Assembly (NCBI GenBank): GCA_003250355.1
Contig: QKGS01000077.1
Span: 62,001-126,000, forward strand
Reading direction: 5' to 3'
DNA: 64,000 nt
Origin: Bacteroidota bacterium
Lineage (GTDB): Bacteria; Bacteroidota; Bacteroidia; Bacteroidales; SZUA-534
The position numbers and the translations under genes were made by a program. Positions 1-64,000 of this stretch are shown in pieces (the first letter of the stretch is position 1; every line of letters begins with the position of its first letter). The notes under the pieces were generated by a model. The model searched no databases. It was not told the origin of the DNA and saw nothing but the letters and a program-made list of their open reading frames with translations.

Positions 1-1
1 T

Positions 2-3000
2 TATACCCATACATTAAATAAAAATAATTTTGACCCAATAATTGATAAGTGCAAAAAACTAAATCTGCTTAATTATCAGGGGCAAAAAGCTAAGTTAATT
101 TTTGTTCCTGTATATTTAAATGGTGATGATGGTATATTTAATATGCACTACTACAACCTGTTAAGTGGTTTTGATTTAACTGCATTTCCATCGTATTATG
201 AACCATGGGGATATACCCCGCTTGAAAGTGTTGCTGTTGGTGTTCCTACATTTACAACTACACTTGCCGGATTCGGTCAATGGATGAAAGGTATGACCTC
301 TGGTATTCTTGACGGTCTTGAAGTACTTGAGCGTAAGGAAAACAACTACAACGAAGTTGTAGACAAACTAATAGAAGCTATTGACCAAATATGTAAAGCC
401 TCGAAAGACGATAAAGCTTTAATAAGAAAAAGAGCAACAGAGCTGGCAAAAGAGACTGTATGGGATAAATTCAAAACACACTATTTGAATGCATACGACA
501 AATCAATAATAATATCATTAACTAAAGAAAAAACAGCTAACACTAATTTAAGTGCGCGTACTATGGACACAAAACATCAAACTAACGAACCAAACTGGCG
601 CAAGATGAAGATAAACTCCAACTTGCCTGAAAGATTAAAAGCCCTTGAAGAATTATCAATGAACCTATGGTGGTGTTGGAATTACGAAGCTATTGAACTA
701 TTTGAAGAGATATCGCCAAGTTTATGGTTAAAAAGAGAAAAGAATCCTATTTCTTTACTTAATATAGTAACATCTACTCGTCTTGAAGAACTGGCTAAAG
801 ATAAAAAATACCTGGAAAGACTTGACAAGGTATATAAAAAATTTAGCGACTACATGAATGAACCTGCCAGAACCGATATGCCAAATATTGCATATTTTAG
901 TATGGAATATGGTTTAACCGATAATTTAAAAATATTCTCGGGAGGTTTAGGTATTCTTGCCGGTGACTACATAAAAGAAGCGAGTGATTGCAACATACCA
1001 ATGAATGCTTTCGGATTTCTTTATAAATACGGATACTTTACACAAGAACTAACAATTTCCGGGGCACAACAAGCAAATCTTGTAGCTCAGAAATTTTCAT
1101 CGTTGCCTCTTAATCCTGTATACGATGAAATTAGAAGACCACTAACAATAGAATTAAACTTACCCGGACGTATAGTTAAAGCAAAAGTATGGCGAGTTGA
1201 TGTAGGTAGAGTTAAACTATACCTTTTAGATACTGACCATGGCGATAATTCTCCTGAAGATAAAGCTATTACTCACCAGCTTTACGGTGGCGACTGGGAA
1301 AACCGTTTAAAACAAGAAATGTTCCTTGGTCTTGGAGGTATAAGAGCAATAAATAAAATGGGGCTTAAGCCTGATATATACCACTGTAATGAAGGACATG
1401 CGGCGTTAATTAATGTTGAGCGATTAACAGACCTTGTTCAACATGAAAACCTTACATACGATGAAGCTCTTGAAGTTGTTAAAGGTTCTTCATTGTTCAC
1501 AACACATACACCTGTTCCTGCAGGTCACGATGCTTTTACCGAAGATCTTATTAGAACTTACTTGCGTCATGTTCCTGAACGCTTAAAAGTTGACTGGAAT
1601 ACCTTCCTTAACTTAGGTAGAGGAAATAAAGATAACCCTGAAGAAAAATTCTCAATGAGCGTGCTTGCAGCAAGAACTTCGCAGGAAATGAACGGTGTAA
1701 GTAAACTTCATGGCGATGTAAGTAAAGATATGTTCCAGTACTTATGGAAAGGTTACACTCCCGACGAATTACACATAGACTATGTAACCAACGGTGTACA
1801 TTATTATACCTGGACTGCAAAAGTATGGCAACAACTATACGAAAAAGAATTTGGCAACGGATTCTTACAAGATATGTCAAATAAGAAATACTGGACTAAA
1901 ATATTTGATGTTGCCGATAGTAAAATATGGGAGATAAGAAACGAACTACGTGCCAACCTAATTGATTATATTAAAGATCGTTTCGAAGAGACATATATTC
2001 GTCGTCATGAAAGTCCGAAATTAATTGTTGATATTCAAAATACAATTAACCCTAAAACACTTACAATTGGTTTTGCTCGTCGTTTTGCTACATATAAGCG
2101 TGCTCACCTAATATTTAGCGATATAGAACGCTTAAAGAAAATTGTTAATAATCCGGAGCGTCCTGTACAGTTCTTATTTGCCGGTAAGGCTCACCCTGCC
2201 GATGGAGCAGGTCAAGACCTAATAAAGCATATTGTTGAAATATCGCGTCAACCTGAATTTGCCGGTAAAATTATATTCCTTGAGAACTATGATATGGAAC
2301 TTGCCAAGCGACTGGTTAGAGGCGTTGACGTATGGTTGAATAACCCTACCCGACCGCTTGAAGCCAGTGGAACCAGTGGTCAAAAGGCTGAAATGAACGG
2401 AGTTCTTAACTTTAGTGTTCTTGACGGATGGTGGGTTGAAGGTTACAGAGAAAAAGCCGGATGGGCTCTTTCTGAAAAACGGGCATATCATAATCAGGAT
2501 TTCCAAAACCAATTAGATGCAGCTACTATTTACAGTATTCTCGAAAACGAGATAGTTCCATTGTATTACGATAGAAATAAAGATGGTGTTCCTGTAGAAT
2601 GGGTTCAATATATTAAGCGTTCAATTGCCGATATTGCTCCAGACTATACTACAAAACGTATGCTCGATGACTATATTTCTAAATTCTATTTAAAACTTAA
2701 AGAAAGAAACACCTTAGTTACCGGCAATAATTATAAGAATGCTATTGAACTTACTAACTGGAAAGCTAACTTCATTAATAACTGGGATAATATTGAAGTA
2801 GTTTCTGTAGACTTCCCTAATACTCTTAAAACACCATATAAAACAGGTGAAAATTATAGAGGCGAAGTTACTCTTGACCTAAAAGGACTTGATGAAAATG
2901 AAGTAGGCATTGAAATGGTATTTACAATAGCCGGTAGAAACAGAACTATTGATTGCAAGCCATTGAAAGTTACTAAAAAGGTGGATTCTTTAGTGTTCTA

Positions 3001-3115
3001 TGAAGTAATTTTTGAATTAAATAAACCGGGGTCATATGATTTTGGATTGAGAATATATCCTAAAAATGATTTATTACCTCACCGTCAGGATTTCCCGATA
3101 TTACGTTGGATATAG
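2..3115 (+). CDS. Glycogen synthase (GT3) / alpha-glucan phosphorylase (GT35) fusion, 5' end outside window
   Basis: The frame is open from the first codon of the window, so the gene starts upstream; 1037 residues are visible. The first part is the end of a eukaryote-like glycogen synthase: EPWGYTPLES near nt 200-230 is the acceptor-site motif of GT3 enzymes. A linker and DUF3417-type segment begins near nt 600 (MNLWWCWNYEA), followed by a short-form alpha-glucan phosphorylase with FSMEYGL, HTPVPAGHDAF and the pyridoxal-phosphate lysine in GTSGQKAEMNG (Lys codon 2384-2386). Known for the families: GT3 extends glycogen from nucleotide sugar, GT35 releases glucose-1-phosphate. Inference: one polypeptide handles both building and breaking of storage glycogen in the cytoplasm. 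The fusion is typical of Bacteroidota. A hairpin terminator follows the stop. Confidence 0.93.
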   Translation, partial: YTHTLNKNNFDPIIDKCKKLNLLNYQGQKAKLIFVPVYLNGDDGIFNMHYYNLLSGFDLTAFPSYYEPWGYTPLESVAVGVPTFTTTLAGFGQWMKGMTSGILDGLEVLERKENNYNEVVDKLIEAIDQICKASKDDKALIRKRATELAKETVWDKFKTHYLNAYDKSIIISLTKEKTANTNLSARTMDTKHQTNEPNWRKMKINSNLPERLKALEELSMNLWWCWNYEAIELFEEISPSLWLKREKNPISLLNIVTSTRLEELAKDKKYLERLDKVYKKFSDYMNEPARTDMPNIAYFSMEYGLTDNLKIFSGGLGILAGDYIKEASDCNIPMNAFGFLYKYGYFTQELTISGAQQANLVAQKFSSLPLNPVYDEIRRPLTIELNLPGRIVKAKVWRVDVGRVKLYLLDTDHGDNSPEDKAITHQLYGGDWENRLKQEMFLGLGGIRAINKMGLKPDIYHCNEGHAALINVERLTDLVQHENLTYDEALEVVKGSSLFTTHTPVPAGHDAFTEDLIRTYLRHVPERLKVDWNTFLNLGRGNKDNPEEKFSMSVLAARTSQEMNGVSKLHGDVSKDMFQYLWKGYTPDELHIDYVTNGVHYYTWTAKVWQQLYEKEFGNGFLQDMSNKKYWTKIFDVADSKIWEIRNELRANLIDYIKDRFEETYIRRHESPKLIVDIQNTINPKTLTIGFARRFATYKRAHLIFSDIERLKKIVNNPERPVQFLFAGKAHPADGAGQDLIKHIVEISRQPEFAGKIIFLENYDMELAKRLVRGVDVWLNNPTRPLEASGTSGQKAEMNGVLNFSVLDGWWVEGYREKAGWALSEKRAYHNQDFQNQLDAATIYSILENEIVPLYYDRNKDGVPVEWVQYIKRSIADIAPDYTTKRMLDDYISKFYLKLKERNTLVTGNNYKNAIELTNWKANFINNWDNIEVVSVDFPNTLKTPYKTGENYRGEVTLDLKGLDENEVGIEMVFTIAGRNRTIDCKPLKVTKKVDSLVFYEVIFELNKPGSYDFGLRIYPKNDLLPHRQDFPILRWI

Positions 3116-3130
3116 TATCTTTCATATCTC

Positions 3131-3167
3131 AAAAAGCTGTCAATCTTAGGTTTGACAGCTTTTTTTT
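3131..3167 (+). terminator. Intrinsic terminator after the glycogen gene
   Basis: A perfect 13-bp stem (3131-3143 with 3152-3164) and an 8-nt loop run into a T tract. It lies 15 nt after the stop codon and separates the glycogen gene from the RDD gene. Confidence 0.9.
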
Positions 3168-3239
3168 GCATCCTATGTAACCTTTATCAAATTATTTACA
3201 TCTAACTTACATTAATTACTTTTTAACAAAACATAAACT

Positions 3240-3785
3240 ATGGACAACAGAATTGGATTTGGAACACGACTTGGTGCCTTTTTACTTGATCTAGTTTTTA
3301 CTTTAATGGCAACATATATTGTAGTAAAACTATTTGAATCAACATTTGAAAGTATGGTTAATTTCAACAAATTTGAAGAACAACAGTTAAACTTATTATC
3401 GTCGAATGACAGTTTGTGGTTTTTTACTGTTTTATTACCAATAGGAGCTGTAATAATTGGATTTATATACAACATAATAGAAGGAATTACAGGACAAACT
3501 CCCGGTAAAATGCTCCTTAAAATAAGGATTTATAACCAAGACGGAACTAATGCAGACACCAATAAACTAATGATAAGATTTATACTTAAAAACATTGGTT
3601 CTATTGCCGGAATTATAAGTTTAGTTATTTCATATAAATCTATTGATATTACAGGACAGTTACTCGGTATTATAATATTTATAGGTTGCTTTTTTGTTCT
3701 TGGCGAATCAAAACTTGCGTTGCATGATATGATAGCTAAGACTGCCGTTTATAAAACCGTAAAAGAAGAACCTCAGCAAGAATAA
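3240..3785 (+). CDS. RDD family membrane protein
   Basis: The protein has 181 residues. The N-terminal GTRLGAFLLDLVF carries the Arg and Asp that define RDD proteins, and TPGKMLLKIRI after the second membrane span is the other conserved block. About four membrane segments are visible (near residues 13-30, 58-80, 115-135 and 142-158). The molecular role of RDD proteins is mostly unknown; some are linked to ion transport. It reads alone from its own ATG. Its last 50 nt overlap the end of the convergent BatA-like gene, so both C-termini are encoded on opposite strands of the same DNA. Confidence 0.8.
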   Translation: MDNRIGFGTRLGAFLLDLVFTLMATYIVVKLFESTFESMVNFNKFEEQQLNLLSSNDSLWFFTVLLPIGAVIIGFIYNIIEGITGQTPGKMLLKIRIYNQDGTNADTNKLMIRFILKNIGSIAGIISLVISYKSIDITGQLLGIIIFIGCFFVLGESKLALHDMIAKTAVYKTVKEEPQQE

Positions 3786-5763
3786 ATAGCAATACAAGCC
3801 AAAGCATTAGTCTATGTATATAAATACCACTCTCCCATTCTTTTGCTTTGGTTTCTATTATTTCTTCGCTTGTTATTGTATTTATGTTCAACTTAGTGAG
3901 TTTTTCTTTTAGCTCAGACTCTGAATATTGCGCAATTTTTGATTCTTTTCTATTATCATTTACTGATACTATTTCAGATACTCTCTCATTTGAAACTATA
4001 TTATAGTGTCCGGCATTAATGTATTCAGAATGAATGCCTATTTTAGTACCCGATGTAAAAAGCTCAGGGTAAATAGTTTTATCACCTCCTTGCTCCCTTA
4101 TAATTACATTACCTCCATTATCATTCTTATCTATCTCTAATACTATGAGTGGTTCTATAACTCTATACAATGAAAATATACCGCCACTCTGCAAAGCACT
4201 ATTATAAAGGAAAGGAACGAATACCGGATGAATAATTATATTGGTACACTCTTCGCTGAATGGTAAAGCTGATAAATACACCTCACCCTTGCCTGCATTA
4301 TAATGATTTAGAACAGATATACCTGACTCTGATTTCAGAAGTACATCTGAAACGGTTCTGCTATTTGAAAAAATATTAAAGTATCCTGAAAAATATGGAA
4401 GATTAGCTTTATCGGGATGTTTGCTAAAAGCATTTTCAAAAATTCGATGCTGATAATTTATATAAGATACCTGACCTTTATTTTGAACAAAATCTCCCAA
4501 ACAAGGTATACCTATTCTATTGCATAATTGACAGTACTCCTGAATATTTATTTTATCGGAAGGAGCTATTAATACACTCCCTCCATTCAAAATATATTTT
4601 TCCAAATTTGTTGCCAGCCCATTTGTAATACTATATAGCCCATCAACTACAATCATTTTATATGAATTAAAAGTATTGTAAGGAATTGTTAATGAACTTG
4701 TAATATCTGCATCAAAATAACTATCTGATTGAAATAGCTTAAATGGATAACTCCCTGAATTATCAGAAATGACTAATACTTTCAATCGTGGGGAAATACT
4801 ATAATTAAAATAGAGTGTATTATCAAATGTAACCGGAAAGTCACTTATTGATACTTTTCCGTAAAAATTACCATATCTGCGATGTATAAATGGTATACTA
4901 ACAACCGAATCGTTATTGGGTTGAATATTAACATTTAATGCTCCTTTCAATGTATCGTTTATAAAAAGCTGAACAGGCAAATCGATTAATTCATCGGGAG
5001 AGTCATTGGTTATTCTTATTAACAGTTTCTCTTCTTTACCTATATATTGCCCGGGACTTTCAAACCATAATGAATCTACAATTACATTTGAGCTAATATT
5101 CTGTTTCAAAAAAATTGCAAAATAACTTACCTCCTCATTAATATTAAGTTTATCAATATCAGATGTGCTTTTTTGAAAGTCGGAAATCATAAATAATATA
5201 TGCTCATTAAGTGAGTCGTTACTAACTATTACATTGTTATGATAATTAATTATTTCTGAAATATTACGTACACTTTTTGAGATTTTCACACTTTGCAACC
5301 AGTCAATAATCTGATCTTTTTCAACTACATTTTTGTACTCAGAATTAAAATCATTTGTAATTAAGTTAAACTTTGTGCCCGGAGAAAAGGAGTGAATGCT
5401 TTCTATGGCTTTAATTTTAGCAAGCTCTATTAATGGCCCCTTAACGCCGGTATTTTCCATACTAAATGAATTATCTATATATAGTGACACTACTTTATTT
5501 CTTCCTGTTTCAACTTTATAATTATCCGGAATATATGGTCGAGCAAATGCTAATACCAAAAATACAATTGCCAATATTCTTGAAACTAGTACCAAAATAT
5601 TTCTGAGTGTCGATTTTGATTTTGAATCTTTCTTAATGGATTGCAAAAAACTTACATTGCTGAAATATACAAGCTTGTAACGTCTGAAATTAAAAAGATG
5701 TATTAATACCGGTACTATAATCAGGCTCAAAGCCCACAGGAATTGAGGATAAATAAATTTCAT
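3736..5763 (-). CDS. BatA-like membrane protein with von Willebrand A domain
   Basis: The protein has 675 residues. The first 80 residues form the double-membrane-span N-terminal domain typical of Bacteroidota BatA proteins (FIYPQFLWALSLIIVPVLIH, then the FRRYK positive patch). A VWA fold follows with the metal-site motif DNSFS (Asp97, Ser99, Ser101). A long periplasmic beta-rich middle and one C-terminal membrane span ending in RFYKRQS complete it. Family knowledge: these proteins belong to the aerotolerance/Bat group and probably hold protein complexes at the inner membrane; the precise job is not established. It starts 9 nt after the TonB receptor stop, so the two are probably co-transcribed. 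Its 3' end overlaps the RDD gene. Confidence 0.82.
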   Translation of the reverse strand: MKFIYPQFLWALSLIIVPVLIHLFNFRRYKLVYFSNVSFLQSIKKDSKSKSTLRNILVLVSRILAIVFLVLAFARPYIPDNYKVETGRNKVVSLYIDNSFSMENTGVKGPLIELAKIKAIESIHSFSPGTKFNLITNDFNSEYKNVVEKDQIIDWLQSVKISKSVRNISEIINYHNNVIVSNDSLNEHILFMISDFQKSTSDIDKLNINEEVSYFAIFLKQNISSNVIVDSLWFESPGQYIGKEEKLLIRITNDSPDELIDLPVQLFINDTLKGALNVNIQPNNDSVVSIPFIHRRYGNFYGKVSISDFPVTFDNTLYFNYSISPRLKVLVISDNSGSYPFKLFQSDSYFDADITSSLTIPYNTFNSYKMIVVDGLYSITNGLATNLEKYILNGGSVLIAPSDKINIQEYCQLCNRIGIPCLGDFVQNKGQVSYINYQHRIFENAFSKHPDKANLPYFSGYFNIFSNSRTVSDVLLKSESGISVLNHYNAGKGEVYLSALPFSEECTNIIIHPVFVPFLYNSALQSGGIFSLYRVIEPLIVLEIDKNDNGGNVIIREQGGDKTIYPELFTSGTKIGIHSEYINAGHYNIVSNERVSEIVSVNDNRKESKIAQYSESELKEKLTKLNINTITSEEIIETKAKEWESGIYIHRLMLWLVLLFILAEVLLLRFYKRQS

Positions 5764-5772
5764 AATAAAAAC

Positions 5773-8241
5773 TTATAATTCTACCATAAATTTTAAGTTA
5801 AACCTTCGCCCTGTAAGCCCGTTTTCAACTGCATACATAGCTCCACTATAGTCGCTTACCCACTCGTACGACATGGTATTTCTACGGTTAAACATATTGA
5901 ATATTTCGACCGATAACCATGATTGCTCTACATAATGTAGTATATGCCCTTTAGGATATTTTTTATCGACGCTTTTAAGTATTCGCGAAAAACCTAAATC
6001 GACACGTTGATATGGTTTCATTCTATTCTTACTGCTATAGGACGGCGACAACGGAAAACCAAAAGGTAAGCCTGAACCAAAATTTATTTGAATATTCATT
6101 TTATATTTCGGATTCATAGGCAAATAATCTTGAAAAAACACTCCAACATTAACTCTCTGATCGGTAGGTCGCGGAGTAAAACCGGGCTCATTAAAAACTG
6201 TATTGCCATTTGCGTCGGTTGTGTATTCTCCATCGTTACGGAGGTTTTCTTGTGTTTGCATAACCGACAAACTAAACCATGACTCTACTCCGGGGACAAA
6301 TTCACCGTTTAGCTTCATATCAATACCTGCGGCATAACCGTCGGAATTATTGTATCCCTGATACATTACCCTAACGTTGTCCATTGAATAAGGTATCAGA
6401 TCGTTCAATACTTTGTAGTAAACCTCGGTTACTAGTTTGAAAGGGTTTCCCCATTTTGTGAAATTATAATCGCTACCCAATACAAAATGTATTGACTTTT
6501 GCGACTTAATATCTTTATTGAGGCTAACCTCTGTTAGACCGTAATTATGAGTTGTTAGAAGGCGAATTTCTTTATAAAAAGAGGGCTGATAGTACAAACC
6601 TGTTGAAAACCTGAAGAGTATATCTTTCTCCCAATATGGTTTATAACTAATATTAGCTCTTGGACTTAATACAAACTCATTACTAAAATCCCAGTAAGTG
6701 CCACGCAACCCTATTGAAAAGCCCACATCGCCCGATACTATATTATACGAGTAACTACTCTGAACATAAGCTGAATAACGATGCGAAAGCAGATAGTTTT
6801 TACCTTTTATTGAATAATTAAGCTGAACTATTGAATCGGAAACAGGTACTGAATAACCGGCAGAATCTACAAATTTCCATTCGCTCAAGTCGTCTTCAAT
6901 TTCTTCACGCTGAGCCTTAACGCCCCAATTCCATTTTAATCCACCTTTATCGAATTCTCCTTTGTGTTCAACACTATAAACATTTGCTATTAAATAATTA
7001 CGAGCATGTTCTAAATACGATCCCTGACCAACATTAAGGACACTATCGCCGGCTTTATCGGATGTGAAATCCTGACTAACCTCGTTTATCCAGTAATAAC
7101 TGTGTATGTCGAATGTCTCTTGTTCATTGGTATGAAATGCAGAAGTAATGAGTTTTAATTCTAAATTATTGTTAACATCATAATCGAATGAAACTGCTCC
7201 CAAATATGTATTGAACATATCGTGTTCATTGCCATCGAAGTACATTCTCAACTCTAAAGGTTTGCCAATAGTTCCAAACTTTGTTCTTCGGTTCTGTGGT
7301 ACAAAGTTATACTGATTCTGTGTTATATTACCAAGTATTCCAACTTCAATTTTATTGGTTATTTTACCTGTAAGGTATGTTTGAAAGTCGATAAACTTTG
7401 GGGTATAATCGCCTTCTGTTTCCATTGTGTTTAATACATATTCTGTCGATTTATAACGAAATCCGCTAATATGAGTAAACCGATTATTTTTTGTTGCTCC
7501 TTCGAGCATTACTGATCCTCCCATTAGATTGGCCCACACTTTTGCTCCAAACTCTGTTGGCTTTTTATATTTAATATCAAGTACCGACGACATTTTATCG
7601 CCATATACTGCTCCAAAACCGCCGGCTGAAAATAGTATCCCCGATACCATATCGGAATTGACAAAACTCATTCCCTCTTGCTGTCCTGAACGGACAAGAA
7701 ACGGACGGTATATTTCTATATCATTTACATAAACAAGATTTTCATCGAAACTACCTCCGCGAACTGAGTATTGTGAACTTAATTCATTGGTTGATGATAC
7801 TCCCGGTAATGTTTTAAGTATACTTTCAAAATTTCCCGAGGCATCGGTTATTACATTCATAACCTTAGGGTCGAGCCTGGAAAGTGTTGTACTACGCACC
7901 ATTTGGTCTTCAATTACTACCTGTCCCAACTCTTTTGAATCGGTCTGAAGCTTTATATCAAGATATTTTCTTTCATTAGGATGTAAAATTATCTCCTGCT
8001 TATAAACCGCAAACCCTACGCTCGATACTCCAATAGTTATAGCTTCATTAGCCGGTATCTGAAATTCAAAACTACCATCGTTTGCCGATGATGTTCCTAT
8101 TGTTTTACCCACAATTGTAATATTTGCAAATTCCAGGGGTCTGTTATTGTTATCAACTACTTTACCATGCAATACTGCATTTTGTGAAAACAAATTAACT
8201 GAACTAATAAATAGTATAACGAATATTATAAAAGGCCTCAC
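5773..8241 (-). CDS. TonB-dependent outer-membrane receptor with carboxypeptidase-D-like N-terminal domain
   Basis: The protein has 822 residues. A signal peptide (about residues 1-19, ending SVNLFS) is followed by a CarboxypepD-regulatory-like domain (HGKVVDNNNRPLEFANI), a plug domain (residues near 125-230; LPGVSS and SVRGGSFDENLVYVN) and a 22-strand-type barrel to the C-terminus. The start is GTG: the codon immediately before it is a stop (TGA) and no other start precedes the signal peptide. No SusD-like partner is adjacent, so it is not an obvious glycan-uptake locus. It faces the divergent feoB gene, which hints at a metal or cofactor substrate, but that is inference only. A -7 box lies at 8265-8272. 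Confidence 0.88.
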   Translation of the reverse strand: MRPFIIFVILFISSVNLFSQNAVLHGKVVDNNNRPLEFANITIVGKTIGTSSANDGSFEFQIPANEAITIGVSSVGFAVYKQEIILHPNERKYLDIKLQTDSKELGQVVIEDQMVRSTTLSRLDPKVMNVITDASGNFESILKTLPGVSSTNELSSQYSVRGGSFDENLVYVNDIEIYRPFLVRSGQQEGMSFVNSDMVSGILFSAGGFGAVYGDKMSSVLDIKYKKPTEFGAKVWANLMGGSVMLEGATKNNRFTHISGFRYKSTEYVLNTMETEGDYTPKFIDFQTYLTGKITNKIEVGILGNITQNQYNFVPQNRRTKFGTIGKPLELRMYFDGNEHDMFNTYLGAVSFDYDVNNNLELKLITSAFHTNEQETFDIHSYYWINEVSQDFTSDKAGDSVLNVGQGSYLEHARNYLIANVYSVEHKGEFDKGGLKWNWGVKAQREEIEDDLSEWKFVDSAGYSVPVSDSIVQLNYSIKGKNYLLSHRYSAYVQSSYSYNIVSGDVGFSIGLRGTYWDFSNEFVLSPRANISYKPYWEKDILFRFSTGLYYQPSFYKEIRLLTTHNYGLTEVSLNKDIKSQKSIHFVLGSDYNFTKWGNPFKLVTEVYYKVLNDLIPYSMDNVRVMYQGYNNSDGYAAGIDMKLNGEFVPGVESWFSLSVMQTQENLRNDGEYTTDANGNTVFNEPGFTPRPTDQRVNVGVFFQDYLPMNPKYKMNIQINFGSGLPFGFPLSPSYSSKNRMKPYQRVDLGFSRILKSVDKKYPKGHILHYVEQSWLSVEIFNMFNRRNTMSYEWVSDYSGAMYAVENGLTGRRFNLKFMVEL

Positions 8242-8264
8242 TCAGTATGTTTTTTAAAGAAAAG

Positions 8265-8272
8265 CAAATGTA
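8265..8272 (-). promoter_or_regulatory. Probable -7 box of the TonB receptor
   Basis: On the minus strand the sequence reads TACATTTG, a full match to the Bacteroidota TAnnTTTG element, 23 nt before the GTG start. The -33 position carries TTT rather than TTG. The same octamer is found in front of rex. Confidence 0.45.
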
Positions 8273-8304
8273 CTTTTTTTATTGGTTTTGTAAAATGAGA
8301 ACGT

Positions 8305-8324
8305 GTATTAAGTATTAAGTATTG
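8305..8324 (+). repeat. Tandem GTATTAA heptamer
   Basis: Two exact GTATTAA copies plus a partial third (GTATTG) lie in the divergent gap between the TonB receptor and feoB. They run into the 12-nt palindrome ATTGTTAACAAT (8321-8332). Confidence 0.8.
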
Positions 8325-8409
8325 TTAACAATTGGGAAATTGATTTTCACTTGTCATAAAACAGGAAAAGTATTTATTTCAATTCAGTCTAAATTAAAAA
8401 AGAAATTAT

Positions 8410-8417
8410 TATTTTTG
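8410..8417 (+). promoter_or_regulatory. Possible -7 box of feoB
   Basis: TATTTTTG matches TAnnTTTG and sits 26 nt before the feoB ATG. No TTG is seen at the -33 position, so this is tentative. Confidence 0.3.
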
Positions 8418-8443
8418 ATACTCATATATTCATAAACTAAACA

Positions 8444-10921
8444 ATGAACTTATCGGAGCTTCAAAAAGGAGAAAAAGGGGTAATAACTAAAGTAAAGGGT
8501 TATGGCTCTTTTCAGAAACGCATTATGGAAATGGGCTTTGTAAAAGGGAAAACAGTTAATGTAATTAAATGTGCCCCTTTTAAAGGTCCGGTTGAATACA
8601 GCATAATGGATTACCATGTTACACTCCGACGCAGCGAAGCTGACCTTATAGAAATAGTTACTCCCGAAGAGGCTATGAGTATTCCATCGCTAATATACGA
8701 AGGTACTATCGACGAAAATATTCAAAAAAAATCGGCTCAACAGCAGCAAAAAAGGATAAATGTTGCATTTGTTGGCAACCCCAATTGCGGAAAAACAACA
8801 CTTTTTAATTATTTATCGGGACTCAGACAACACACCGGTAATTACAGTGGTGTTACTGTCGATTCGAGCCATGCAGCATACACACACAAAGGTTATAACT
8901 TTAATTTGGTTGACCTGCCCGGAACATATTCTCTAACTGCTTATACTCCCGAAGAGTTATTTGTACGTAAGTATATATTCCGCGAACACCCCGATATTGT
9001 AGTAAACATAGTTGATGCTACCAATTTGGAACGCAACCTGTATCTTACTACACAGCTTATTGATATGGATATAAAGGTTGTACTTGCGCTAAATATGTAC
9101 GACGACCTTGGAGAATCGGGCGCAAAACTTGAAATAAACGATTTGGCTAGTTTATTGGGTATACCTATTGTACCCACTATTGCTCTAAATGGTACCGGAG
9201 TAAAGGAATTGTTTGATGAAATAATTGAGGTATATGAAAACCGAAACCCCATAGTTAGACATATACATATTAATTATGGCAAGGAAGTAGAAAAATCGAT
9301 TGCCCGAATAAGAACTGAAATTGAAAGAGTACCACAGCTGTTAGTAAAAGTGTCTCCTCGTTTTTTAGCACTTAAACTGCTTGAACAAGACAAACAAGCT
9401 ATAAGAATGGTAACTAAGCTCGATACCGAAAGTAGTATTTTAAAATGCTCATATAAAGAAATTGAAAGAATTGAACTACTTAGACAAGAAAAATGTGAAA
9501 GCGTAATTACAAATTCGAAATACGGTTTTATTAATGGTGCATTAAAAACAACGTATACTCCGGGTAAGGATAAAAGGCGCAAACACAGCAATGCTGTTGA
9601 TAAAGTTCTAACTCATCCGGTATTCGGATTCCCGCTTTTTCTTTTTTTTATATTTCTTATGTTCTTTTCAACCTTCAATATAGGTGCTTTCCCTATGGAA
9701 TGGATTGATTCCGGAATAAACATTCTAAACAGTTTTGTAAAAAGTTCACTCCCCGAAGGCATGCTTAACGACCTTATTACCGATGGTATTATTAGTGGTT
9801 GTGGCAGTGTGTTAATATTCTTACCTAATATTGTTATACTGTTCCTTTTTATTTCCTTCATGGAAGATTCGGGCTATATGGCACGGGCATCGTTTATGAT
9901 GGATCATGCAATGCATAAACTCGGTTTGCACGGACGCTCATTTATACCTTTAATTATGGGATTCGGTTGTAATGTGCCTGCAATAATGGCTACCCGAACC
10001 ATTAGAAACAAAAACGACAGATTGCTTACTATACTCATAACCCCATTTATGTCGTGTAGTGCAAGGCTTCCGGTGTATATATTATTTATTGGCACTTTTT
10101 TTCCACAAAGACCAACTTTAGTATTATTCGGAATATACTTAGTGGGAATTACAATGGCTGTATTATCGGCCAAAATTTTCAACAAATATTTCTTTAAAAC
10201 CAAAGAGACACCTTTTGTTATGGAACTACCTCCATACCGTCTGCCATCGCTGCGTTCTATTATTATACATATGTGGGACAAAGCAGGGCAATATTTAAAA
10301 AAGGTTGGAGGAGTAATTCTAATTGCTGTTATAATAATATGGGCTTTAGGCTATTTTCCGCTCAATAACGATATAGAATTGTCATACAACAATAAAATAG
10401 AACAACTCAAATCTGAGCTTAACGCAAATAACTCTGATTCCGACGCTTTAAACACTGATATAGAACAACTCAATTTTAGAAAGAATAAAGAATTACTTGA
10501 AAATTCATATTTGGGCAGAATAGGTAAATTTATTGAACCAACCATACGACCTCTGGGCTTCGATTGGCATATTGGGGTAACTTTACTCACAGGAACCGCA
10601 GCCAAAGAGATTGTAATAAGTACATTTGGAGTATTAATGCAAACAGCTGCCGAAGGCGATGAAGGCGATAAAATATTACAAACAAAACTTCAAAACCTGA
10701 AACACGAAAGCGGAAAACTAAAAGGAGAAAAAGTATTTACTCCGGCTGTTGCCCTTGGATTTTTAGTTTTTGTGCTAATATACTTCCCCTGTATAGGGGT
10801 AGTGTCGGCAATAGCGCGTGAAGCAGGTTCGTGGCGCTGGGCTGCTTTTACAATTCTATATACAACAGGTTTGGCATGGTTTGCAGCTTTCTTTATAAAT
10901 ATAGCTGGCAAGTTTATGTAA
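8444..10921 (+). CDS. feoB: Ferrous iron transporter FeoB with fused FeoA domain
   Basis: The protein has 825 residues. Residues 1-75 form a FeoA (SH3-like) domain. A G-protein domain follows with G1 GNPNCGKT (111-118), G3 DLPG (157-160) and G4 NMYD (217-220). The membrane part has the two Gate-type repeats with the conserved GCGSVL and GFGCNVPAIMATRT blocks and a closing hydrophobic C-terminus. Family knowledge: FeoB imports Fe(II) across the inner membrane, coupled to GTP hydrolysis; the FeoA-FeoB fusion is usual in Bacteroidota. A charged cytoplasmic stretch rich in Asn and Ser (about residues 650-690) interrupts the second half. The small FeoB-associated membrane protein follows 62 nt downstream. 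Confidence 0.96.
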   Translation: MNLSELQKGEKGVITKVKGYGSFQKRIMEMGFVKGKTVNVIKCAPFKGPVEYSIMDYHVTLRRSEADLIEIVTPEEAMSIPSLIYEGTIDENIQKKSAQQQQKRINVAFVGNPNCGKTTLFNYLSGLRQHTGNYSGVTVDSSHAAYTHKGYNFNLVDLPGTYSLTAYTPEELFVRKYIFREHPDIVVNIVDATNLERNLYLTTQLIDMDIKVVLALNMYDDLGESGAKLEINDLASLLGIPIVPTIALNGTGVKELFDEIIEVYENRNPIVRHIHINYGKEVEKSIARIRTEIERVPQLLVKVSPRFLALKLLEQDKQAIRMVTKLDTESSILKCSYKEIERIELLRQEKCESVITNSKYGFINGALKTTYTPGKDKRRKHSNAVDKVLTHPVFGFPLFLFFIFLMFFSTFNIGAFPMEWIDSGINILNSFVKSSLPEGMLNDLITDGIISGCGSVLIFLPNIVILFLFISFMEDSGYMARASFMMDHAMHKLGLHGRSFIPLIMGFGCNVPAIMATRTIRNKNDRLLTILITPFMSCSARLPVYILFIGTFFPQRPTLVLFGIYLVGITMAVLSAKIFNKYFFKTKETPFVMELPPYRLPSLRSIIIHMWDKAGQYLKKVGGVILIAVIIIWALGYFPLNNDIELSYNNKIEQLKSELNANNSDSDALNTDIEQLNFRKNKELLENSYLGRIGKFIEPTIRPLGFDWHIGVTLLTGTAAKEIVISTFGVLMQTAAEGDEGDKILQTKLQNLKHESGKLKGEKVFTPAVALGFLVFVLIYFPCIGVVSAIAREAGSWRWAAFTILYTTGLAWFAAFFINIAGKFM

Positions 10922-10937
10922 ACTACAAGGCAAAATC

Positions 10938-10951
10938 GGAGACAGGAGACA
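10938..10951 (+). repeat. Tandem GGAGACA heptamer
   Basis: Two exact GGAGACA copies sit in the 62-nt gap between feoB and the FeoB-associated protein gene, in the sense direction. The unit length is seven, as in the other intergenic repeats of this window. Confidence 0.75.
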
Positions 10952-10983
10952 AGCCGGATAGAAACTTTCAGATACTAACTAAA

Positions 10984-11169
10984 ATGAGTAAAAGTATATA
11001 CGATATAATAGCATACGCAATTCTAGCTATTGCTTTATTCTTCATTGTGAGAAATATTATTATGCGCTTAGGTAAAAAAAAAATATCTGACAACAAATGC
11101 AATTCGGGGTGTACAGGTTGCAATACACCGTGTGAATTAAAAGAAGCTATAATGAATCAGAAAAAGTAG
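10984..11169 (+). CDS. FeoB-associated Cys-rich membrane protein
   Basis: The protein has 61 residues. One membrane span (about residues 8-27, ending in FFIVRN) is followed by a basic stop-transfer stretch and a Cys cluster, CNSGCTGCNTPC (Cys39, 43, 46, 50). This is the layout of the small protein often encoded after feoB in Bacteroidota. I chose the ATG at 10984 because the longer open frame begins inside feoB in another frame. It probably assists Fe(II) transport or binds the metal; that role is inferred from position. Confidence 0.85.
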   Translation: MSKSIYDIIAYAILAIALFFIVRNIIMRLGKKKISDNKCNSGCTGCNTPCELKEAIMNQKK

Positions 11170-11192
11170 TTATATTGCTCTTAACGATATGC

Positions 11193-11762
11193 TTAGTTTT
11201 TTTTAACAGCATCGTTATTGTTTTTATTATTATCGGAATAATACTCATATACATAATTGATTTTATGAGTAGGTAAGTCAAGGTCAACATCCCAATATAT
11301 ATCTTGCGATATTAACCCGCGCTCATTATAAGTATAAGTATTTTTTCGGAGCAATACACCTTTCCCATCGGTTTCTTCAATTGCGGTTAGCATACCGTCA
11401 GTATTAAAGCTTTTAACAAGCTTGCTAATTAACAATCCGTTAGGATTAAGCTCCTTAAACTCAACTGTTGTATCTTTATAAGAAACCATATCGGGAATCG
11501 GGAGCGGACACTCATTACCATCTATTTTAAAACGCCCAACAATTTCACCATTAAAACCGTAACGAACCATTTCACATACAAAACCATGGCCGTTGAACTC
11601 AAATTTCTGTATTAACATACCCAAATCATTGGGGTCGAGTAATGCAAAATCAGACGTATAAACCATACACGATTGCACTTGCTTATACATATTATGGTTC
11701 TTTTTATTATCGGCACAGCCTACTAACAGGCACACTATTATTATGTAAATTACTGGTCTCAT
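11193..11762 (-). CDS. Hypothetical lipoprotein
   Basis: The protein has 189 residues. The signal peptide ends in the lipobox LLVGC (Cys about residue 16), so the mature protein should be a lipoprotein. The rest is beta-rich with repeats such as YTYNERGLISQDIYW that resemble YD/RHS-like strands, but I do not recognise a family. The C-terminal NKNNNDAVKKN is low complexity. It is convergent with the Feo cluster (23 nt between stops). An 8-bp inverted repeat lies 14 nt upstream of its start. Confidence 0.7.
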   Translation of the reverse strand: MRPVIYIIIVCLLVGCADNKKNHNMYKQVQSCMVYTSDFALLDPNDLGMLIQKFEFNGHGFVCEMVRYGFNGEIVGRFKIDGNECPLPIPDMVSYKDTTVEFKELNPNGLLISKLVKSFNTDGMLTAIEETDGKGVLLRKNTYTYNERGLISQDIYWDVDLDLPTHKINYVYEYYSDNNKNNNDAVKKN

Positions 11763-11775
11763 TACTTTATTTTTT

Positions 11776-11796
11776 TATGTATGGTAATCATACATA
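11776..11796. repeat. 8-bp perfect inverted repeat
   Basis: TATGTATG (11776-11783) and CATACATA (11789-11796) are separated by GTAAT, just upstream of the lipoprotein start at 11762. It could be an operator or a leader hairpin of that gene. The rest of 11763-12143 holds a possible 49-codon frame (11932-12081) and AT-rich sequence without another clear signal. Confidence 0.55.
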
Positions 11797-11931
11797 TTCA
11801 TGGGTAAATATATAAATATGACCTAAATATAACACAAATGAGTAAAGTAAAACATTAATCGCATAAAAAATATGGAAACATTTTAATACCGTATCTCAAT
11901 TATAACTACCCAACAAAGTAGCTAATACCAG

Positions 11932-12081
11932 CTATACTGTTTGCCAGCGAGTAGTATTGCAGTAATAACCGTTATAGTCAAAATTTGTCTTTTTGTTCTT
12001 TTTATTAGCTTTATTACCATTTTTACCATTAAAGAAATATTTCTTTATTTCTTCTTTCACGTTTTCAATTAGTTGTCTCAT
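11932..12081 (-). CDS. Possible small basic protein (49 residues)
   Basis: An ATG frame starts MRQLIENVKEEIKKYFF, has a Lys/Asn-rich middle (KNGNKANKKNKK) and ends in TTRWQTV. It lies between rex and the lipoprotein gene on the same strand as both, in a 380-nt gap that has no other gene. I do not recognise it. The coherent amphipathic N-terminus argues for coding, the AT-rich composition against. It may be an unannotated small gene or chance. Confidence 0.3.
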   Translation of the reverse strand: MRQLIENVKEEIKKYFFNGKNGNKANKKNKKTNFDYNGYYCNTTRWQTV

Positions 12082-12143
12082 GATTTCTAAGTTTTTAAGG
12101 TTATTTAAAGATTTTTTTCTTTATTTGAAATTAAATTTTTTTG

Positions 12144-12794
12144 TTAGCTATTCAGCTTATGTAAAAGAACAGCTACGTCGGAATACATTGCAGTGTCTTG
12201 CACTATAATATTGGAGGACAAACGAAGCTTTGCCGGTGTAAGGTTCCAAATAGCTGTAATACCGCTTTTTACCATAGCCTCAGCAGCTTCCTGAGCTGCA
12301 CTTCCGGGTACCGTAAGAATTCCTATACCTACACCAAGCCTTTTGGCCAATTCACCAAGCTTATCGAAATGGAGTATTTGAATATTACCATATTGAGTAT
12401 CAACTTTACTCTTATCAACATCGAAAGCCGCAATAATATTAATGCCAAACCCCTGCAATGCATGATATGAAAGAATAGCCTGACCAAGCTTACCTGCTCC
12501 TATAAGAAATGCTTCATTTTTTTTATCGACACCAAGATACTTTTCAATAGAATGTATCAACTCTACAACACTATATCCAACCTTTGGCTTTCCCTTTACT
12601 CCTGTAAATGCAAAATCTTTTACTATTTGTGTTGGGTCAAAATGCAACTCCTCGCTAATAGCCGGAGCCGAAATATTAACTACACCCTGCTGCAACAAAG
12701 CTTTTAAATGCATAGTGTACGTAGGCATCCTTTTTAAGGTTGGCTCCGGTACATCTACCTTTTTTGTTCGCTTTATGTTCTTTGTTGTATTCAC
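12144..12794 (-). CDS. rex: Redox-sensing transcriptional repressor Rex
   Basis: The protein has 216 residues, the usual Rex length. An N-terminal winged helix begins with the family signature VPEPTLKRMPTY and contains APAISEELHFDPTQIVKDF. A Rossmann domain has the NAD-binding GAGKLG (residues 99-104) and AFDVDKSKV. Family knowledge: Rex senses the NADH/NAD+ ratio and represses fermentation and respiration genes when NADH is low. The start is GTG; an in-frame stop lies only five codons upstream. A TACATTTG -7 box is at 12815-12822. The divergent flavin reductase-like gene is a plausible target, but no convincing Rex operator was found. Confidence 0.93.
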   Translation of the reverse strand: MNTTKNIKRTKKVDVPEPTLKRMPTYTMHLKALLQQGVVNISAPAISEELHFDPTQIVKDFAFTGVKGKPKVGYSVVELIHSIEKYLGVDKKNEAFLIGAGKLGQAILSYHALQGFGINIIAAFDVDKSKVDTQYGNIQILHFDKLGELAKRLGVGIGILTVPGSAAQEAAEAMVKSGITAIWNLTPAKLRLSSNIIVQDTAMYSDVAVLLHKLNS

Positions 12795-12814
12795 TTTGTA
12801 TAGTTTTTACGATA

Positions 12815-12822
12815 CAAATGTA
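12815..12822 (-). promoter_or_regulatory. Probable -7 box of rex
   Basis: The minus strand reads TACATTTG, 20 nt before the rex GTG. A TTC triplet lies 19 nt further upstream where TTG is expected. Confidence 0.5.
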
Positions 12823-13010
12823 GCAACACTTTTTAAATAAAGAATTTTTTCTTTAATGACATTCGTCATGTTTATTTTTTAACCTCTTATATTGTAATTC
12901 AGACCTTGCAAATAAAGGGCTTAAAAACATCATTTTAGCCACAAAAACGTTTGCGCAAAATATTTAAACTTTTTTTCATGTAATTGCGTTACTATTGTAA
13001 AAAAAAGCAG

Positions 13011-13667
13011 ATGAACAAATTAAACAAGCGAGAAACACATAAAGTTGTTGACATAAAACATTTGACAAATTCTACATTCATTATATACATAGAAAGAAAA
13101 AACATTGTTTTTAAACCCGGACAATACATTGTACTAGGAATAAAAGGGAATAACGATTTCAGACAATATTCCATATACAGCGGCACAAATGAAAAGTATT
13201 TATCGATACTTGTAAAAGAGGTTGAAAATGGGGAATTATCGCCACTTTTAAAACATTTGGAAACAGGTAACGAAGTTGAAATAGAAGGTCCTATGGGGCA
13301 TTTTTCCATATCAAACAATCATAAGGGAGGCATAGTAATGATAGCTTCAGGTACAGGTATTGCACCATTTCATAGCTTTGTGGTATCTAACCCAAATGCA
13401 AACTACAAACTGATTCATGGAATTAGAACCATAGACGAAGCCTACGAACATTATCACTATAAAACAGAAAACTATATTACGTGTACATCGAGCAATAATA
13501 CGGGTGCATTTAATGGTCGTGTAACAAAATATCTTGAATCACAATCTTTTAAAGCCGATACTTTATTTTATCTTTGCGGCAATAGTAATATGATATTTGA
13601 TGCAATGGATATTCTCAAAGCCAAAGGGGTTGAGAATAGTAATATGTTTGCCGAAATATATTTTTAA
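13011..13667 (+). CDS. FAD-binding oxidoreductase (ferredoxin-NADP reductase-like)
   Basis: The protein has 218 residues. The FAD-binding motif RQYS (51-54), the GPMGHF loop (93-98) and the NAD(P)-binding IASGTGIAPF (111-120) are in the expected order. The C-terminal CGNSNMIFD and closing FAEIYF match the end of the ferredoxin reductase fold. No ferredoxin domain is fused. I chose the ATG at 13011 over the upstream TTG (12984), which would add nine unconserved residues. The gene is divergent from rex and 22 nt upstream of the miaB-like gene, so it may share a transcript with it. The electron acceptor cannot be read from the sequence. Confidence 0.85.
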   Translation: MNKLNKRETHKVVDIKHLTNSTFIIYIERKNIVFKPGQYIVLGIKGNNDFRQYSIYSGTNEKYLSILVKEVENGELSPLLKHLETGNEVEIEGPMGHFSISNNHKGGIVMIASGTGIAPFHSFVVSNPNANYKLIHGIRTIDEAYEHYHYKTENYITCTSSNNTGAFNGRVTKYLESQSFKADTLFYLCGNSNMIFDAMDILKAKGVENSNMFAEIYF

Positions 13668-13689
13668 AAGAGCAAGGAACGATATAGCG

Positions 13690-15150
13690 ATGAAGTATTT
13701 TTTAATGGTTTTAGGCTGCCAGATGAATTTATCGGACAGTGAAAGGGTAAAGGCAGTAATGGAGAGTATGGGGTATTCCCTTACGGAAAATGAAGACGAA
13801 GCCGACATACTTGGGATAATATCATGTAGTGTTCGCCAAAAACCAATCGATAAAGTATACGGGCGAATACATAAATGGAACAGACTTAAAAACCGCAAAA
13901 GCCTTATTACCTTTGTTTCGGGCTGTGTATTACCCGACGATAAAACTAAATTCCTAAAACTGTTCGATTTTGTATTCGACATGAGTGAACTGTATGAGTT
14001 CCCTCAAATGCTTAGAGAATATGGTGTAACAACCCCTGCCCTATTGAAATTGCAGCTTGACTCTAATTATGATTCACACAATACAAAAAACATTGATTTA
14101 GGCTATACCATTGACAAAAAAGAAGCCAATGGAGGCGCAACTCTAAGTCACACTCACAACAAGCCTGCTTTCACTCCGGTAGGAATTACAAAAGATACAA
14201 AGCCAGACCCTAAAGCAATATTTACCCTTTGGGATATTCAACCACAATACGAATCGGAGTTTGAAGCTTATGTTCCTATACAAAATGGTTGCGATAAATT
14301 TTGTACATACTGTGCAGTACCATATACACGGGGTCGTGAAGTTTCTCGCCCAAGTAATGAAATAGTTGCCGAAGTTGAACAATTAATTAAATCGGGATAT
14401 AAGTCAATTACTCTTTTGGGACAAAATGTTAACTCTTATGGGTTAGACAACAATGAAGAGATTACATTTGCCGAACTTTTAACACAAATAGGAGAACTAG
14501 GCAACAAACTTAATGAAAAGTGTTGGGTATATTTCACATCGCCACACCCGCGCGATATGACCCGCGATGTAGTAGAAGCTATTGCAAAATATAAAATATT
14601 GGGCAAGCAAATACATTTACCATTGCAATCGGGCGACAATGAAGTACTTGACAGAATGAACCGTAAATACAATCTTGACAAGTATCGTGAAAGTATTGAG
14701 CATATACGAGAATTAATTCCTCATGCTACTTTATTTACCGATATTATTGTTGGCTTTACAGGCGAAACCGAAGAACAATTTATGAACACGGTCACTTCGT
14801 TCAATGAATTCAAATTCAATATGGCTTACATTGCTATGTATTCGCCTCGTCCGGGAGCCAAAAGCTTCAAGTGGACCGACGATATTTCCATAGAGATTAA
14901 AAAAGAGAGACTGCAACGGCTTACCGATAAGCTTGAAGAGCACTCTTATGAATATAATAAGAACCTGATAGGCAAAGAGATTGAGGTATTAGTACGAACT
15001 ACAGAAAGAAAAACAGGATACCTGAGTGGCCACAACGAAGGAAAGATAGTTACACGTATTTTATCGAAAAACACCTCGCTTATTGGCCATATTGTTAGAG
15101 GAAGAGTAACTGAAGCTTCAACGCTATCTATTACCGTTGACTTATTTTAA
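13690..15150 (+). CDS. MiaB-type tRNA methylthiotransferase
   Basis: The protein has 486 residues. The UPF0004 domain supplies three cluster cysteines (Cys10 in LGCQMN, Cys46 in ISCSVRQKP, Cys79 in SGCVLP). The radical-SAM motif CDKFCTYC follows (Cys201, 205, 208), then the SPHPRDM and LPLQSGDNEVL blocks and a C-terminal TRAM domain. Family knowledge: MiaB adds a methylthio group to N6-isopentenyl-adenosine at position 37 of tRNA. Odd feature: about 70 residues of polar, low-conservation sequence (about 112-185) sit between the UPF0004 and radical-SAM domains, making the protein longer than usual. It could be MiaB itself or a paralogue. The longer frame from 13597 starts inside the upstream gene. 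Confidence 0.87.
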   Translation: MKYFLMVLGCQMNLSDSERVKAVMESMGYSLTENEDEADILGIISCSVRQKPIDKVYGRIHKWNRLKNRKSLITFVSGCVLPDDKTKFLKLFDFVFDMSELYEFPQMLREYGVTTPALLKLQLDSNYDSHNTKNIDLGYTIDKKEANGGATLSHTHNKPAFTPVGITKDTKPDPKAIFTLWDIQPQYESEFEAYVPIQNGCDKFCTYCAVPYTRGREVSRPSNEIVAEVEQLIKSGYKSITLLGQNVNSYGLDNNEEITFAELLTQIGELGNKLNEKCWVYFTSPHPRDMTRDVVEAIAKYKILGKQIHLPLQSGDNEVLDRMNRKYNLDKYRESIEHIRELIPHATLFTDIIVGFTGETEEQFMNTVTSFNEFKFNMAYIAMYSPRPGAKSFKWTDDISIEIKKERLQRLTDKLEEHSYEYNKNLIGKEIEVLVRTTERKTGYLSGHNEGKIVTRILSKNTSLIGHIVRGRVTEASTLSITVDLF

Positions 15151-15151
15151 T

Positions 15152-18100
15152 CTACAATACTCTTACTCCCATTATCAATATGTCATCGGTTTGCTCTGAA
15201 TCTTTTTTCCAATTTATATACTCGGTTTCAAGTAGTTCCTTTTGAGTATACATAGGTTTTTTATGTATTTTCTGTAGAAAGTCTTTAAAATTACTCTTCA
15301 TATATTTGGTATTACTATCGTTTCCAAGTTGGTCGTGAAAACCATCAGAGAATATATAAAATACGTCGCCTATTTGAAGTTGTAGTTCGTTATTTGAGAA
15401 AGTATTAATATCAGTCATAAATACACCAATAGGCATTTTGTCGGCTTTAATTTCAGATAGTTCTCCATTTCGTATCAAGTAAAGGGGGCTATAAGCTCCT
15501 GCATATTGCAATTTATTGTTTTTAGGGTCAAGCACACACAGAGCTATATCCATTCCATCGCGGGTTTCGGAATTTTTGCTTGTTTGTCGTAAGGCTCTCT
15601 TAATCTCTTTACGAAGTTCATTTAATATTACATTGGCTTCCGTTATTTCACGTTTGTAAACAATATTATTCAAAAATGAGATACCAAGCATACTCATAAA
15701 TGCTCCCGGAACACCATGTCCGGTGCAATCAGCTACGGCTATTACTATTTTGTTGTTTACTTGTTTAATCCAATAAAAATCGCCACTTACTACATCTTTA
15801 GGTTTGAAAAAGATGAAGTTCTCAGGCAATAATTCATCAATATGGTATTCATGTGGAAATACTGCATTTTGGATACGTTTTGCGTAAGCAATACTAGCTG
15901 TAATTTCTTTATGTTGCTTATTGAGCATATCACGCTGGAGTATTATTTCTTCATTTTGTGCATTAAGTTCATTGTTGCGTTCCTCCACTATTTCTTTTTG
16001 TTCATTGAGCGAATTATTTATAGTAAGTATCTCTTCGTTCTGCTGTTCCAGTTCCTGTTTTTGCAGTTGAATCATATTGGTTCGCTCTTTTACTTTATGT
16101 TCGAGTACAACATTATAACGCTTTAAACGAACTGTTCTCCATTGAATAATTATCCAAACGGCTATTATAATTAAAAAGGTATAAATGAAATAAGCCCACC
16201 ATTCTCTCCACCATGGCGGGTGTACTTCAAATGAATATTCAACAATATCACTCATTATTTTTGAAGCACCCACAGCTCTAATCATAAAAGTATATTTACC
16301 GGGAGGTACATTTCTATATTCGGAATAGTTGTGCGACACTAGCTTGCTCCATTCGCTTTCATACCCATGTAGCTTGTATATATAATGAATACTATTAGGA
16401 GCATTTAATTCCAAAGTAGAAAAATAAAACTTCAGATTATTCTTGTTATATGGTAATTCAAGATTCTGCGGGCAATTATAAAATTCAGAAACCCCCGAAT
16501 ATATAACTGATTCATTGCGTAATATGCTATCAGTTTGCTTAGAACGATAATCGCAATAATTATCATTAATAACTACATTAATTAAATTTACAATAGGTGT
16601 ATATTCTGATAAATTATAGTTGGAAAGGTTAAGCATTGTTAAGTATTTATTACCACCCCACCATATTCTGTTTTTACTGTCTATAAATGCAGCATTCCAG
16701 TAAAAACTCAGGTTTTTAATACCATCGGCTATTCTAAAATTGTAAAAATAGGCTCTTCTTCCATCGATATAAACAGGTTTTTCGCCTGTATAATAATCGG
16801 TAGTGTCGAATATAAGATAGCTGAGTCCGTTTCTTGTTCCTACCCAAAAGTTACCTAAACTATCTTCAATAATTGATGTAGCATCGTCGTAAACTAATCC
16901 GTTTCGAGTATCGAAATTAGTAAATTCTCCGTTGAAATAACAACTCAAACCCTTTCCGGTACATATCCACAGCCTCCCTTTTGAATCATGCAATAATGAC
17001 TTTATTTCATTACTAATAAGCCCGTTACATTCCATATAATTTTTTAATATAATACCATCATAACTATACAATCCATGAAATGTACCAAACCAAACAACAT
17101 CATTTGAGTCGACACTAATAGAGGTAACTGCGTTATATTCTATTCCTTCCCATCTAAAAAAAGACTTTATTACGTTATTATTCAACGAATTAATACCATT
17201 GTCGGTTGCCAGCCAAATAGTTCCTTTACTGTCTTCTGCAATATCTATCACATTATTGTTATTTAGTCCCTGCTCCATTAAGTAAAAATGCATATAATTA
17301 CCTTTAAGTAGAGCTAATCCGCGTCCATGTGCAGCAATCCACATTTGCCCCTTTTTGTCGATATGGAAATTTCGCACACTAAATTGCCCCAATGAGCTTA
17401 ACGGTCGGTAATTTTTAAATGTTTTACCATTGTAAATTGAAAATCCATCGGTTGTACCAAACCATATATTACCTGCGTTATCTTCGGTAATTGCATTTAC
17501 AAACTGAACAGGTAAACCTTGTTCTGTGCTAAATGTAATAAATGAACCCGGAGTGAAGCATTTTAGACCGTCACCGGCTGTACCTATCCAAATTTTACCT
17601 GATTTACTTTTTTGTATATCAAGAGCAATATTTGAGTTAAGGTCGTTTTGAATATATACTTTAGTAAATGTTTTTCCATTGAAGCATATAATACCTGAGC
17701 CTTTTGAACCAAAACACAAATTACTATCATTGTTATAAAAAAAATCGCCTTGCTCTCCGACAATACCTTGCATATCGGAGTAATATGTTATTGTACTATC
17801 ATTTAAATAGCATACACCTTTAGCGGTGCTAAACCATATATTGCCATTTTTATCTTCGTGTATATCGTTTATTTGCTTTCCAAAATAATGTCCGTGGTTA
17901 TAATAATTAGTAAACGATACACCATTAAAACTCTGTACTCCATAAAATTTTGAACCTAACCACATTATTCCTTTACTGTCAATATGTACAGCTGTTATAT
18001 TTTTACCGTATAAATCTTCTACTACCTTATAATTGATAAATGACTTTCCGGTATAGCACGAAATATCTTTCCAACTCGAAAAAAACCATAGGTTTCCATT

Positions 18101-18961
18101 GTTATCATTTATTATTTTTGAAATAAAATTGTGGCATAAGCCTTGTTTGGTAGTGTATAAAATAATATGTTCACCTGTAAAACAGTACACTCCCTTGCCT
18201 TCGGTACCAAACCATATATTACCTGCATTATCTTCAACTATTGAAGTTATATTAATGCTTCCAAAACCATTTTGTTCCGAAAACAGATAGTAGTTTCGCC
18301 CATCGAACATACATACTCCGGGATAAGTGGACAGCCATAAATACCCTTTACTGTCTTGATATACGCACGAAATATTGGGTGCAGCTATATCCTTACCCAT
18401 ATCGAGCGACGATATGTTCCACATTGAATTGGTATATTCAAAATCTGAAGCCTGCACTATTTTAGGAAACTTATAATCGTATACAATAGGTGGTAAAACA
18501 GTGTCGTTATTTTGAATTGAATACCCCTTTAAATTAAGATTAGAATCACCTTGAAAATATACTATATATGTTACCGGTAATGGGAATGAGTCTTTGCCCA
18601 AAGTGCATACTATCAGACTATCGGGATTAATCTTTTGAACATAAGGGAGATGTGATTTTTTTAACTGCCGGTTGTTTTGTGAATTAGCGATTGTAATATA
18701 AGAAACCCCCGATTCAATGCTTTGCTCAGGCACATTGCTTATTTCACATTCTCCGACAGGTTGTATCCACACTTTAGTTACTCCGTTTTTACCGGGTATA
18801 AAATCAGGAATACTATCACTGTTTATGATAAATTCTTTGGGTTCTAAAGCCTTAATACCACAAGGGAAAGATGTAATTTCTGATTTCTTCGGGGAATTAG
18901 AACATGATATAAATAAAAATGCTACAAGTATTAGTGTTATATACAGTTTGAAGCATTTCAT
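15152..18961 (-). CDS. Two-component-regulator propeller sensor with SpoIIE phosphatase output
   Basis: The protein has 1269 residues. A signal sequence ends in a lipobox-like LFISC (Cys20). About 14 propeller repeats follow (pattern D-x-x-G-x-I/L-W-x-G/S-T), enough for two seven-bladed propellers, then a Y_Y_Y-type domain and one membrane span near residue 920-940. Next come a coiled coil rich in Glu/Gln/Asn and a C-terminal PP2C-like SpoIIE domain (GDFYW, VADCTGHGVPGAFMSMLG, IFSDGFHDQLG). In related hybrid sensors the propeller reads a periplasmic ligand; here the output is a Ser/Thr phosphatase instead of a histidine kinase. Partner-switching targets (anti-sigma or STAS proteins) are not encoded nearby. 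It ends one base from the stop of the convergent miaB-like gene. Confidence 0.88.
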   Translation of the reverse strand: MKCFKLYITLILVAFLFISCSNSPKKSEITSFPCGIKALEPKEFIINSDSIPDFIPGKNGVTKVWIQPVGECEISNVPEQSIESGVSYITIANSQNNRQLKKSHLPYVQKINPDSLIVCTLGKDSFPLPVTYIVYFQGDSNLNLKGYSIQNNDTVLPPIVYDYKFPKIVQASDFEYTNSMWNISSLDMGKDIAAPNISCVYQDSKGYLWLSTYPGVCMFDGRNYYLFSEQNGFGSINITSIVEDNAGNIWFGTEGKGVYCFTGEHIILYTTKQGLCHNFISKIINDNNGNLWFFSSWKDISCYTGKSFINYKVVEDLYGKNITAVHIDSKGIMWLGSKFYGVQSFNGVSFTNYYNHGHYFGKQINDIHEDKNGNIWFSTAKGVCYLNDSTITYYSDMQGIVGEQGDFFYNNDSNLCFGSKGSGIICFNGKTFTKVYIQNDLNSNIALDIQKSKSGKIWIGTAGDGLKCFTPGSFITFSTEQGLPVQFVNAITEDNAGNIWFGTTDGFSIYNGKTFKNYRPLSSLGQFSVRNFHIDKKGQMWIAAHGRGLALLKGNYMHFYLMEQGLNNNNVIDIAEDSKGTIWLATDNGINSLNNNVIKSFFRWEGIEYNAVTSISVDSNDVVWFGTFHGLYSYDGIILKNYMECNGLISNEIKSLLHDSKGRLWICTGKGLSCYFNGEFTNFDTRNGLVYDDATSIIEDSLGNFWVGTRNGLSYLIFDTTDYYTGEKPVYIDGRRAYFYNFRIADGIKNLSFYWNAAFIDSKNRIWWGGNKYLTMLNLSNYNLSEYTPIVNLINVVINDNYCDYRSKQTDSILRNESVIYSGVSEFYNCPQNLELPYNKNNLKFYFSTLELNAPNSIHYIYKLHGYESEWSKLVSHNYSEYRNVPPGKYTFMIRAVGASKIMSDIVEYSFEVHPPWWREWWAYFIYTFLIIIAVWIIIQWRTVRLKRYNVVLEHKVKERTNMIQLQKQELEQQNEEILTINNSLNEQKEIVEERNNELNAQNEEIILQRDMLNKQHKEITASIAYAKRIQNAVFPHEYHIDELLPENFIFFKPKDVVSGDFYWIKQVNNKIVIAVADCTGHGVPGAFMSMLGISFLNNIVYKREITEANVILNELRKEIKRALRQTSKNSETRDGMDIALCVLDPKNNKLQYAGAYSPLYLIRNGELSEIKADKMPIGVFMTDINTFSNNELQLQIGDVFYIFSDGFHDQLGNDSNTKYMKSNFKDFLQKIHKKPMYTQKELLETEYINWKKDSEQTDDILIMGVRVL

Positions 18962-19019
18962 TTACAACCCTATTTTTAGAGTTTGTAATTTAAAAAAAAT
19001 CGGTGTGATTAGCAACTAC

Positions 19020-20333
19020 CTAATTCTTCTTAATCTCAATAAACAATGAGTAGTAAAATCTATCGGCATTGGTCATACTCTCTATATACAACCCTTGTTC
19101 TGAAAGTAAGCTTTTTAGTTCATCCCATTTAACAGCTTCAGCAAAAGTATCTACAGAGTCGTTCCAAAGAGTATTGGCATACAAAACCTTATCGCTGTAA
19201 TACATCTCTATTTTTTTCGATACAGAATAATCACCTTGTTGCTTTGCAAGCTCTTTTTTCATATGCTCAATACCCGACATATATTGGCACAAAATGATAG
19301 AACCATTATTATTTAGTATACTTTTAGCTTTTCCCAATACACGTTGTTTTTCTTCTTTTGTGAAGTAAAACAACACATAATTCATTAGTAAAACATCGTA
19401 CTTTTGGTTGGGATTGTAATTGAAAAAATCTTCATTAATTATTTCTACATTTTTTATTTCCCTAAACTTATTTACTGTTTCTGAATACACTGCCGGGTTT
19501 ATTTCAACACCTGTTACTGTGTAATTATCAAATGCTTCATGAACGGCACCAATATAATCGCCGTAACCGCAACCAAGGTCAAATACCGATATACTGTTCA
19601 AGCTATTTATACCCTTACTTACTTTGCGTAAATATGTTTTGAATATATAGCGGGTATAATTTTTAAATGCATTACGACCCGATTCTGTATAGAAATCTTC
19701 ATCGAACGGGCTTTTTATTTTTTTAGGTAATCGCAGATTAACTAAATTGAAAAATGTCTTACATAAACGTATTTCATAATCGAGTTTTTTATCGGCAAGC
19801 AGCGATTCCCACTTTTCATAATTTAATCCAATGTATTTAAATCTATAATCAGTGTTATCGTATTTTTCAATCAAATCAGAGATAAACAAAAAGTCGTTTA
19901 CAAGTTTTCTTTCATAACAGGTAAGTTTTAAACCCAATGGTTTACCATTCGACACTATAATTTCGCTAACAATGTTTTTATGTATTAGGCGAGAATACTT
20001 TTTATTTACGTTAAGTTTATTCGATTTAAATTCCAGAATATGAAACTGTAACATAAATTCCACGAACGATGCTATATCTTTATTATTCGATATTTGTTCA
20101 AAATCGGAGTATGTTTCCGATATTATACTTTCATAATTATTATTGGCAAGAGTTTCACATGCTATTACTTTAATATAATTAAGCATCCGTTCAAAAAAAT
20201 CGATTTTATAGGCAGTATCGCTAGTTTTTAACAAGCGTAATATATTTACAAGAGTTAATGACACAAAACCCTTTTTTACAGCTTTATATCCTTGCGAAAA
20301 TTTTAAAAAATCTATTTGCTTTTTTGTAACCAT
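19020..20333 (-). CDS. Class I SAM-dependent methyltransferase
   Basis: The protein has 437 residues. The C-terminal half is a class I methyltransferase with motif I FDLGCGYGDYIG and a post-I acidic residue in VTGVEINPA, followed by YDVLLMNYVLFYF. The N-terminal 220 residues are largely helical, with no motif I recognise; they may select the substrate. The substrate is unknown. The gene stands alone between the propeller sensor and the chemotaxis receptor, all on the minus strand. Confidence 0.75.
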   Translation of the reverse strand: MVTKKQIDFLKFSQGYKAVKKGFVSLTLVNILRLLKTSDTAYKIDFFERMLNYIKVIACETLANNNYESIISETYSDFEQISNNKDIASFVEFMLQFHILEFKSNKLNVNKKYSRLIHKNIVSEIIVSNGKPLGLKLTCYERKLVNDFLFISDLIEKYDNTDYRFKYIGLNYEKWESLLADKKLDYEIRLCKTFFNLVNLRLPKKIKSPFDEDFYTESGRNAFKNYTRYIFKTYLRKVSKGINSLNSISVFDLGCGYGDYIGAVHEAFDNYTVTGVEINPAVYSETVNKFREIKNVEIINEDFFNYNPNQKYDVLLMNYVLFYFTKEEKQRVLGKAKSILNNNGSIILCQYMSGIEHMKKELAKQQGDYSVSKKIEMYYSDKVLYANTLWNDSVDTFAEAVKWDELKSLLSEQGLYIESMTNADRFYYSLFIEIKKN

Positions 20334-20467
20334 AAGTAATAAACAACGACAGTATTTTTTCAGAAGCGAATTTAATTAAAAACCTCAAATAGCAAATGAA
20401 TATTTTTATAATTATTTACCATTGATACTTAGTACTAAAGAGTGATTGTGCAGCTTTTACCACTTAA

Positions 20468-22378
20468 TTAATCAACTTTAAAATATGATATAACCTCTTT
20501 GAAATGCTCAGCCTGCGAAGCCAGCTCTTCAGAGTTGGAAGCCAACTCTTCGCTAGATGCTGCTGTTTGTTGTGCTATACTGTTAAGGTTAATCATTGCG
20601 CTATTTATTTGTTCTGCACCATTAAGTTGCTCTTTGCCCGATTCTGCAATTGCTTTTATTAATACTGTTGCTTTTTCAAATTCGGTTGAAACATTATTCA
20701 TTTCATTGCCGGTGGCCTGAGCCATGGCTATACTTTCGTTCGATGACAGCTGAATGTGATCACTTGCTTTTTTGCTTTCATCGGCAAGTTTTCGTACTTC
20801 GCCAGCTACAACAGCAAAACCACGACCATACTCACCTGCACGAGCTGCCTCTACTGCAGCATTTAAAGCAAGTATATTGGTTTGAAAGGCTATGTCGTTT
20901 ATTATTAATACTTTTTGCGATATCCCTTTTGTCGATTCCAGCGAATTCATGGCATTCTGAGCCATTTTTTTCATACCCTCGAATGCTTTACCTGATATAC
21001 GTTCTGTTTCGTTGGCACTTTCTGAGCCGTTTTGAATAGCCGAAACCATTTGCTCAATAGTTGCCGACACTTCTTCGACTGACGATGCCTGTCTGTTGGA
21101 ACTCTGAGATAGTTCACTTGCGGTACTATTTATTTGACTGCTAGCCGAAACTATATGGTCCGCACCCTCAACAATTCCGGAAACTACCACACGTAACCTG
21201 GCAACCATTTGATTCAGAGCATAAGCCATTTGACCTACTTCATCGTTTTGATTAATATTCAAATCGGAATTGAGCTTACCATTTGCTACTGAAGTAGCAA
21301 ATGCAACTGCTTTTGACAAAGAACCTGTAATAGAACTACTTATAAATCGGTTAACTAATATAAATACAACTAAAATTACAATGAGTGCAATAATTATTAT
21401 TACCCTTATACGGGCTACACTCTTCATTATTTCATTTTTATATGAAGCTACTATAACATAATAATCGCTGTGCGATTCATAGAAGTAATGACATAGCATA
21501 TCGCTTCCGTCAATATTTATCTCTATTTTACCCTCGTTATTTCCCGATTCTACTATTTTACTGTACAATTCGGTATTTTTAATGCTTTGCCCTGTTTTTT
21601 GAGGATGTAATTTGTATAATCCGGCTGGTGTTAAAATAGATGCATAACCATTGCCGGGGAACACTTTGGTATTTATTGATTCCGACATAAAATTCATATC
21701 TATCTCTTTTACCAATGAACATATCATACCTTCAACTCTGCCATTTATTTTTATTGGAAAATAAGCAGCCATATACTGAACGCCGTTAAAAACAACCGGT
21801 GGAGGGTTCAACTCGCCTCCAATATATGGCACAGTATCAATTACTTTAGCAACAAAATGTTCATTGGGCAGGTAAGTATGTACAATTCGGTTACCAGTTG
21901 TATCTTTTAAGTCGGATAGCACACTTACAAAACCACCTTCAAATCTTTGGTAAAACATGGTATGTCCATAACTTAAGAAGCAAATTCGGTCAACCAGTGC
22001 AGTATCGTTATTTATTACTACTTCATTCTTTGTAAGCTCAGGTAACTGTACCTGTTTTTGTTCGCCGTTTTCCTGATTTGTTATTGTATATGTGTATTTA
22101 ACTCTGTTATTTATTTCATAATTAACTCCCGATGTAAAAAAATCGACCCCGGTTCTGAATGCTGCACTATTGGCATATAATTTTTCAATAGTAAGAACTC
22201 TCATAACCTCGGCAATATCTTCAGTTTGCTGTTTTATAAATGCATCGGTACTATTCAAAAATTGCCTTTTCTGCATATTATACACAAATGAACCAAGTAT
22301 TATTATACTTACAGCAACTACTGTTCCTAATATAAGATTAAGCCGGGTGCCAATTTTAATGTTATTTAAAGCTTTCAT
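20468..22378 (-). CDS. Methyl-accepting chemotaxis protein
   Basis: The protein has 636 residues. It has TM1 (about 13-33), a 290-residue periplasmic Cache-type sensor ([21 protein letters not shown] near its end), TM2 (about 325-345), a HAMP domain, and the signalling hairpin with the highly conserved tip [20 protein letters not shown]. The signalling domain is short and there is no C-terminal CheR pentapeptide. Family knowledge: such receptors control CheA. No che gene lies in the window, so its partner kinase, if any, is elsewhere; chemotaxis genes are patchy in Bacteroidota. Confidence 0.92.
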
Positions 22379-22521
22379 GCAATCAGAAGGTATTTGTTGT
22401 TTTATCCACTAATTACACGAATTTATGTCAAAAAAACATAAGATTCAATATACCTATTGTAATGAAATATTAAACATTTATCAGATGGTTACTTTTTGTG
22501 AAAATAATAGTATACTACCAT

Positions 22522-22555
22522 AAAAAAGCCCCCTGTAATAAACAGGAGGCTTAAA
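22522..22555 (-). terminator. Intrinsic terminator of tpx
   Basis: An 11-bp stem with one mismatch (22526-22536 with 22542-22552) and a 5-nt loop is followed on the minus strand by a T tract. It lies about 35 nt after the tpx stop. Confidence 0.85.
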
Positions 22556-22588
22556 TTTTATATTCAAACAAACTTCTCTATAAATCAG

Positions 22589-23098
22589 TTATATGCTCTT
22601 TACTATTTCTAAAGCTTTTGCATAATTGGGCTCATCGGTAATTTCTGGAACATACTCTACATACTTTACTGTGTTGTTTTTATCAACAATTACAGTTCCA
22701 CGTGTAAGTAAGCGGAACTCTTCAATTACAAAACCGTATTTTTCGCCAAAATCAAGTGATTTGTGATCCGACAATGATATAATGTTATTCAATCCCTCGG
22801 CACCGCAAAAACGTGCCTGAGCAAATGGTAAGTCGCACGAAATAGATAGAACTACAACATCGCCTAACTTATTGGCTTCCTCGTTGAATCTACGGTTCTG
22901 TGCTGCACACACCCCTGTATCAATAGATGGGTACACTACCAAAATCTTTTTTTTACCATCAAAATCGGACAATTTTACAGGTTGCAACGATGAGTTTAAT
23001 ACAGTAAAGTCCGGAGCTTTATCGCCTTCCTTAATCTTATTACCTACTATGGTTACAGGATTACCTGCAAATGTGATTTTTAAATCTGTTTTATTCAT
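22589..23098 (-). CDS. tpx: Thiol peroxidase Tpx
   Basis: The protein has 169 residues, typical for Tpx. It has the peroxidatic cysteine Cys64 in PSIDTGVC and the resolving cysteine Cys98 in DLPFAQARFC, the 34-residue spacing found in atypical 2-Cys Tpx enzymes. The residue after the catalytic Thr is Gly rather than the common Pro or Ser. It reduces hydrogen peroxide and small alkyl peroxides with electrons from thioredoxin in the cytoplasm. It is monocistronic, with its own terminator at 22522-22555 and the pyrBI terminator upstream. Confidence 0.95.
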   Translation of the reverse strand: MNKTDLKITFAGNPVTIVGNKIKEGDKAPDFTVLNSSLQPVKLSDFDGKKKILVVYPSIDTGVCAAQNRRFNEEANKLGDVVVLSISCDLPFAQARFCGAEGLNNIISLSDHKSLDFGEKYGFVIEEFRLLTRGTVIVDKNNTVKYVEYVPEITDEPNYAKALEIVKSI

Positions 23099-23164
23099 TT
23101 TACAAAAATTTATTTGTCAATAATTATTCAGATACTAAACAATATAAACCCCAAAAGGTTCAAA

Positions 23165-23197
23165 CAAAAACAGCAACTATTTCAGCTGCTGTTTTAA
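23165..23197 (-). terminator. Intrinsic terminator of pyrBI
   Basis: A 10-bp stem with one mismatch (23169-23178 with 23184-23193) and a short loop is followed by TTTTTGTTTG on the minus strand, about 20 nt after the pyrI stop. Confidence 0.8.
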
Positions 23198-23215
23198 TAT
23201 ATTCTAAAAACTCAA

Positions 23216-23680
23216 TTACATTATTATCTCTAAGTGTTCTTTGTCAGTTATTTTTTCGCAATAGTTACAGCGCAATTCCAAACCATTAATAGTGTTTACG
23301 TCAAAGCGAGTTTCAATATTTTCATGATTTGTAATACATTTCGGATTCATACATTTTGCAATTCCTGTAACAACACTTGGAACTTTAACATCGCGTTTTT
23401 CAATTACCTCGTAGTTCCGTATAACATTAAGTTTGGCATTAGGTGCAACTAATGCTATACGGTCAATATCCTTGTTATCGAAAAAGGTATTCGATATTTT
23501 CACAATAGATTTCAGGCCTATTCTGTTACTAAGCAGGTTTGCTCCAAATGTGAGTTTATTGTCCGAAACTTTATCGAGACCCAAAATTGAAATAACGCTA
23601 AAAAGGCTTGGCACCGGAATATGGTCAATAACAGTACCATTTTCAAGTGCACTAACTTCTAATATTCTTTGCTTATTCAT
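23216..23680 (-). CDS. pyrI: Aspartate carbamoyltransferase regulatory chain
   Basis: The protein has 154 residues. An N-terminal allosteric domain is followed by a zinc domain with Cys110, Cys115, Cys138 and Cys141 (CMNPKC and CNYC), which docks onto the catalytic chain. Known for the family: it binds ATP/CTP and gives feedback control of pyrimidine synthesis. It follows pyrB by 12 nt and so shares its message; a terminator follows. Confidence 0.96.
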   Translation of the reverse strand: MNKQRILEVSALENGTVIDHIPVPSLFSVISILGLDKVSDNKLTFGANLLSNRIGLKSIVKISNTFFDNKDIDRIALVAPNAKLNVIRNYEVIEKRDVKVPSVVTGIAKCMNPKCITNHENIETRFDVNTINGLELRCNYCEKITDKEHLEIIM

Positions 23681-23692
23681 ACAATTACTCTC

Positions 23693-24601
23693 TTATTTTA
23701 ACCCCAATATCTTTGAAATAATAGCCTGACGTGTATATACACCATTTTGTGCCTGTTGAAAATAGTATGCTTGTGGAGTGTCATCAACATCGGTACTTAT
23801 TTCATTTACACGCGGAAGCGGATGCAGTACTTTCATATTCTCCTTGGTTCCGGCAAGCATACGTTTGTTTAAAATATATACATTTTTAACCTTTTCGTAT
23901 TCCAATGTATCGGCAAAGCGTTCACGCTGAACACGTGTCATATATACTATATCAGAATCTTTTATATTTTTTGCAAGATTAGTATGTTCTTCGTATTTTA
24001 TCCCTTTTGAGTCTAAAAACTTAAGATATTCCTGTGGCATTCGTAACTCTTCGGGGGCAATAAAATTAAAAGTAGGATTAAAACCACTCATGGCTTGCAA
24101 TAAACTGTGTACTGTACGCCCGTACTTTAAATCGCCCACAATTGATATTTTCAGATTCTCAAGTGTTCCCTGCGTTTTTTGAATAGAGTACAAATCGAGT
24201 AAGCACTGTGTAGGGTGCTGGTTTGCCCCATCACCGGCATTAACAACCGGAACCGGTGCTATTTCGGCAGCATATCGCGAACTACCTTCAAGCGGGTGGC
24301 GCATCACTATCAAATCGGCATAGTTACTTACTGTGAGTATAGTATCTTTAAGCGTTTCTCCCTTTTGTACACTCGACGACGAAGCATCGGAAAACCCAAT
24401 TACTTTGCCTCCCATACGGTTCACGGCACTCTCAAAGCTTAAACGCGTTCTTGTCGATGGCTCAAAAAATAGCGTAGCAATTACCTTCCCTTCAAGAATA
24501 TTCTGTACAGGTTTATTTTCAAATTCTGAAGCAATACGAAGAATTTCAAGGTATTCCTCTTTTGAAAAATCGCTAATTGAAATAAGGCTTCTGTTTAGCA
24601 T
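23693..24601 (-). CDS. pyrB: Aspartate carbamoyltransferase catalytic chain
   Basis: The protein has 302 residues. The carbamoyl-phosphate loop [13 protein letters not shown] (STRTR 49-53), [10 protein letters not shown] and the HPLPRVNEI block are all present. It joins carbamoyl phosphate to aspartate, the committed step of pyrimidine synthesis, in a complex with PyrI encoded just downstream. No attenuator leader of the enterobacterial type is visible between 24602 and the upstream terminator. Confidence 0.97.
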
Positions 24602-24637
24602 TTAATTTAAAATAACGTTGTTGATATATTAAAAATC

Positions 24638-24663
24638 ACAAAAAAAGCACTTAACGTGCTTAA
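24638..24663 (-). terminator. Intrinsic terminator of the Dabb gene
   Basis: AAGCAC (24645-24650) pairs with GTGCTT (24656-24661) around a 5-nt loop, and a run of T follows on the minus strand. The distance to the Dabb stop (24667) is only a few bases. Confidence 0.85.
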
Positions 24664-24666
24664 TTA

Positions 24667-24969
24667 TTATATTGTGTAATCGACACAAGCTCTTTCTTTT
24701 ACAATAGTTTTGGCAAATTCAACAACCTTTAAGTGATCCGGATGGTTTGCATAAACAGTAAGGTCGTCGAAAGTATTGAAAGTAGTTGAAAGTACTATGT
24801 CGGAATTTTTGTCGGGATGAATTGCATTTAATCCAACCTCTATTTCAATTAATTGCGGAATTAAGGTTTTTAATGCCAATAACTTCTCTTTAAACTCTTG
24901 TGCTAATCTATCTTTTGTTTTTCCGTCTTTTTCATCGACAAGTTTCCACATCACAATATGCTTAACCAT
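24667..24969 (-). CDS. Dabb (stress-responsive A/B barrel) family protein
   Basis: The protein has 100 residues, starts MVKHIVMWKL and has a mid-protein IEVGLN followed by the HPDHLKVVEF block, all standard for Dabb ferredoxin-like barrels. These form dimers; plant members are stress-induced and a few act as cyclases, but the bacterial role is generally unknown. It is monocistronic, with a terminator directly after the stop. Confidence 0.85.
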   Translation of the reverse strand: MVKHIVMWKLVDEKDGKTKDRLAQEFKEKLLALKTLIPQLIEIEVGLNAIHPDKNSDIVLSTTFNTFDDLTVYANHPDHLKVVEFAKTIVKERACVDYTI

Positions 24970-25042
24970 TTTACCGTCAGTTTTATTTATTGATTTTTTA
25001 TTTTACTCTAAATTATTTTTAATACTCAAATATGGATATTGC

Positions 25043-25846
25043 CTATTCTTCTTCGTCAAATTCATCATAATCATCAATATCGGCATCATCTTCAATTTCA
25101 AAATCAAGATCGCCCATATCGGGCAATTTATTATCGTTAATAAACTCTTTTATCTCTATATAGCTTAATGCCTTTACATTAGTAACTAAAAAGTTTGACT
25201 TCAAAAAATTACCATATTGATTACACTCCTCAACAGCCTTTTTGAATAAATCCTGAAAGGGTATATCAAAAGGTATAAGCACCTTCATAGTTACTATTTC
25301 GTGTTCAAAATTCAACTCTTCAAGTTCTGACTTATATTCCTGTATTGCAAATTCAAATTCCGACTTTATTCTCCCTTGCTGAAACTCACTAAACTCTTCA
25401 ATATTGTTACCTATAAGTACTACAAAATATCGCAACATATTGCCTTTTCCACCCATTCCTGTTGATATAAACACTTGGTTTTCATCAAGCAATGAACTTT
25501 CTAAAAGCATTTTACTTTCTTGAAGGGCAAGTATTGACCATTCGTAAAGAGTATCGTGCTTATTTGCAACAAATTGCTCTATCATTCTGAATGCTTTGGG
25601 GTCGTCGATTGATGCTAGCAGGGCAAGATTTTCTTTTAATTCATCGTTGGTTAATTCGGAAGACAACATTGTTTCTACCGGTTCTATTTCCAAAAGTTTA
25701 TCACGCCCTATTCTCTTTTTTAAACCTCCCGAATACTTAAAATAGTCCATCTGAAGTTTCACATCTACCTGTTCTTCAAGTATATTAAGCTTTTCGGGTG
25801 AGTTGCCCGACATTGATCTGAGTTTATCGAATAAGTTATCTGCCAT
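25043..25846 (-). CDS. Conserved-looking hypothetical protein with acidic tail
   Basis: The protein has 267 residues. There is no signal peptide and no membrane span. The middle is helical (LASIDDPKAFRMIEQF) and followed by a segment with GMGGKGNMLRYFVVLIGN. The last 25 residues are almost entirely Asp/Glu (EIEDDADIDDYDEFDEEE). I do not recognise a family. The even codon use and full-length folded look make it a real cytoplasmic protein. The acidic tail suggests binding to a basic partner or divalent metal; this is inference. It is 73 nt upstream of the Dabb gene on the same strand. Confidence 0.65.
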   Translation of the reverse strand: MADNLFDKLRSMSGNSPEKLNILEEQVDVKLQMDYFKYSGGLKKRIGRDKLLEIEPVETMLSSELTNDELKENLALLASIDDPKAFRMIEQFVANKHDTLYEWSILALQESKMLLESSLLDENQVFISTGMGGKGNMLRYFVVLIGNNIEEFSEFQQGRIKSEFEFAIQEYKSELEELNFEHEIVTMKVLIPFDIPFQDLFKKAVEECNQYGNFLKSNFLVTNVKALSYIEIKEFINDNKLPDMGDLDFEIEDDADIDDYDEFDEEE

Positions 25847-25957
25847 AAGTTCAAATTACTTGCGCAAGGTATAAAAACCGACTTATATTACAGTATGTTT
25901 TTAAAAAAAACTCCTTTTTTTGTGTTCTTTTGCAATTAATAAATTTGAGATTGTTAT

Positions 25958-25983
25958 ATAAAAAAAGCACCCTCAGGTGCTTA
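25958..25983 (-). terminator. Intrinsic terminator overlapping the stop of the 70-residue gene
   Basis: AAGCACC pairs with GGTGCTT around a 4-nt loop (stem about 25965-25982), with a T tract on the minus strand. The TAA stop of the 70-residue gene is the first part of the stem-side sequence. Confidence 0.85.
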
Positions 25984-26193
25984 ATTTTTTAAATATTCGA
26001 TTGTTCCTATCTGTTCCGACTTATTGAATTCATAAGCATCGGCAAAGGCTCGAATATTGTTTAATGTTTTTTCAGAAGGGCTAAAACCGTCAGATAATCC
26101 TTTTCTTAAAAGCAAATCCCACGACTTATTAAAGGTGCCCACAATTTTATGTTTTAAATAAATTAATAGTGTAAATTTATAACCCATAGGCAT
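25981..26193 (-). CDS. Small hypothetical protein
   Basis: The protein has 70 residues. It starts MPMGYKFTLLIYLKHKIVG and contains the helical GFSPSEKTLNNIRAFADAYE. I know no family for it. The terminator that begins at the stop codon shows that something is transcribed here on this strand, which supports a real gene. It may alternatively start at the ATG two codons later. Upstream lie helically phased GTTAA repeats (26246-26281). Confidence 0.6.
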   Translation of the reverse strand: MPMGYKFTLLIYLKHKIVGTFNKSWDLLLRKGLSDGFSPSEKTLNNIRAFADAYEFNKSEQIGTIEYLKN

Positions 26194-26245
26194 AGTTTTT
26201 TTGTTTCTCCTTTATAACGCATCTACAAATTACAATATTGCATTT

Positions 26246-26281
26246 AGTTAAAAAAAGTTAAGGAAAAGTTAAAGAAAAACA
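26246..26281. repeat. Three AGTTAA boxes one helical turn apart
   Basis: AGTTAA occurs at 26246, 26256 and 26267, spaced 10 and 11 nt, each followed by purine-rich DNA. They lie about 55-90 nt upstream of the 70-residue gene, where a DNA-binding protein could sit. On the minus strand they read as repeated TTAACT. Confidence 0.5.
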
Positions 26282-26401
26282 AAAGTTTCAGGTATAAAAT
26301 TCAGGATACAAGTTAAAAACAGTTCAGAAAAATTCAAAAAAATAAAGGCTAAATAGTTTCCAGCAACCTGAATACGGCATCTAAAACACTTAATTAACCT
26401 A

Positions 26402-27151
26402 TTACTTACTTGCTTTTACAATATAATTATCTTCCAAATCGCATTCTAAAATTATTTCTGATAAGTTTTCATAATCATATCCACAAGCCATTTTAATATC
26501 GTTAAAACCGGCATTTTTCAAAAGGTCTTTTATATTTTGAGGCGAATAATATTTTCGTTTACTCTCTACTATTGCACTATTACCATTTACTATAAAATCG
26601 AGCGATCGGGTTTCAATATTGTCATTTACGGTACGCGTATCATAAACATCCATTTTTATCCCCTCTGTTTGAAAAGCTTTATGAAGCTTATTTTTATAAA
26701 TAACTGGGTTTGATAACGACTTGGGATAAAACAAATCGAGTAAAATAATACCACCGGTAGAAAGCGATTGTGCAATATTAATTAAAAACTGTTGTGGATT
26801 ATCAAGTATATAATTAAAAGTATAAAATGAGATGATAATTACCTCAAATTTTTGATTCAACGTTGAATTGCAAAAGTTATGATTAAGAAGAGTAAGGTTA
26901 CCATTATCTATAAAACGGCTAAGCTTTTTCGATGCCCGCTCAAGCATATTATTAGAAATATCAACACCTGTAACACTACAACCTCTTTCGAGCATATTTC
27001 GTAATACTCTACCGGTTCCACAACCTACTTCAAGTATTTTTGCCGATGAATTGCAATAGTTATTGTAAAATAAAAAATCAGAATTGAACCCTGCTACATA
27101 TACATCATACAGAGTTGCAAATTGTTGATATGTTTGAGTAGAGTTTGTCAT
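26402..27151 (-). CDS. Class I SAM-dependent methyltransferase
   Basis: The protein has 249 residues. Motif I ILEVGCGTGRVLRNML is followed by VTGVDISNNML, then the LLNHNF and GGIILLDLFYP blocks. A UbiE/type-11-like fold is likely; the substrate is unknown. It starts 2 nt after the stop of the ECF sigma gene, so the two are probably translated from one message. Confidence 0.82.
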   Translation of the reverse strand: MTNSTQTYQQFATLYDVYVAGFNSDFLFYNNYCNSSAKILEVGCGTGRVLRNMLERGCSVTGVDISNNMLERASKKLSRFIDNGNLTLLNHNFCNSTLNQKFEVIIISFYTFNYILDNPQQFLINIAQSLSTGGIILLDLFYPKSLSNPVIYKNKLHKAFQTEGIKMDVYDTRTVNDNIETRSLDFIVNGNSAIVESKRKYYSPQNIKDLLKNAGFNDIKMACGYDYENLSEIILECDLEDNYIVKASK

Positions 27152-27153
27152 TA

Positions 27154-27744
27154 CTATATTTTACGCAAATCGACTTTACTCTCGTCCGATATTTTACGCA
27201 AGTTGATAATTGCATAGCGCATTCTACCTAAGGCAGTATTAATACTTACCCCCGTAAGGTCGGCTATTTCCTTAAAACTCATATCGTAATAGTAACGTAG
27301 TTTTACAACTTCCTTTTGTTCGTCGGGAAGTTTTTCAACCAAATGCTTAATATCTTTATGTATCTGTTCAACCACCATATTCTGTTCAACGGTAACTTCA
27401 GCGAACTGTACTGTATCTAACAATGGAACTTCTGAATCGTCGTCGGAAATGGTTTTTAGCTGTTTGTCTTTTCGGTAATGGTCTATAATAAGGTTATGTG
27501 CTATACGCATAACCCACGATACAAAACGTCCTTCATCGTTGTATTTACCTGCATGAAGCGAACGTATTACTTTTATAAATGCGTCTTGAAATATATCTTC
27601 GGCAAGCTCACGGTTTTTTACTACCATAAGTATATACGAAAACACCTTGCTTTTATGCTTATTTATTAATGTGTCGAGACTTGCTTTATTGCCGTCTAAA
27701 TACTGCTTTATTAGCTCACAATCTTGCTGACTATTGTTCGCCAT
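27154..27744 (-). CDS. ECF-type RNA polymerase sigma factor
   Basis: The protein has 196 residues. Region 2 holds EDIFQDAFIKVIRSLHAGKY and FVSWVMRIAHNLIIDHYRK; region 4 holds LPDEQKEVVKLRYYYDMSFKEIA with the GVSINTALGRMRYAI recognition helix. It directs RNA polymerase to a special promoter set. No anti-sigma gene is adjacent; instead a methyltransferase follows after 2 nt. Unusually for this phylum a good Shine-Dalgarno sequence (GGAGGT) lies 4 nt before the ATG. The 336-nt gap upstream (27745-28080) contains a (TAA)7 run and the parDE promoter. Confidence 0.92.
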   Translation of the reverse strand: MANNSQQDCELIKQYLDGNKASLDTLINKHKSKVFSYILMVVKNRELAEDIFQDAFIKVIRSLHAGKYNDEGRFVSWVMRIAHNLIIDHYRKDKQLKTISDDDSEVPLLDTVQFAEVTVEQNMVVEQIHKDIKHLVEKLPDEQKEVVKLRYYYDMSFKEIADLTGVSINTALGRMRYAIINLRKISDESKVDLRKI

Positions 27745-27910
27745 AACTACCTCCGTTTTTTTTTGTTTTTAGAGTAATTATTTATCTATAAGCATTCAGT
27801 TTTTGTTATACAATAAATTTCCGACTTCTCAAAAATAGAAAAAAAATATCCTAATCCTAATGTAATCGTTAAAAAAGAAACATTTGTAATTATTTAATAC
27901 CCTACTTCAT

Positions 27911-27931
27911 TAATAATAATAATAATAATAA
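27911..27931. repeat. (TAA)7 microsatellite
   Basis: Seven exact TAA units lie in the gap between the sigma factor gene (167 nt from its start) and parD. Length change here would alter spacing upstream of either gene; no effect can be shown from one sequence. Apart from this run and the parDE promoter, 27745-28080 holds only AT-rich sequence. Confidence 0.85.
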
Positions 27932-28033
27932 TATAAATGAAAACAAATTAATTCATAAATAAAAATGAAGTAAAAATATTTGCCTGCCGATACCATTACG
28001 ACTAGTAATAGTTATATAATTGCAAAGTTCACC

Positions 28034-28065
28034 TTTGAACATTATACCAATAATTGGTATCTTTG
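28034..28065 (+). promoter_or_regulatory. parDE promoter with built-in operator palindrome
   Basis: TTTG (28034-28037) and TATCTTTG (28058-28065) form a -33/-7 pair with a 20-nt spacer, matching the Bacteroidota consensus. The spacer contains a perfect palindrome with 8-bp arms and a 1-nt centre (28044-28060; core TACCAAT-A-ATTGGTA). It touches the -7 box, the expected place for autorepression by the ribbon-helix-helix antitoxin. The ATG follows 15 nt later. Confidence 0.8.
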
Positions 28066-28080
28066 CATAAAGCATTTATC

Positions 28081-28317
28081 ATGAATAAGAACACATCAAT
28101 AACGCTCGGTTCACACTTTGACACTTTTGTTAAGAGTAGTATTTCAAGAGGACGACACAAAAATGCCAGCGAAGTTGTAAGAGCAGGCTTAAGGCTTCTT
28201 GAAGAAGATGAAAGCAAAATAATTGCTTTAAAGTATGCCATAAAAGAAGGTTTGAATAGCCCCAGAATTGAAGACTTTGACTTTGATAAGCAACTTGAAA
28301 TGCTTAAAAAGAAATAA
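28081..28317 (+). CDS. parD: ParD-like antitoxin
   Basis: The protein has 78 residues. The N-terminal ribbon-helix-helix (NTSITLGSHFDTFVKSSISRGRHKNASEVVRAGLRLLEEDE) binds DNA, and the C-terminal acidic tail (NSPRIEDFDFDKQLEML) wraps the toxin. Family knowledge: it neutralises ParE and represses its own promoter. The start ATG at 28081 follows the promoter at a suitable distance; the TTG frame at 28054 would begin inside the operator. One base separates its stop from the parE start. Confidence 0.92.
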   Translation: MNKNTSITLGSHFDTFVKSSISRGRHKNASEVVRAGLRLLEEDESKIIALKYAIKEGLNSPRIEDFDFDKQLEMLKKK

Positions 28318-28318
28318 A

Positions 28319-28627
28319 ATGGCTAAAATTGTTTTCAGACAAAAAGCTATTAATGATTTATCTGATATTTGGGATTATACAAACAATATATGGTCGGAGA
28401 AACAGGCCGATAAATGCTATCAATTAATAAAGTCTGCTTGTAATAAAATAAGTCTTTATCCGGAAACAGGAAAACGATATTCTGAAATCAGCTCAAGTTT
28501 ACTTGGGTTTAAAACCGGAATAAATATTGTTTTTTATCATAGAATATCCGAAGTAGAGATAGAAGTAATAAGGATTTTGCACGAACAGATGGACTTAAAA
28601 CACTTAAAAAACAGAATAAAAGAATAA
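28319..28627 (+). CDS. parE: ParE-like toxin (RelE/ParE superfamily)
   Basis: The protein has 102 residues: MAKIVFRQKAINDLSDIWDY at the start, then YPETGKRY and the closing VIRILHEQMDL typical of ParE. Family knowledge: ParE poisons DNA gyrase. The ATG at 28319 is preferred to the upstream frame that overlaps parD. The gene ends 9 nt before uvrA, so toxin and excision repair may share a transcript. Confidence 0.92.
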   Translation: MAKIVFRQKAINDLSDIWDYTNNIWSEKQADKCYQLIKSACNKISLYPETGKRYSEISSSLLGFKTGINIVFYHRISEVEIEVIRILHEQMDLKHLKNRIKE

Positions 28628-28636
28628 ACCAACACA

Positions 28637-31420
28637 ATGCTACAAACTAAAAATATAGAAGTAAAGGGAGCGAGAGTTCATAACTTAAAAAATATAAATG
28701 TAAATATTCCACGCAATAAGTTTGTTGTAATTACCGGATTATCGGGCAGTGGAAAGTCGTCGCTGGCATTCGATACATTATATGCCGAAGGGCAACGCAG
28801 GTATGTTGAAAGCCTTTCATCATATGCCCGTCAGTTTCTCGGAAGGGTTCAGAAGCCTGAGGTCGATTTCATAAAAGGTATACCACCGGCAATTGCCATA
28901 GAGCAAAAAGTAAATACAACCAATCCACGCTCAACAGTTGGCACATCGACCGAAGTATACGACTATTTGAAACTGCTGTTTGCCCGTGTAGGCAAAACAT
29001 ATTCTCCCATTTCGGGCGATTTAGTAAAAAAACACAGCACAGAAGATATTGTCGATTATCTTTCAAAATTTCCGGAAGGGACAAAAGCTATAATATTTGC
29101 TCCAATTCAGTTTTTAAAAGACAGAACAATAGAGCAAACCTTTGATGTATTACAAAAGCAAGGTTTTTCAAGAGTTGAATACAAAGGCGAAATAATTAAA
29201 ATTGACGAACTAGAGAAAACTGAGAATGCAAAAGATGCACTTTTAGTAATAGACCGTATAAGCATTAGCAATGAGCAAGACAGCCTGAGCCGAATTGCCG
29301 ATTCAGCACAAACAGCATTTTTTGAAGGACATGGATATTGTACCGTAAAAGTATTTCTGGATAATGGCATAAAAGAACAAATGTTCTCAAATATATTCGA
29401 TGCCGATGGCATTACTTTCGAAGAACCGTCGGATTTAATGTTCTCGTTTAACAATCCTGTTGGCGCCTGTAAACGTTGCGACGGATTTGGTATGACTATT
29501 GGAATAGACGAAGATTTGGTAATACCAAACAAAAACCTTTCAATATACGAAGATGCTATTGCCTGTTGGCGTGGCGATAAAATGACAGAATGGAAAAATA
29601 AGCTTATATACAATGCCGACAGAGCGGATATACCTATTCACAAACCGTTTAAATCGTTTACCGAAGAACAAAAGCAACTGCTTTGGAACGGTAATAAGTA
29701 TTTTAAAGGGTTAAATGATTTTTTTGCATATTTGGAAGAACAGAGTTTCAAAATCCAATACAGGGTAATGCTTTCGCGCTATCGCGGTCGTACTATATGT
29801 CCTGAATGTAAAGGGACAAGGCTAAAGAAAGAGACTAATTATGTAAAGGTGGCAGGTAAAACCATTTCTGAAATAGTACTTATGCCTATTTCAGAACTTT
29901 CGGAATATTTCAATAATATTGAATTTGACGACCACGACAAAAAAATTGCTAAACGGTTATTGATAGAAATACAAAGCCGGCTTACATTTTTACTCGATGT
30001 AGGTCTTGGTTACCTTACTCTTAACCGTTTATCGTCATCGTTGTCGGGTGGTGAATCGCAAAGAATTAATTTGGCAACATCGCTGGGCAGCAGCCTTGTA
30101 GGTTCGCTTTACATACTCGACGAACCTTCAATAGGACTACATTCGCGCGATACAGAAAGGCTTATTAAAGTACTGCGAAATTTGCAAAAACTTGGCAATA
30201 CAGTAGTAGTAGTAGAACACGATGAGGATATAATGCGTGCAGCCGATGTTATAATTGACATTGGTCCCAAAGCCGGTTTACATGGTGGCGAAGTGGTATT
30301 TCAAGGAACACACAGCGAATTGAAAAACAGCAACAACAGCCTTACGGCTAAATACCTAACCGGCGAGCTTAAAATTGCAGTTCCTGAAATTCGCCGAAAA
30401 TGGAGAAACTATCTACAAATAGAAGGGGCACGAGAAAATAACCTTCAAAACATTGATGTTAAATTTCCATTGGAAGTTTTTACCGTAGTAACAGGAGTAT
30501 CGGGGTCGGGCAAATCGTCGTTAATAAAAAAGGTTTTATATACAGCTCTAAAAAAACGATATGGAGGGTATAGCGACGAATCGGGCAAATTCAGCAATTT
30601 AGGAGGCGACCTGAAAATGATATCGGATGTAGAGTTTGTGGATCAAAATCCGATAGGAAAATCGTCGCGTTCTAATCCTGTTACCTATATAAAAGCATAC
30701 GATGAAATACGTAAGCTCTTTGCTGACCAAAAAGGAGCTAAACTAATGGGCTATACTGCATCACATTTTTCATTCAATGTTGACGGAGGACGATGCGATG
30801 AGTGTCAGGGAGAAGGAACCATTAAAGTGGAAATGCAATTTATGGCCGACATAGAGCTTGTATGTGAAAGCTGCAATGGTAAGCGCTTTAAACAAGATGT
30901 ACTTGACGTAAAATACCAAGGGAAAAGTATATTCGATGTACTGGAAATGACTATTAGCCAAAGTATTGAGTTTTTTAATAAAAAACCAACCTCGCTTACC
31001 AATAAAATTGTTAAAAAACTTCAAACCCTTGTTGATGTTGGGCTGGGATATGTAAAACTGGGACAATCATCGAGTACATTAAGTGGTGGTGAAAGCCAAA
31101 GGGTAAAACTTGCGTCATTTTTGGGTAAAGAAAAAAGCGACCCTATTTTATTTATATTTGATGAACCTACTACCGGGCTTCATTTTCACGATATTGAGGT
31201 ACTTCTGAAAGCATTTAACGCACTTATTAAAAACGGTAATTCACTAATAGTAATTGAGCACAATCCCGATGTTATAAAGACCGCCGACTGGATAATAGAC
31301 CTTGGACCCGATGGTGGTAACAAAGGAGGTAATATAGTATTTGAGGGAACTCCTGAAGAGCTTGTTAAGTGTGAGGAATCGTATACCGGAGTGCATCTTA
31401 AAGGTAAATTAGTTAATTAG
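28637..31420 (+). CDS. uvrA: Excinuclease ABC subunit A
   Basis: The protein has 927 residues, normal for UvrA. It has two ABC ATPase units: Walker [10 protein letters not shown] near residue 33 with LSGGESQR and ILDEPS, and a second set with [20 protein letters not shown] and IFDEPTTGL. Zinc motifs [16 protein letters not shown] and CESCNGKRF are present. At the first zinc finger only the second pair (CKRC) remains; the expected first CxxC is replaced by a stretch reading [11 protein letters not shown]. It recognises bulky DNA damage with UvrB. It sits directly behind parDE with a 9-nt gap and ends 7 nt from the convergent ABC ATPase gene. Confidence 0.96.
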
Positions 31421-31427
31421 GTCATTT

Positions 31428-32231
31428 TTATTTCAGCGAATCTAAAGTTTTCTGAGATACAAGAAATACAACCGGATTATTAGACAAGGGGTTGGTTTTG
31501 GTAATAACCACAGTATCGTACACTGCTTCAATATTTTCGTAATTAACTATTTCATTTGGAGTACCTTGTGTATATTGAGTGCCATTTTTCATCATTATTA
31601 GATAATCGCAGTATTCGCTGGCAAGGTTCAGGTCGTGAATAATCATGAGTACAGTAAGCCCCAGTTCATCATTGAGTTTTTGAATAAGATTAAGTACTTG
31701 CACCTGATGAGTAATGTCTAAGTACGATGTAGGTTCATCTAGTAGCAATAGCTGCGGTTCTTGTGTAAGTGCCCGGGCTATGCTTACAAGCTGCTGTTCT
31801 CCACCACTAAGTTCATTCATATATTTATTACGCATACGCCAGGTATCGGTCATTTCCATATACTTTTGGGCAATAGCGTGATCATATTTCGATTCAAAAA
31901 AATTCAGATGCTTTTTGTGCGGTATACGTCCCATAAGAACGTACTCGTATGCTGTAATAGCTTCGGCATTAATTTTTTGTGTAACTATGGCTATATTGCG
32001 GGCTTTTTCTTTATAGCTCATATTACTAATATTAATGTTATTGAGTAAAATTGAGCCTTTATGTGCTTTAAGTTCCTGGGTAACACCTTTAAATAATGTA
32101 CTTTTACCTGAACCATTTGGACCAATTATTCCTGCAAAACTTCCCTTGTGAATTGAAAAATTTACATTCTCAATTTTAAAACCGGTACGGTATCCACATG
32201 AAAAGTTTTCTATTTTAAAAAAGTTCTTCAT
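31428..32231 (-). CDS. ABC transporter ATP-binding protein (iron-siderophore/cobalamin type)
   Basis: The protein has 267 residues: Walker A GPNGSGKST, signature LSGGEQQLVSIARAL, Walker B LLLLDEPTS and the His loop (MIIHDLNLA). It belongs to the FecE/BtuD group and pairs with the permease encoded upstream. I take the ATG at 32231; the TTG at 32246 would place the start inside the heptamer array. No periplasmic binding-protein gene is adjacent, so substrate (siderophore, haem or cobalamin) is open. Confidence 0.9.
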   Translation of the reverse strand: MKNFFKIENFSCGYRTGFKIENVNFSIHKGSFAGIIGPNGSGKSTLFKGVTQELKAHKGSILLNNINISNMSYKEKARNIAIVTQKINAEAITAYEYVLMGRIPHKKHLNFFESKYDHAIAQKYMEMTDTWRMRNKYMNELSGGEQQLVSIARALTQEPQLLLLDEPTSYLDITHQVQVLNLIQKLNDELGLTVLMIIHDLNLASEYCDYLIMMKNGTQYTQGTPNEIVNYENIEAVYDTVVITKTNPLSNNPVVFLVSQKTLDSLK

Positions 32232-32378
32232 AGTATTAGGTTGCAAGTTATAGGTTATAGGTTACAAGTTGCTGGTTGCTGGTTTAGTTTCTAGCTTTCG
32301 TATCATTTTTCATTTCAATATTCTAAGTTCTTACTTCAATATTCGGTATGCTGACTTATGATTTTAGCATTCTTACTT
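32232..32378 (-). repeat. Array of 21 phased heptanucleotides
   Basis: The whole gap between the permease stop and the ATPase start reads as 21 consecutive 7-nt units on the coding strand. The first overlaps the permease stop codon and the last touches the ATPase ATG. Exact repeats include AATATTG twice and AAGTAAG twice (three times with a degenerate neighbour AAGTCAG). Towards the ATG the units follow the pattern NNNAACC/T: AGCAACC, AGCAACT, TGTAACC, TATAACC, TATAACT, TGCAACC. The unit boundaries keep one phase across 147 nt. Function unknown. Confidence 0.75.
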
Positions 32379-33380
32379 TTTCAGGCTAGTTTTTGCCAAA
32401 ACAACAATAAATACGGTTCCTCCAACTATACCGGTAATAACTCCTACCGGAAGTTCATTGGGCGATATAATGGTACGAGCCAAAGTGTCGCATAGAACTA
32501 TAAATATTCCACCTATTAAAAATGAACTTATTAGTAGCATTCTGTAATTGTTTGATATTATTAAGCGAACCATATGAGGAATAACTAATCCAACAAAACC
32601 TATAACTCCTGCTACTGCAACACTAATACCAACAAGCAACGATGATATTATAAACAATAACCGTATACTCCATTCAGTATTAACTCCTAAGTGACGTGCT
32701 TTTTCTTCGCCCAATCGCAGCGCATTAAGCGGTTGTACAAATAAATAAGTTAACACAAGTCCGGCAATAGAAGCTATTGCTGCAGTTTTTATAAGTGTAA
32801 TGTTGGGCTCATCGAGTGACCCCATTATCCAAAATACTATACTATGCACTTGTTCCGATGTTGAAGTAGACATAATAAACATCATGGCTGAGGATGAAAT
32901 GAAACTTATCATAACCCCTATTAGCAGCATACTTTGAATTCGGATACGACCGTGTCGGATACTCAGAAAATAAACCATAAACACAGTAATAACAGACCCG
33001 GCAAATCCGGCAAATGGCAATAGGTAAGTTGTTGCAGTATGTGCTACTCCAAACACTATAACCAAAGCAACCCCCAAAGCTGCTCCACCCGATATGCCAA
33101 GAGTGTATGGTTCAACAAGCGGGTTGCGATATATACCCTGAAGTATTACTCCTGCAAGGCTCAATGCTCCACCAACAGCAAAACCCAGTATTACCCTAGG
33201 TATTCGTATATGAGTAAGTATTGTATACGACATAGTACCTTTGCCGTTTTTTAAAATAGATAGCAGCTCTGAAAAGCTGAGTTTTATTTCGCCTATGGTC
33301 ATAGAATAGAATATGGTTATTGTGCTAAGTATAACAAGAATAACCAGTATTATAATCCATTTCAAATATTGCTTTTCCAA
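32373..33380 (-). CDS. FecCD/BtuC-family ABC permease
   Basis: The protein has 335 residues with about ten membrane segments and the conserved RIPRVILGFAVGGALSLAGV, NPLVEPYTLGISGGAALG, GFVGLVIPHMVR and ELPVGVITGIVGG blocks of siderophore/cobalamin permeases. The start is TTG: an in-frame stop precedes it without any ATG, and the first membrane span would be lost from the next Met. It works with the ATPase encoded downstream. The 3' end runs into the heptamer array. Confidence 0.92.
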   Translation of the reverse strand: MEKQYLKWIIILVILVILSTITIFYSMTIGEIKLSFSELLSILKNGKGTMSYTILTHIRIPRVILGFAVGGALSLAGVILQGIYRNPLVEPYTLGISGGAALGVALVIVFGVAHTATTYLLPFAGFAGSVITVFMVYFLSIRHGRIRIQSMLLIGVMISFISSSAMMFIMSTSTSEQVHSIVFWIMGSLDEPNITLIKTAAIASIAGLVLTYLFVQPLNALRLGEEKARHLGVNTEWSIRLLFIISSLLVGISVAVAGVIGFVGLVIPHMVRLIISNNYRMLLISSFLIGGIFIVLCDTLARTIISPNELPVGVITGIVGGTVFIVVLAKTSLKK

Positions 33381-33412
33381 TAGTATGTTCTTAAATATTT
33401 ATATTCTATAAT

Positions 33413-34762
33413 TCAGGAAGTTGCATTATGTGTAACTACTTTTCCTTTCCATTTGCCGGTAAGGTAATATATACATGCCCCAATAAGCCCTGTAAGCCAA
33501 GCTACAGGAACCGACCACCATATACCTGTTTCGCCATAACCCATTCGGTGCGAAAATATTTCAGCCAAAGGCACCCTAATAACCCATAGCGAGAACAAAC
33601 TTATAAACATAGGTATAAGTGTAGCTCCGGCTCCTCGAAGCATACCATACATTATAAACATACATATAAAGAACATATAAAATATATTTACAATAGTAAG
33701 ATACTCCGAACCAATACGAATAACCTCAGCGTCTTTATTAAAAAGCATTACAAGCTGTGTTCTGAACGCAATAATAACAGCTGTTAAAACTATTCCAAAA
33801 ATAACTCCAATACCCATTGTTGCAATTAACCCTTTTCTAACCCTCTCTTCTTTTCCTGCTCCAAGATTCTGCCCAACAAATGTTGCTAAAGCTCCCGATA
33901 ATGCAATTGCAGGCAATGCAGCAAATGAGTCAATACGTCCGCCAACGCTGTATGCAGCAATTACATCGGTGCCAAATGTATTTACTATACCCATAAGAGC
34001 CATCATACCCAAAGCAACAAATGTTTGCTGAAGACCTGTTGGCATACCTATTCGTACCCCTTGTTTAAAAATTTGCTTATCAAACCACATTTCAGAAAGG
34101 CGTATTTTAATAATTTCATGAGTTCGGTTCAAATATACCACTCCCGACACAAAAGCTCCTGCCTGCGATATTACTGTAGCCCATGCTGCCCCGGCTATTC
34201 CCCAGTCAAACACTAATATAAAAAGCATATCGAGTGCAATGTTCATAACCGTAGATATAATAAGAAATACCAACGGAGTTTTTGAGTCGCCTAAGCCGCG
34301 CAGAGTGGAACTTATTGCATTAAAGCCAAACATAGGAAATAACCCGGCCATATATATTATAAGGTATATAACGGCATCGTTCATAAGCTCGTCGGGTAAT
34401 TTCAGAAGTCTGAATATAGGTGTACTAAGTGTTATTCCAAGTATTGTCATTACCACTGAAAGTACAGAAAGGGTTATAAACATAGTTGAAATAGTACGCT
34501 TTACATTCATTATTTGCTTTGCACCAAAATATTGCGAAATAACTACACCAAAGCCCGAACCTAAACCAATAATAAGGGCAATAAGGGCAAATATTATAGG
34601 AAACGATGCGCCAACAGCGGCCAAAGCTCCTTTGCCAAGTATATTACCTACTATAATAGAGTCAACTATATTATACAATTGCTGAAATACATTGCCCAAT
34701 AACATTGGCATTGCAAAAATCAATATCTCCTTCCACTCCTTACCTTTTGTTAAGTCTCTCAT
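33413..34762 (-). CDS. MATE family efflux transporter
   Basis: The protein has 449 residues and about 12 membrane spans in two similar halves, starting GKEWKEILIFAMPMLLGNVFQQLYN, with VDSIIVG, FVGQNLGAGKEERV and MLRGAGATLIPM at family positions. It exports cationic drugs or metabolites against Na+ or H+; the substrate is not predictable. It lies 32 nt upstream of the ABC permease gene on the same strand and is divergent from the chromate transporter genes. Confidence 0.9.
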   Translation of the reverse strand: MRDLTKGKEWKEILIFAMPMLLGNVFQQLYNIVDSIIVGNILGKGALAAVGASFPIIFALIALIIGLGSGFGVVISQYFGAKQIMNVKRTISTMFITLSVLSVVMTILGITLSTPIFRLLKLPDELMNDAVIYLIIYMAGLFPMFGFNAISSTLRGLGDSKTPLVFLIISTVMNIALDMLFILVFDWGIAGAAWATVISQAGAFVSGVVYLNRTHEIIKIRLSEMWFDKQIFKQGVRIGMPTGLQQTFVALGMMALMGIVNTFGTDVIAAYSVGGRIDSFAALPAIALSGALATFVGQNLGAGKEERVRKGLIATMGIGVIFGIVLTAVIIAFRTQLVMLFNKDAEVIRIGSEYLTIVNIFYMFFICMFIMYGMLRGAGATLIPMFISLFSLWVIRVPLAEIFSHRMGYGETGIWWSVPVAWLTGLIGACIYYLTGKWKGKVVTHNATS

Positions 34763-34873
34763 TATTGTGTATTTGCAAATGTTGGTATATGAAACCTTGT
34801 AATATAATTACCTATTTTGTACAGAATTACAAAATAAGCGATAAAAAACTAAACACTATTCTATTATTCGTAT

Positions 34874-34881
34874 TAAGTTTG
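34874..34881 (+). promoter_or_regulatory. Possible -7 box of the first chromate transporter gene
   Basis: TAAGTTTG matches TAnnTTTG but ends only 6 nt before the ATG at 34888, which would give an almost leaderless message. No -33 TTG is seen. Confidence 0.25.
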
Positions 34882-34887
34882 CACTCC

Positions 34888-35466
34888 ATGAGTAATAAGG
34901 TGAAAAATATACATATTCAACTATTTTGGTCATTTCTGAAAGTTGGTTGTTTTATGTTTGGTGGTGGATACGCAATGTTACCGTTGCTTGAACGGGAACT
35001 TATATATTTCAGAGGGTGGATTACCAAAGAGGAACTTTTGGAACTGCTGTCGCTTTCGCAAATGACTCCCGGTACTATTGCCATAAATGCTGCTACAAGT
35101 TTAGGTAATAAAAAAGCCGGTATTTGGGGAGGTATTATTGCTTCTGCAGGTATTATTATACCTTCGCTTGTGTTTGTTATGACTGTTTACTATTTGCTAG
35201 GCGAATATATTGAGAATGAATATGCAAAAAAAGCTTTTCTTGGTATTAGAGCCTGCCTTGTTGCAATGATTATTAATGCCACTTACAAGTTATTTAAATC
35301 GGGAGTAAAGGGATATATTTCATTTATTATATTTCTTTCATTTACATTAATGTTATTTATGAATGTAAATCCAGTAATAGCAATAGTTGGCGGCGGCTTA
35401 TCCGGATTTATTATTTGGTGGCTGCTTCCTATACTATCGAAGTCAGAAATTCGATTTAAGAAGTAA
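34888..35466 (+). CDS. Chromate transporter, first half-size subunit
   Basis: The protein has 192 residues and is one CHR domain: FLKVGCFMFGGGYAMLPLLERE, SLSQMTPGTIAINAAT and about five membrane spans. Family knowledge: short CHR proteins come in pairs that act together in anion export. The ATG at 34888 is chosen because it gives the normal family N-terminus; the upstream frame back to 34705 overlaps the divergent MATE gene's start. The second subunit starts 50 nt downstream after a heptamer repeat. Confidence 0.88.
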   Translation: MSNKVKNIHIQLFWSFLKVGCFMFGGGYAMLPLLERELIYFRGWITKEELLELLSLSQMTPGTIAINAATSLGNKKAGIWGGIIASAGIIIPSLVFVMTVYYLLGEYIENEYAKKAFLGIRACLVAMIINATYKLFKSGVKGYISFIIFLSFTLMLFMNVNPVIAIVGGGLSGFIIWWLLPILSKSEIRFKK

Positions 35467-35481
35467 AAATAATACAGAAAC

Positions 35482-35509
35482 AATAACTTGCAACTTGTAA
35501 CCTGTAACT
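35482..35509 (+). repeat. Heptanucleotide tandem repeat, same family as 32232-32378
   Basis: Four consecutive units on the coding strand, AATAACT, TGCAACT, TGTAACC and TGTAACT, end 7 nt before the ATG of the second chromate transporter gene. TGTAACC also occurs in the permease-ATPase gap and TGCAACT differs by one base from a unit there. Confidence 0.75.
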
Positions 35510-35516
35510 CAAAAAT

Positions 35517-36059
35517 ATGAAAGACCTTATATCACTTGCCGCATCATTTTTTAAAGTTGGGTTATTCACCTTTGGCGGAGGAATGGCTATGGTTCCATTT
35601 ATAATTGAAGAACTGGAAAAGCATGGTTGGATGACCAGCGATATGTTTTTCGATTTTCTATCTATGGCGCAAATGACCCCCGGAGCTATTGCCATGAATT
35701 CTGCAACATATGTCGGATGCGATGTTGCCGGAGTAGCAGGTGGTTTTGTTGCTACATTATTTTTAGCTATGCCATCGGTAATAATTATGCTAATACTCTC
35801 TTCATTTATGCGAAAGGTAAAAGAGAGTAAACTCAAAGATGCACTGATGAATGGTTTTAAACCGGTAACTATTTCCCTTATTGTATATGCAGGATGGCAA
35901 ATAGCCGAAAAAACATTATTTATACCAAAGTCGTATTATCCCGACTGGAAAGTTGTGGCAGTTTGTATAGCCTGTGTTATTATTTTATTTACTATTAAAA
36001 AAGTACACCCTATATTGTTGATAGTTTTATCGGGAGTGGTGGGAGTGTTAGTTTTTTAA
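35517..36059 (+). CDS. Chromate transporter, second half-size subunit
   Basis: The protein has 180 residues and is the second CHR domain: FFKVGLFTFGGGMAMVPFI, SMAQMTPGAIAMNSATYVG and about five membrane spans. It presumably forms the functional transporter with the preceding gene product. Its stop codon overlaps the A/T tract of the citrate synthase terminator on the other strand. Confidence 0.9.
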   Translation: MKDLISLAASFFKVGLFTFGGGMAMVPFIIEELEKHGWMTSDMFFDFLSMAQMTPGAIAMNSATYVGCDVAGVAGGFVATLFLAMPSVIIMLILSSFMRKVKESKLKDALMNGFKPVTISLIVYAGWQIAEKTLFIPKSYYPDWKVVAVCIACVIILFTIKKVHPILLIVLSGVVGVLVF

Positions 36060-36091
36060 AAAAACAGCGGGAGAACTATGTCCACCCGCTG
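36058..36091 (-). terminator. Intrinsic terminator of the citrate synthase gene
   Basis: CAGCGGG (36065-36071) pairs with CCCGCTG (36085-36091) with a 13-nt loop. Seven T residues follow on the minus strand. On the plus strand the downstream T content is weak, so it mainly serves the minus-strand genes. Confidence 0.8.
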
Positions 36092-36127
36092 ACTATTAAT
36101 ATATTTTAATCAATATTTATCTAATAT

Positions 36128-37483
36128 TTAAAAATCATTTCTCTTCTTCAATGGCACAAAGTGCATTTCCTTGGGAGTAATGTTTTTATATGCCGGACGA
36201 ATAATTCTACGTGAAGCAAAAGTTACCTCTTCCATACGGTGAGCAGCCCAACCTGCCATACGCGATATTGCAAAAATTGGAGTAAACAACTCTCGCGGAA
36301 TATCTATGGCCTCATATATAAAACCAGAGTAAAAGTCGACATTGGCACAAATGGTTTTCTTTGATTCTTTCAACTCTCTAAATACTTGTGGTGTTAACTT
36401 TTCAACTAAATTATATAAATTAAATTCGTCCATTAAACCCTTTTCCTTTGCAATACTTGCAGCTCTCTCTTTCAACAAAATAGCTCTAGGGTCGCTCAAA
36501 GTATATATTGCGTGTCCCATTCCATAAATCTTACCCGATTTATCGAATGTTTCACCATTCATAGTTTTTGCAATATAGTTTTTCACTTCCTCTTCATTGC
36601 TCCAGTCTTTAATATTGGCTTTAAAGTCTTCCATCATTTCAAGAACTTTGAAATTAGCTCCACCATGCAAACGTCCTTTCAGAGAGCCTATTGCCGATGC
36701 TGTTGCTGAGTAAGTATCGGTTTCGGCCGACGATACTAATCGCATAGTAAATGTAGAGTTGTTACCTCCACCATGTTCAGCATGAAGAACCATAGCAAGG
36801 TCAAGAATTTCGGCTTCAAGCTGAGTATAATCTTCACCTCTCAACAACCAAAGTATGTTCTCTGCTGTACTCAATTCGGGTTTCGGGTGACGTATTATAA
36901 GCGACTTTCTATTATATAAGTGTCTACGCCCATGATAAGCATATGCCATAATTACCGGTAGCTTTGCAATAAGGCTAAGCGACTGACGAAGAAGGCTTTC
37001 ATGCGAATAGTCTTCGGCAGTGTCATCTAAAGTATATAGTATTAGAACCGAACGCGAAAGCATATTCATAATATTATGCCCCTTTATGGTTAAAATAACA
37101 TTAGTAAATGTTTCATCCAGGTCGCGGTTATCGGCCAAATAACGTGTAAAATTCATTAGTTCACACTCATTTGGCAACTGTCCGGTTAGTAAAAGGTATG
37201 TTATTTCATCGAATCCGTGACGACCCGACTTTTGAAAACCTTTCACTATTTCAGATATTGAATAACCTCGGTATCGTAAATTACCCTCTACCGGTTTCAA
37301 CCCTTCAGGCGTTCTTTCGTAACCTACTACATCGCCAATATTGGTAAGACCTACAAGAACCCCCGAACCATCGGGATTTCTAAGTCCGCGTTTTACATCG
37401 AATTTTTCAAATAATTCTCTGTCTATCTGACACGATTTGGCAATTTTTACTGCCATATTATCAAGAAACTTGTCTATTCCCAT
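36128..37483 (-). CDS. gltA: Citrate synthase
   Basis: The protein has 451 residues. It has the catalytic blocks LHGGANFKVLEMM, GMGHAIYTLSDPRA (active-site His) and NVDFYSGFIYEAI (active-site Asp). The extended N-terminus (RNPDGSGVLVGLTNIGDVVGYE) is the form found in Bacteroidota and some anaerobes. It condenses oxaloacetate and acetyl-CoA. It follows the aconitase gene by 62 nt in the same direction and is closed by a terminator, so both belong to one unit feeding the oxidative TCA branch. No isocitrate dehydrogenase gene lies between or beside them. Confidence 0.95.
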   Translation of the reverse strand: MGIDKFLDNMAVKIAKSCQIDRELFEKFDVKRGLRNPDGSGVLVGLTNIGDVVGYERTPEGLKPVEGNLRYRGYSISEIVKGFQKSGRHGFDEITYLLLTGQLPNECELMNFTRYLADNRDLDETFTNVILTIKGHNIMNMLSRSVLILYTLDDTAEDYSHESLLRQSLSLIAKLPVIMAYAYHGRRHLYNRKSLIIRHPKPELSTAENILWLLRGEDYTQLEAEILDLAMVLHAEHGGGNNSTFTMRLVSSAETDTYSATASAIGSLKGRLHGGANFKVLEMMEDFKANIKDWSNEEEVKNYIAKTMNGETFDKSGKIYGMGHAIYTLSDPRAILLKERAASIAKEKGLMDEFNLYNLVEKLTPQVFRELKESKKTICANVDFYSGFIYEAIDIPRELFTPIFAISRMAGWAAHRMEEVTFASRRIIRPAYKNITPKEMHFVPLKKRNDF

Positions 37484-37545
37484 AGTTTTCTTTTTTTTGT
37501 TAAAATACCAAATTTTCCAATTAAGGAAATAACATACATAAAAAA

Positions 37546-39810
37546 TTATGCTTGCTGCTTACGAATTAAATTTAATGCACTACCGGCTTTAAACCATTCT
37601 ATTTGGGCTTCGTTATATGTATGGTTCAACATTATTTCTTCTGCTGAACCATCGTTATGTTTTATTACAAGTGTTAATTTACTCCCGGGTGCAAAAGTTG
37701 TTAATCCTTTTAAATCGAAAGTATCATCTTCCTTTATTTTATCATAATCGGCCTTATTGGCAAATGTTAAGCCCAACATACCTTGCTTTTTCAAATTGGT
37801 TTCGTGAATACGTGCAAACGATTTTACAATAACAGCACGTACTCCTAAATTACGTGGCTCCATAGCTGCATGTTCACGTGATGATCCTTCACCATAATTC
37901 TCGTCGCCAATAACAATCGAACCTAATGCTTCGGCCTTATACTTACGTGCCGAATCGGGTACTTCCATATACTCTCCTGTCAACTGATTTTTAACCTTAT
38001 TTGTTTCTTGGTTAAAAGCATTAACAGCTCCAATAAGCATATTGTTCGATATATTATCAAGGTGTCCTCGGTATTTTAACCATGGACCGGCCATACTTAT
38101 ATGGTCAGTAGTACATTTGCCCTGAGCTTTTATAAGCAAATTTAAGCCTATATAATCGCTACCGTTCCACTCGTCGAATGGCGATAAAAGCTGTAAACGG
38201 TCACTTTCGGGGTTTACTACTACTTCAATATTAGAACCATCTGCAGCTGGTGCCTGATAACCATTATCTTCAACTGCAAACCCCAGCTTTGGTAATTCCC
38301 AACCCGTAGGTTCGTCAAGCTTTATTTGTTCCCCTTTTTCGTTTGCAAGAGTATCGGTTATTGGGTTAAAATCCAATCGTCCGGCAAGAGCTACGGCTGT
38401 TACTATTTCCGGCGAAGCAACAAAAGCGTGCGTATTAGGGTTACCATCGGCTCTTTTTGCAAAGTTACGGTTAAATGAGTGTATTATTGAGTTTTTATGC
38501 TGCTTTTCGGCATCTTTACGAAACCACTGTCCTATACATGGGCCACAGGCATTTGTAAAAATAGTAGCATCAGAATTAGTAAAAGTATCTAACAAACCAT
38601 CACGTTGAGCAGTATAGCGTACTTGCTCCGATCCAGGATTTATACCAAGGCTTGCTTTGAACTTAAGTCCCTTTCCGGTGGCATTTTCGGCAATTGATGC
38701 AGCTCTTGATAAATCTTCGTACGATGAGTTGGTACATGAACCTATTAATCCCCACTCTATTTCAACCGGGTAATCGTTCTCCTTTAACAACTCCTTCATT
38801 TTTGAGATAGGTGTAGCTTTATCGGGCGAGAAAGGTCCATTAATATAAGGTTCTAATTCGCTTAAGTTTATTTCTATAAGTTGGTCGAAATATTTTTCGG
38901 GGTTAGCGTAAACTTCGTCATCGCCTGTCAGGTGTTCTTTTACAGTATTGGCAAGGTCTGCAACTTTTTCACGGCCTGTTGTACGTAAATAACGTTCCAT
39001 ACTTTCATCGTAACCAAAGGTAGATGTAGTTGCTCCTATTTCAGCACCCATATTACAAATAGTCCCTTTTCCGGTAGCCGACATAGACAATGCTCCTTCT
39101 CCGAAATATTCAACTATACAACCTGTTCCTCCCTTTACTGTAAGCAAACCGGCTACTTTAAGTATAACATCTTTTGGCGATGCCCAACCGTTTAATTTAC
39201 CTGTTAGTTTAACTCCAATAAGTTTTGGCATTTTCAGCTCCCAAGGCATACCTGCCATTACATCTACGGCATCGGCTCCACCAACTCCAATAGCTATCAT
39301 ACTCAAGCCTCCGGCATTAACTGTATGCGAATCGGTTCCTATCATCATACCTCCCGGAAATGCGTAGTTCTCTAATACTACCTGGTGAATAATACCTGCA
39401 CCTGGCTTCCAGAATCCTATTCCATATTTATTGGTTACTGACGATAAAAAATCGTAAACCTCTTTATTGGTTTTATTGGCCCATGCCAAATCGGGTGCAG
39501 AACCTTCTTTTGCAGGTATTAAATGGTCGGCATGAACCGTTGATGGAACGGCTGCGGTACTCTTTCCGGCCTGCATAAACTGTAGTAATGCCATTTGGGC
39601 TGTTGCATCCTGCATTGCTACCCTGTCGGGATTAAACAACACGTAATCATCGCCGCGCTTATAGTTTTTCATTTCGCTAAAGTCGGCTAAGTGAGCGTAT
39701 AGTATTTTTTCACTCACGGTCATCGGGTGGCCTAAATATTCTCTCGCAGCCTTAACTTTGTCGGGGTAAGACTGATAAAATTTCTCAATAACTGGAAAAT
39801 CAAACAGCAT
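37546..39810 (-). CDS. Aconitate hydratase
   Basis: The protein has 754 residues, the mitochondrial-type aconitase length. Iron-sulfur ligands are in [10 protein letters not shown] and ACGPCIGQW; the substrate block [12 protein letters not shown] is near residue 158. The C-terminal swivel domain has [19 protein letters not shown]. It converts citrate to isocitrate. The promoter region may include a TAATTTTG -7 box at 39934-39941, giving a leader of about 115 nt. Confidence 0.95.
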
Positions 39811-39933
39811 ATTTACTTCTAATTTTTATTATTTAATTATTACAGGAGGTAAACCGCTTATTAACAACCGTAACACAATAGTGTTCAGATTAAAAAAACA
39901 CTTAATAAAGCTTACCTATTGCCAAAAGAACCA

Positions 39934-39941
39934 CAAAATTA
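39934..39941 (-). promoter_or_regulatory. Possible -7 box of the aconitase/citrate synthase unit
   Basis: The minus strand reads TAATTTTG, a full match to TAnnTTTG; the upstream -33 element is TTA rather than TTG. The implied leader contains a small hairpin (AACAC/GTGTT at 39872-39885). Confidence 0.35.
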
Positions 39942-40014
39942 GTTAAAATATTCCTATTATAAAAGCTGTATTTAACCCGCATTTGCATAAGCTTTTCATA
40001 AATTATGTTCTCAA

Positions 40015-41448
40015 CTATACCACTTCTGCTTTCCATTTGCCTTTACGGAAAAAATATAACGAAAGCAGTGTCATACCTGCTTCAGCTATTATTATTGAAT
40101 AATAAACCCCCTGCTCTTTTAAAACCGTATGGTTTGAAAGAAAATATGCCAGTGGTATTTCAACTATCCAAAACGCTATTAAGTTAACCAATGTAGGGGT
40201 ACGAGTATCACCGGCTCCATTGAACGATTGTACAAGAACCATTCCCAAACCGTAAAACACAAAACCATACGATATTATTCGCAAAGCGGGTATTCCCAAT
40301 TCTATCATATCAGCATCATTGGCCAAAAGGCTGACAAAAAAACCGGGCAATGAAATAAATAGTACACAAATAATCCCCATAAACATCATATTTATAGCGG
40401 CAATTCGCCACACTGCCTTCTCGGCTCGCTCCGGCGACTTTGCCCCAAGATTCTGCCCCACCAATGTCGATGCTGAATTACTCAACCCCCACGATGGTAA
40501 TATAGTAAATACAATTATCCGTATAGCTACCGTATAAGCAGCAACCACACTACTGCCAAACCCTGCCAGTATTCGCATTAAAAACACCCAACTCATAGTA
40601 GAAATAAGCATTTGCCCCATGCCTCCTACCGATATTTTCATTAAGTGAAGTATGCGCTTAACATCTATTACAAATGGAACTGCGCCAATATTTATACGGC
40701 TTTTGCCGGTAAACAAAACATATAACTGGTACAATACTGCTACCCCCCTACCTATATTAGTAGCTACTGCAGCTCCGGCTGTTCCCATTTCAGGAAACGG
40801 ACCGTAACCAAATATTAACAACGGGTCGAGAATAATATTTAAACCATTGGCCAGCCACAATACCCGCATTGCAATGGCGGCATCGCCTGCTCCGCGAAAT
40901 ACGGCATTGAGTATAAACAATAGCATAATTACAATATTACCGCCAAACATTATGGTGGTATAACCGCCATGCTCCGATACTGCATTTGCTGAAGCTCCCA
41001 TTAGCTTTAATAAATCATCGGAAAATATAAAGCCGGGTATGGCTATAACTATTGATATTGCGATGCCGGCTATAAGCGATTGCAGCCCCTCTTTCGATGC
41101 TTCCTCACTGTTCTTCTCTCCTATTCGGCGCGAAACCAATGCTGTAGTTCCCATGGCAACTCCAAATGCTATGGCATATAACAGCGTCATAAGCGACTCT
41201 GTTATACCTACAACAGCAACTGCATCGGCACCTAAACGTGAAACAAAGTAAATGTCGACCACCGCAAATACCGATTCCATAACCATTTCCAGTACCATGG
41301 GTACTGCCAATAAAAATATCGCTTTGTTAAGCGAAATAGTTGTAAAATCGCGCTCTGTTCCCATTACTGCCTCCTTTGCATCGGAAAGCATTTGCCTTAT
41401 TAAACCTTTCCTGTAAGCCATTAGCTTACTTATTCCGAAATTTCTCAT
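40015..41448 (-). CDS. MATE family efflux transporter (second)
   Basis: The protein has 477 residues and 12 membrane spans. A 35-residue cytoplasmic N-terminus precedes NKAIFLLAVPMVLEMVMESVF. LVGQNLGAKSPERAEKAVWR and QSFNGAGDTRTPTLVN mark the two halves. It is distinct in sequence from the MATE gene at 33413-34762 and closer to the branch with AVVDIYFVSRLGADAVA. Substrate unknown. Repeated TGCAAA boxes lie in the divergent region upstream (41572-41639). Confidence 0.9.
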   Translation of the reverse strand: MRNFGISKLMAYRKGLIRQMLSDAKEAVMGTERDFTTISLNKAIFLLAVPMVLEMVMESVFAVVDIYFVSRLGADAVAVVGITESLMTLLYAIAFGVAMGTTALVSRRIGEKNSEEASKEGLQSLIAGIAISIVIAIPGFIFSDDLLKLMGASANAVSEHGGYTTIMFGGNIVIMLLFILNAVFRGAGDAAIAMRVLWLANGLNIILDPLLIFGYGPFPEMGTAGAAVATNIGRGVAVLYQLYVLFTGKSRINIGAVPFVIDVKRILHLMKISVGGMGQMLISTMSWVFLMRILAGFGSSVVAAYTVAIRIIVFTILPSWGLSNSASTLVGQNLGAKSPERAEKAVWRIAAINMMFMGIICVLFISLPGFFVSLLANDADMIELGIPALRIISYGFVFYGLGMVLVQSFNGAGDTRTPTLVNLIAFWIVEIPLAYFLSNHTVLKEQGVYYSIIIAEAGMTLLSLYFFRKGKWKAEVV

Positions 41449-41571
41449 TACTGAAAAACATTTTATCGGTTACACATACACATAACCTAAATTATATACT
41501 GTTAAATTTTTTAATTGGAAATACACATTATGTGCCTGCCTTTATATAAAAAGCAGAAATGGGGAGACCAG

Positions 41572-41639
41572 TGCAAATATTGTATTTAGTGTGCTCATAC
41601 TTTTGCAAAGTAAATAATAATTTGCAAAACAGGTGCAAA
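41572..41639. repeat. Four TGCAAA boxes in the divergent MATE / C_GCAxxG region
   Basis: TGCAAA occurs at 41572, 41604, 41623 and 41634. Two of them are within the self-complementary octamer TTTGCAAA (41602-41609 and 41621-41628, 19 nt apart). They could be binding sites for a regulator of either flanking gene. Confidence 0.5.
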
Positions 41640-41689
41640 CTATTTTCTATTATTTGCATATATTGCATTTATATATTAAAGCCACATAT

Positions 41690-42130
41690 ATGTCACATTC
41701 AAGAAAAGCAATAGAACTATTCAACAACGACTATAATTGCTGCCAGGCAGTATTAGGTGCACTCCATTACGAGTTACACATTGACTATGATACTGCAATA
41801 AACATAGGTGCGGCATTTGGCGGAGGCATTGGCAGGCAGGGGTTAACCTGCGGAGCTGTAAGTGCTGCATATATGGCTATTGGTTTACACACCGGTAAAA
41901 ACATATGTGAAGTAAATGATACTAAAGCCATTACTCTCAACCTTACAAAAAAATTCAACCTATTATTCATTGAAGCTCACGGTTCGCTAAAATGTAACCA
42001 ATTGCTTAATGCCGATATTAGTACTGATGATGGATTCAACTACTTGCGTGAATGTGGAAAATTTAAAACACACTGCCCTAAATTTGTTGAAACCGCAACC
42101 AACATTACTATTGATATAATTAAAAAATAA
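41690..42130 (+). CDS. C_GCAxxG_C_C family redox protein
   Basis: The protein has 146 residues. The family pattern is clear: paired Cys near the N-terminus (YNCCQAVLGA), FGGGIGRQGLTCGAVSAAYM in the middle, then CNQLLNADIS and CGKFKTHCPKF. Members are found in anaerobes, often near metal or selenium genes, and are presumed redox or metal-binding proteins; the activity is not known. I chose the ATG at 41690. An all-AT hairpin (42127-42149) follows the stop and may end transcription weakly. Confidence 0.85.
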   Translation: MSHSRKAIELFNNDYNCCQAVLGALHYELHIDYDTAINIGAAFGGGIGRQGLTCGAVSAAYMAIGLHTGKNICEVNDTKAITLNLTKKFNLLFIEAHGSLKCNQLLNADISTDDGFNYLRECGKFKTHCPKFVETATNITIDIIKK

Positions 42131-42187
42131 TATATTTTATATATTATTTTACTCTTCTACCAAACAATACTTTTTTAGCCATTAACT

Positions 42188-42724
42188 ATGTACAGAACCG
42201 TTCATAAAAAGAAAGCATTACCTCAAGATAACATTGCTTTATTTATCGCAGTCTCTTTTTTTATCGGCATATTCGGAATTATTTTTTTCGGTTCCCGAAC
42301 ATTGGTTTCAACTATGTTTTTAACTCGGCTATTTGCCGGAACGGCTGTTATACTTTCCTTAATTCCGCGTAAATTTTTCCCAACTCAGGTTAGAATAAGA
42401 AAATACCTAAAACCATTGCTTGTTGTTGCCGGCCTTTCTCCTGTTGTTACATCGCTAATTTTGGCTACCAATTTTTTAATTAACACAGAACAAACCGACG
42501 AAACTTTATATGTAAAAAGTATGCAGTTGTTCGACAGCGGAACACTTATGGAAGTAAAACTGGAATATGGTAAATTCGCAGAATACAAACAAATACGACG
42601 CTTTGATGTTCCAAGAACCCCTGTTATGCCCGATGCTATTGACTATAAAATAGGAGAAGGAATATTTGGAATGACAGTAATACGAAATAAGGAGATGATT
42701 TACGACAAAGATTTTAGTAACTAA
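42188..42724 (+). CDS. Hypothetical membrane protein
   Basis: The protein has 178 residues. Three hydrophobic segments (about 17-35, 43-58 and 78-96) precede an 80-residue soluble C-terminus that ends in YDKDFSN. I do not recognise a family. It stands 57 nt after the C_GCAxxG gene in the same direction. The last codons form one arm of a perfect 15-bp inverted repeat (42711-42775). Confidence 0.6.
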   Translation: MYRTVHKKKALPQDNIALFIAVSFFIGIFGIIFFGSRTLVSTMFLTRLFAGTAVILSLIPRKFFPTQVRIRKYLKPLLVVAGLSPVVTSLILATNFLINTEQTDETLYVKSMQLFDSGTLMEVKLEYGKFAEYKQIRRFDVPRTPVMPDAIDYKIGEGIFGMTVIRNKEMIYDKDFSN

Positions 42725-42775
42725 ACAAAAACTCTCCTTACTCTTTAAATATAAAATACATTTAGTTACTAAAAT
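42711..42775. repeat. Perfect 15-bp inverted repeat across a stop codon
   Basis: The arm 42711-42725 (ATTTTAGTAACTAAA) is exactly complementary to 42761-42775, with 35 nt between. The left arm covers the last codons and the stop of the membrane-protein gene. No T tract follows the right arm, so it is not a standard terminator. Confidence 0.85.
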
Positions 42776-42880
42776 ATCAAAACGCAATACATGACAGAAA
42801 AAAGCCAACTCTTAAAAAACTGATTTTAAGCAAAATAAAACTAAAGAAAAAAAATATCTGAAAAATAATTTCCAGAATAG

Positions 42881-42910
42881 TTTGACGTATTAATATTTTA
42901 CCTATATTTG
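42881..42910 (+). promoter_or_regulatory. Promoter of tRNA-Arg
   Basis: TTTG (42881-42884) and TATATTTG (42903-42910) are separated by 18 nt. The tRNA begins 12 nt after the -7 box. Confidence 0.65.
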
Positions 42911-42921
42911 CACCCGCATTT

Positions 42922-42995
42922 GGCTCCTTAGCTCAATTGAATAGAGCATCTGACTACGGATCAGAAGGTTGGGGGTTTGAATCCCTCAGGGGTCA
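42922..42995 (+). tRNA. tRNA-Arg (anticodon ACG)
   Basis: A 74-nt cloverleaf: acceptor 42922-42928 pairs with 42988-42994 (two G-U pairs). The D arm is TAGCTCAATTGAATAGAGC. The anticodon stem is TCTGA/TCAGA with loop CTACGGA (anticodon 42956-42958). The T arm has the GGGTTTGAATCCC core. The discriminator base is A and CCA is not encoded. The first anticodon base A is expected to become inosine so that CGU, CGC and CGA can be read. A strong promoter and a terminator flank it. Confidence 0.96.
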
Positions 42996-43003
42996 CTTTT
43001 TTG

Positions 43004-43040
43004 AAAGCCACTTACAATTAATTTTGTAGTGGCTTTTCTT
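43004..43040 (+). terminator. Terminator of tRNA-Arg
   Basis: AAAGCCACTTACAA pairs with TTGTAGTGGCTTT (one bulged base) followed by TTCTT. It begins 9 nt after the tRNA. Confidence 0.8.
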
Positions 43041-43044
43041 ATTA

Positions 43045-43074
43045 TTGTAGCTTATACTAATATTTATATTTTTG
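43045..43074 (+). promoter_or_regulatory. Promoter of the MerR-type regulator
   Basis: TTG (43045-43047) and TATTTTTG (43067-43074) with a 19-nt spacer match the Bacteroidota consensus. The leader to the ATG at 43152 is about 70 nt. Confidence 0.7.
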
Positions 43075-43151
43075 CATATACAAATAAATAATAATTTAGA
43101 AATCAATTTTATTATAAAAAGTTGATTGAGTCTATCTATTAAAAATAAAAA

Positions 43152-44036
43152 ATGATAACCTATTCCATAAAAGATCTGGAACGTATATCGGGTATTAAAG
43201 CCCACACCATTCGAATATGGGAAAAGCGTTATAATTTATTATCACCTTCGCGTTCCGATACCAATATTCGTTCCTACACCGACAACGATTTAAAGAAGCT
43301 ACTAAACACATCAATTTTACTTAGCAATGGGTACAAAATATCGAGAATAGCTGAACTTTCTGATACGGAAATACCCGCTTTAGTAAATAACATTAGCTCA
43401 AATTCTAAAGAAACTAACGATTTACTCCAAGGATTACTTATAGCAATGATAGATATTGACGAAGCTGTATTTGAAAAAATAATGCTAAAAACAATGATTC
43501 AAATGGGCTTTGAGAAAATGATGAACGAGCTTATGACTCCATTCTTTGATCGCTTATCATTACTTTGGCAAACAAATGCTGTAAATCCGGCTCAAATACA
43601 CTTTTTCAAAAGCCTTGTCAGACAAAAACTTATTGTAGCAATTGATGGTTTGGTTATTCATGAAAATGAAAAAACCAGAACATTTCTAATATTCCTGCCA
43701 CCCAAAGAAAACTGCGAAATAGAAATGCTATACATGAATTATCTGCTACGCAAGAAAGGTCACAAGGTTATTTACCTTGGCGGTTGCACCCCTTCTGATT
43801 CAATACATACTATTATTTACATAAAACCGGTTGATTACATTGTAACAAGCATAAACGAATCAATGCAAAAAGAGGAAGCAGAATGCTACATTGAATCATT
43901 AAAAGGGAAACTGCCAAATAAAACTATCTTTATTAATACTAAACTCTCAGGAAAATTTGAATCGCTACCCCAAGATATTATAACTGCCCCTTCAGTTAAC
44001 AAGTTAGCTGAAAACATTGAAAGCTATTTGCAGTAA
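43152..44036 (+). CDS. MerR-family regulator with cobalamin-binding-like C-terminal domain
   Basis: The protein has 294 residues. The MerR helix-turn-helix spans residues 1-70 (YSIKDLERISGIKAHTIRIW, RSYTDNDLKKL). A helical B12-binding-2-like cap and a Rossmann-like domain (KKGHKVIYLGGCTPSDS) follow. CarH/LitR photoreceptors of this layout bind cobalamin through a His in a DxHxxG motif; here the equivalent place reads PPKENCEIEML, without the His. So it probably does not bind B12 in the usual way. It stands alone downstream of tRNA-Arg; its stop abuts the convergent kinase gene. Confidence 0.85.
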   Translation: MITYSIKDLERISGIKAHTIRIWEKRYNLLSPSRSDTNIRSYTDNDLKKLLNTSILLSNGYKISRIAELSDTEIPALVNNISSNSKETNDLLQGLLIAMIDIDEAVFEKIMLKTMIQMGFEKMMNELMTPFFDRLSLLWQTNAVNPAQIHFFKSLVRQKLIVAIDGLVIHENEKTRTFLIFLPPKENCEIEMLYMNYLLRKKGHKVIYLGGCTPSDSIHTIIYIKPVDYIVTSINESMQKEEAECYIESLKGKLPNKTIFINTKLSGKFESLPQDIITAPSVNKLAENIESYLQ

Positions 44037-46076
44037 TTACAAACAAGGTACAGTTACAAAAAAAGCACTACCCTTTCCTACCTCACTTTCAACCCATATC
44101 TTTCCACCATTCTTATGAACAAATTCCTTACAAAGCAGCAAGCCTAAACCCGAACCTTTCTCATTTTCGGTTCCCAACTTATGAAAACTTTTCCCTTCAT
44201 CGAACAGCATATCTTTCTCTTGCTCTGCAATTCCTATCCCCGAATCTTTTACCGCAATCAATGCAAGCCCATTTTTGTAATTTGATATACTCACCTCAAT
44301 TTTTCCACATTTAGGTGTAAACTTTATTGCATTTGAAAGCAAGTTTCGAATAACTGTTGACATAGTATTCTTATCGACCAACATGGTTATATTTTCATCC
44401 GTCATCCTGTCAACTGTAAGCTTTTTATTTTCTGCAACTTGTTTCAGTAATTCAAATTCTTCGTTTAGCAATTCACCAAAACTAAGCTTTTCTCTATTAA
44501 TCACAATTTTATTTGTCTGCGCTTTTGCCCAATTGAGCAAATTATTAAGCAACGAAAGTGTCGATTTCGAAGTTTCTGAAATTAACCCTATATACTCATG
44601 TATAGAGTTACTATCAAAATCACTAAATGAAGTATTAAGCAAATCGGTCATTGATGCAACTGAACTCAGTGGCGATTTTAGGTCATGAGCTATTATTGAC
44701 AAAAATTTATCTTTCGACTCATTGGCAACCCTAAGCTTGTCTTGCAAAGAATATCGCTCAAGTACCGACCACAAATTGTCGGTTATAACCTTAAATATAC
44801 TCTCATCGTGTATTGAATAAGGCTGATTGCTATTCAACACTCCCAGCATCATCATTATTTGTCCGTTGATATAATATGGCATTACCATATATCGCTCAAT
44901 ATTCAAATTAATTTCCTGAGGTGAAACAAACTTCTTATTACAATTATTAATATGTATGGTTCGTCCTTTTGTAGTATCAAGTACCAGCCCGTTCTTACTT
45001 ACACAATCTGCTTTTACGAGTATTTCTCCATTTTCATTTACCCAATAACTTCCCGATACTAGTTCGTTATATTCTCCAAAGCATACAAAAGCCGACTCTG
45101 AATTCAAAATATCTGCAACTCCCAGTAAGCACTGCTTTATAATATAGTCCGGGTCATATTTTTCTATTAATTTGTTTATCTCAAGCGACAAAGAATAAAC
45201 AGCTTCAACCTTTTTTCTGAAACTTACATTTCTAACAGAAACCACACGCATTTGCCTGTTGTTGAAATATATATCACGCCCTTCTAATTCTATATGAATT
45301 TTCTCTCCGGTTTTCCTAATCCCCTCACCCTCATATACCTCCGACGAGGGGTTCTTTAACTTATTGAGCAATACACTCTTGTATTCAACCGAAGTTAACT
45401 TGTCAATAACACACTCTCCAACAAGCTCACTACGCTCATAACCAAACATATTGGTAAGTGCCCTGTTCACTTCAACTATTATACCATTTTCATGAATAAG
45501 TAAGCCGTCGAGGCTTAAATCGGCTAAAAGATGGTTGCGCTCAACGCTTTCCCTCAACTCATTTCTGACCTTTTCACGTTCCCTCAAGTCGCGTATAATA
45601 CTCAAATATCCATTATCGCCAAACTGACGGGTATTCATCTCTATAAGAATACGATTTCCTGTGGCATCAATTATGTGGCGTTCATTTACTATTGACTCAC
45701 CTTTATCGACACCTTCAAAATTAATTGGCTTAACGGTTAATACATCTTTAGGAAAAAGTTGTGTAATATGCTTATTTAACAAGGTTTCTTTAGTATATCC
45801 GGTAAGGTCTGCAAAACTTCGGTTAAAATCTATTATTTCCCCTTTAGAATCACCTACCAGTATACCATCGGCAGCATAATTAAAAATAGCCTCAAAATAT
45901 TCCTTACTCTTACTCAAATGATTATTTGACTTGTTTACGCCATTACCTTTTGTAAACTCAGCATCAATAATAATTTCATTATTTGATGCATTAAATATAA
46001 CATCATCAATATTTTTAAAACTATTGTCAATTAAGGGAGATTTTTCACCTTTATTATTAGTGTTACTCTTGCCCAC
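44037..46076 (-). CDS. PAS/GAF sensor histidine kinase
   Basis: The protein has 679 residues and no membrane span, so it is cytoplasmic. PAS 1 (about 58-165; AADGILVGDSKGEIIDFNRSF), PAS 2 (about 170-285), a GAF-like region (about 290-440), HisKA with FLSIIAHDLKSPLSS (phospho-acceptor His464) and HATPase (NLLSNAIKFTP, DSGIGI, GSGLGLLLCKEF) follow in order. No response regulator is adjacent. The start is GTG; upstream in-frame codons to the next stop contain no ATG. A 13-nt palindrome lies in the divergent region shared with pgi. Confidence 0.88.
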   Translation of the reverse strand: MGKSNTNNKGEKSPLIDNSFKNIDDVIFNASNNEIIIDAEFTKGNGVNKSNNHLSKSKEYFEAIFNYAADGILVGDSKGEIIDFNRSFADLTGYTKETLLNKHITQLFPKDVLTVKPINFEGVDKGESIVNERHIIDATGNRILIEMNTRQFGDNGYLSIIRDLREREKVRNELRESVERNHLLADLSLDGLLIHENGIIVEVNRALTNMFGYERSELVGECVIDKLTSVEYKSVLLNKLKNPSSEVYEGEGIRKTGEKIHIELEGRDIYFNNRQMRVVSVRNVSFRKKVEAVYSLSLEINKLIEKYDPDYIIKQCLLGVADILNSESAFVCFGEYNELVSGSYWVNENGEILVKADCVSKNGLVLDTTKGRTIHINNCNKKFVSPQEINLNIERYMVMPYYINGQIMMMLGVLNSNQPYSIHDESIFKVITDNLWSVLERYSLQDKLRVANESKDKFLSIIAHDLKSPLSSVASMTDLLNTSFSDFDSNSIHEYIGLISETSKSTLSLLNNLLNWAKAQTNKIVINREKLSFGELLNEEFELLKQVAENKKLTVDRMTDENITMLVDKNTMSTVIRNLLSNAIKFTPKCGKIEVSISNYKNGLALIAVKDSGIGIAEQEKDMLFDEGKSFHKLGTENEKGSGLGLLLCKEFVHKNGGKIWVESEVGKGSAFFVTVPCL

Positions 46077-46187
46077 GGGTTTAGTTGTTAAATTTTCGAT
46101 AATAAATATACAACTATTCGTTTAAATAATAGTTCACCAACATTAAACAATCTGACCAAATCATATTTTTAGTTGACTTAACTCAAT

Positions 46188-46200
46188 TACCGTAACGGTA
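46188..46200. promoter_or_regulatory. 13-nt palindrome in the kinase/pgi divergent region
   Basis: TACCGT-A-ACGGTA is perfectly symmetric around a central A. It is 71 nt upstream of the pgi -7 box and 112 nt upstream of the kinase GTG, so it could be an operator for either. No regulator can be assigned. Confidence 0.4.
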
Positions 46201-46270
46201 TATAAAATAATAATAGGCTACTATATCGAAAATTTCACTTATGGCATTTCTATACCTTAATTTAGTTTCA

Positions 46271-46278
46271 TAAATTTG
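46271..46278 (+). promoter_or_regulatory. Probable -7 box of pgi
   Basis: TAAATTTG is a full TAnnTTTG match 24 nt before the ATG of pgi. No TTG is present at the -33 position. Confidence 0.45.
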
Positions 46279-46302
46279 CGTTCTTTAATAAAAAACAACA
46301 TT

Positions 46303-47955
46303 ATGCTTGAATCAAAAAATCCAACAACTACAAAAGCGTGGAGCGAGCTTGAAAGCCTCTACGACTCATTTGCTGATACTACAATGAAATCGTTATTCGA
46401 ATCAGACCCTAAGCGATTCGATAATTTTTCTATAAAATTTGAAGATATTCTGCTCGACTATTCTAAAAATCTGATTGATAGTAAAGTATTAAAAAGTCTT
46501 ACTGCTCTAGCAGAAGAGTGCAACCTTAAGGGTGCTATTAACAGTATGTTTTCGGGCGAAAAAATCAATAAAACAGAAGATAGGGCTGTTTTACACATAG
46601 CTTTGCGAAACCGAAGCAACTCTCCTATTATGGTTAACGGCAAAGATGTTATGCCCGGAGTAAATGCAGTACTTAACCAAATGAAAGAGTTTACAAACAA
46701 AGTACACGCCGGAGAATGGAAAGGGTATACCGGAAAAGCTATTACTGATATTGTAAATATTGGTATTGGTGGTTCTGACCTTGGTCCGTTAATGGTTACA
46801 GAAGCTCTTAAACCATACAAACCTGCAAACATTAATCTACACTTTGTATCGAATGTTGATGGTACTCATATTGCCGAAACACTTAAAAAAGTAAATGCTG
46901 AAACAACTTTATTTATTGTTGCTTCAAAAACATTTACCACTCAGGAGACTATGACCAATGCAAACTCTGCTAAATCGTGGTTTCTTGACATAGCAAAAGA
47001 TAATACTGCCGTAGCAAAGCATTTTGTTGCGTTATCGACAAATGCCGATGCTGTATCAGCTTTTGGTATCGATACTAAAAATATGTTTGAATTTTGGAGC
47101 TGGGTAGGTGGTCGTTACTCGTTATGGTCGGCTATTGGTCTTTCTATAGCTTGTGGTATCGGATTCGACAACTACATTGAATTACTTGAGGGAGCCCACG
47201 CAATGGATAATCACTTTAAAGAGACTAATTTCGACAAGAACCTTCCGGTACTTATTGCATTGATAGGCATTTGGTATAATAATTTTTACGGAGCCGAAAC
47301 CGAATGTATTTTACCTTACGACCAGTATATGCACCGTTTCTCAGCTTATTTCCAACAGGGCAATATGGAGAGTAACGGTAAAACAATAGATCGTAACGGC
47401 GATAAAGTAAACTACGAAACAGGACCTATATTGTGGGGTGAGCCGGGAACCAACGGTCAGCACGCATTTTACCAATTAATTCATCAAGGAACTAAGCTTA
47501 TACCTTGCGATTTCTTGGCTCCGGCAATAAGCCAAAATCCAATCAGCGACCATCATCCAAAATTACTGGCTAACTATTTTGCACAAACTGAAGCTATGGC
47601 TTTTGGTAAAGATGAGACTACTGTTGTTGCAGAATTAAAAGCTCAGGGCAAATCCGATGCTGAAATAAAGGAACTTGCTCCGTTCAAAATATTTGAAGGT
47701 AACATTCCTACTAACTCATTCTTATTCAAAAAGCTTACTCCTAGAACCTTAGGTTCTCTTATAGCAATGTATGAGCACAAGATATTTGTACAGGGTATTA
47801 TTTGGAATATTTTCAGCTTTGACCAATGGGGTGTTGAATTAGGCAAGCAACTTGCTAACGTAATTCTTCCTGAGTTAATTAACAATGATAAAATTACTTC
47901 GCATGATTCGTCAACAAACGGACTTATCAATGCTTATAAGGAGATGAGAAAATAA
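46303..47955 (+). CDS. pgi: Glucose-6-phosphate isomerase
   Basis: The protein has 550 residues. The signature [17 protein letters not shown] and the later [13 protein letters not shown] are present. The phosphate-binding GIGGSDLGP and the catalytic Glu in [10 protein letters not shown] are seen. It interconverts glucose-6-phosphate and fructose-6-phosphate. The ATG at 46303 is used; the TTG at 46276 lies in the -7 box. ppnP follows after 66 nt that contain a 13-bp hairpin. Confidence 0.97.
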
Positions 47956-47964
47956 TATTATTAC

Positions 47965-47998
47965 ATGAAATTGTGAGTTTTGCGGCTCATGATTTCAT
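47965..47998 (+). other. Hairpin between pgi and ppnP
   Basis: The 13-nt arms 47965-47977 and 47986-47998 pair with two G-U pairs and an 8-nt loop. An A-rich tract rather than T follows, so it is not a classical terminator; it may stabilise the pgi message end or reduce read-through to ppnP. Confidence 0.6.
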
Positions 47999-48021
47999 TC
48001 GCATATCAAAAAAAAATAAAA

Positions 48022-48303
48022 ATGATTAAGGTAAACGAATATTTTGACGGAAATGTGAAGTCGTTAGGTATTGACAATAACGACGGAAAAACAACAGTTG
48101 GAGTAATGGCTCCCGGTAAATATGCATTTGGAACAAGTACTGTTGAGATTATGAATGTAATTACCGGCGAACTTGATGTTCAACTTCCGGGAAACAATGA
48201 GTGGAAAACATATAAAAACGGCGAATCGTTCCGAGTTGAAAAAGATGTAACTTTTAATGTAAAGTGTGCAAAAGACGTAGCTTACTGGTGTCAGTACTTA
48301 TAA
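48022..48303 (+). CDS. ppnP: Pyrimidine/purine nucleoside phosphorylase
   Basis: The protein has 93 residues of the small cupin family formerly called DUF1255/YaiE: VNEYFDGNVKSLG at the start, VGVMAPGKYAFGTSTVEIMNV and a closing YWCQYL. It splits nucleosides with phosphate. The ATG at 48022 is chosen; an upstream TTG would start inside the intergenic hairpin. A terminator follows 18 nt after the stop. Confidence 0.93.
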   Translation: MIKVNEYFDGNVKSLGIDNNDGKTTVGVMAPGKYAFGTSTVEIMNVITGELDVQLPGNNEWKTYKNGESFRVEKDVTFNVKCAKDVAYWCQYL

Positions 48304-48320
48304 TTCAATAAAAAGATCAC

Positions 48321-48354
48321 AAAAAAAGCAGAGACCAATAACTCTGCTTTTTTT
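48321..48354 (+). terminator. Intrinsic terminator of ppnP
   Basis: GCAGAG pairs with CTCTGC around an 8-nt loop, flanked by seven A and seven T residues. It could act on both strands. The stretch 48355-48457 has no gene that I can support. Confidence 0.88.
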
Positions 48355-48457
48355 ATGCTATCTATTTTGTGCCATTTCATGATGCATACACCCCAATTGT
48401 TGAGCTTATGCCTTACTACTTCTAATTGAGATAATTCTTTTTGTTCTAAACATTTTA

Positions 48458-48487
48458 TTGATTTACAATATGGTTCTGTTATATTCG
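48458..48487 (+). promoter_or_regulatory. Promoter of the glutaminyl cyclase-like gene
   Basis: TTG (48458-48460), a 19-nt spacer and TATATTCG (one mismatch to TAnnTTTG) lie 15 nt before the ATG at 48503. Confidence 0.5.
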
Positions 48488-48502
48488 CATAAAAAAACAG
48501 AT

Positions 48503-49576
48503 ATGTATAAATTACTGATAATAGCCATATGTTCAGTGTTTTTCTCATGCAATAACACTAAAGAGAAAAAAACAAATAGTGATAAAGCTGTTAACATCGA
48601 AGTAAAAGAATTTGAAATTAATTATATTGGAGATTATAATATAGTATCTACCGGTGTAATAAGCTTTAATTATATTTCGAAAAATAAAACAAAACCCGAT
48701 TCTGTTTCATGGAATATTGGAGGTAAAAGAGGTATGTGTTATAACATTACAGATAATACTTTTTCAATAGAATATAATAATGTACCTGTTGGCAGTCAAA
48801 CTATTTTGTATACTATCCATTATAAAGAAAAAAATACTCAAACAGGGCGAAAGTTGGTTAAAATATTATCGGATACAAAACCTGAAAACTATACATATAA
48901 AGTTATAAAGGATTTCCCTCACAATACAAAATCATATACACAGGGGCTTGAATTTGATGGAGCTATTTTATATGAAGGAACCGGCTTATATGGTGAATCA
49001 ATATTAGCAAAGCTAAATATTAAAAAAAACGAAACAATTCAATTGATAAACCTGCCTTCCGACAAGTTTGGCGAGGGAATAACAATACTAAATAATAAAG
49101 TATACCAACTAACATGGAAAGCATTTACCGGCTATGTGTACAACAAGCATACACTACAAAAAACAGATGAGTTTACTTACTCTACCGAAGGATGGGGCTT
49201 ATGCAACGATGGCAAGCGCCTTATAATGAGCGATGGAACTGAAAAAGTATATTTCATTGATACTACCTATTTACAAGTAACAGGCAGTATTCAAGTGTAC
49301 GACAACGAGGGTATGATAAGTAGTATAAATGAACTTGAATATATTGATGGCTTAGTATATGCCAACATATACGGGAGTGATAATATAATCGCATTTGACC
49401 CTGTAACAGGTAAGGTAATTAAAAATATTAACTTACAAGGAATACTGAAAACACAAGATAAAATCAGTCGTGTTGATGTGTTAAATGGCATTGCATATGA
49501 CCATATTAACAACCGAATAATAGTTACCGGAAAATGGTGGCCTAAGCTTTTTGAAATAGAATTAATTAAACAATAA
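48503..49576 (+). CDS. Glutaminyl-peptide cyclotransferase-like lipoprotein
   Basis: The protein has 357 residues. The signal peptide ends in FFSC, so Cys17 should carry a lipid. A beta-sandwich precedes the glutamine cyclotransferase beta-propeller, which starts with SYTQGLEFDGAILYEGTGL and includes KVYQLTWKAFTGYVY. It would convert N-terminal Gln to pyroglutamate on exported proteins, which fits a T9SS organism. The longer frame from 48458 would put 15 residues before the signal peptide, so the ATG at 48503 is preferred. Confidence 0.88.
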   Translation: MYKLLIIAICSVFFSCNNTKEKKTNSDKAVNIEVKEFEINYIGDYNIVSTGVISFNYISKNKTKPDSVSWNIGGKRGMCYNITDNTFSIEYNNVPVGSQTILYTIHYKEKNTQTGRKLVKILSDTKPENYTYKVIKDFPHNTKSYTQGLEFDGAILYEGTGLYGESILAKLNIKKNETIQLINLPSDKFGEGITILNNKVYQLTWKAFTGYVYNKHTLQKTDEFTYSTEGWGLCNDGKRLIMSDGTEKVYFIDTTYLQVTGSIQVYDNEGMISSINELEYIDGLVYANIYGSDNIIAFDPVTGKVIKNINLQGILKTQDKISRVDVLNGIAYDHINNRIIVTGKWWPKLFEIELIKQ

Positions 49577-49577
49577 A

Positions 49578-50510
49578 CTATCCTTTAACTATAAACTTAT
49601 CATTCAACGACTTAAACCCTTGCCCAAGTAGCTCTTTTGTATTTAGTACCGATAAAAATGCTTCGGGATCTATTCTGTGAATATAATCTTCAAGAATTGA
49701 TACCTCACGACGGTTTACAACAGTATATATTATTTTTTTATCTTCACCATTATACATTCCCTCACCTAGCAAAAATGTTCCGCCGCGGTTAAGGTCATTA
49801 ACAATTTTATCACGTATCAAATCTGGCTTATCTGAGATTATTAACAGCATTTTATCGTACGAAACCCCCTCAATAATCATGTCAACTACCTTGCCTGCTA
49901 TAAATATTACAATTGCCGAGTAAAGTGGCATTTTCCAATCCTGAAAAACAATTAAACCGCTAATTATTATAACTGTATCAATATATATTAGAAGTTGTCC
50001 AATAGGCCATTTATTATATTTAGTAATCATCATAGCAATAATATCAGAGCCTCCGGCAGTAGCTTTAGATTTTAAAATTAACCCTAAGCCCGAACCAATA
50101 AGGACACCACCAAAAGCACATGATAATAATATTTCGTTACTTAACCCAAGCGGATCGCTGTCTCCAACAAAATATATTAGTCCATCGATAAAAAGCGATG
50201 CTAAAAAGAAACCTGTTATAGTTCTGTAACCAAAGCGCGGCCCTAGTATCTTTAAGCCGGTAGCTGCCAGCAATATGTTTATTACCAGTGCACTTATACC
50301 TATGGGTATTCCATGCGGCCATATACTTATAACACCTCTGGTGGCTTCATGCAAAACTATGGATATACCAAATACCCCACCGGGTACTATATTGTACGGA
50401 ATTATGAATAACACGTATCCTAAAGCAAAAAGGAAAGTTCCCACTGCAATAGAGCTGTATACCAGGAACCACTTACGTGTAAATGGTTTTTCTCGTTGTA
50501 AAAATGCCAT
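49578..50510 (-). CDS. YitT family membrane protein
   Basis: The protein has 310 residues. Five or six membrane spans (GTFLFALGYVLFIIPYNIVPGG is the family entry) are followed by a DUF2179 cytoplasmic domain ending IDPEAFLSVLNTKELLGQGF. Function unknown in the family. Its stop is one base from the stop of the convergent cyclase gene. It has a strong promoter at 50528-50558. Confidence 0.9.
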   Translation of the reverse strand: MAFLQREKPFTRKWFLVYSSIAVGTFLFALGYVLFIIPYNIVPGGVFGISIVLHEATRGVISIWPHGIPIGISALVINILLAATGLKILGPRFGYRTITGFFLASLFIDGLIYFVGDSDPLGLSNEILLSCAFGGVLIGSGLGLILKSKATAGGSDIIAMMITKYNKWPIGQLLIYIDTVIIISGLIVFQDWKMPLYSAIVIFIAGKVVDMIIEGVSYDKMLLIISDKPDLIRDKIVNDLNRGGTFLLGEGMYNGEDKKIIYTVVNRREVSILEDYIHRIDPEAFLSVLNTKELLGQGFKSLNDKFIVKG

Positions 50511-50527
50511 AATTACTCGCTTTTATA

Positions 50528-50558
50528 CAAACTTAGTTCAAATAGTGTATACAATCAA
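50528..50558 (-). promoter_or_regulatory. Promoter of the YitT gene
   Basis: On the minus strand TTG (50556-50558), a 20-nt spacer and TAAGTTTG (50528-50535) form a full consensus pair, about 18 nt from the ATG at 50510. Confidence 0.75.
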
Positions 50559-50587
50559 TAGGAAAAAGTAAATACTCTGAGTAATAT

Positions 50588-51748
50588 TTATTTTAACTCA
50601 AGCAACCACTCTTTCATTACCGGATTGGTTACTTTATAAATTTTGTCCTTTTTAAAAATATACCCTTGTTTTTGTAGCGACATTAAAGCTGTACGAATTG
50701 TTGATGTAGGTGGTAATTTATATTTAGTTCTATATTTCTCAGAAAATAACTCATCACCGTGCTGCAATTTTGCAACAGTTAATAATACAATTCTTTGATT
50801 AGTACTTAACCTGTCAAATATGTCAAGAAAGATAATTGATTGGCTGGCTACAATTCTCCCCATCCACTGTTGAGTAAAGTCTTCAGCATATTGGTCATAA
50901 CCATTCACTATATGGTTAAAAACTACCGATGCAAAATATTGAGTAAAATGAGGATGTAACTCACTCTTATTAAGTATTGTATCAACATTTTGCCTTGAAA
51001 TATCCAGGCTGTGTTTCTGAAACTTATTTTTAATATAATTACTAAAATCTTCATACGAAATATTTCCTATATCCATTTTTACTGCCGATTCATACAATGG
51101 AGAGTTTATACCGGCAAATAGTTTTTCCATCAACGATTGCTGACTTCCAAGAAATATATATGAAACTCTTTTTTGATGCTGAAACACTGAACGCATCCAG
51201 TGAATTATAAATGGATATATCCGTTCTATCTCCTGAAACTCATCAAAAGCAATACATATTTGAATATTCCTGCTTTCAGCAATAAGTTCCGGTGCCTGCA
51301 ATATTTTTTCAATATCAGTTTGGTCTTTTATTTCACTTTTTTCAAGTGAAACTGTTGGAGTACCATCTTCGGTAAATGAAACCTTTGGATAAAGATTTTT
51401 GAAGTAATTTATTGCATTCTGCGTTATAGTTTTTACGTCATCTTTCCAGTTAAATAATTCACTTGAAATAAGATTCGCATATTTTCTACAAAAATCATCA
51501 ACTGTTGTAACATTATAAAAATCGAAATATAATGTAAGCTGGTCTTTTTTATCACATTCATGAAAAACTCGTTTCACCAACGACGATTTTCCGTATCGGC
51601 GTGGAGAATAAAGCCAAACATTATAAAGATTGTTTATGTGTTGCTTTAATTCTTCTATTTCACTTTTTCGGTTGCAGAAAAATTCGCTTTCAACAACTTT
51701 CCCAAACATAAACGGATTTCGGTCATCGACTATTTCAAGTGCTTTCAT
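50588..51748 (-). CDS. AAA ATPase of the archaeal-ATPase type with C-terminal winged helix
   Basis: The protein has 386 residues. The Walker A variant SPRRYGKSSL (about 48-57) and Walker B ICIAFDEFQEI (about 168-178) are followed by a sensor-like YIFLGSQQSLM and a C-terminal winged helix (LPPTSTIRTALMSLQKQGYIF). This resembles the STAND-like ATPases that occur in many copies in archaea and Bacteroidota, whose role is unknown and for which mobility or defence has been suggested; I infer nothing firmer. It is monocistronic. Its upstream region contains the 20-bp inverted repeat at 51790-51837. Confidence 0.82.
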   Translation of the reverse strand: MKALEIVDDRNPFMFGKVVESEFFCNRKSEIEELKQHINNLYNVWLYSPRRYGKSSLVKRVFHECDKKDQLTLYFDFYNVTTVDDFCRKYANLISSELFNWKDDVKTITQNAINYFKNLYPKVSFTEDGTPTVSLEKSEIKDQTDIEKILQAPELIAESRNIQICIAFDEFQEIERIYPFIIHWMRSVFQHQKRVSYIFLGSQQSLMEKLFAGINSPLYESAVKMDIGNISYEDFSNYIKNKFQKHSLDISRQNVDTILNKSELHPHFTQYFASVVFNHIVNGYDQYAEDFTQQWMGRIVASQSIIFLDIFDRLSTNQRIVLLTVAKLQHGDELFSEKYRTKYKLPPTSTIRTALMSLQKQGYIFKKDKIYKVTNPVMKEWLLELK

Positions 51749-51775
51749 GTCATGAATTTATAAAAAATATTAGAA

Positions 51776-53897
<2,122 letters not shown>

Positions 53898-53962
53898 TAA
53901 AAGTGCATTAATCCAAATATGCTATTAGTATAAATAATACATTATTCATAAACAATCTTTAT

Positions 53963-53970
53963 TAAATTTG
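53963..53970 (+). promoter_or_regulatory. Probable -7 box of the secreted unknown gene
   Basis: TAAATTTG fits TAnnTTTG and is 19 nt before the ATG at 53990. The -33 region has no TTG. Confidence 0.4.
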
Positions 53971-53989
53971 CCATAAAATTACTTTAGAT

Positions 53990-54724
53990 ATGAAAAGAAT
54001 AGTCAGCATAGTTTTAGTGTTTTTGTTTTGCAAAATTGCATTTACACAAGATAAATGGGAACAACCGGTTTGGGTTAAAGAATCGCCACAGTTTGTTACT
54101 ACTTATAAAGGTAGTGGTTACGAATTTGGAATAGTTAATAACAAACAAAATGAGAAGCTATATTTATATAAGGGAAATGATGGCAAGTGGAGGAGTCACC
54201 TTATAGATTATATGGGCAGAGAATATGAAAAAAATATCCCTGAAGAAATAAATAACATAATATATTTTTTTCAGGATGCTAAGGGAGGAGTATATTTAAT
54301 TGCCGAAGATATGGAAAAAGAGATGCGCATATACCGCTTACTCAGTTATGGTTTTGGCTGGTATAGTAAAACCCCAGTTTCAGGCAATGGCTTTAGTTCA
54401 TACTTTTACGACAAGTCGACTGGTGTAATTTATTTTGCAGCTCGAAGAACCGGTTATGAAAATGATTTTTCAAATCTGCTAATATTCGATATAAGTTGGA
54501 AAAGGCTCGACGAAGCCGATAAAAATCCTATTCATAATTTTTATGAAAAACCTAAAGGGATAAAAAAAGAGGTTATTATAGGCACAATGATTGTAAATAT
54601 AACCAAATCGGGTCGGGGAATAGTTTTACACACACGAACAGGTGAAAACTTTCTAATAAGCGATTTTAAATTTGGGAACGAAGCTTTGGGAACAAAATCT
54701 ACTTTTGAGGCTGAAAAATTATAA
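53990..54724 (+). CDS. Secreted hypothetical protein
   Basis: The protein has 244 residues. A signal peptide (about 1-19, ending KIAFTQ) is followed by a beta-rich protein with repeated aromatic strands (YEFGIVNNKQNEKLYLYKG, GGVYLIAEDMEKEMRIYRLL), which suggests a propeller-like or jelly-roll fold. I do not recognise a family. No lipobox or T9SS tail is seen, so it may be periplasmic. It lies 92 nt after ligA with its own -7 box and is convergent with the CotH cluster. Confidence 0.65.
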   Translation: MKRIVSIVLVFLFCKIAFTQDKWEQPVWVKESPQFVTTYKGSGYEFGIVNNKQNEKLYLYKGNDGKWRSHLIDYMGREYEKNIPEEINNIIYFFQDAKGGVYLIAEDMEKEMRIYRLLSYGFGWYSKTPVSGNGFSSYFYDKSTGVIYFAARRTGYENDFSNLLIFDISWKRLDEADKNPIHNFYEKPKGIKKEVIIGTMIVNITKSGRGIVLHTRTGENFLISDFKFGNEALGTKSTFEAEKL

Positions 54725-54728
54725 ATAC

Positions 54729-54770
54729 AAAAGGCGCAGCCCCAACATTAATGTCAGAACTGCGCCATCT
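54729..54770 (-). terminator. Terminator between the secreted unknown and the CotH cluster
   Basis: GGCGCAG (54733-54739) pairs with CTGCGCC (54760-54766). The 20-nt loop contains its own small palindrome ACATTAATGT. TTTTG follows on the minus strand, so it mainly ends the CotH message; the plus-strand tail is weak. Confidence 0.7.
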
Positions 54771-54791
54771 TATGCTTAGTAATAACTCCTG

Positions 54792-57700
54792 TTAGTAAGG
54801 AGTATACAACACTTTCTTAACCTCAATTCCATTTGCCGATTCCAATCGAACAAAATATACTCCGTATGTTAAGTTTGCTTCTGCAAATGAAATACTACCA
54901 TCTCCATATACACTACCGGCATAATACATTCGCCCATTTATATCGAAAACAGAAACATTAACATCGATTAAGTTTTCAGTATTTATATACAATATATTAT
55001 CGGTTGGGTTTGGATACACCATTATATCAGAAACCTCAGCTGCTTGCTCAACAGCACTAACACCGGAACCATATCCGAACGGATTGCCATGCACCTCTGC
55101 CGACGATGTCCAATAAGAAACAAACGCCGGATTGCCGGTAGGATTCTCTTCAACAGCAACAAGCGATACTCCACCACCATCGGGTTGAGTTGGCCAAGGC
55201 ATTTTATCATCGTAAGTGAAATCTATTATTACATTGCCTTCTTTTTTATACACTACTACCTGCTCGCCTCCATTCGACAGCTTATTCGAAAAATTACCAG
55301 AAGGCAACACACCATATCGGTCAAAAAAGTATGATGGCTTAGCTGCAACTACATAGAATTCGCCGGCTCCAAGTAATGTATTGTCGGGAAATTCGTAATA
55401 AATAGCAGAATCAATAACTAAGCCCGTTAAATTCATAGTTTCTGTGCTTGTATTTTTAAATTCAATGAACTCATACTTACTGTCATCAATAGTATCGAGC
55501 CCGTCTATTTCATCGAGTGGATGATAGTGAACTTCTGTTACTTTAAGCATAGAAAAGTCAACCTGTTCTTTAACAAAGCTTATCTTCTTCACCCCACTCC
55601 ATTTATTTTCATAAAATACTCTGGCATTTATATTTACTGACTCACTTATTGAAATAGTATTTCCGGAAACAACAGAATTAACTCCGCTTGCAACTGTTCC
55701 GCCTATAGTTCTCGGATCTGAACCATCGGTTGTATAGTATATCGTTCCATTGTTATTGGTGTTTTCAACCTTTATACTTACTGCTGAAGTTAAATCATTG
55801 ATTTCCGGCAATTCTGTATTTCCCGTTTTAAACAAAGGTGCATCAAGAGTTGAATATAATCCTGCTGCTGTTAGCTGGTCTATAAGTATATCGGTTCTGT
55901 ATGGGAAATAATTATCACGAATATCATTGAGTTCAGGCAGCCATGCATTATATTTTGTATACGGATCTACATCTTTCCATGTATATTGCGATGGTTTATA
56001 ATCACCCCACCTGGCCGACTCTGCTATAATAGCTTTATCTATCTGGCCAGCTCTATTATTAAAACGCTCTCTGTTTCTTTCCGGAGTCCATATACCGTTG
56101 CCTGTTAACTGATGCATGGCTCTGTCTGCAAACCGCTGCTTGTACTCAGCATTAGCACATAGCTTATGGTGTAACCACTGTGGGTGAAAATGCTCAAACT
56201 GGTCTACTGTCATTCTCTCGTCTAAAGGAATTGTATCATCGCCTATATTAACCCTGTTTTCATATAATCCAATACCCGGAATCCATTGCAACGAAGGGTC
56301 TGGCGGGCCAACAAACATAGCATGTTCGGCATCGTGGATATAGAATTTGAATCCATGCAGTCTGTCTTCACGATTTGTAACAGCATACATATTATTTATC
56401 CATTTATTTGCACCATCATTGCCTGCCCATTTGGTAATAGGAGAATCAAAATTACCGGTATAGAATATATTCATCATATAATCTATAAGGTTGTCGATAT
56501 CTACCAACACTTCACCATCTTTATCCATATTACCTTTTTCATCTTTACCTTCAAGTGCAAAGTAATTTTTATCAGATGCAAACCCTGTAAGTGTACGGTT
56601 ATACACTTCGCGCCATTTGTCGAGGGTTCCATCGGTAGCAGCTATCATATGTTCTTCTTCACTGGTATTACCTTCGTTACTCATTTTTATCACATCATAG
56701 TCATCGGAGGTACCACCCAGATAATCGGCCGAAAACCTTGCTTCTGAACGTTCCTGTGTCTGATATATACCCCAATACATACCATTAAGATACAGATGAT
56801 AATAACGACTGCGTGTATATGGCTGCCCTGCATCGCGCTGTGCATCGCGTGCAAATACCTCGCGGACAAATGTATTATGTTCAGAGTTACTAAAGTGCCA
56901 TGAATAATTCTGAGCGGTACGCAAATCAACTTTATCGAATTTATCAACACCTTCATCGCCAAAGAGTGGATACTTTAACTTTCCATTTCCATACTCCGAC
57001 CTGAAGAACAGCCTGAATGAATGCTTTGGCACATTATCGCCTCTACTGGCTCTACCTCTTATTCGCAAACCTGCATTTACTGCAAAGCCTTCTGTACCAT
57101 CGGGGTTTATAAGCTCAAAAGAACAATTGCGTTCCCATTCTCGTCCTGAGTTTTCTGCATTAACATAAATACCTCCATACCTTTCAAACAAGCTGTCGTT
57201 GTCAATAACTACCGATAATGTTGGAATATCTTTCAGAGCTATCTCAATACTGTCTTTATATAAATTATCTCCGGTAACATCGGTTGCCATATCGTAATAC
57301 ATTGACTGATTGTTTACCCAGTCATCCTCATCGTTGGTTGGCCATGGAGTGCCGGGGTTGCCCTGAGTTTTTACCAAACCTGTATAAATATATGTTCTTG
57401 ATGTTGGTAGCAAAGGATCAAAGCCTGATTTCTGTACAGAAGCTCTTATTACAACTCCAGGAGTTAATCCACGTACGCCACTGTAAGTACTAGCCGGATT
57501 TATATTTACGGTTACTGTTTGTCCGTAGCCTCCGGCAATACGTGTTCCCGAATATACCGGATTACTACCGTCAACAGTATATAAAATCCTGTACTCAGGG
57601 TCAGGATGACTAATTTGCAACGAAAAATTATTACTATAAAAACCTGATGGATAACTAAATTCTATGTCATCTATCTCCAGTTCACAAGTTATTTGTATAT

Positions 57701-58268
57701 CAAAATAAAAGTCACTTGATTCAGACTTCTGATTTAAACAACATACTGCTATTACGTTCTCCCCCTCTATTAATGGCAAATCTTTTGTATCGTATACTTT
57801 ATTCTGAAAGCTATCACCATTAAACCACGAAACCGATGTTAACTGACTGAAATTCTGGGCTATACTTTGATTAACCAAGCTTGCGGGTGCCAGCAAACTA
57901 TCAACAAAAACACCATTTATCCATATAGCATACCCATCGTCGATATATGTACCAATAGTTACAGACCTGATACTATCAATTTTTTCAACAGTGAATTTTT
58001 TACGCAAAAACAATGTGGTATAATTGTGTTGCATATCTGTTAATTCTGTTCCTTGAGTTTCTGAACGTCCGTAATGAAAGGGCGCTTCGGCAGATAACCA
58101 TGATGAATCATCAAACCCTGATGTATTCCAGTTTGCAGGCATAGAAGTTGCACTACTCCCTTTTAAATACTTAAAGCTACTTCCTGCCGGAATACTAACC
58201 TGCGCAGACAAATGGATACTTGCTGATACCATTAACGGATACAACAATAAAAGTCTCAGTTTTCTCAT
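54792..58268 (-). CDS. CotH-kinase family protein with T9SS sorting domain (copy 1)
   Basis: The protein has 1158 residues. A signal peptide (about 1-22) precedes a galactose-binding-like region, a chitobiase/FN3-like module (about 205-300; YTVDGSNPVYSG), a CotH kinase-like domain (about 345-790; GLRIRGRASRG, GIYQTQERSEARF, FYIHDAEHAMF), a second chitobiase-like module, a lamin-tail domain (about 903-1040) and a C-terminal type A T9SS tail starting YPNPTDN. CotH in Bacillus phosphorylates spore-coat proteins; here the domain would act outside the outer membrane. It is the last gene of the cluster and has its own 150-nt upstream gap. The central domain is nearly identical to that of the neighbouring paralogue. 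Confidence 0.88.
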   Translation of the reverse strand: MRKLRLLLLYPLMVSASIHLSAQVSIPAGSSFKYLKGSSATSMPANWNTSGFDDSSWLSAEAPFHYGRSETQGTELTDMQHNYTTLFLRKKFTVEKIDSIRSVTIGTYIDDGYAIWINGVFVDSLLAPASLVNQSIAQNFSQLTSVSWFNGDSFQNKVYDTKDLPLIEGENVIAVCCLNQKSESSDFYFDIQITCELEIDDIEFSYPSGFYSNNFSLQISHPDPEYRILYTVDGSNPVYSGTRIAGGYGQTVTVNINPASTYSGVRGLTPGVVIRASVQKSGFDPLLPTSRTYIYTGLVKTQGNPGTPWPTNDEDDWVNNQSMYYDMATDVTGDNLYKDSIEIALKDIPTLSVVIDNDSLFERYGGIYVNAENSGREWERNCSFELINPDGTEGFAVNAGLRIRGRASRGDNVPKHSFRLFFRSEYGNGKLKYPLFGDEGVDKFDKVDLRTAQNYSWHFSNSEHNTFVREVFARDAQRDAGQPYTRSRYYHLYLNGMYWGIYQTQERSEARFSADYLGGTSDDYDVIKMSNEGNTSEEEHMIAATDGTLDKWREVYNRTLTGFASDKNYFALEGKDEKGNMDKDGEVLVDIDNLIDYMMNIFYTGNFDSPITKWAGNDGANKWINNMYAVTNREDRLHGFKFYIHDAEHAMFVGPPDPSLQWIPGIGLYENRVNIGDDTIPLDERMTVDQFEHFHPQWLHHKLCANAEYKQRFADRAMHQLTGNGIWTPERNRERFNNRAGQIDKAIIAESARWGDYKPSQYTWKDVDPYTKYNAWLPELNDIRDNYFPYRTDILIDQLTAAGLYSTLDAPLFKTGNTELPEINDLTSAVSIKVENTNNNGTIYYTTDGSDPRTIGGTVASGVNSVVSGNTISISESVNINARVFYENKWSGVKKISFVKEQVDFSMLKVTEVHYHPLDEIDGLDTIDDSKYEFIEFKNTSTETMNLTGLVIDSAIYYEFPDNTLLGAGEFYVVAAKPSYFFDRYGVLPSGNFSNKLSNGGEQVVVYKKEGNVIIDFTYDDKMPWPTQPDGGGVSLVAVEENPTGNPAFVSYWTSSAEVHGNPFGYGSGVSAVEQAAEVSDIMVYPNPTDNILYINTENLIDVNVSVFDINGRMYYAGSVYGDGSISFAEANLTYGVYFVRLESANGIEVKKVLYTPY

Positions 58269-58320
58269 ATTAATAATATTTAGTTATTAAAATGTTACCA
58301 GAAACAGACTGATAACGGTT

Positions 58321-58354
58321 ATATATTTTAATACCCCCCGATATTAAAATATAT
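58321..58354. repeat. Perfect 13-bp inverted repeat with C6 loop
   Basis: The arms 58321-58333 (ATATATTTTAATA) and 58342-58354 are exactly complementary; the loop is CCCCCCGA. It lies 53-86 nt before the start of the second CotH gene (copy 1) and just past the terminator of copy 2, so it could be an operator or leader hairpin. Confidence 0.85.
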
Positions 58355-58357
58355 GAA

Positions 58358-58391
58358 ACAAAAAGACTCCATTAAAACAGAGAGCCTTTTC
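58358..58391 (-). terminator. Terminator of CotH copy 2
   Basis: AAAAGACTC pairs with GAGCCTTTT (one mismatch), with TTTTTG at the end on the minus strand. It lies about 28 nt after the stop of the 58419-61907 gene. Confidence 0.6.
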
Positions 58392-58418
58392 ATCTGTTTT
58401 CTATTCTAATCACTCAAA

Positions 58419-61400
58419 CTAAGGATTATATATTATTTTCTTTGTTTCAACTTTACCTTCCGATTCTACTTTAACAATGTACATTCCATAAGAAATTCCA
58501 TATTGCGAAAGTGAAATACCCTCCATATCCGACAGAGTATCCATACAACAAAGTCTGCCATTAAGGTCATAAATAGCAACATTCATTACTGAACCTTCTC
58601 TGTTACTATTTCTTACATATATCATATTATCAGTAGGATTGGGATATATCATATATGTATCTTCAACACTAATTTCCTCAACATTATCAGGCAAGGCTGT
58701 AATGCCAAAAGGGTTTCCATGTACTTCATCGGATGAAGTCCAGTATGCTATACTTGCAGGAAAACCTGTCGGATTATCTTCAACTGAAACCAGAGACATA
58801 CCCCTTCCATCGGGCTGAGTTGGCCATGGAAATGCATCATCATATGTAAAGTCAATTACATTCCCCACTCCTGCTTTATAAACCACAACACGTTCACCAC
58901 CGTTTGATAACTTATTAGAATAATTTCCGGAAGGCAATACTCCGTATCGGTCGAAGAAGTATGATGGTTTAGCTGCAACTACATAATACTCTCCAGCTCC
59001 AAGCAATGTATTTTCTGGGAACTTATAGTATACTGCTGAATCTAAAACCAGTCCGGACAGGTTTATAGGTTCTGATCCTGTATTTTTAAATTCTATAAAC
59101 TCATACTTACTGTCATCAATAGTATCAAGCCCTTCATAACCATCAAGCGGGTGATAGTGAAGTTCTGTAACTTTAAGCATTGAATAATCGACCTGTTCTT
59201 TCAGGAAACTTACTGTTTTCAATCCGCTCCATTCATTTTCATAAAATACGCGGGCACATATATTAACTGACTGACTTACAGATACTGAACCACCTGAAAC
59301 AATTGAGCTAACACCTGCTGATACAGCTCCTCCTATATCACGTGGGTCGGTACCATCAGTTGTATAATATATAGTTCCGTTTGCATTAGGGTTTTCCAGT
59401 TTTACATTAACTGTACCTGTAAGATTATTAACAGAAACAAATTCTGTTGTACCATTTTTAAATAAAGGTGCATCAAGAGTTGAATATAACCCTGCAGCTT
59501 TAAGCTGATCTATCAGTATATCGGTTCTATAAGGGAAGTAACCTGTTCTTATAGAGTTTATTTCCTCTAACCACAAACTATCCTTTGTAAATCCGTGAAT
59601 ATCGCCCCATGTTATCTGCGATGTTTTAAAATCGCCCCAACGTGCCGATTCTGCTATTATTGCCTTTTCAATCTGGCTAACCCTGCTATTAAACCTTTTC
59701 AGGCAGGCATCAGGTGTCCATACACCATTGCCGGTAAGTTGATGCATTGCCCTGTCAGCAAATCGTTGTTTATACTCATCATTATCGCAAAGCTTATGGT
59801 GTAGCCACTGAGGGTGGAAGTACTCAAACTGGTCTACTGTCATTCTCCTTTCTAAAGGGATTGTATCATCGCCTATATATACTCTGTTTTCATAAAGACC
59901 TATACCCGGAATATAACGCAACGACGGATCGGGCGGATCTACAAAAAGAGAATGCTCGGCATCGTGTATATAAAATTTGAATCCATGCAAACGGTCTTCC
60001 CTGTTTGTTATGGCATACATATTATTGAGCCACTTATTGGCACCATCGGTTCCAGCCCATTTAGTAATAGGGGCATCAAAGTTTCCTGTATAGAATATAT
60101 TTATCATATAATCTATAAGGTTATCAATATCAACAAGAACCTCACCATATGCATTCATATTACCATTTTCGTCTTTTCCTTCCAGAGCAAAATATGACTT
60201 ATCTGATTCAAAGCCGGTAAGAGTTTTATTATAAACCTCACTCCATTTATCAGTAGTTCCGTCGGTAGCTGTAAGCATATGCTCCTCTGCACTTGAGTTT
60301 CCTTCATTACTCATTTTTATAACATCATAATCGTCGGAGGTACCGCCAAGATAATCGGCCGAGAACCGCGCCTCGGAACGTTCCTGAGTCTGATACATAC
60401 CCCAGTACATTCCGTTAATGTATAAATGATAATAACGACTTCTGGTATACGGCTGGCCAGCATCACGCTGAGCATCGCGTGCAAATACCTCACGCACAAA
60501 AGTATTGCGCTCAGGGTTATTAAAATGCCATGCATAATTCTGAGCCGTTCTCAAATCTATTTTATCAAATTTATCTACCCCTTCATCGCCGAACAAAGGA
60601 TATTCCAGTTTTCCTTTTCCATATTCCGACCTGAAAAACATTCTGAAAGAGTGTTTTGGCACTCCTGATCCGCGGCTGGCTCTTCCTCTTATTCGCAGGC
60701 CTGCATTTATAGCAAACCCCTGGGAACCATCAGGATTTATAAGTTCAAATGAACAGTTTCGTTCCCATTCTCTTCCTGAATTTCCTGCATTTACATAAAT
60801 ACCTCCTGATGAACCAAATAAGCTATCGTTGTCGGTAATTAACGACAATGTAGGTATATCTTTAAGTGCTATTATTATACTATCCTTATACACAGGGCTT
60901 TCAACAACTTCAGGGTTCATTACATAATACATTGCCTGCCCGTTGGGACCACTCCCTTCTTCCGGCCATGGATACCCCGGATTATCCTGAGTTTTTACTT
61001 TCTCCGGAAAAATGTAAGTTCTCGATTCTGATATAGCCGGAGCATACCCGGTTTTCACGCCTGCAGCTCTTATTACTACTGCCGGAGTAATACCCCTTAC
61101 CCCTCCGTAAGTACTATCAGGATTTATTGATACTGTTACACTCTTACCAACCTGGCCTGTTATAACAGAATTTGAATACATAGGATTACTTCCATCAACA
61201 GTATAAGCAATTTTATATGATGGATCGGTATGAGATAATGTTAACTTCATATTGCTTTCATAGAAACCTGAAGGTAAACTAAAGCTAACACCAATACTAT
61301 CAACAGATACCGGAAGGTTACTCAGACTTGACATTTTTAAGTCAAAGTAAAAGTCACTCGATGTAGCCCCCTGATTCAATGCACACACAGCTATTATGTT

Positions 61401-61907
61401 TTCACCTGCAATTAACGGTAACGATGAAGCTGAATATATACGTTCACTGAAAGTACCTGCATTACTTCTTCTGGTTGCTGCTGCTAAACTAAGGTTGACT
61501 GTTGCTATCTGATTCAAAACCTCATCGGGAGCATTTTTACTTTCTACTAACTGTCCGTTTATCCATATAGCATAACCATCATCGCAATTTGTACCTATAA
61601 AAACAGACTCAAGCTCTGTCGGATTGCTAACAGTTATTGTCTTTCTCATGAATAACGTTGAATAACTATTACGCATATCGGAAAGTTCAACACCCTGCGA
61701 ATCAAATCCGAAGTAAAAAGGTGCATTCCCTGTTAACCAACCTGAATCATCAAATCCAGCTGTTTTCCAATCTGCCGGCAATGCTGTAGCTTCACTCCCT
61801 TTTAAATACTTATAATTTGCTCCGGGCAGAACACTAACCTGAGCCGGCAAATACATACTTATAAGAAGTATTGCCATGGTTGAATATGTTTGTATTTTGT
61901 ATCTCAT
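58419..61907 (-). CDS. CotH-kinase family protein with T9SS sorting domain (copy 2)
   Basis: The protein has 1162 residues and the same domain order as the 54792-58268 product: signal peptide, galactose-binding-like region, chitobiase-like module, CotH domain (about 355-800; GLRIRGRASRG, GMYQTQERSEARF, FYIHDAEHSLF), second chitobiase-like module, lamin tail, and T9SS tail beginning YPNPTDN near residue 1082. It differs mostly in the N-terminal 330 residues and the final linker. It begins 17 nt after the CotH lipoprotein stop, so those genes are one operon. A recent tandem duplication is inferred. Confidence 0.88.
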   Translation of the reverse strand: MRYKIQTYSTMAILLISMYLPAQVSVLPGANYKYLKGSEATALPADWKTAGFDDSGWLTGNAPFYFGFDSQGVELSDMRNSYSTLFMRKTITVSNPTELESVFIGTNCDDGYAIWINGQLVESKNAPDEVLNQIATVNLSLAAATRRSNAGTFSERIYSASSLPLIAGENIIAVCALNQGATSSDFYFDLKMSSLSNLPVSVDSIGVSFSLPSGFYESNMKLTLSHTDPSYKIAYTVDGSNPMYSNSVITGQVGKSVTVSINPDSTYGGVRGITPAVVIRAAGVKTGYAPAISESRTYIFPEKVKTQDNPGYPWPEEGSGPNGQAMYYVMNPEVVESPVYKDSIIIALKDIPTLSLITDNDSLFGSSGGIYVNAGNSGREWERNCSFELINPDGSQGFAINAGLRIRGRASRGSGVPKHSFRMFFRSEYGKGKLEYPLFGDEGVDKFDKIDLRTAQNYAWHFNNPERNTFVREVFARDAQRDAGQPYTRSRYYHLYINGMYWGMYQTQERSEARFSADYLGGTSDDYDVIKMSNEGNSSAEEHMLTATDGTTDKWSEVYNKTLTGFESDKSYFALEGKDENGNMNAYGEVLVDIDNLIDYMINIFYTGNFDAPITKWAGTDGANKWLNNMYAITNREDRLHGFKFYIHDAEHSLFVDPPDPSLRYIPGIGLYENRVYIGDDTIPLERRMTVDQFEYFHPQWLHHKLCDNDEYKQRFADRAMHQLTGNGVWTPDACLKRFNSRVSQIEKAIIAESARWGDFKTSQITWGDIHGFTKDSLWLEEINSIRTGYFPYRTDILIDQLKAAGLYSTLDAPLFKNGTTEFVSVNNLTGTVNVKLENPNANGTIYYTTDGTDPRDIGGAVSAGVSSIVSGGSVSVSQSVNICARVFYENEWSGLKTVSFLKEQVDYSMLKVTELHYHPLDGYEGLDTIDDSKYEFIEFKNTGSEPINLSGLVLDSAVYYKFPENTLLGAGEYYVVAAKPSYFFDRYGVLPSGNYSNKLSNGGERVVVYKAGVGNVIDFTYDDAFPWPTQPDGRGMSLVSVEDNPTGFPASIAYWTSSDEVHGNPFGITALPDNVEEISVEDTYMIYPNPTDNMIYVRNSNREGSVMNVAIYDLNGRLCCMDTLSDMEGISLSQYGISYGMYIVKVESEGKVETKKIIYNP

Positions 61908-61924
61908 ATCAATAAATAATAGTT

Positions 61925-63304
61925 TTACTTAATAATGCTATTTATATAAGCCTGTACTACCCCCTGCCTGTATTGCGAATGGAGCTTTATTTTTTCTACT
62001 TCCAAATCGAACTCCTGAGAGTTGCTTAACCATGTAAAACCTGTTTGTTCAGCATATATATGCTCTTGTAACAGCTCCTTGTATTTGGTATATAACAGAG
62101 CCATACTTTCGGGGGTATATATTGCCGATGAAAAATCATCAAGGTAATTATGATACGTATTTTTGTATTCTTTTATCGACAGTAGATTATTGATTAACGG
62201 CCAATATACAGAAACGTTATTCATAGAAAGGCTTAAAGCCGATTTTTTACCCGAAATAAGAGTTTTATTAAAATCGAATGGAATCCACACAAAGCCGTAA
62301 TAATTATACAGATAATAGTTTTTGAAATTATTACCGTATGAATCGCGGTTTTCAACCACTGTATTTGCCGCAAGGCTTTTTAAAAACAGGTTGACATTGA
62401 ATATACTCTCAATACTTTTTTTCCATGTAGTGGTATCCGACATTCTATCGGTGCTATGCAATATATTATAAAGTGTTTCAATATCGGAAAAGTTGTTTTC
62501 CATAATATTATTTGCTTTTCCTAATTCACCGGTATTGAATGTATTTTCGGCAAATGTTCCTGCCAGTCCGGTAGGTTCATACAAATTACCGTTGCTATTA
62601 CCAAATTGCATATCGAGCATAGTGTCGTCAATATCTTCAATAAGTGTATATATACCAAAGTATTTGCTACCCTTGCCATAATTGACATAAACCTCACAAA
62701 ACGATGCTTTTGGGGTATTGATACCAAAACTGCGATATAGGTCAGAAATAACCTTTTCGCGCATCATAGATTTATCGTTGGCATTGTTATATAAATTCAA
62801 TTGGCGAAAACCATAAAAACGTTGATTCTTCAGTCCCGGAATTATATCTTCATACTCTTCAAAATCGAGTTTAAACGATGTTTTATTTATACCATAACGA
62901 TATGAGTCGTAAAGGCTGTTAGTACCTTTTAGTTTTATACCTACATTGTACCACTGCCGCCCATTATAGTAAAATGAGCAAGGAATAGTAATTGGCGATT
63001 CCGAAAACACCACATTTCCATAGTTATCGGTTATAGCCGAAGTAGCAAGGTCACTAAGATTCTTCTGCATTGTATTCCACAAACTGCTGTCTATAACTAT
63101 ATCGAACCGTAACACTTTGGTGTGTTCAAATACCTCGGCATAGTTTGGTGTCGGTATTTTACCATGAGTTTCATAAGTCCATTGCGGATATAGCGACAAA
63201 TCAACATCGTCGGCCCACTCCGGCTCAACATAACGTTTACATGAACCAAACAGAATTGCTGTTATTATTAAAACCGACAGGTATTTTAGAGTATTTACTT
63301 TCAT
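61925..63304 (-). CDS. CotH-kinase family lipoprotein
   Basis: The protein has 459 residues. The signal peptide ends LFGSC (Cys22), giving a lipoprotein. The CotH domain covers the rest: VGIKLKGTNSL, SFKLDFEEY, LNLYNNANDKSMMREK, GIYTLIEDID, NRDSYGNNFKNYYLY and the metal-site-like IPFDFNKT. It is a small, single-domain member compared with the two 1160-residue paralogues. It starts 11 nt after the DUF2490-like gene stop, and is likely co-transcribed with the genes on either side. Confidence 0.87.
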   Translation of the reverse strand: MKVNTLKYLSVLIITAILFGSCKRYVEPEWADDVDLSLYPQWTYETHGKIPTPNYAEVFEHTKVLRFDIVIDSSLWNTMQKNLSDLATSAITDNYGNVVFSESPITIPCSFYYNGRQWYNVGIKLKGTNSLYDSYRYGINKTSFKLDFEEYEDIIPGLKNQRFYGFRQLNLYNNANDKSMMREKVISDLYRSFGINTPKASFCEVYVNYGKGSKYFGIYTLIEDIDDTMLDMQFGNSNGNLYEPTGLAGTFAENTFNTGELGKANNIMENNFSDIETLYNILHSTDRMSDTTTWKKSIESIFNVNLFLKSLAANTVVENRDSYGNNFKNYYLYNYYGFVWIPFDFNKTLISGKKSALSLSMNNVSVYWPLINNLLSIKEYKNTYHNYLDDFSSAIYTPESMALLYTKYKELLQEHIYAEQTGFTWLSNSQEFDLEVEKIKLHSQYRQGVVQAYINSIIK

Positions 63305-63315
63305 ATATTAACAGC

Positions 63316-63969
63316 TTAAAACTTCATTTCATAAACTACTTGAAAAATGTGGCGATTCAGATATTCTGTTTTAAAGTAATCGAACTTATATTCTGCTGCC
63401 ACACAGTTATTTTTGTTTATTTCATATTCAACAAATATTGCCGTTCGGTATTTTTCGAGCACATTGGTTTCGAGCAAATGAAATACTTCAAAAGCTATAC
63501 CGGGCGAAATATCTGATTTTTTAATATTGTATTTCAATGCCCCTTTATATCGGAATAGATGTTCGGGATTACTCTCGCCCAATGCAGCCATATATCTTAA
63601 TCTAACCGATGGTCTGAAACGCTCAATTTTTGTTTTATAAGCTAAATTAGCCATAGCACTATGGCTAATCTCATGCTTTGGCTCTTTTCCGTAATTACTA
63701 TTGAGCATAAAACGGTAATACGAACTAACCGAAAAACCTTTAAATGGTGAATATGCAAATCCGGCATCGTTTTGAAAACGGTTTAACCCAAAATCGTCGT
63801 TAAGCCTCAATTCGGGAGTAAGATCAAAACTCAGGTCATGGGGTAACTCTATACTTGCAGTATAGGTTAAACGGTACTGCTGTTCATTTTCAATATCTTC
63901 ACCATTAACGGTAAATGTGAAAAATGCAAATAATAAAACAAGTGAACAGATGCTAAATAACTTCAACAT
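63316..63969 (-). CDS. DUF2490-like outer-membrane beta-barrel protein
   Basis: The protein has 217 residues. A signal peptide (MLKLFSICSLVLLFAFF) precedes beta strands with alternating polar and aromatic residues (YRLTYTASIELPHDLSFDL, FRPSVRLRYMAALG) and the C-terminal VVYEMKF ends in Phe, as barrels do. This resembles DUF2490 proteins found beside CotH genes in Bacteroidota. I prefer the ATG at 63969; the upstream ATG at 63993 would put charged residues before the signal. The cluster probably continues beyond the window, where such loci often encode VTC-domain and DUF4956 proteins; that part is not visible. Confidence 0.72.
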   Translation of the reverse strand: MLKLFSICSLVLLFAFFTFTVNGEDIENEQQYRLTYTASIELPHDLSFDLTPELRLNDDFGLNRFQNDAGFAYSPFKGFSVSSYYRFMLNSNYGKEPKHEISHSAMANLAYKTKIERFRPSVRLRYMAALGESNPEHLFRYKGALKYNIKKSDISPGIAFEVFHLLETNVLEKYRTAIFVEYEINKNNCVAAEYKFDYFKTEYLNRHIFQVVYEMKF

Positions 63970-64000
63970 ACTATATTTTTCTATTATTAGCATCGAAGTA

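Follow-up and report, generated by a model that had tools for sequence, protein, structure and literature searches.

The 141-nt gap between the permease and ATPase genes of an ABC importer operon in a Bacteroidota genome carries a 7-nt periodicity throughout, and it very probably grew through the slipped-strand gain and loss of heptamers, together with their decay, within a weakly constrained spacer. Arrays of the same period are found in excess across the genome, and in a related genus such arrays differ between near-identical genomes by whole heptamers.

Periodicity and make-up of the permease-ATPase gap

The window, the whole stretch of 64,000 nt that was analysed, carries both genes on the minus strand. 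The upstream gene (32373..33380) is predicted to encode an importer permease of the BtuC/FecCD class (best NCBIfam match 4.2e-67, with all matches below the curated cut-offs) and the downstream gene (31428..32231) an importer ATPase of the BtuD/FecE class (best NCBIfam match 1.2e-64, also below the curated cut-offs). The ATPase is read from the ATG at 32231, and its relatives, the best of which have 57-58% identity, align from residue 1 of the protein starting there. The permease ends in SLKK followed by TAA, and as this stop codon lies at 32373-32375 the gap measures 141 nt (32232..32372), or 20 x 7 + 1. The preliminary description had given it as 147 nt dividing exactly into 21 heptamers, a length that extends into the permease by its stop codon and the preceding AAG, and the second of the two AAGTAAG units listed there is the AAG-TAA-G of the permease end, overlapping the gene. 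Two in-phase copies of AATATTG do lie within the gap, and seven units of the form NNNAACC/T are present as described, but they are not the last seven since a TAATACT unit stands between them and the ATG.

The identity of the gap with itself at successive lags was compared with that of 2000 dinucleotide shuffles. At lag 7 the whole gap reaches an identity of 0.567 versus 0.307 in the shuffles (z 7.1, equalled by 0/2000), which bears out the strong 7-nt phasing originally noticed. The harmonics at lag 14 (z 3.6) and lag 21 (z 5.2) are raised as well, and lags 5, 6, 8 and 9 show no excess over the dinucleotide shuffles. Taken alone, the 3' 57 nt give a lag-7 z of 5.5 (0/2000 shuffles) and the 5' 84 nt a lag-7 z of 3.8 (1/2000) and a lag-21 z of 4.2 (0/2000), with lag 14 not significant in the latter (z 1.2).

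The two parts differ in how well their units are preserved. The 5' part (32289..32372, minus strand) consists of strongly diverged heptamers, AATATTG, AAGTAAG, AACTTAG, AATATTG and others, many of which resemble one another weakly. Near-identical, regular units are confined to the 3' part, where AACCAGC units precede a strict AACYTRY array (AACTTGT, AACCTAT, AACCTAT, AACTTGC and a final AACC; 32239..32270, minus strand; pattern match at G000:C83:94240-94270), and Tandem Repeats Finder (TRF) reports periods of 7 and 21 at 32237-32284. The gap is thus a mosaic of drifting heptamers with an AACYTRY array at its end. A second, shorter AACYTRY array lies on the plus strand of the window at 35484..35509 (TRF period 7, 3.7 copies; lag-7 segment 35485-35508, score 13), between two genes that we take to be ChrA-like half genes; when one of these ChrA-like proteins was searched against the family, none of the other 19 genomes yielded a relative.

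The junction of the two genes could be compared directly in five orthologous operons (59-65% identity in the permease, 56-66% in the ATPase). Between the permease stop and the ATPase start there are 2 nt in L058, 11 nt in L059 and -1 nt in L051 and L052, both labelled as uncultured Prolixibacteraceae MAGs, so that the array is absent or nearly so in all four operons with a placeable ATPase start. In the fifth (L060) a usual start codon could not be placed, and the ATPase match begins at residue 3, 9 nt past the permease stop. As the orthologous junctions are tight, the array is a lineage-specific expansion and not a conserved leader. Among distant homologues (29-35% identity) the gap ranges from 1 to 100 nt, with 13 of the 16 loci yielding both genes and 9 a start.

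We also looked at the gap for conventional regulatory features. Its predicted RNA fold is no better than that of shuffled sequence (z -0.25), no promoter-like sites fall in the gap, one such site falls inside the ATPase gene versus 1.2 expected, and a single weak terminator-like match in the gap lies on the strand opposite to the operon versus 0.2 expected. Readings of the stretch as an RNA structure, a promoter or a terminator were therefore set aside, with no fold above shuffles and site matches near expectation or on the wrong strand. The preliminary description had the array occupy the whole 5' leader of the ATPase; the stretch is an intercistronic spacer.

Heptamer arrays in this genome and its relatives

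In order to place the gap in its genomic setting we used an 849-kb sample made up of the window and whole-contig stretches; the sample leans towards array-bearing contigs, having been picked among contigs with pattern matches, and genes in it were approximated by long ORFs. Its gaps of at least 30 nt hold 28 lag-7 segments scoring at least 14, versus 0-2 in each of ten shuffles, which extends the lag-7 result beyond the one locus, and the same gaps hold 0-4 segments at each of lags 5, 6, 8, 9, 10 and 11. Among noncoding segments scoring at least 18 there are 21 at lag 7, 7 at its harmonic 14 and at most 3 at any other lag from 4 to 16. Gene orientation is co-directional for 25 of the 28 arrays, divergent for 1 and convergent for 2, giving densities of 0.62, 0.06 and 0.22 arrays per kb respectively. 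The assertion that ordinary spacer DNA does not show such phasing is accurate with respect to shuffled sequence, but arrays are present in 22/266 co-directional gaps of at least 30 nt in this sample. The genes beside the arrays are of unrelated kinds; examples include junctions that we read as aroB-like/dehydroquinase-like and argB-like/argE-like, and what is presumably a phage-like head operon. In this last setting (phage-like head-protein operon, L137 9578-9688, G000:C44:89578-89688) a 111-nt array drifts from ATTGAGT-like to AACCTGC-like units.

Certain words recur throughout the genome. The AACYTRY pattern AACYTRYAACYTRYAAC occurs at 115 places versus none for its reversed form and none for a version spaced by 8 nt, and AGTCTCC doubled with at most two mismatches occurs at 102 places versus 9 for the control. 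Several arrays combine different words in one phase. A universal core was considered: ACT/AGT runs in phase through 15/36 arrays versus 0.23 expected per random heptamer, but it was rejected as a general core since it is not in the 14 commonest trimers listed for 12 arrays of G011, a genome of genus g7 in the same family.

Similarity between units was followed in 66 arrays, of which the 849-kb sample supplied 28 and loci of this genome chosen for AACYTRY the other 38. Mean identity falls with distance, from 0.73 between neighbours, a value inflated by the selection of arrays on lag-7 score, through 0.62, 0.55 and 0.49 to 0.31 at ten units. Such a falling curve argues against independent copies of one consensus, which would give a flat one. 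Identical neighbouring units number 104, compared with 54 (sd 5) after within-array shuffling of the units. For the 31 arrays with at least three strict AACYTRY units, 33/89 neighbours are identical, weakly exceeding the 26.5 (sd 2.8) of shuffles within arrays; pooled shuffles give 15.6 (sd 3.6). Lag 7 is also richer in transitions than lag 8 (transitions to other mismatches 445:503 vs 931:1754). Three-unit runs common to different loci number 17 versus 19.8 expected and four-unit runs 0 versus 1.3. As unit order is not common to loci beyond chance, no recent copying from array to array is seen; copying of arrays between loci was rejected on this ground, and the dedicated 7-nt copying process suggested by the preliminary description finds no backing in the same counts.

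The words are not equally distributed among relatives. In our family set of 20 genomes, in which the genus of the window is represented by the window's genome alone, AACYTRY arrays occur in 14 of the other 19 (77 places versus 1 for the reversed pattern). Among 197 other genomes drawn from the class they occur in 25, at 124 places versus 157 for the reversed pattern, which also has period 7. AACYTRY is therefore enriched in this lineage only, as the reversed pattern is equally common across the class, and its standing as a class-wide special word was rejected; period-7 arrays of other words are widespread in the class. Period 8 is not absent either, since the 8-nt-spaced pattern has 31 places in the 197 genomes, 15 of them in one genome (G129), and its reversed form has 68. 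That genome, a member of the Bacteroidia, carries period-8 arrays of nearly the same word (AACCTATC) at its 15 places (e.g. C1:998888-998922) and the period-7 pattern at none. Genus g7 uses words of its own, with 11-12 noncoding lag-7 arrays scoring at least 12 in 140 kb of G011; density varies within the genus, with none in 120 kb of G016. G002 has 2 noncoding lag-7 arrays in 140 kb.

Whole-heptamer differences between near-identical genomes

Since the family set contains a single genome of the window's genus, changes in unit number were followed in the arrays of genus g7. The iorA-iorB gap measures 152 nt in G011 and 166 nt in both G009 and G016, whose flanking proteins are nearly identical (iorB 99-100%, iorA 97-100%), and the differences consist of whole heptamers only. 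Relative to G011, and with gain and loss unpolarised, a single block is longer by two heptamers in G009 and by one in G016, which also has an additional ACTCATT further along. Both genes are present in seven other g7 genomes, and the gap has a different content in six of these (94-257 nt) and a related one in the seventh (156 nt). Gap content is replaced between species whose flanking proteins are 97-100% identical. Outside the genus the gap is 15, 6, 25, 38, 17 and -4 nt in six genomes and 223 nt in G006. In three iorA-iorB gaps of g7 (L182, L184 and L185) near-identical operons have differing spacers, a palindromic GTAGGGACGCGATTAATCGCGTC repeat being present in some, as if the spacers had been replaced whole. 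The cysK-moeB region, which contains what we take to be a thiS-like gene, is 310 nt in four species and 289 nt in G018, the difference being made up of two indels, of 7 and 14 nt, in the array that precedes moeB. The region is 356-467 nt long in four species that are more diverged.

In a survey of 170,622 aligned bases, summed over comparisons of G011 with six genomes, there were 36 clean noncoding indels, 13 of them of at least 3 nt. Eight of these 13 are multiples of 7 (four of 7 nt, three of 14 nt and one of 21 nt), P 1e-4 under an expectation of 1/7, in a small sample and with not all events independent since the eight fall at 5 loci. The other five are of 3, 9, 9, 15 and 43 nt. All four of the 7-nt indels are near-copies (at least 0.85) of a neighbouring unit, and the 14- and 21-nt ones match at 0.71-0.81. 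ORF-masked DNA gave 15 indels, one of them of 7 nt, and between G019 and G010 there are six noncoding indels, four of them of a single nucleotide and the other two of 13 and 14 nt. An initial pass through every genome pair, in which events were deduplicated by flanks only, gave 13/24 multiples of 7, with 9 nt second (5). Indels of 9 and 18 nt together form the second commonest noncoding class of at least 3 nt in that pass (e.g. L101 at about 15297 and L245 at about 17815), hinting at a separate period-9 class.

Origin of the arrays and comparison with known repeats

Slippage combined with point mutation accounts for the period, for neighbouring units being alike, for the phase persisting through diverged units, for indels of whole units and for gaps specific to a lineage. 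An operon junction that was once tight would have been lengthened through repeated single-heptamer gains and occasional losses, with slipped-strand mispairing as the agent, while point mutations would have driven the units apart. The AACYTRY part would then represent younger neighbours that are still alike and the 5' part older ones, nearly unrecognisable with their phase kept. Other arrays here and in relatives would have been made in the same way, mostly in co-directional gaps with no promoter to disturb, and their scarcity between divergent genes fits a loss of promoter-disturbing arrays. Growth by 7-nt slippage, one of the two origins initially offered, is favoured by neighbouring units being more alike than distant ones and by g7 arrays differing by whole heptamers. 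We infer that polymerase slippage is the agent, that the array in the window grew as those of g7 do and that it lacks a selected role. Nothing found suggests such a role, given the missing fold and promoter, the turnover of content and the unrelated neighbouring genes; a modest effect of the array on ATPase translation may exist.

Chance or base composition can be dismissed with near certainty as the source of the pattern: many 5' units are weakly alike and the claimed 21-unit fit was wrong, but no dinucleotide shuffle matches the lag-7 identity, the harmonics at 14 and 21 are raised and the excess is genome-wide, and it was rejected on the shuffle test of the gap and this wider lag-7 excess. 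It is improbable that the gap acts as a functional leader, that is, a row of 7-nt sites through which a single-strand RNA-binding protein of the cold-shock, S1 or Csr type might control the ATPase. The array does end at the ATPase start, most arrays are found in co-directional gaps and are for this reason probably transcribed, AACYTRY is in sense in 10/16 such gaps, and a proposal of this kind has been published for the TAACTGA repeats of Beggiatoaceae (PMC4679880). Against a leader function, four orthologous operons lack the array, the words vary from locus to locus and from genus to genus, gap content is replaced despite 97-100% identical flanking proteins, the sense bias is weak (10 vs 6), the RNA fold does not exceed shuffles, and the genes next to arrays are of unrelated kinds.

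Some copies of a multicopy gene encoding AAA-ATPase_like (PF09820) and PDDEXK_9 (PF08011) domains, with 20 matches in the genome (L160-L179), many at contig ends, end in a composite heptamer module ([GTTRYAR]n, [GGAGACT]n and others; L004, L029, L138, L145, L150 and L156). The spread of arrays with such a mobile or amplified element, the window's array being a remnant, is quite unlikely. AACYTRYAAC occurs in the fetched flanks of 8/20 PF09820 loci and AGTCTCC-type doublets in those of 3/20, and PF09820 loci (C29, C31 and C102) are among the best matches to the array of the window, but the contig holding the window (C83) has no PF09820 match, BLAST matches to the array span at most 49 of the 141 bases, none of them follows both parts of the gap in order, and unit order is not common to loci. 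Arrays as the ends of this gene, true at 8/20 loci, were accordingly rejected for the window. Very unlikely too is a templated process in which an enzyme with a short template, such as a reverse transcriptase or one acting in break repair, would add set heptamers at many loci, in the manner of telomere repeats at healed breaks. It would suit the recurrence of AACYTRY and AGTCTCC far above their controls and the rise of arrays at junctions that are tight in relatives; however, near-identical genomes differ by gains and losses of units inside arrays, words vary between genera, and one array may hold several words in one phase.

Purely local slippage from random seeds would not be expected to produce AACYTRY and AGTCTCC again and again across the loci of a single genome. 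The reuse might reflect certain words being preferred by the process itself, their dispersal long ago, or weak selection. We regard as rather doubtful a "repeat dialect" in which a lineage's replication or repair factor with a fixed step would prefer certain words that re-arise uncopied at unrelated junctions: AACYTRY and AGTCTCC here and GAATTAY and TTAGGAW in the sister genus, all of period 7, and AACYTATC of period 8 in G129. On the slippage reading, part of the operon spacer DNA in some Bacteroidota arises from a mutational process with a 7-nt step, which advises caution against taking such heptamer leaders for regulatory sites, and the proposal that polymerase contact length sets the step becomes testable in this phylum.

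The gap array is best read as a Bacteroidota case of the known bacterial heptanucleotide repeats: it has tandem 7-nt units above chance and a period of 7 favoured over neighbouring periods, and variation in unit number is seen for the arrays of g7. Among the papers listed by literature text searches, which did not reach most subscription journals, none dealt with AACYTRY arrays or with indels of 7 nt in Bacteroidota. The cyanobacterial STRR heptanucleotides differ from those of this genome in words and in phylum. They too are tandem heptamers dispersed in the genome (cited in PMC4692102). Heptanucleotides are over-represented among bacterial simple repeats, and polymerase contact length was proposed as the cause of the 7-nt step (Mrazek et al. 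2007, as cited in PMC4679880 and PMC4692102). Our arrays share with those repeats tandem 7-nt units in excess of other unit lengths; unlike those, which as cited were scored as long and regular, their units are strongly diverged with several words per phase, and 7-nt indels between relatives are seen here.

Besides the cyanobacterial precedents named in the preliminary description, direct repeats of TAACTGA are described from Beggiatoaceae, cyanobacteria and five Bacteroidetes (PMC4679880). These are likewise intergenic heptamers near gene starts, and in some Bacteroidetes they are mixed with other heptamers, with a relative's shorter gap lacking obvious repeats. The word TAACTGA itself is not present in the 141-nt gap, and where that account infers transfer and regulation, slippage is favoured here. 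The heptamers GGGAATC and GGGGA(C/T)T of Xanthomonas and Nostoc are rare between divergent genes (Rehm et al., PMC4692102) and, as described there, resemble ours in being dispersed, intergenic, poor between divergent genes and subject to changes in length and sequence from one close species to the next; those heptamers are G-rich and G4-forming, whereas the words found here are A-rich or low in G runs.
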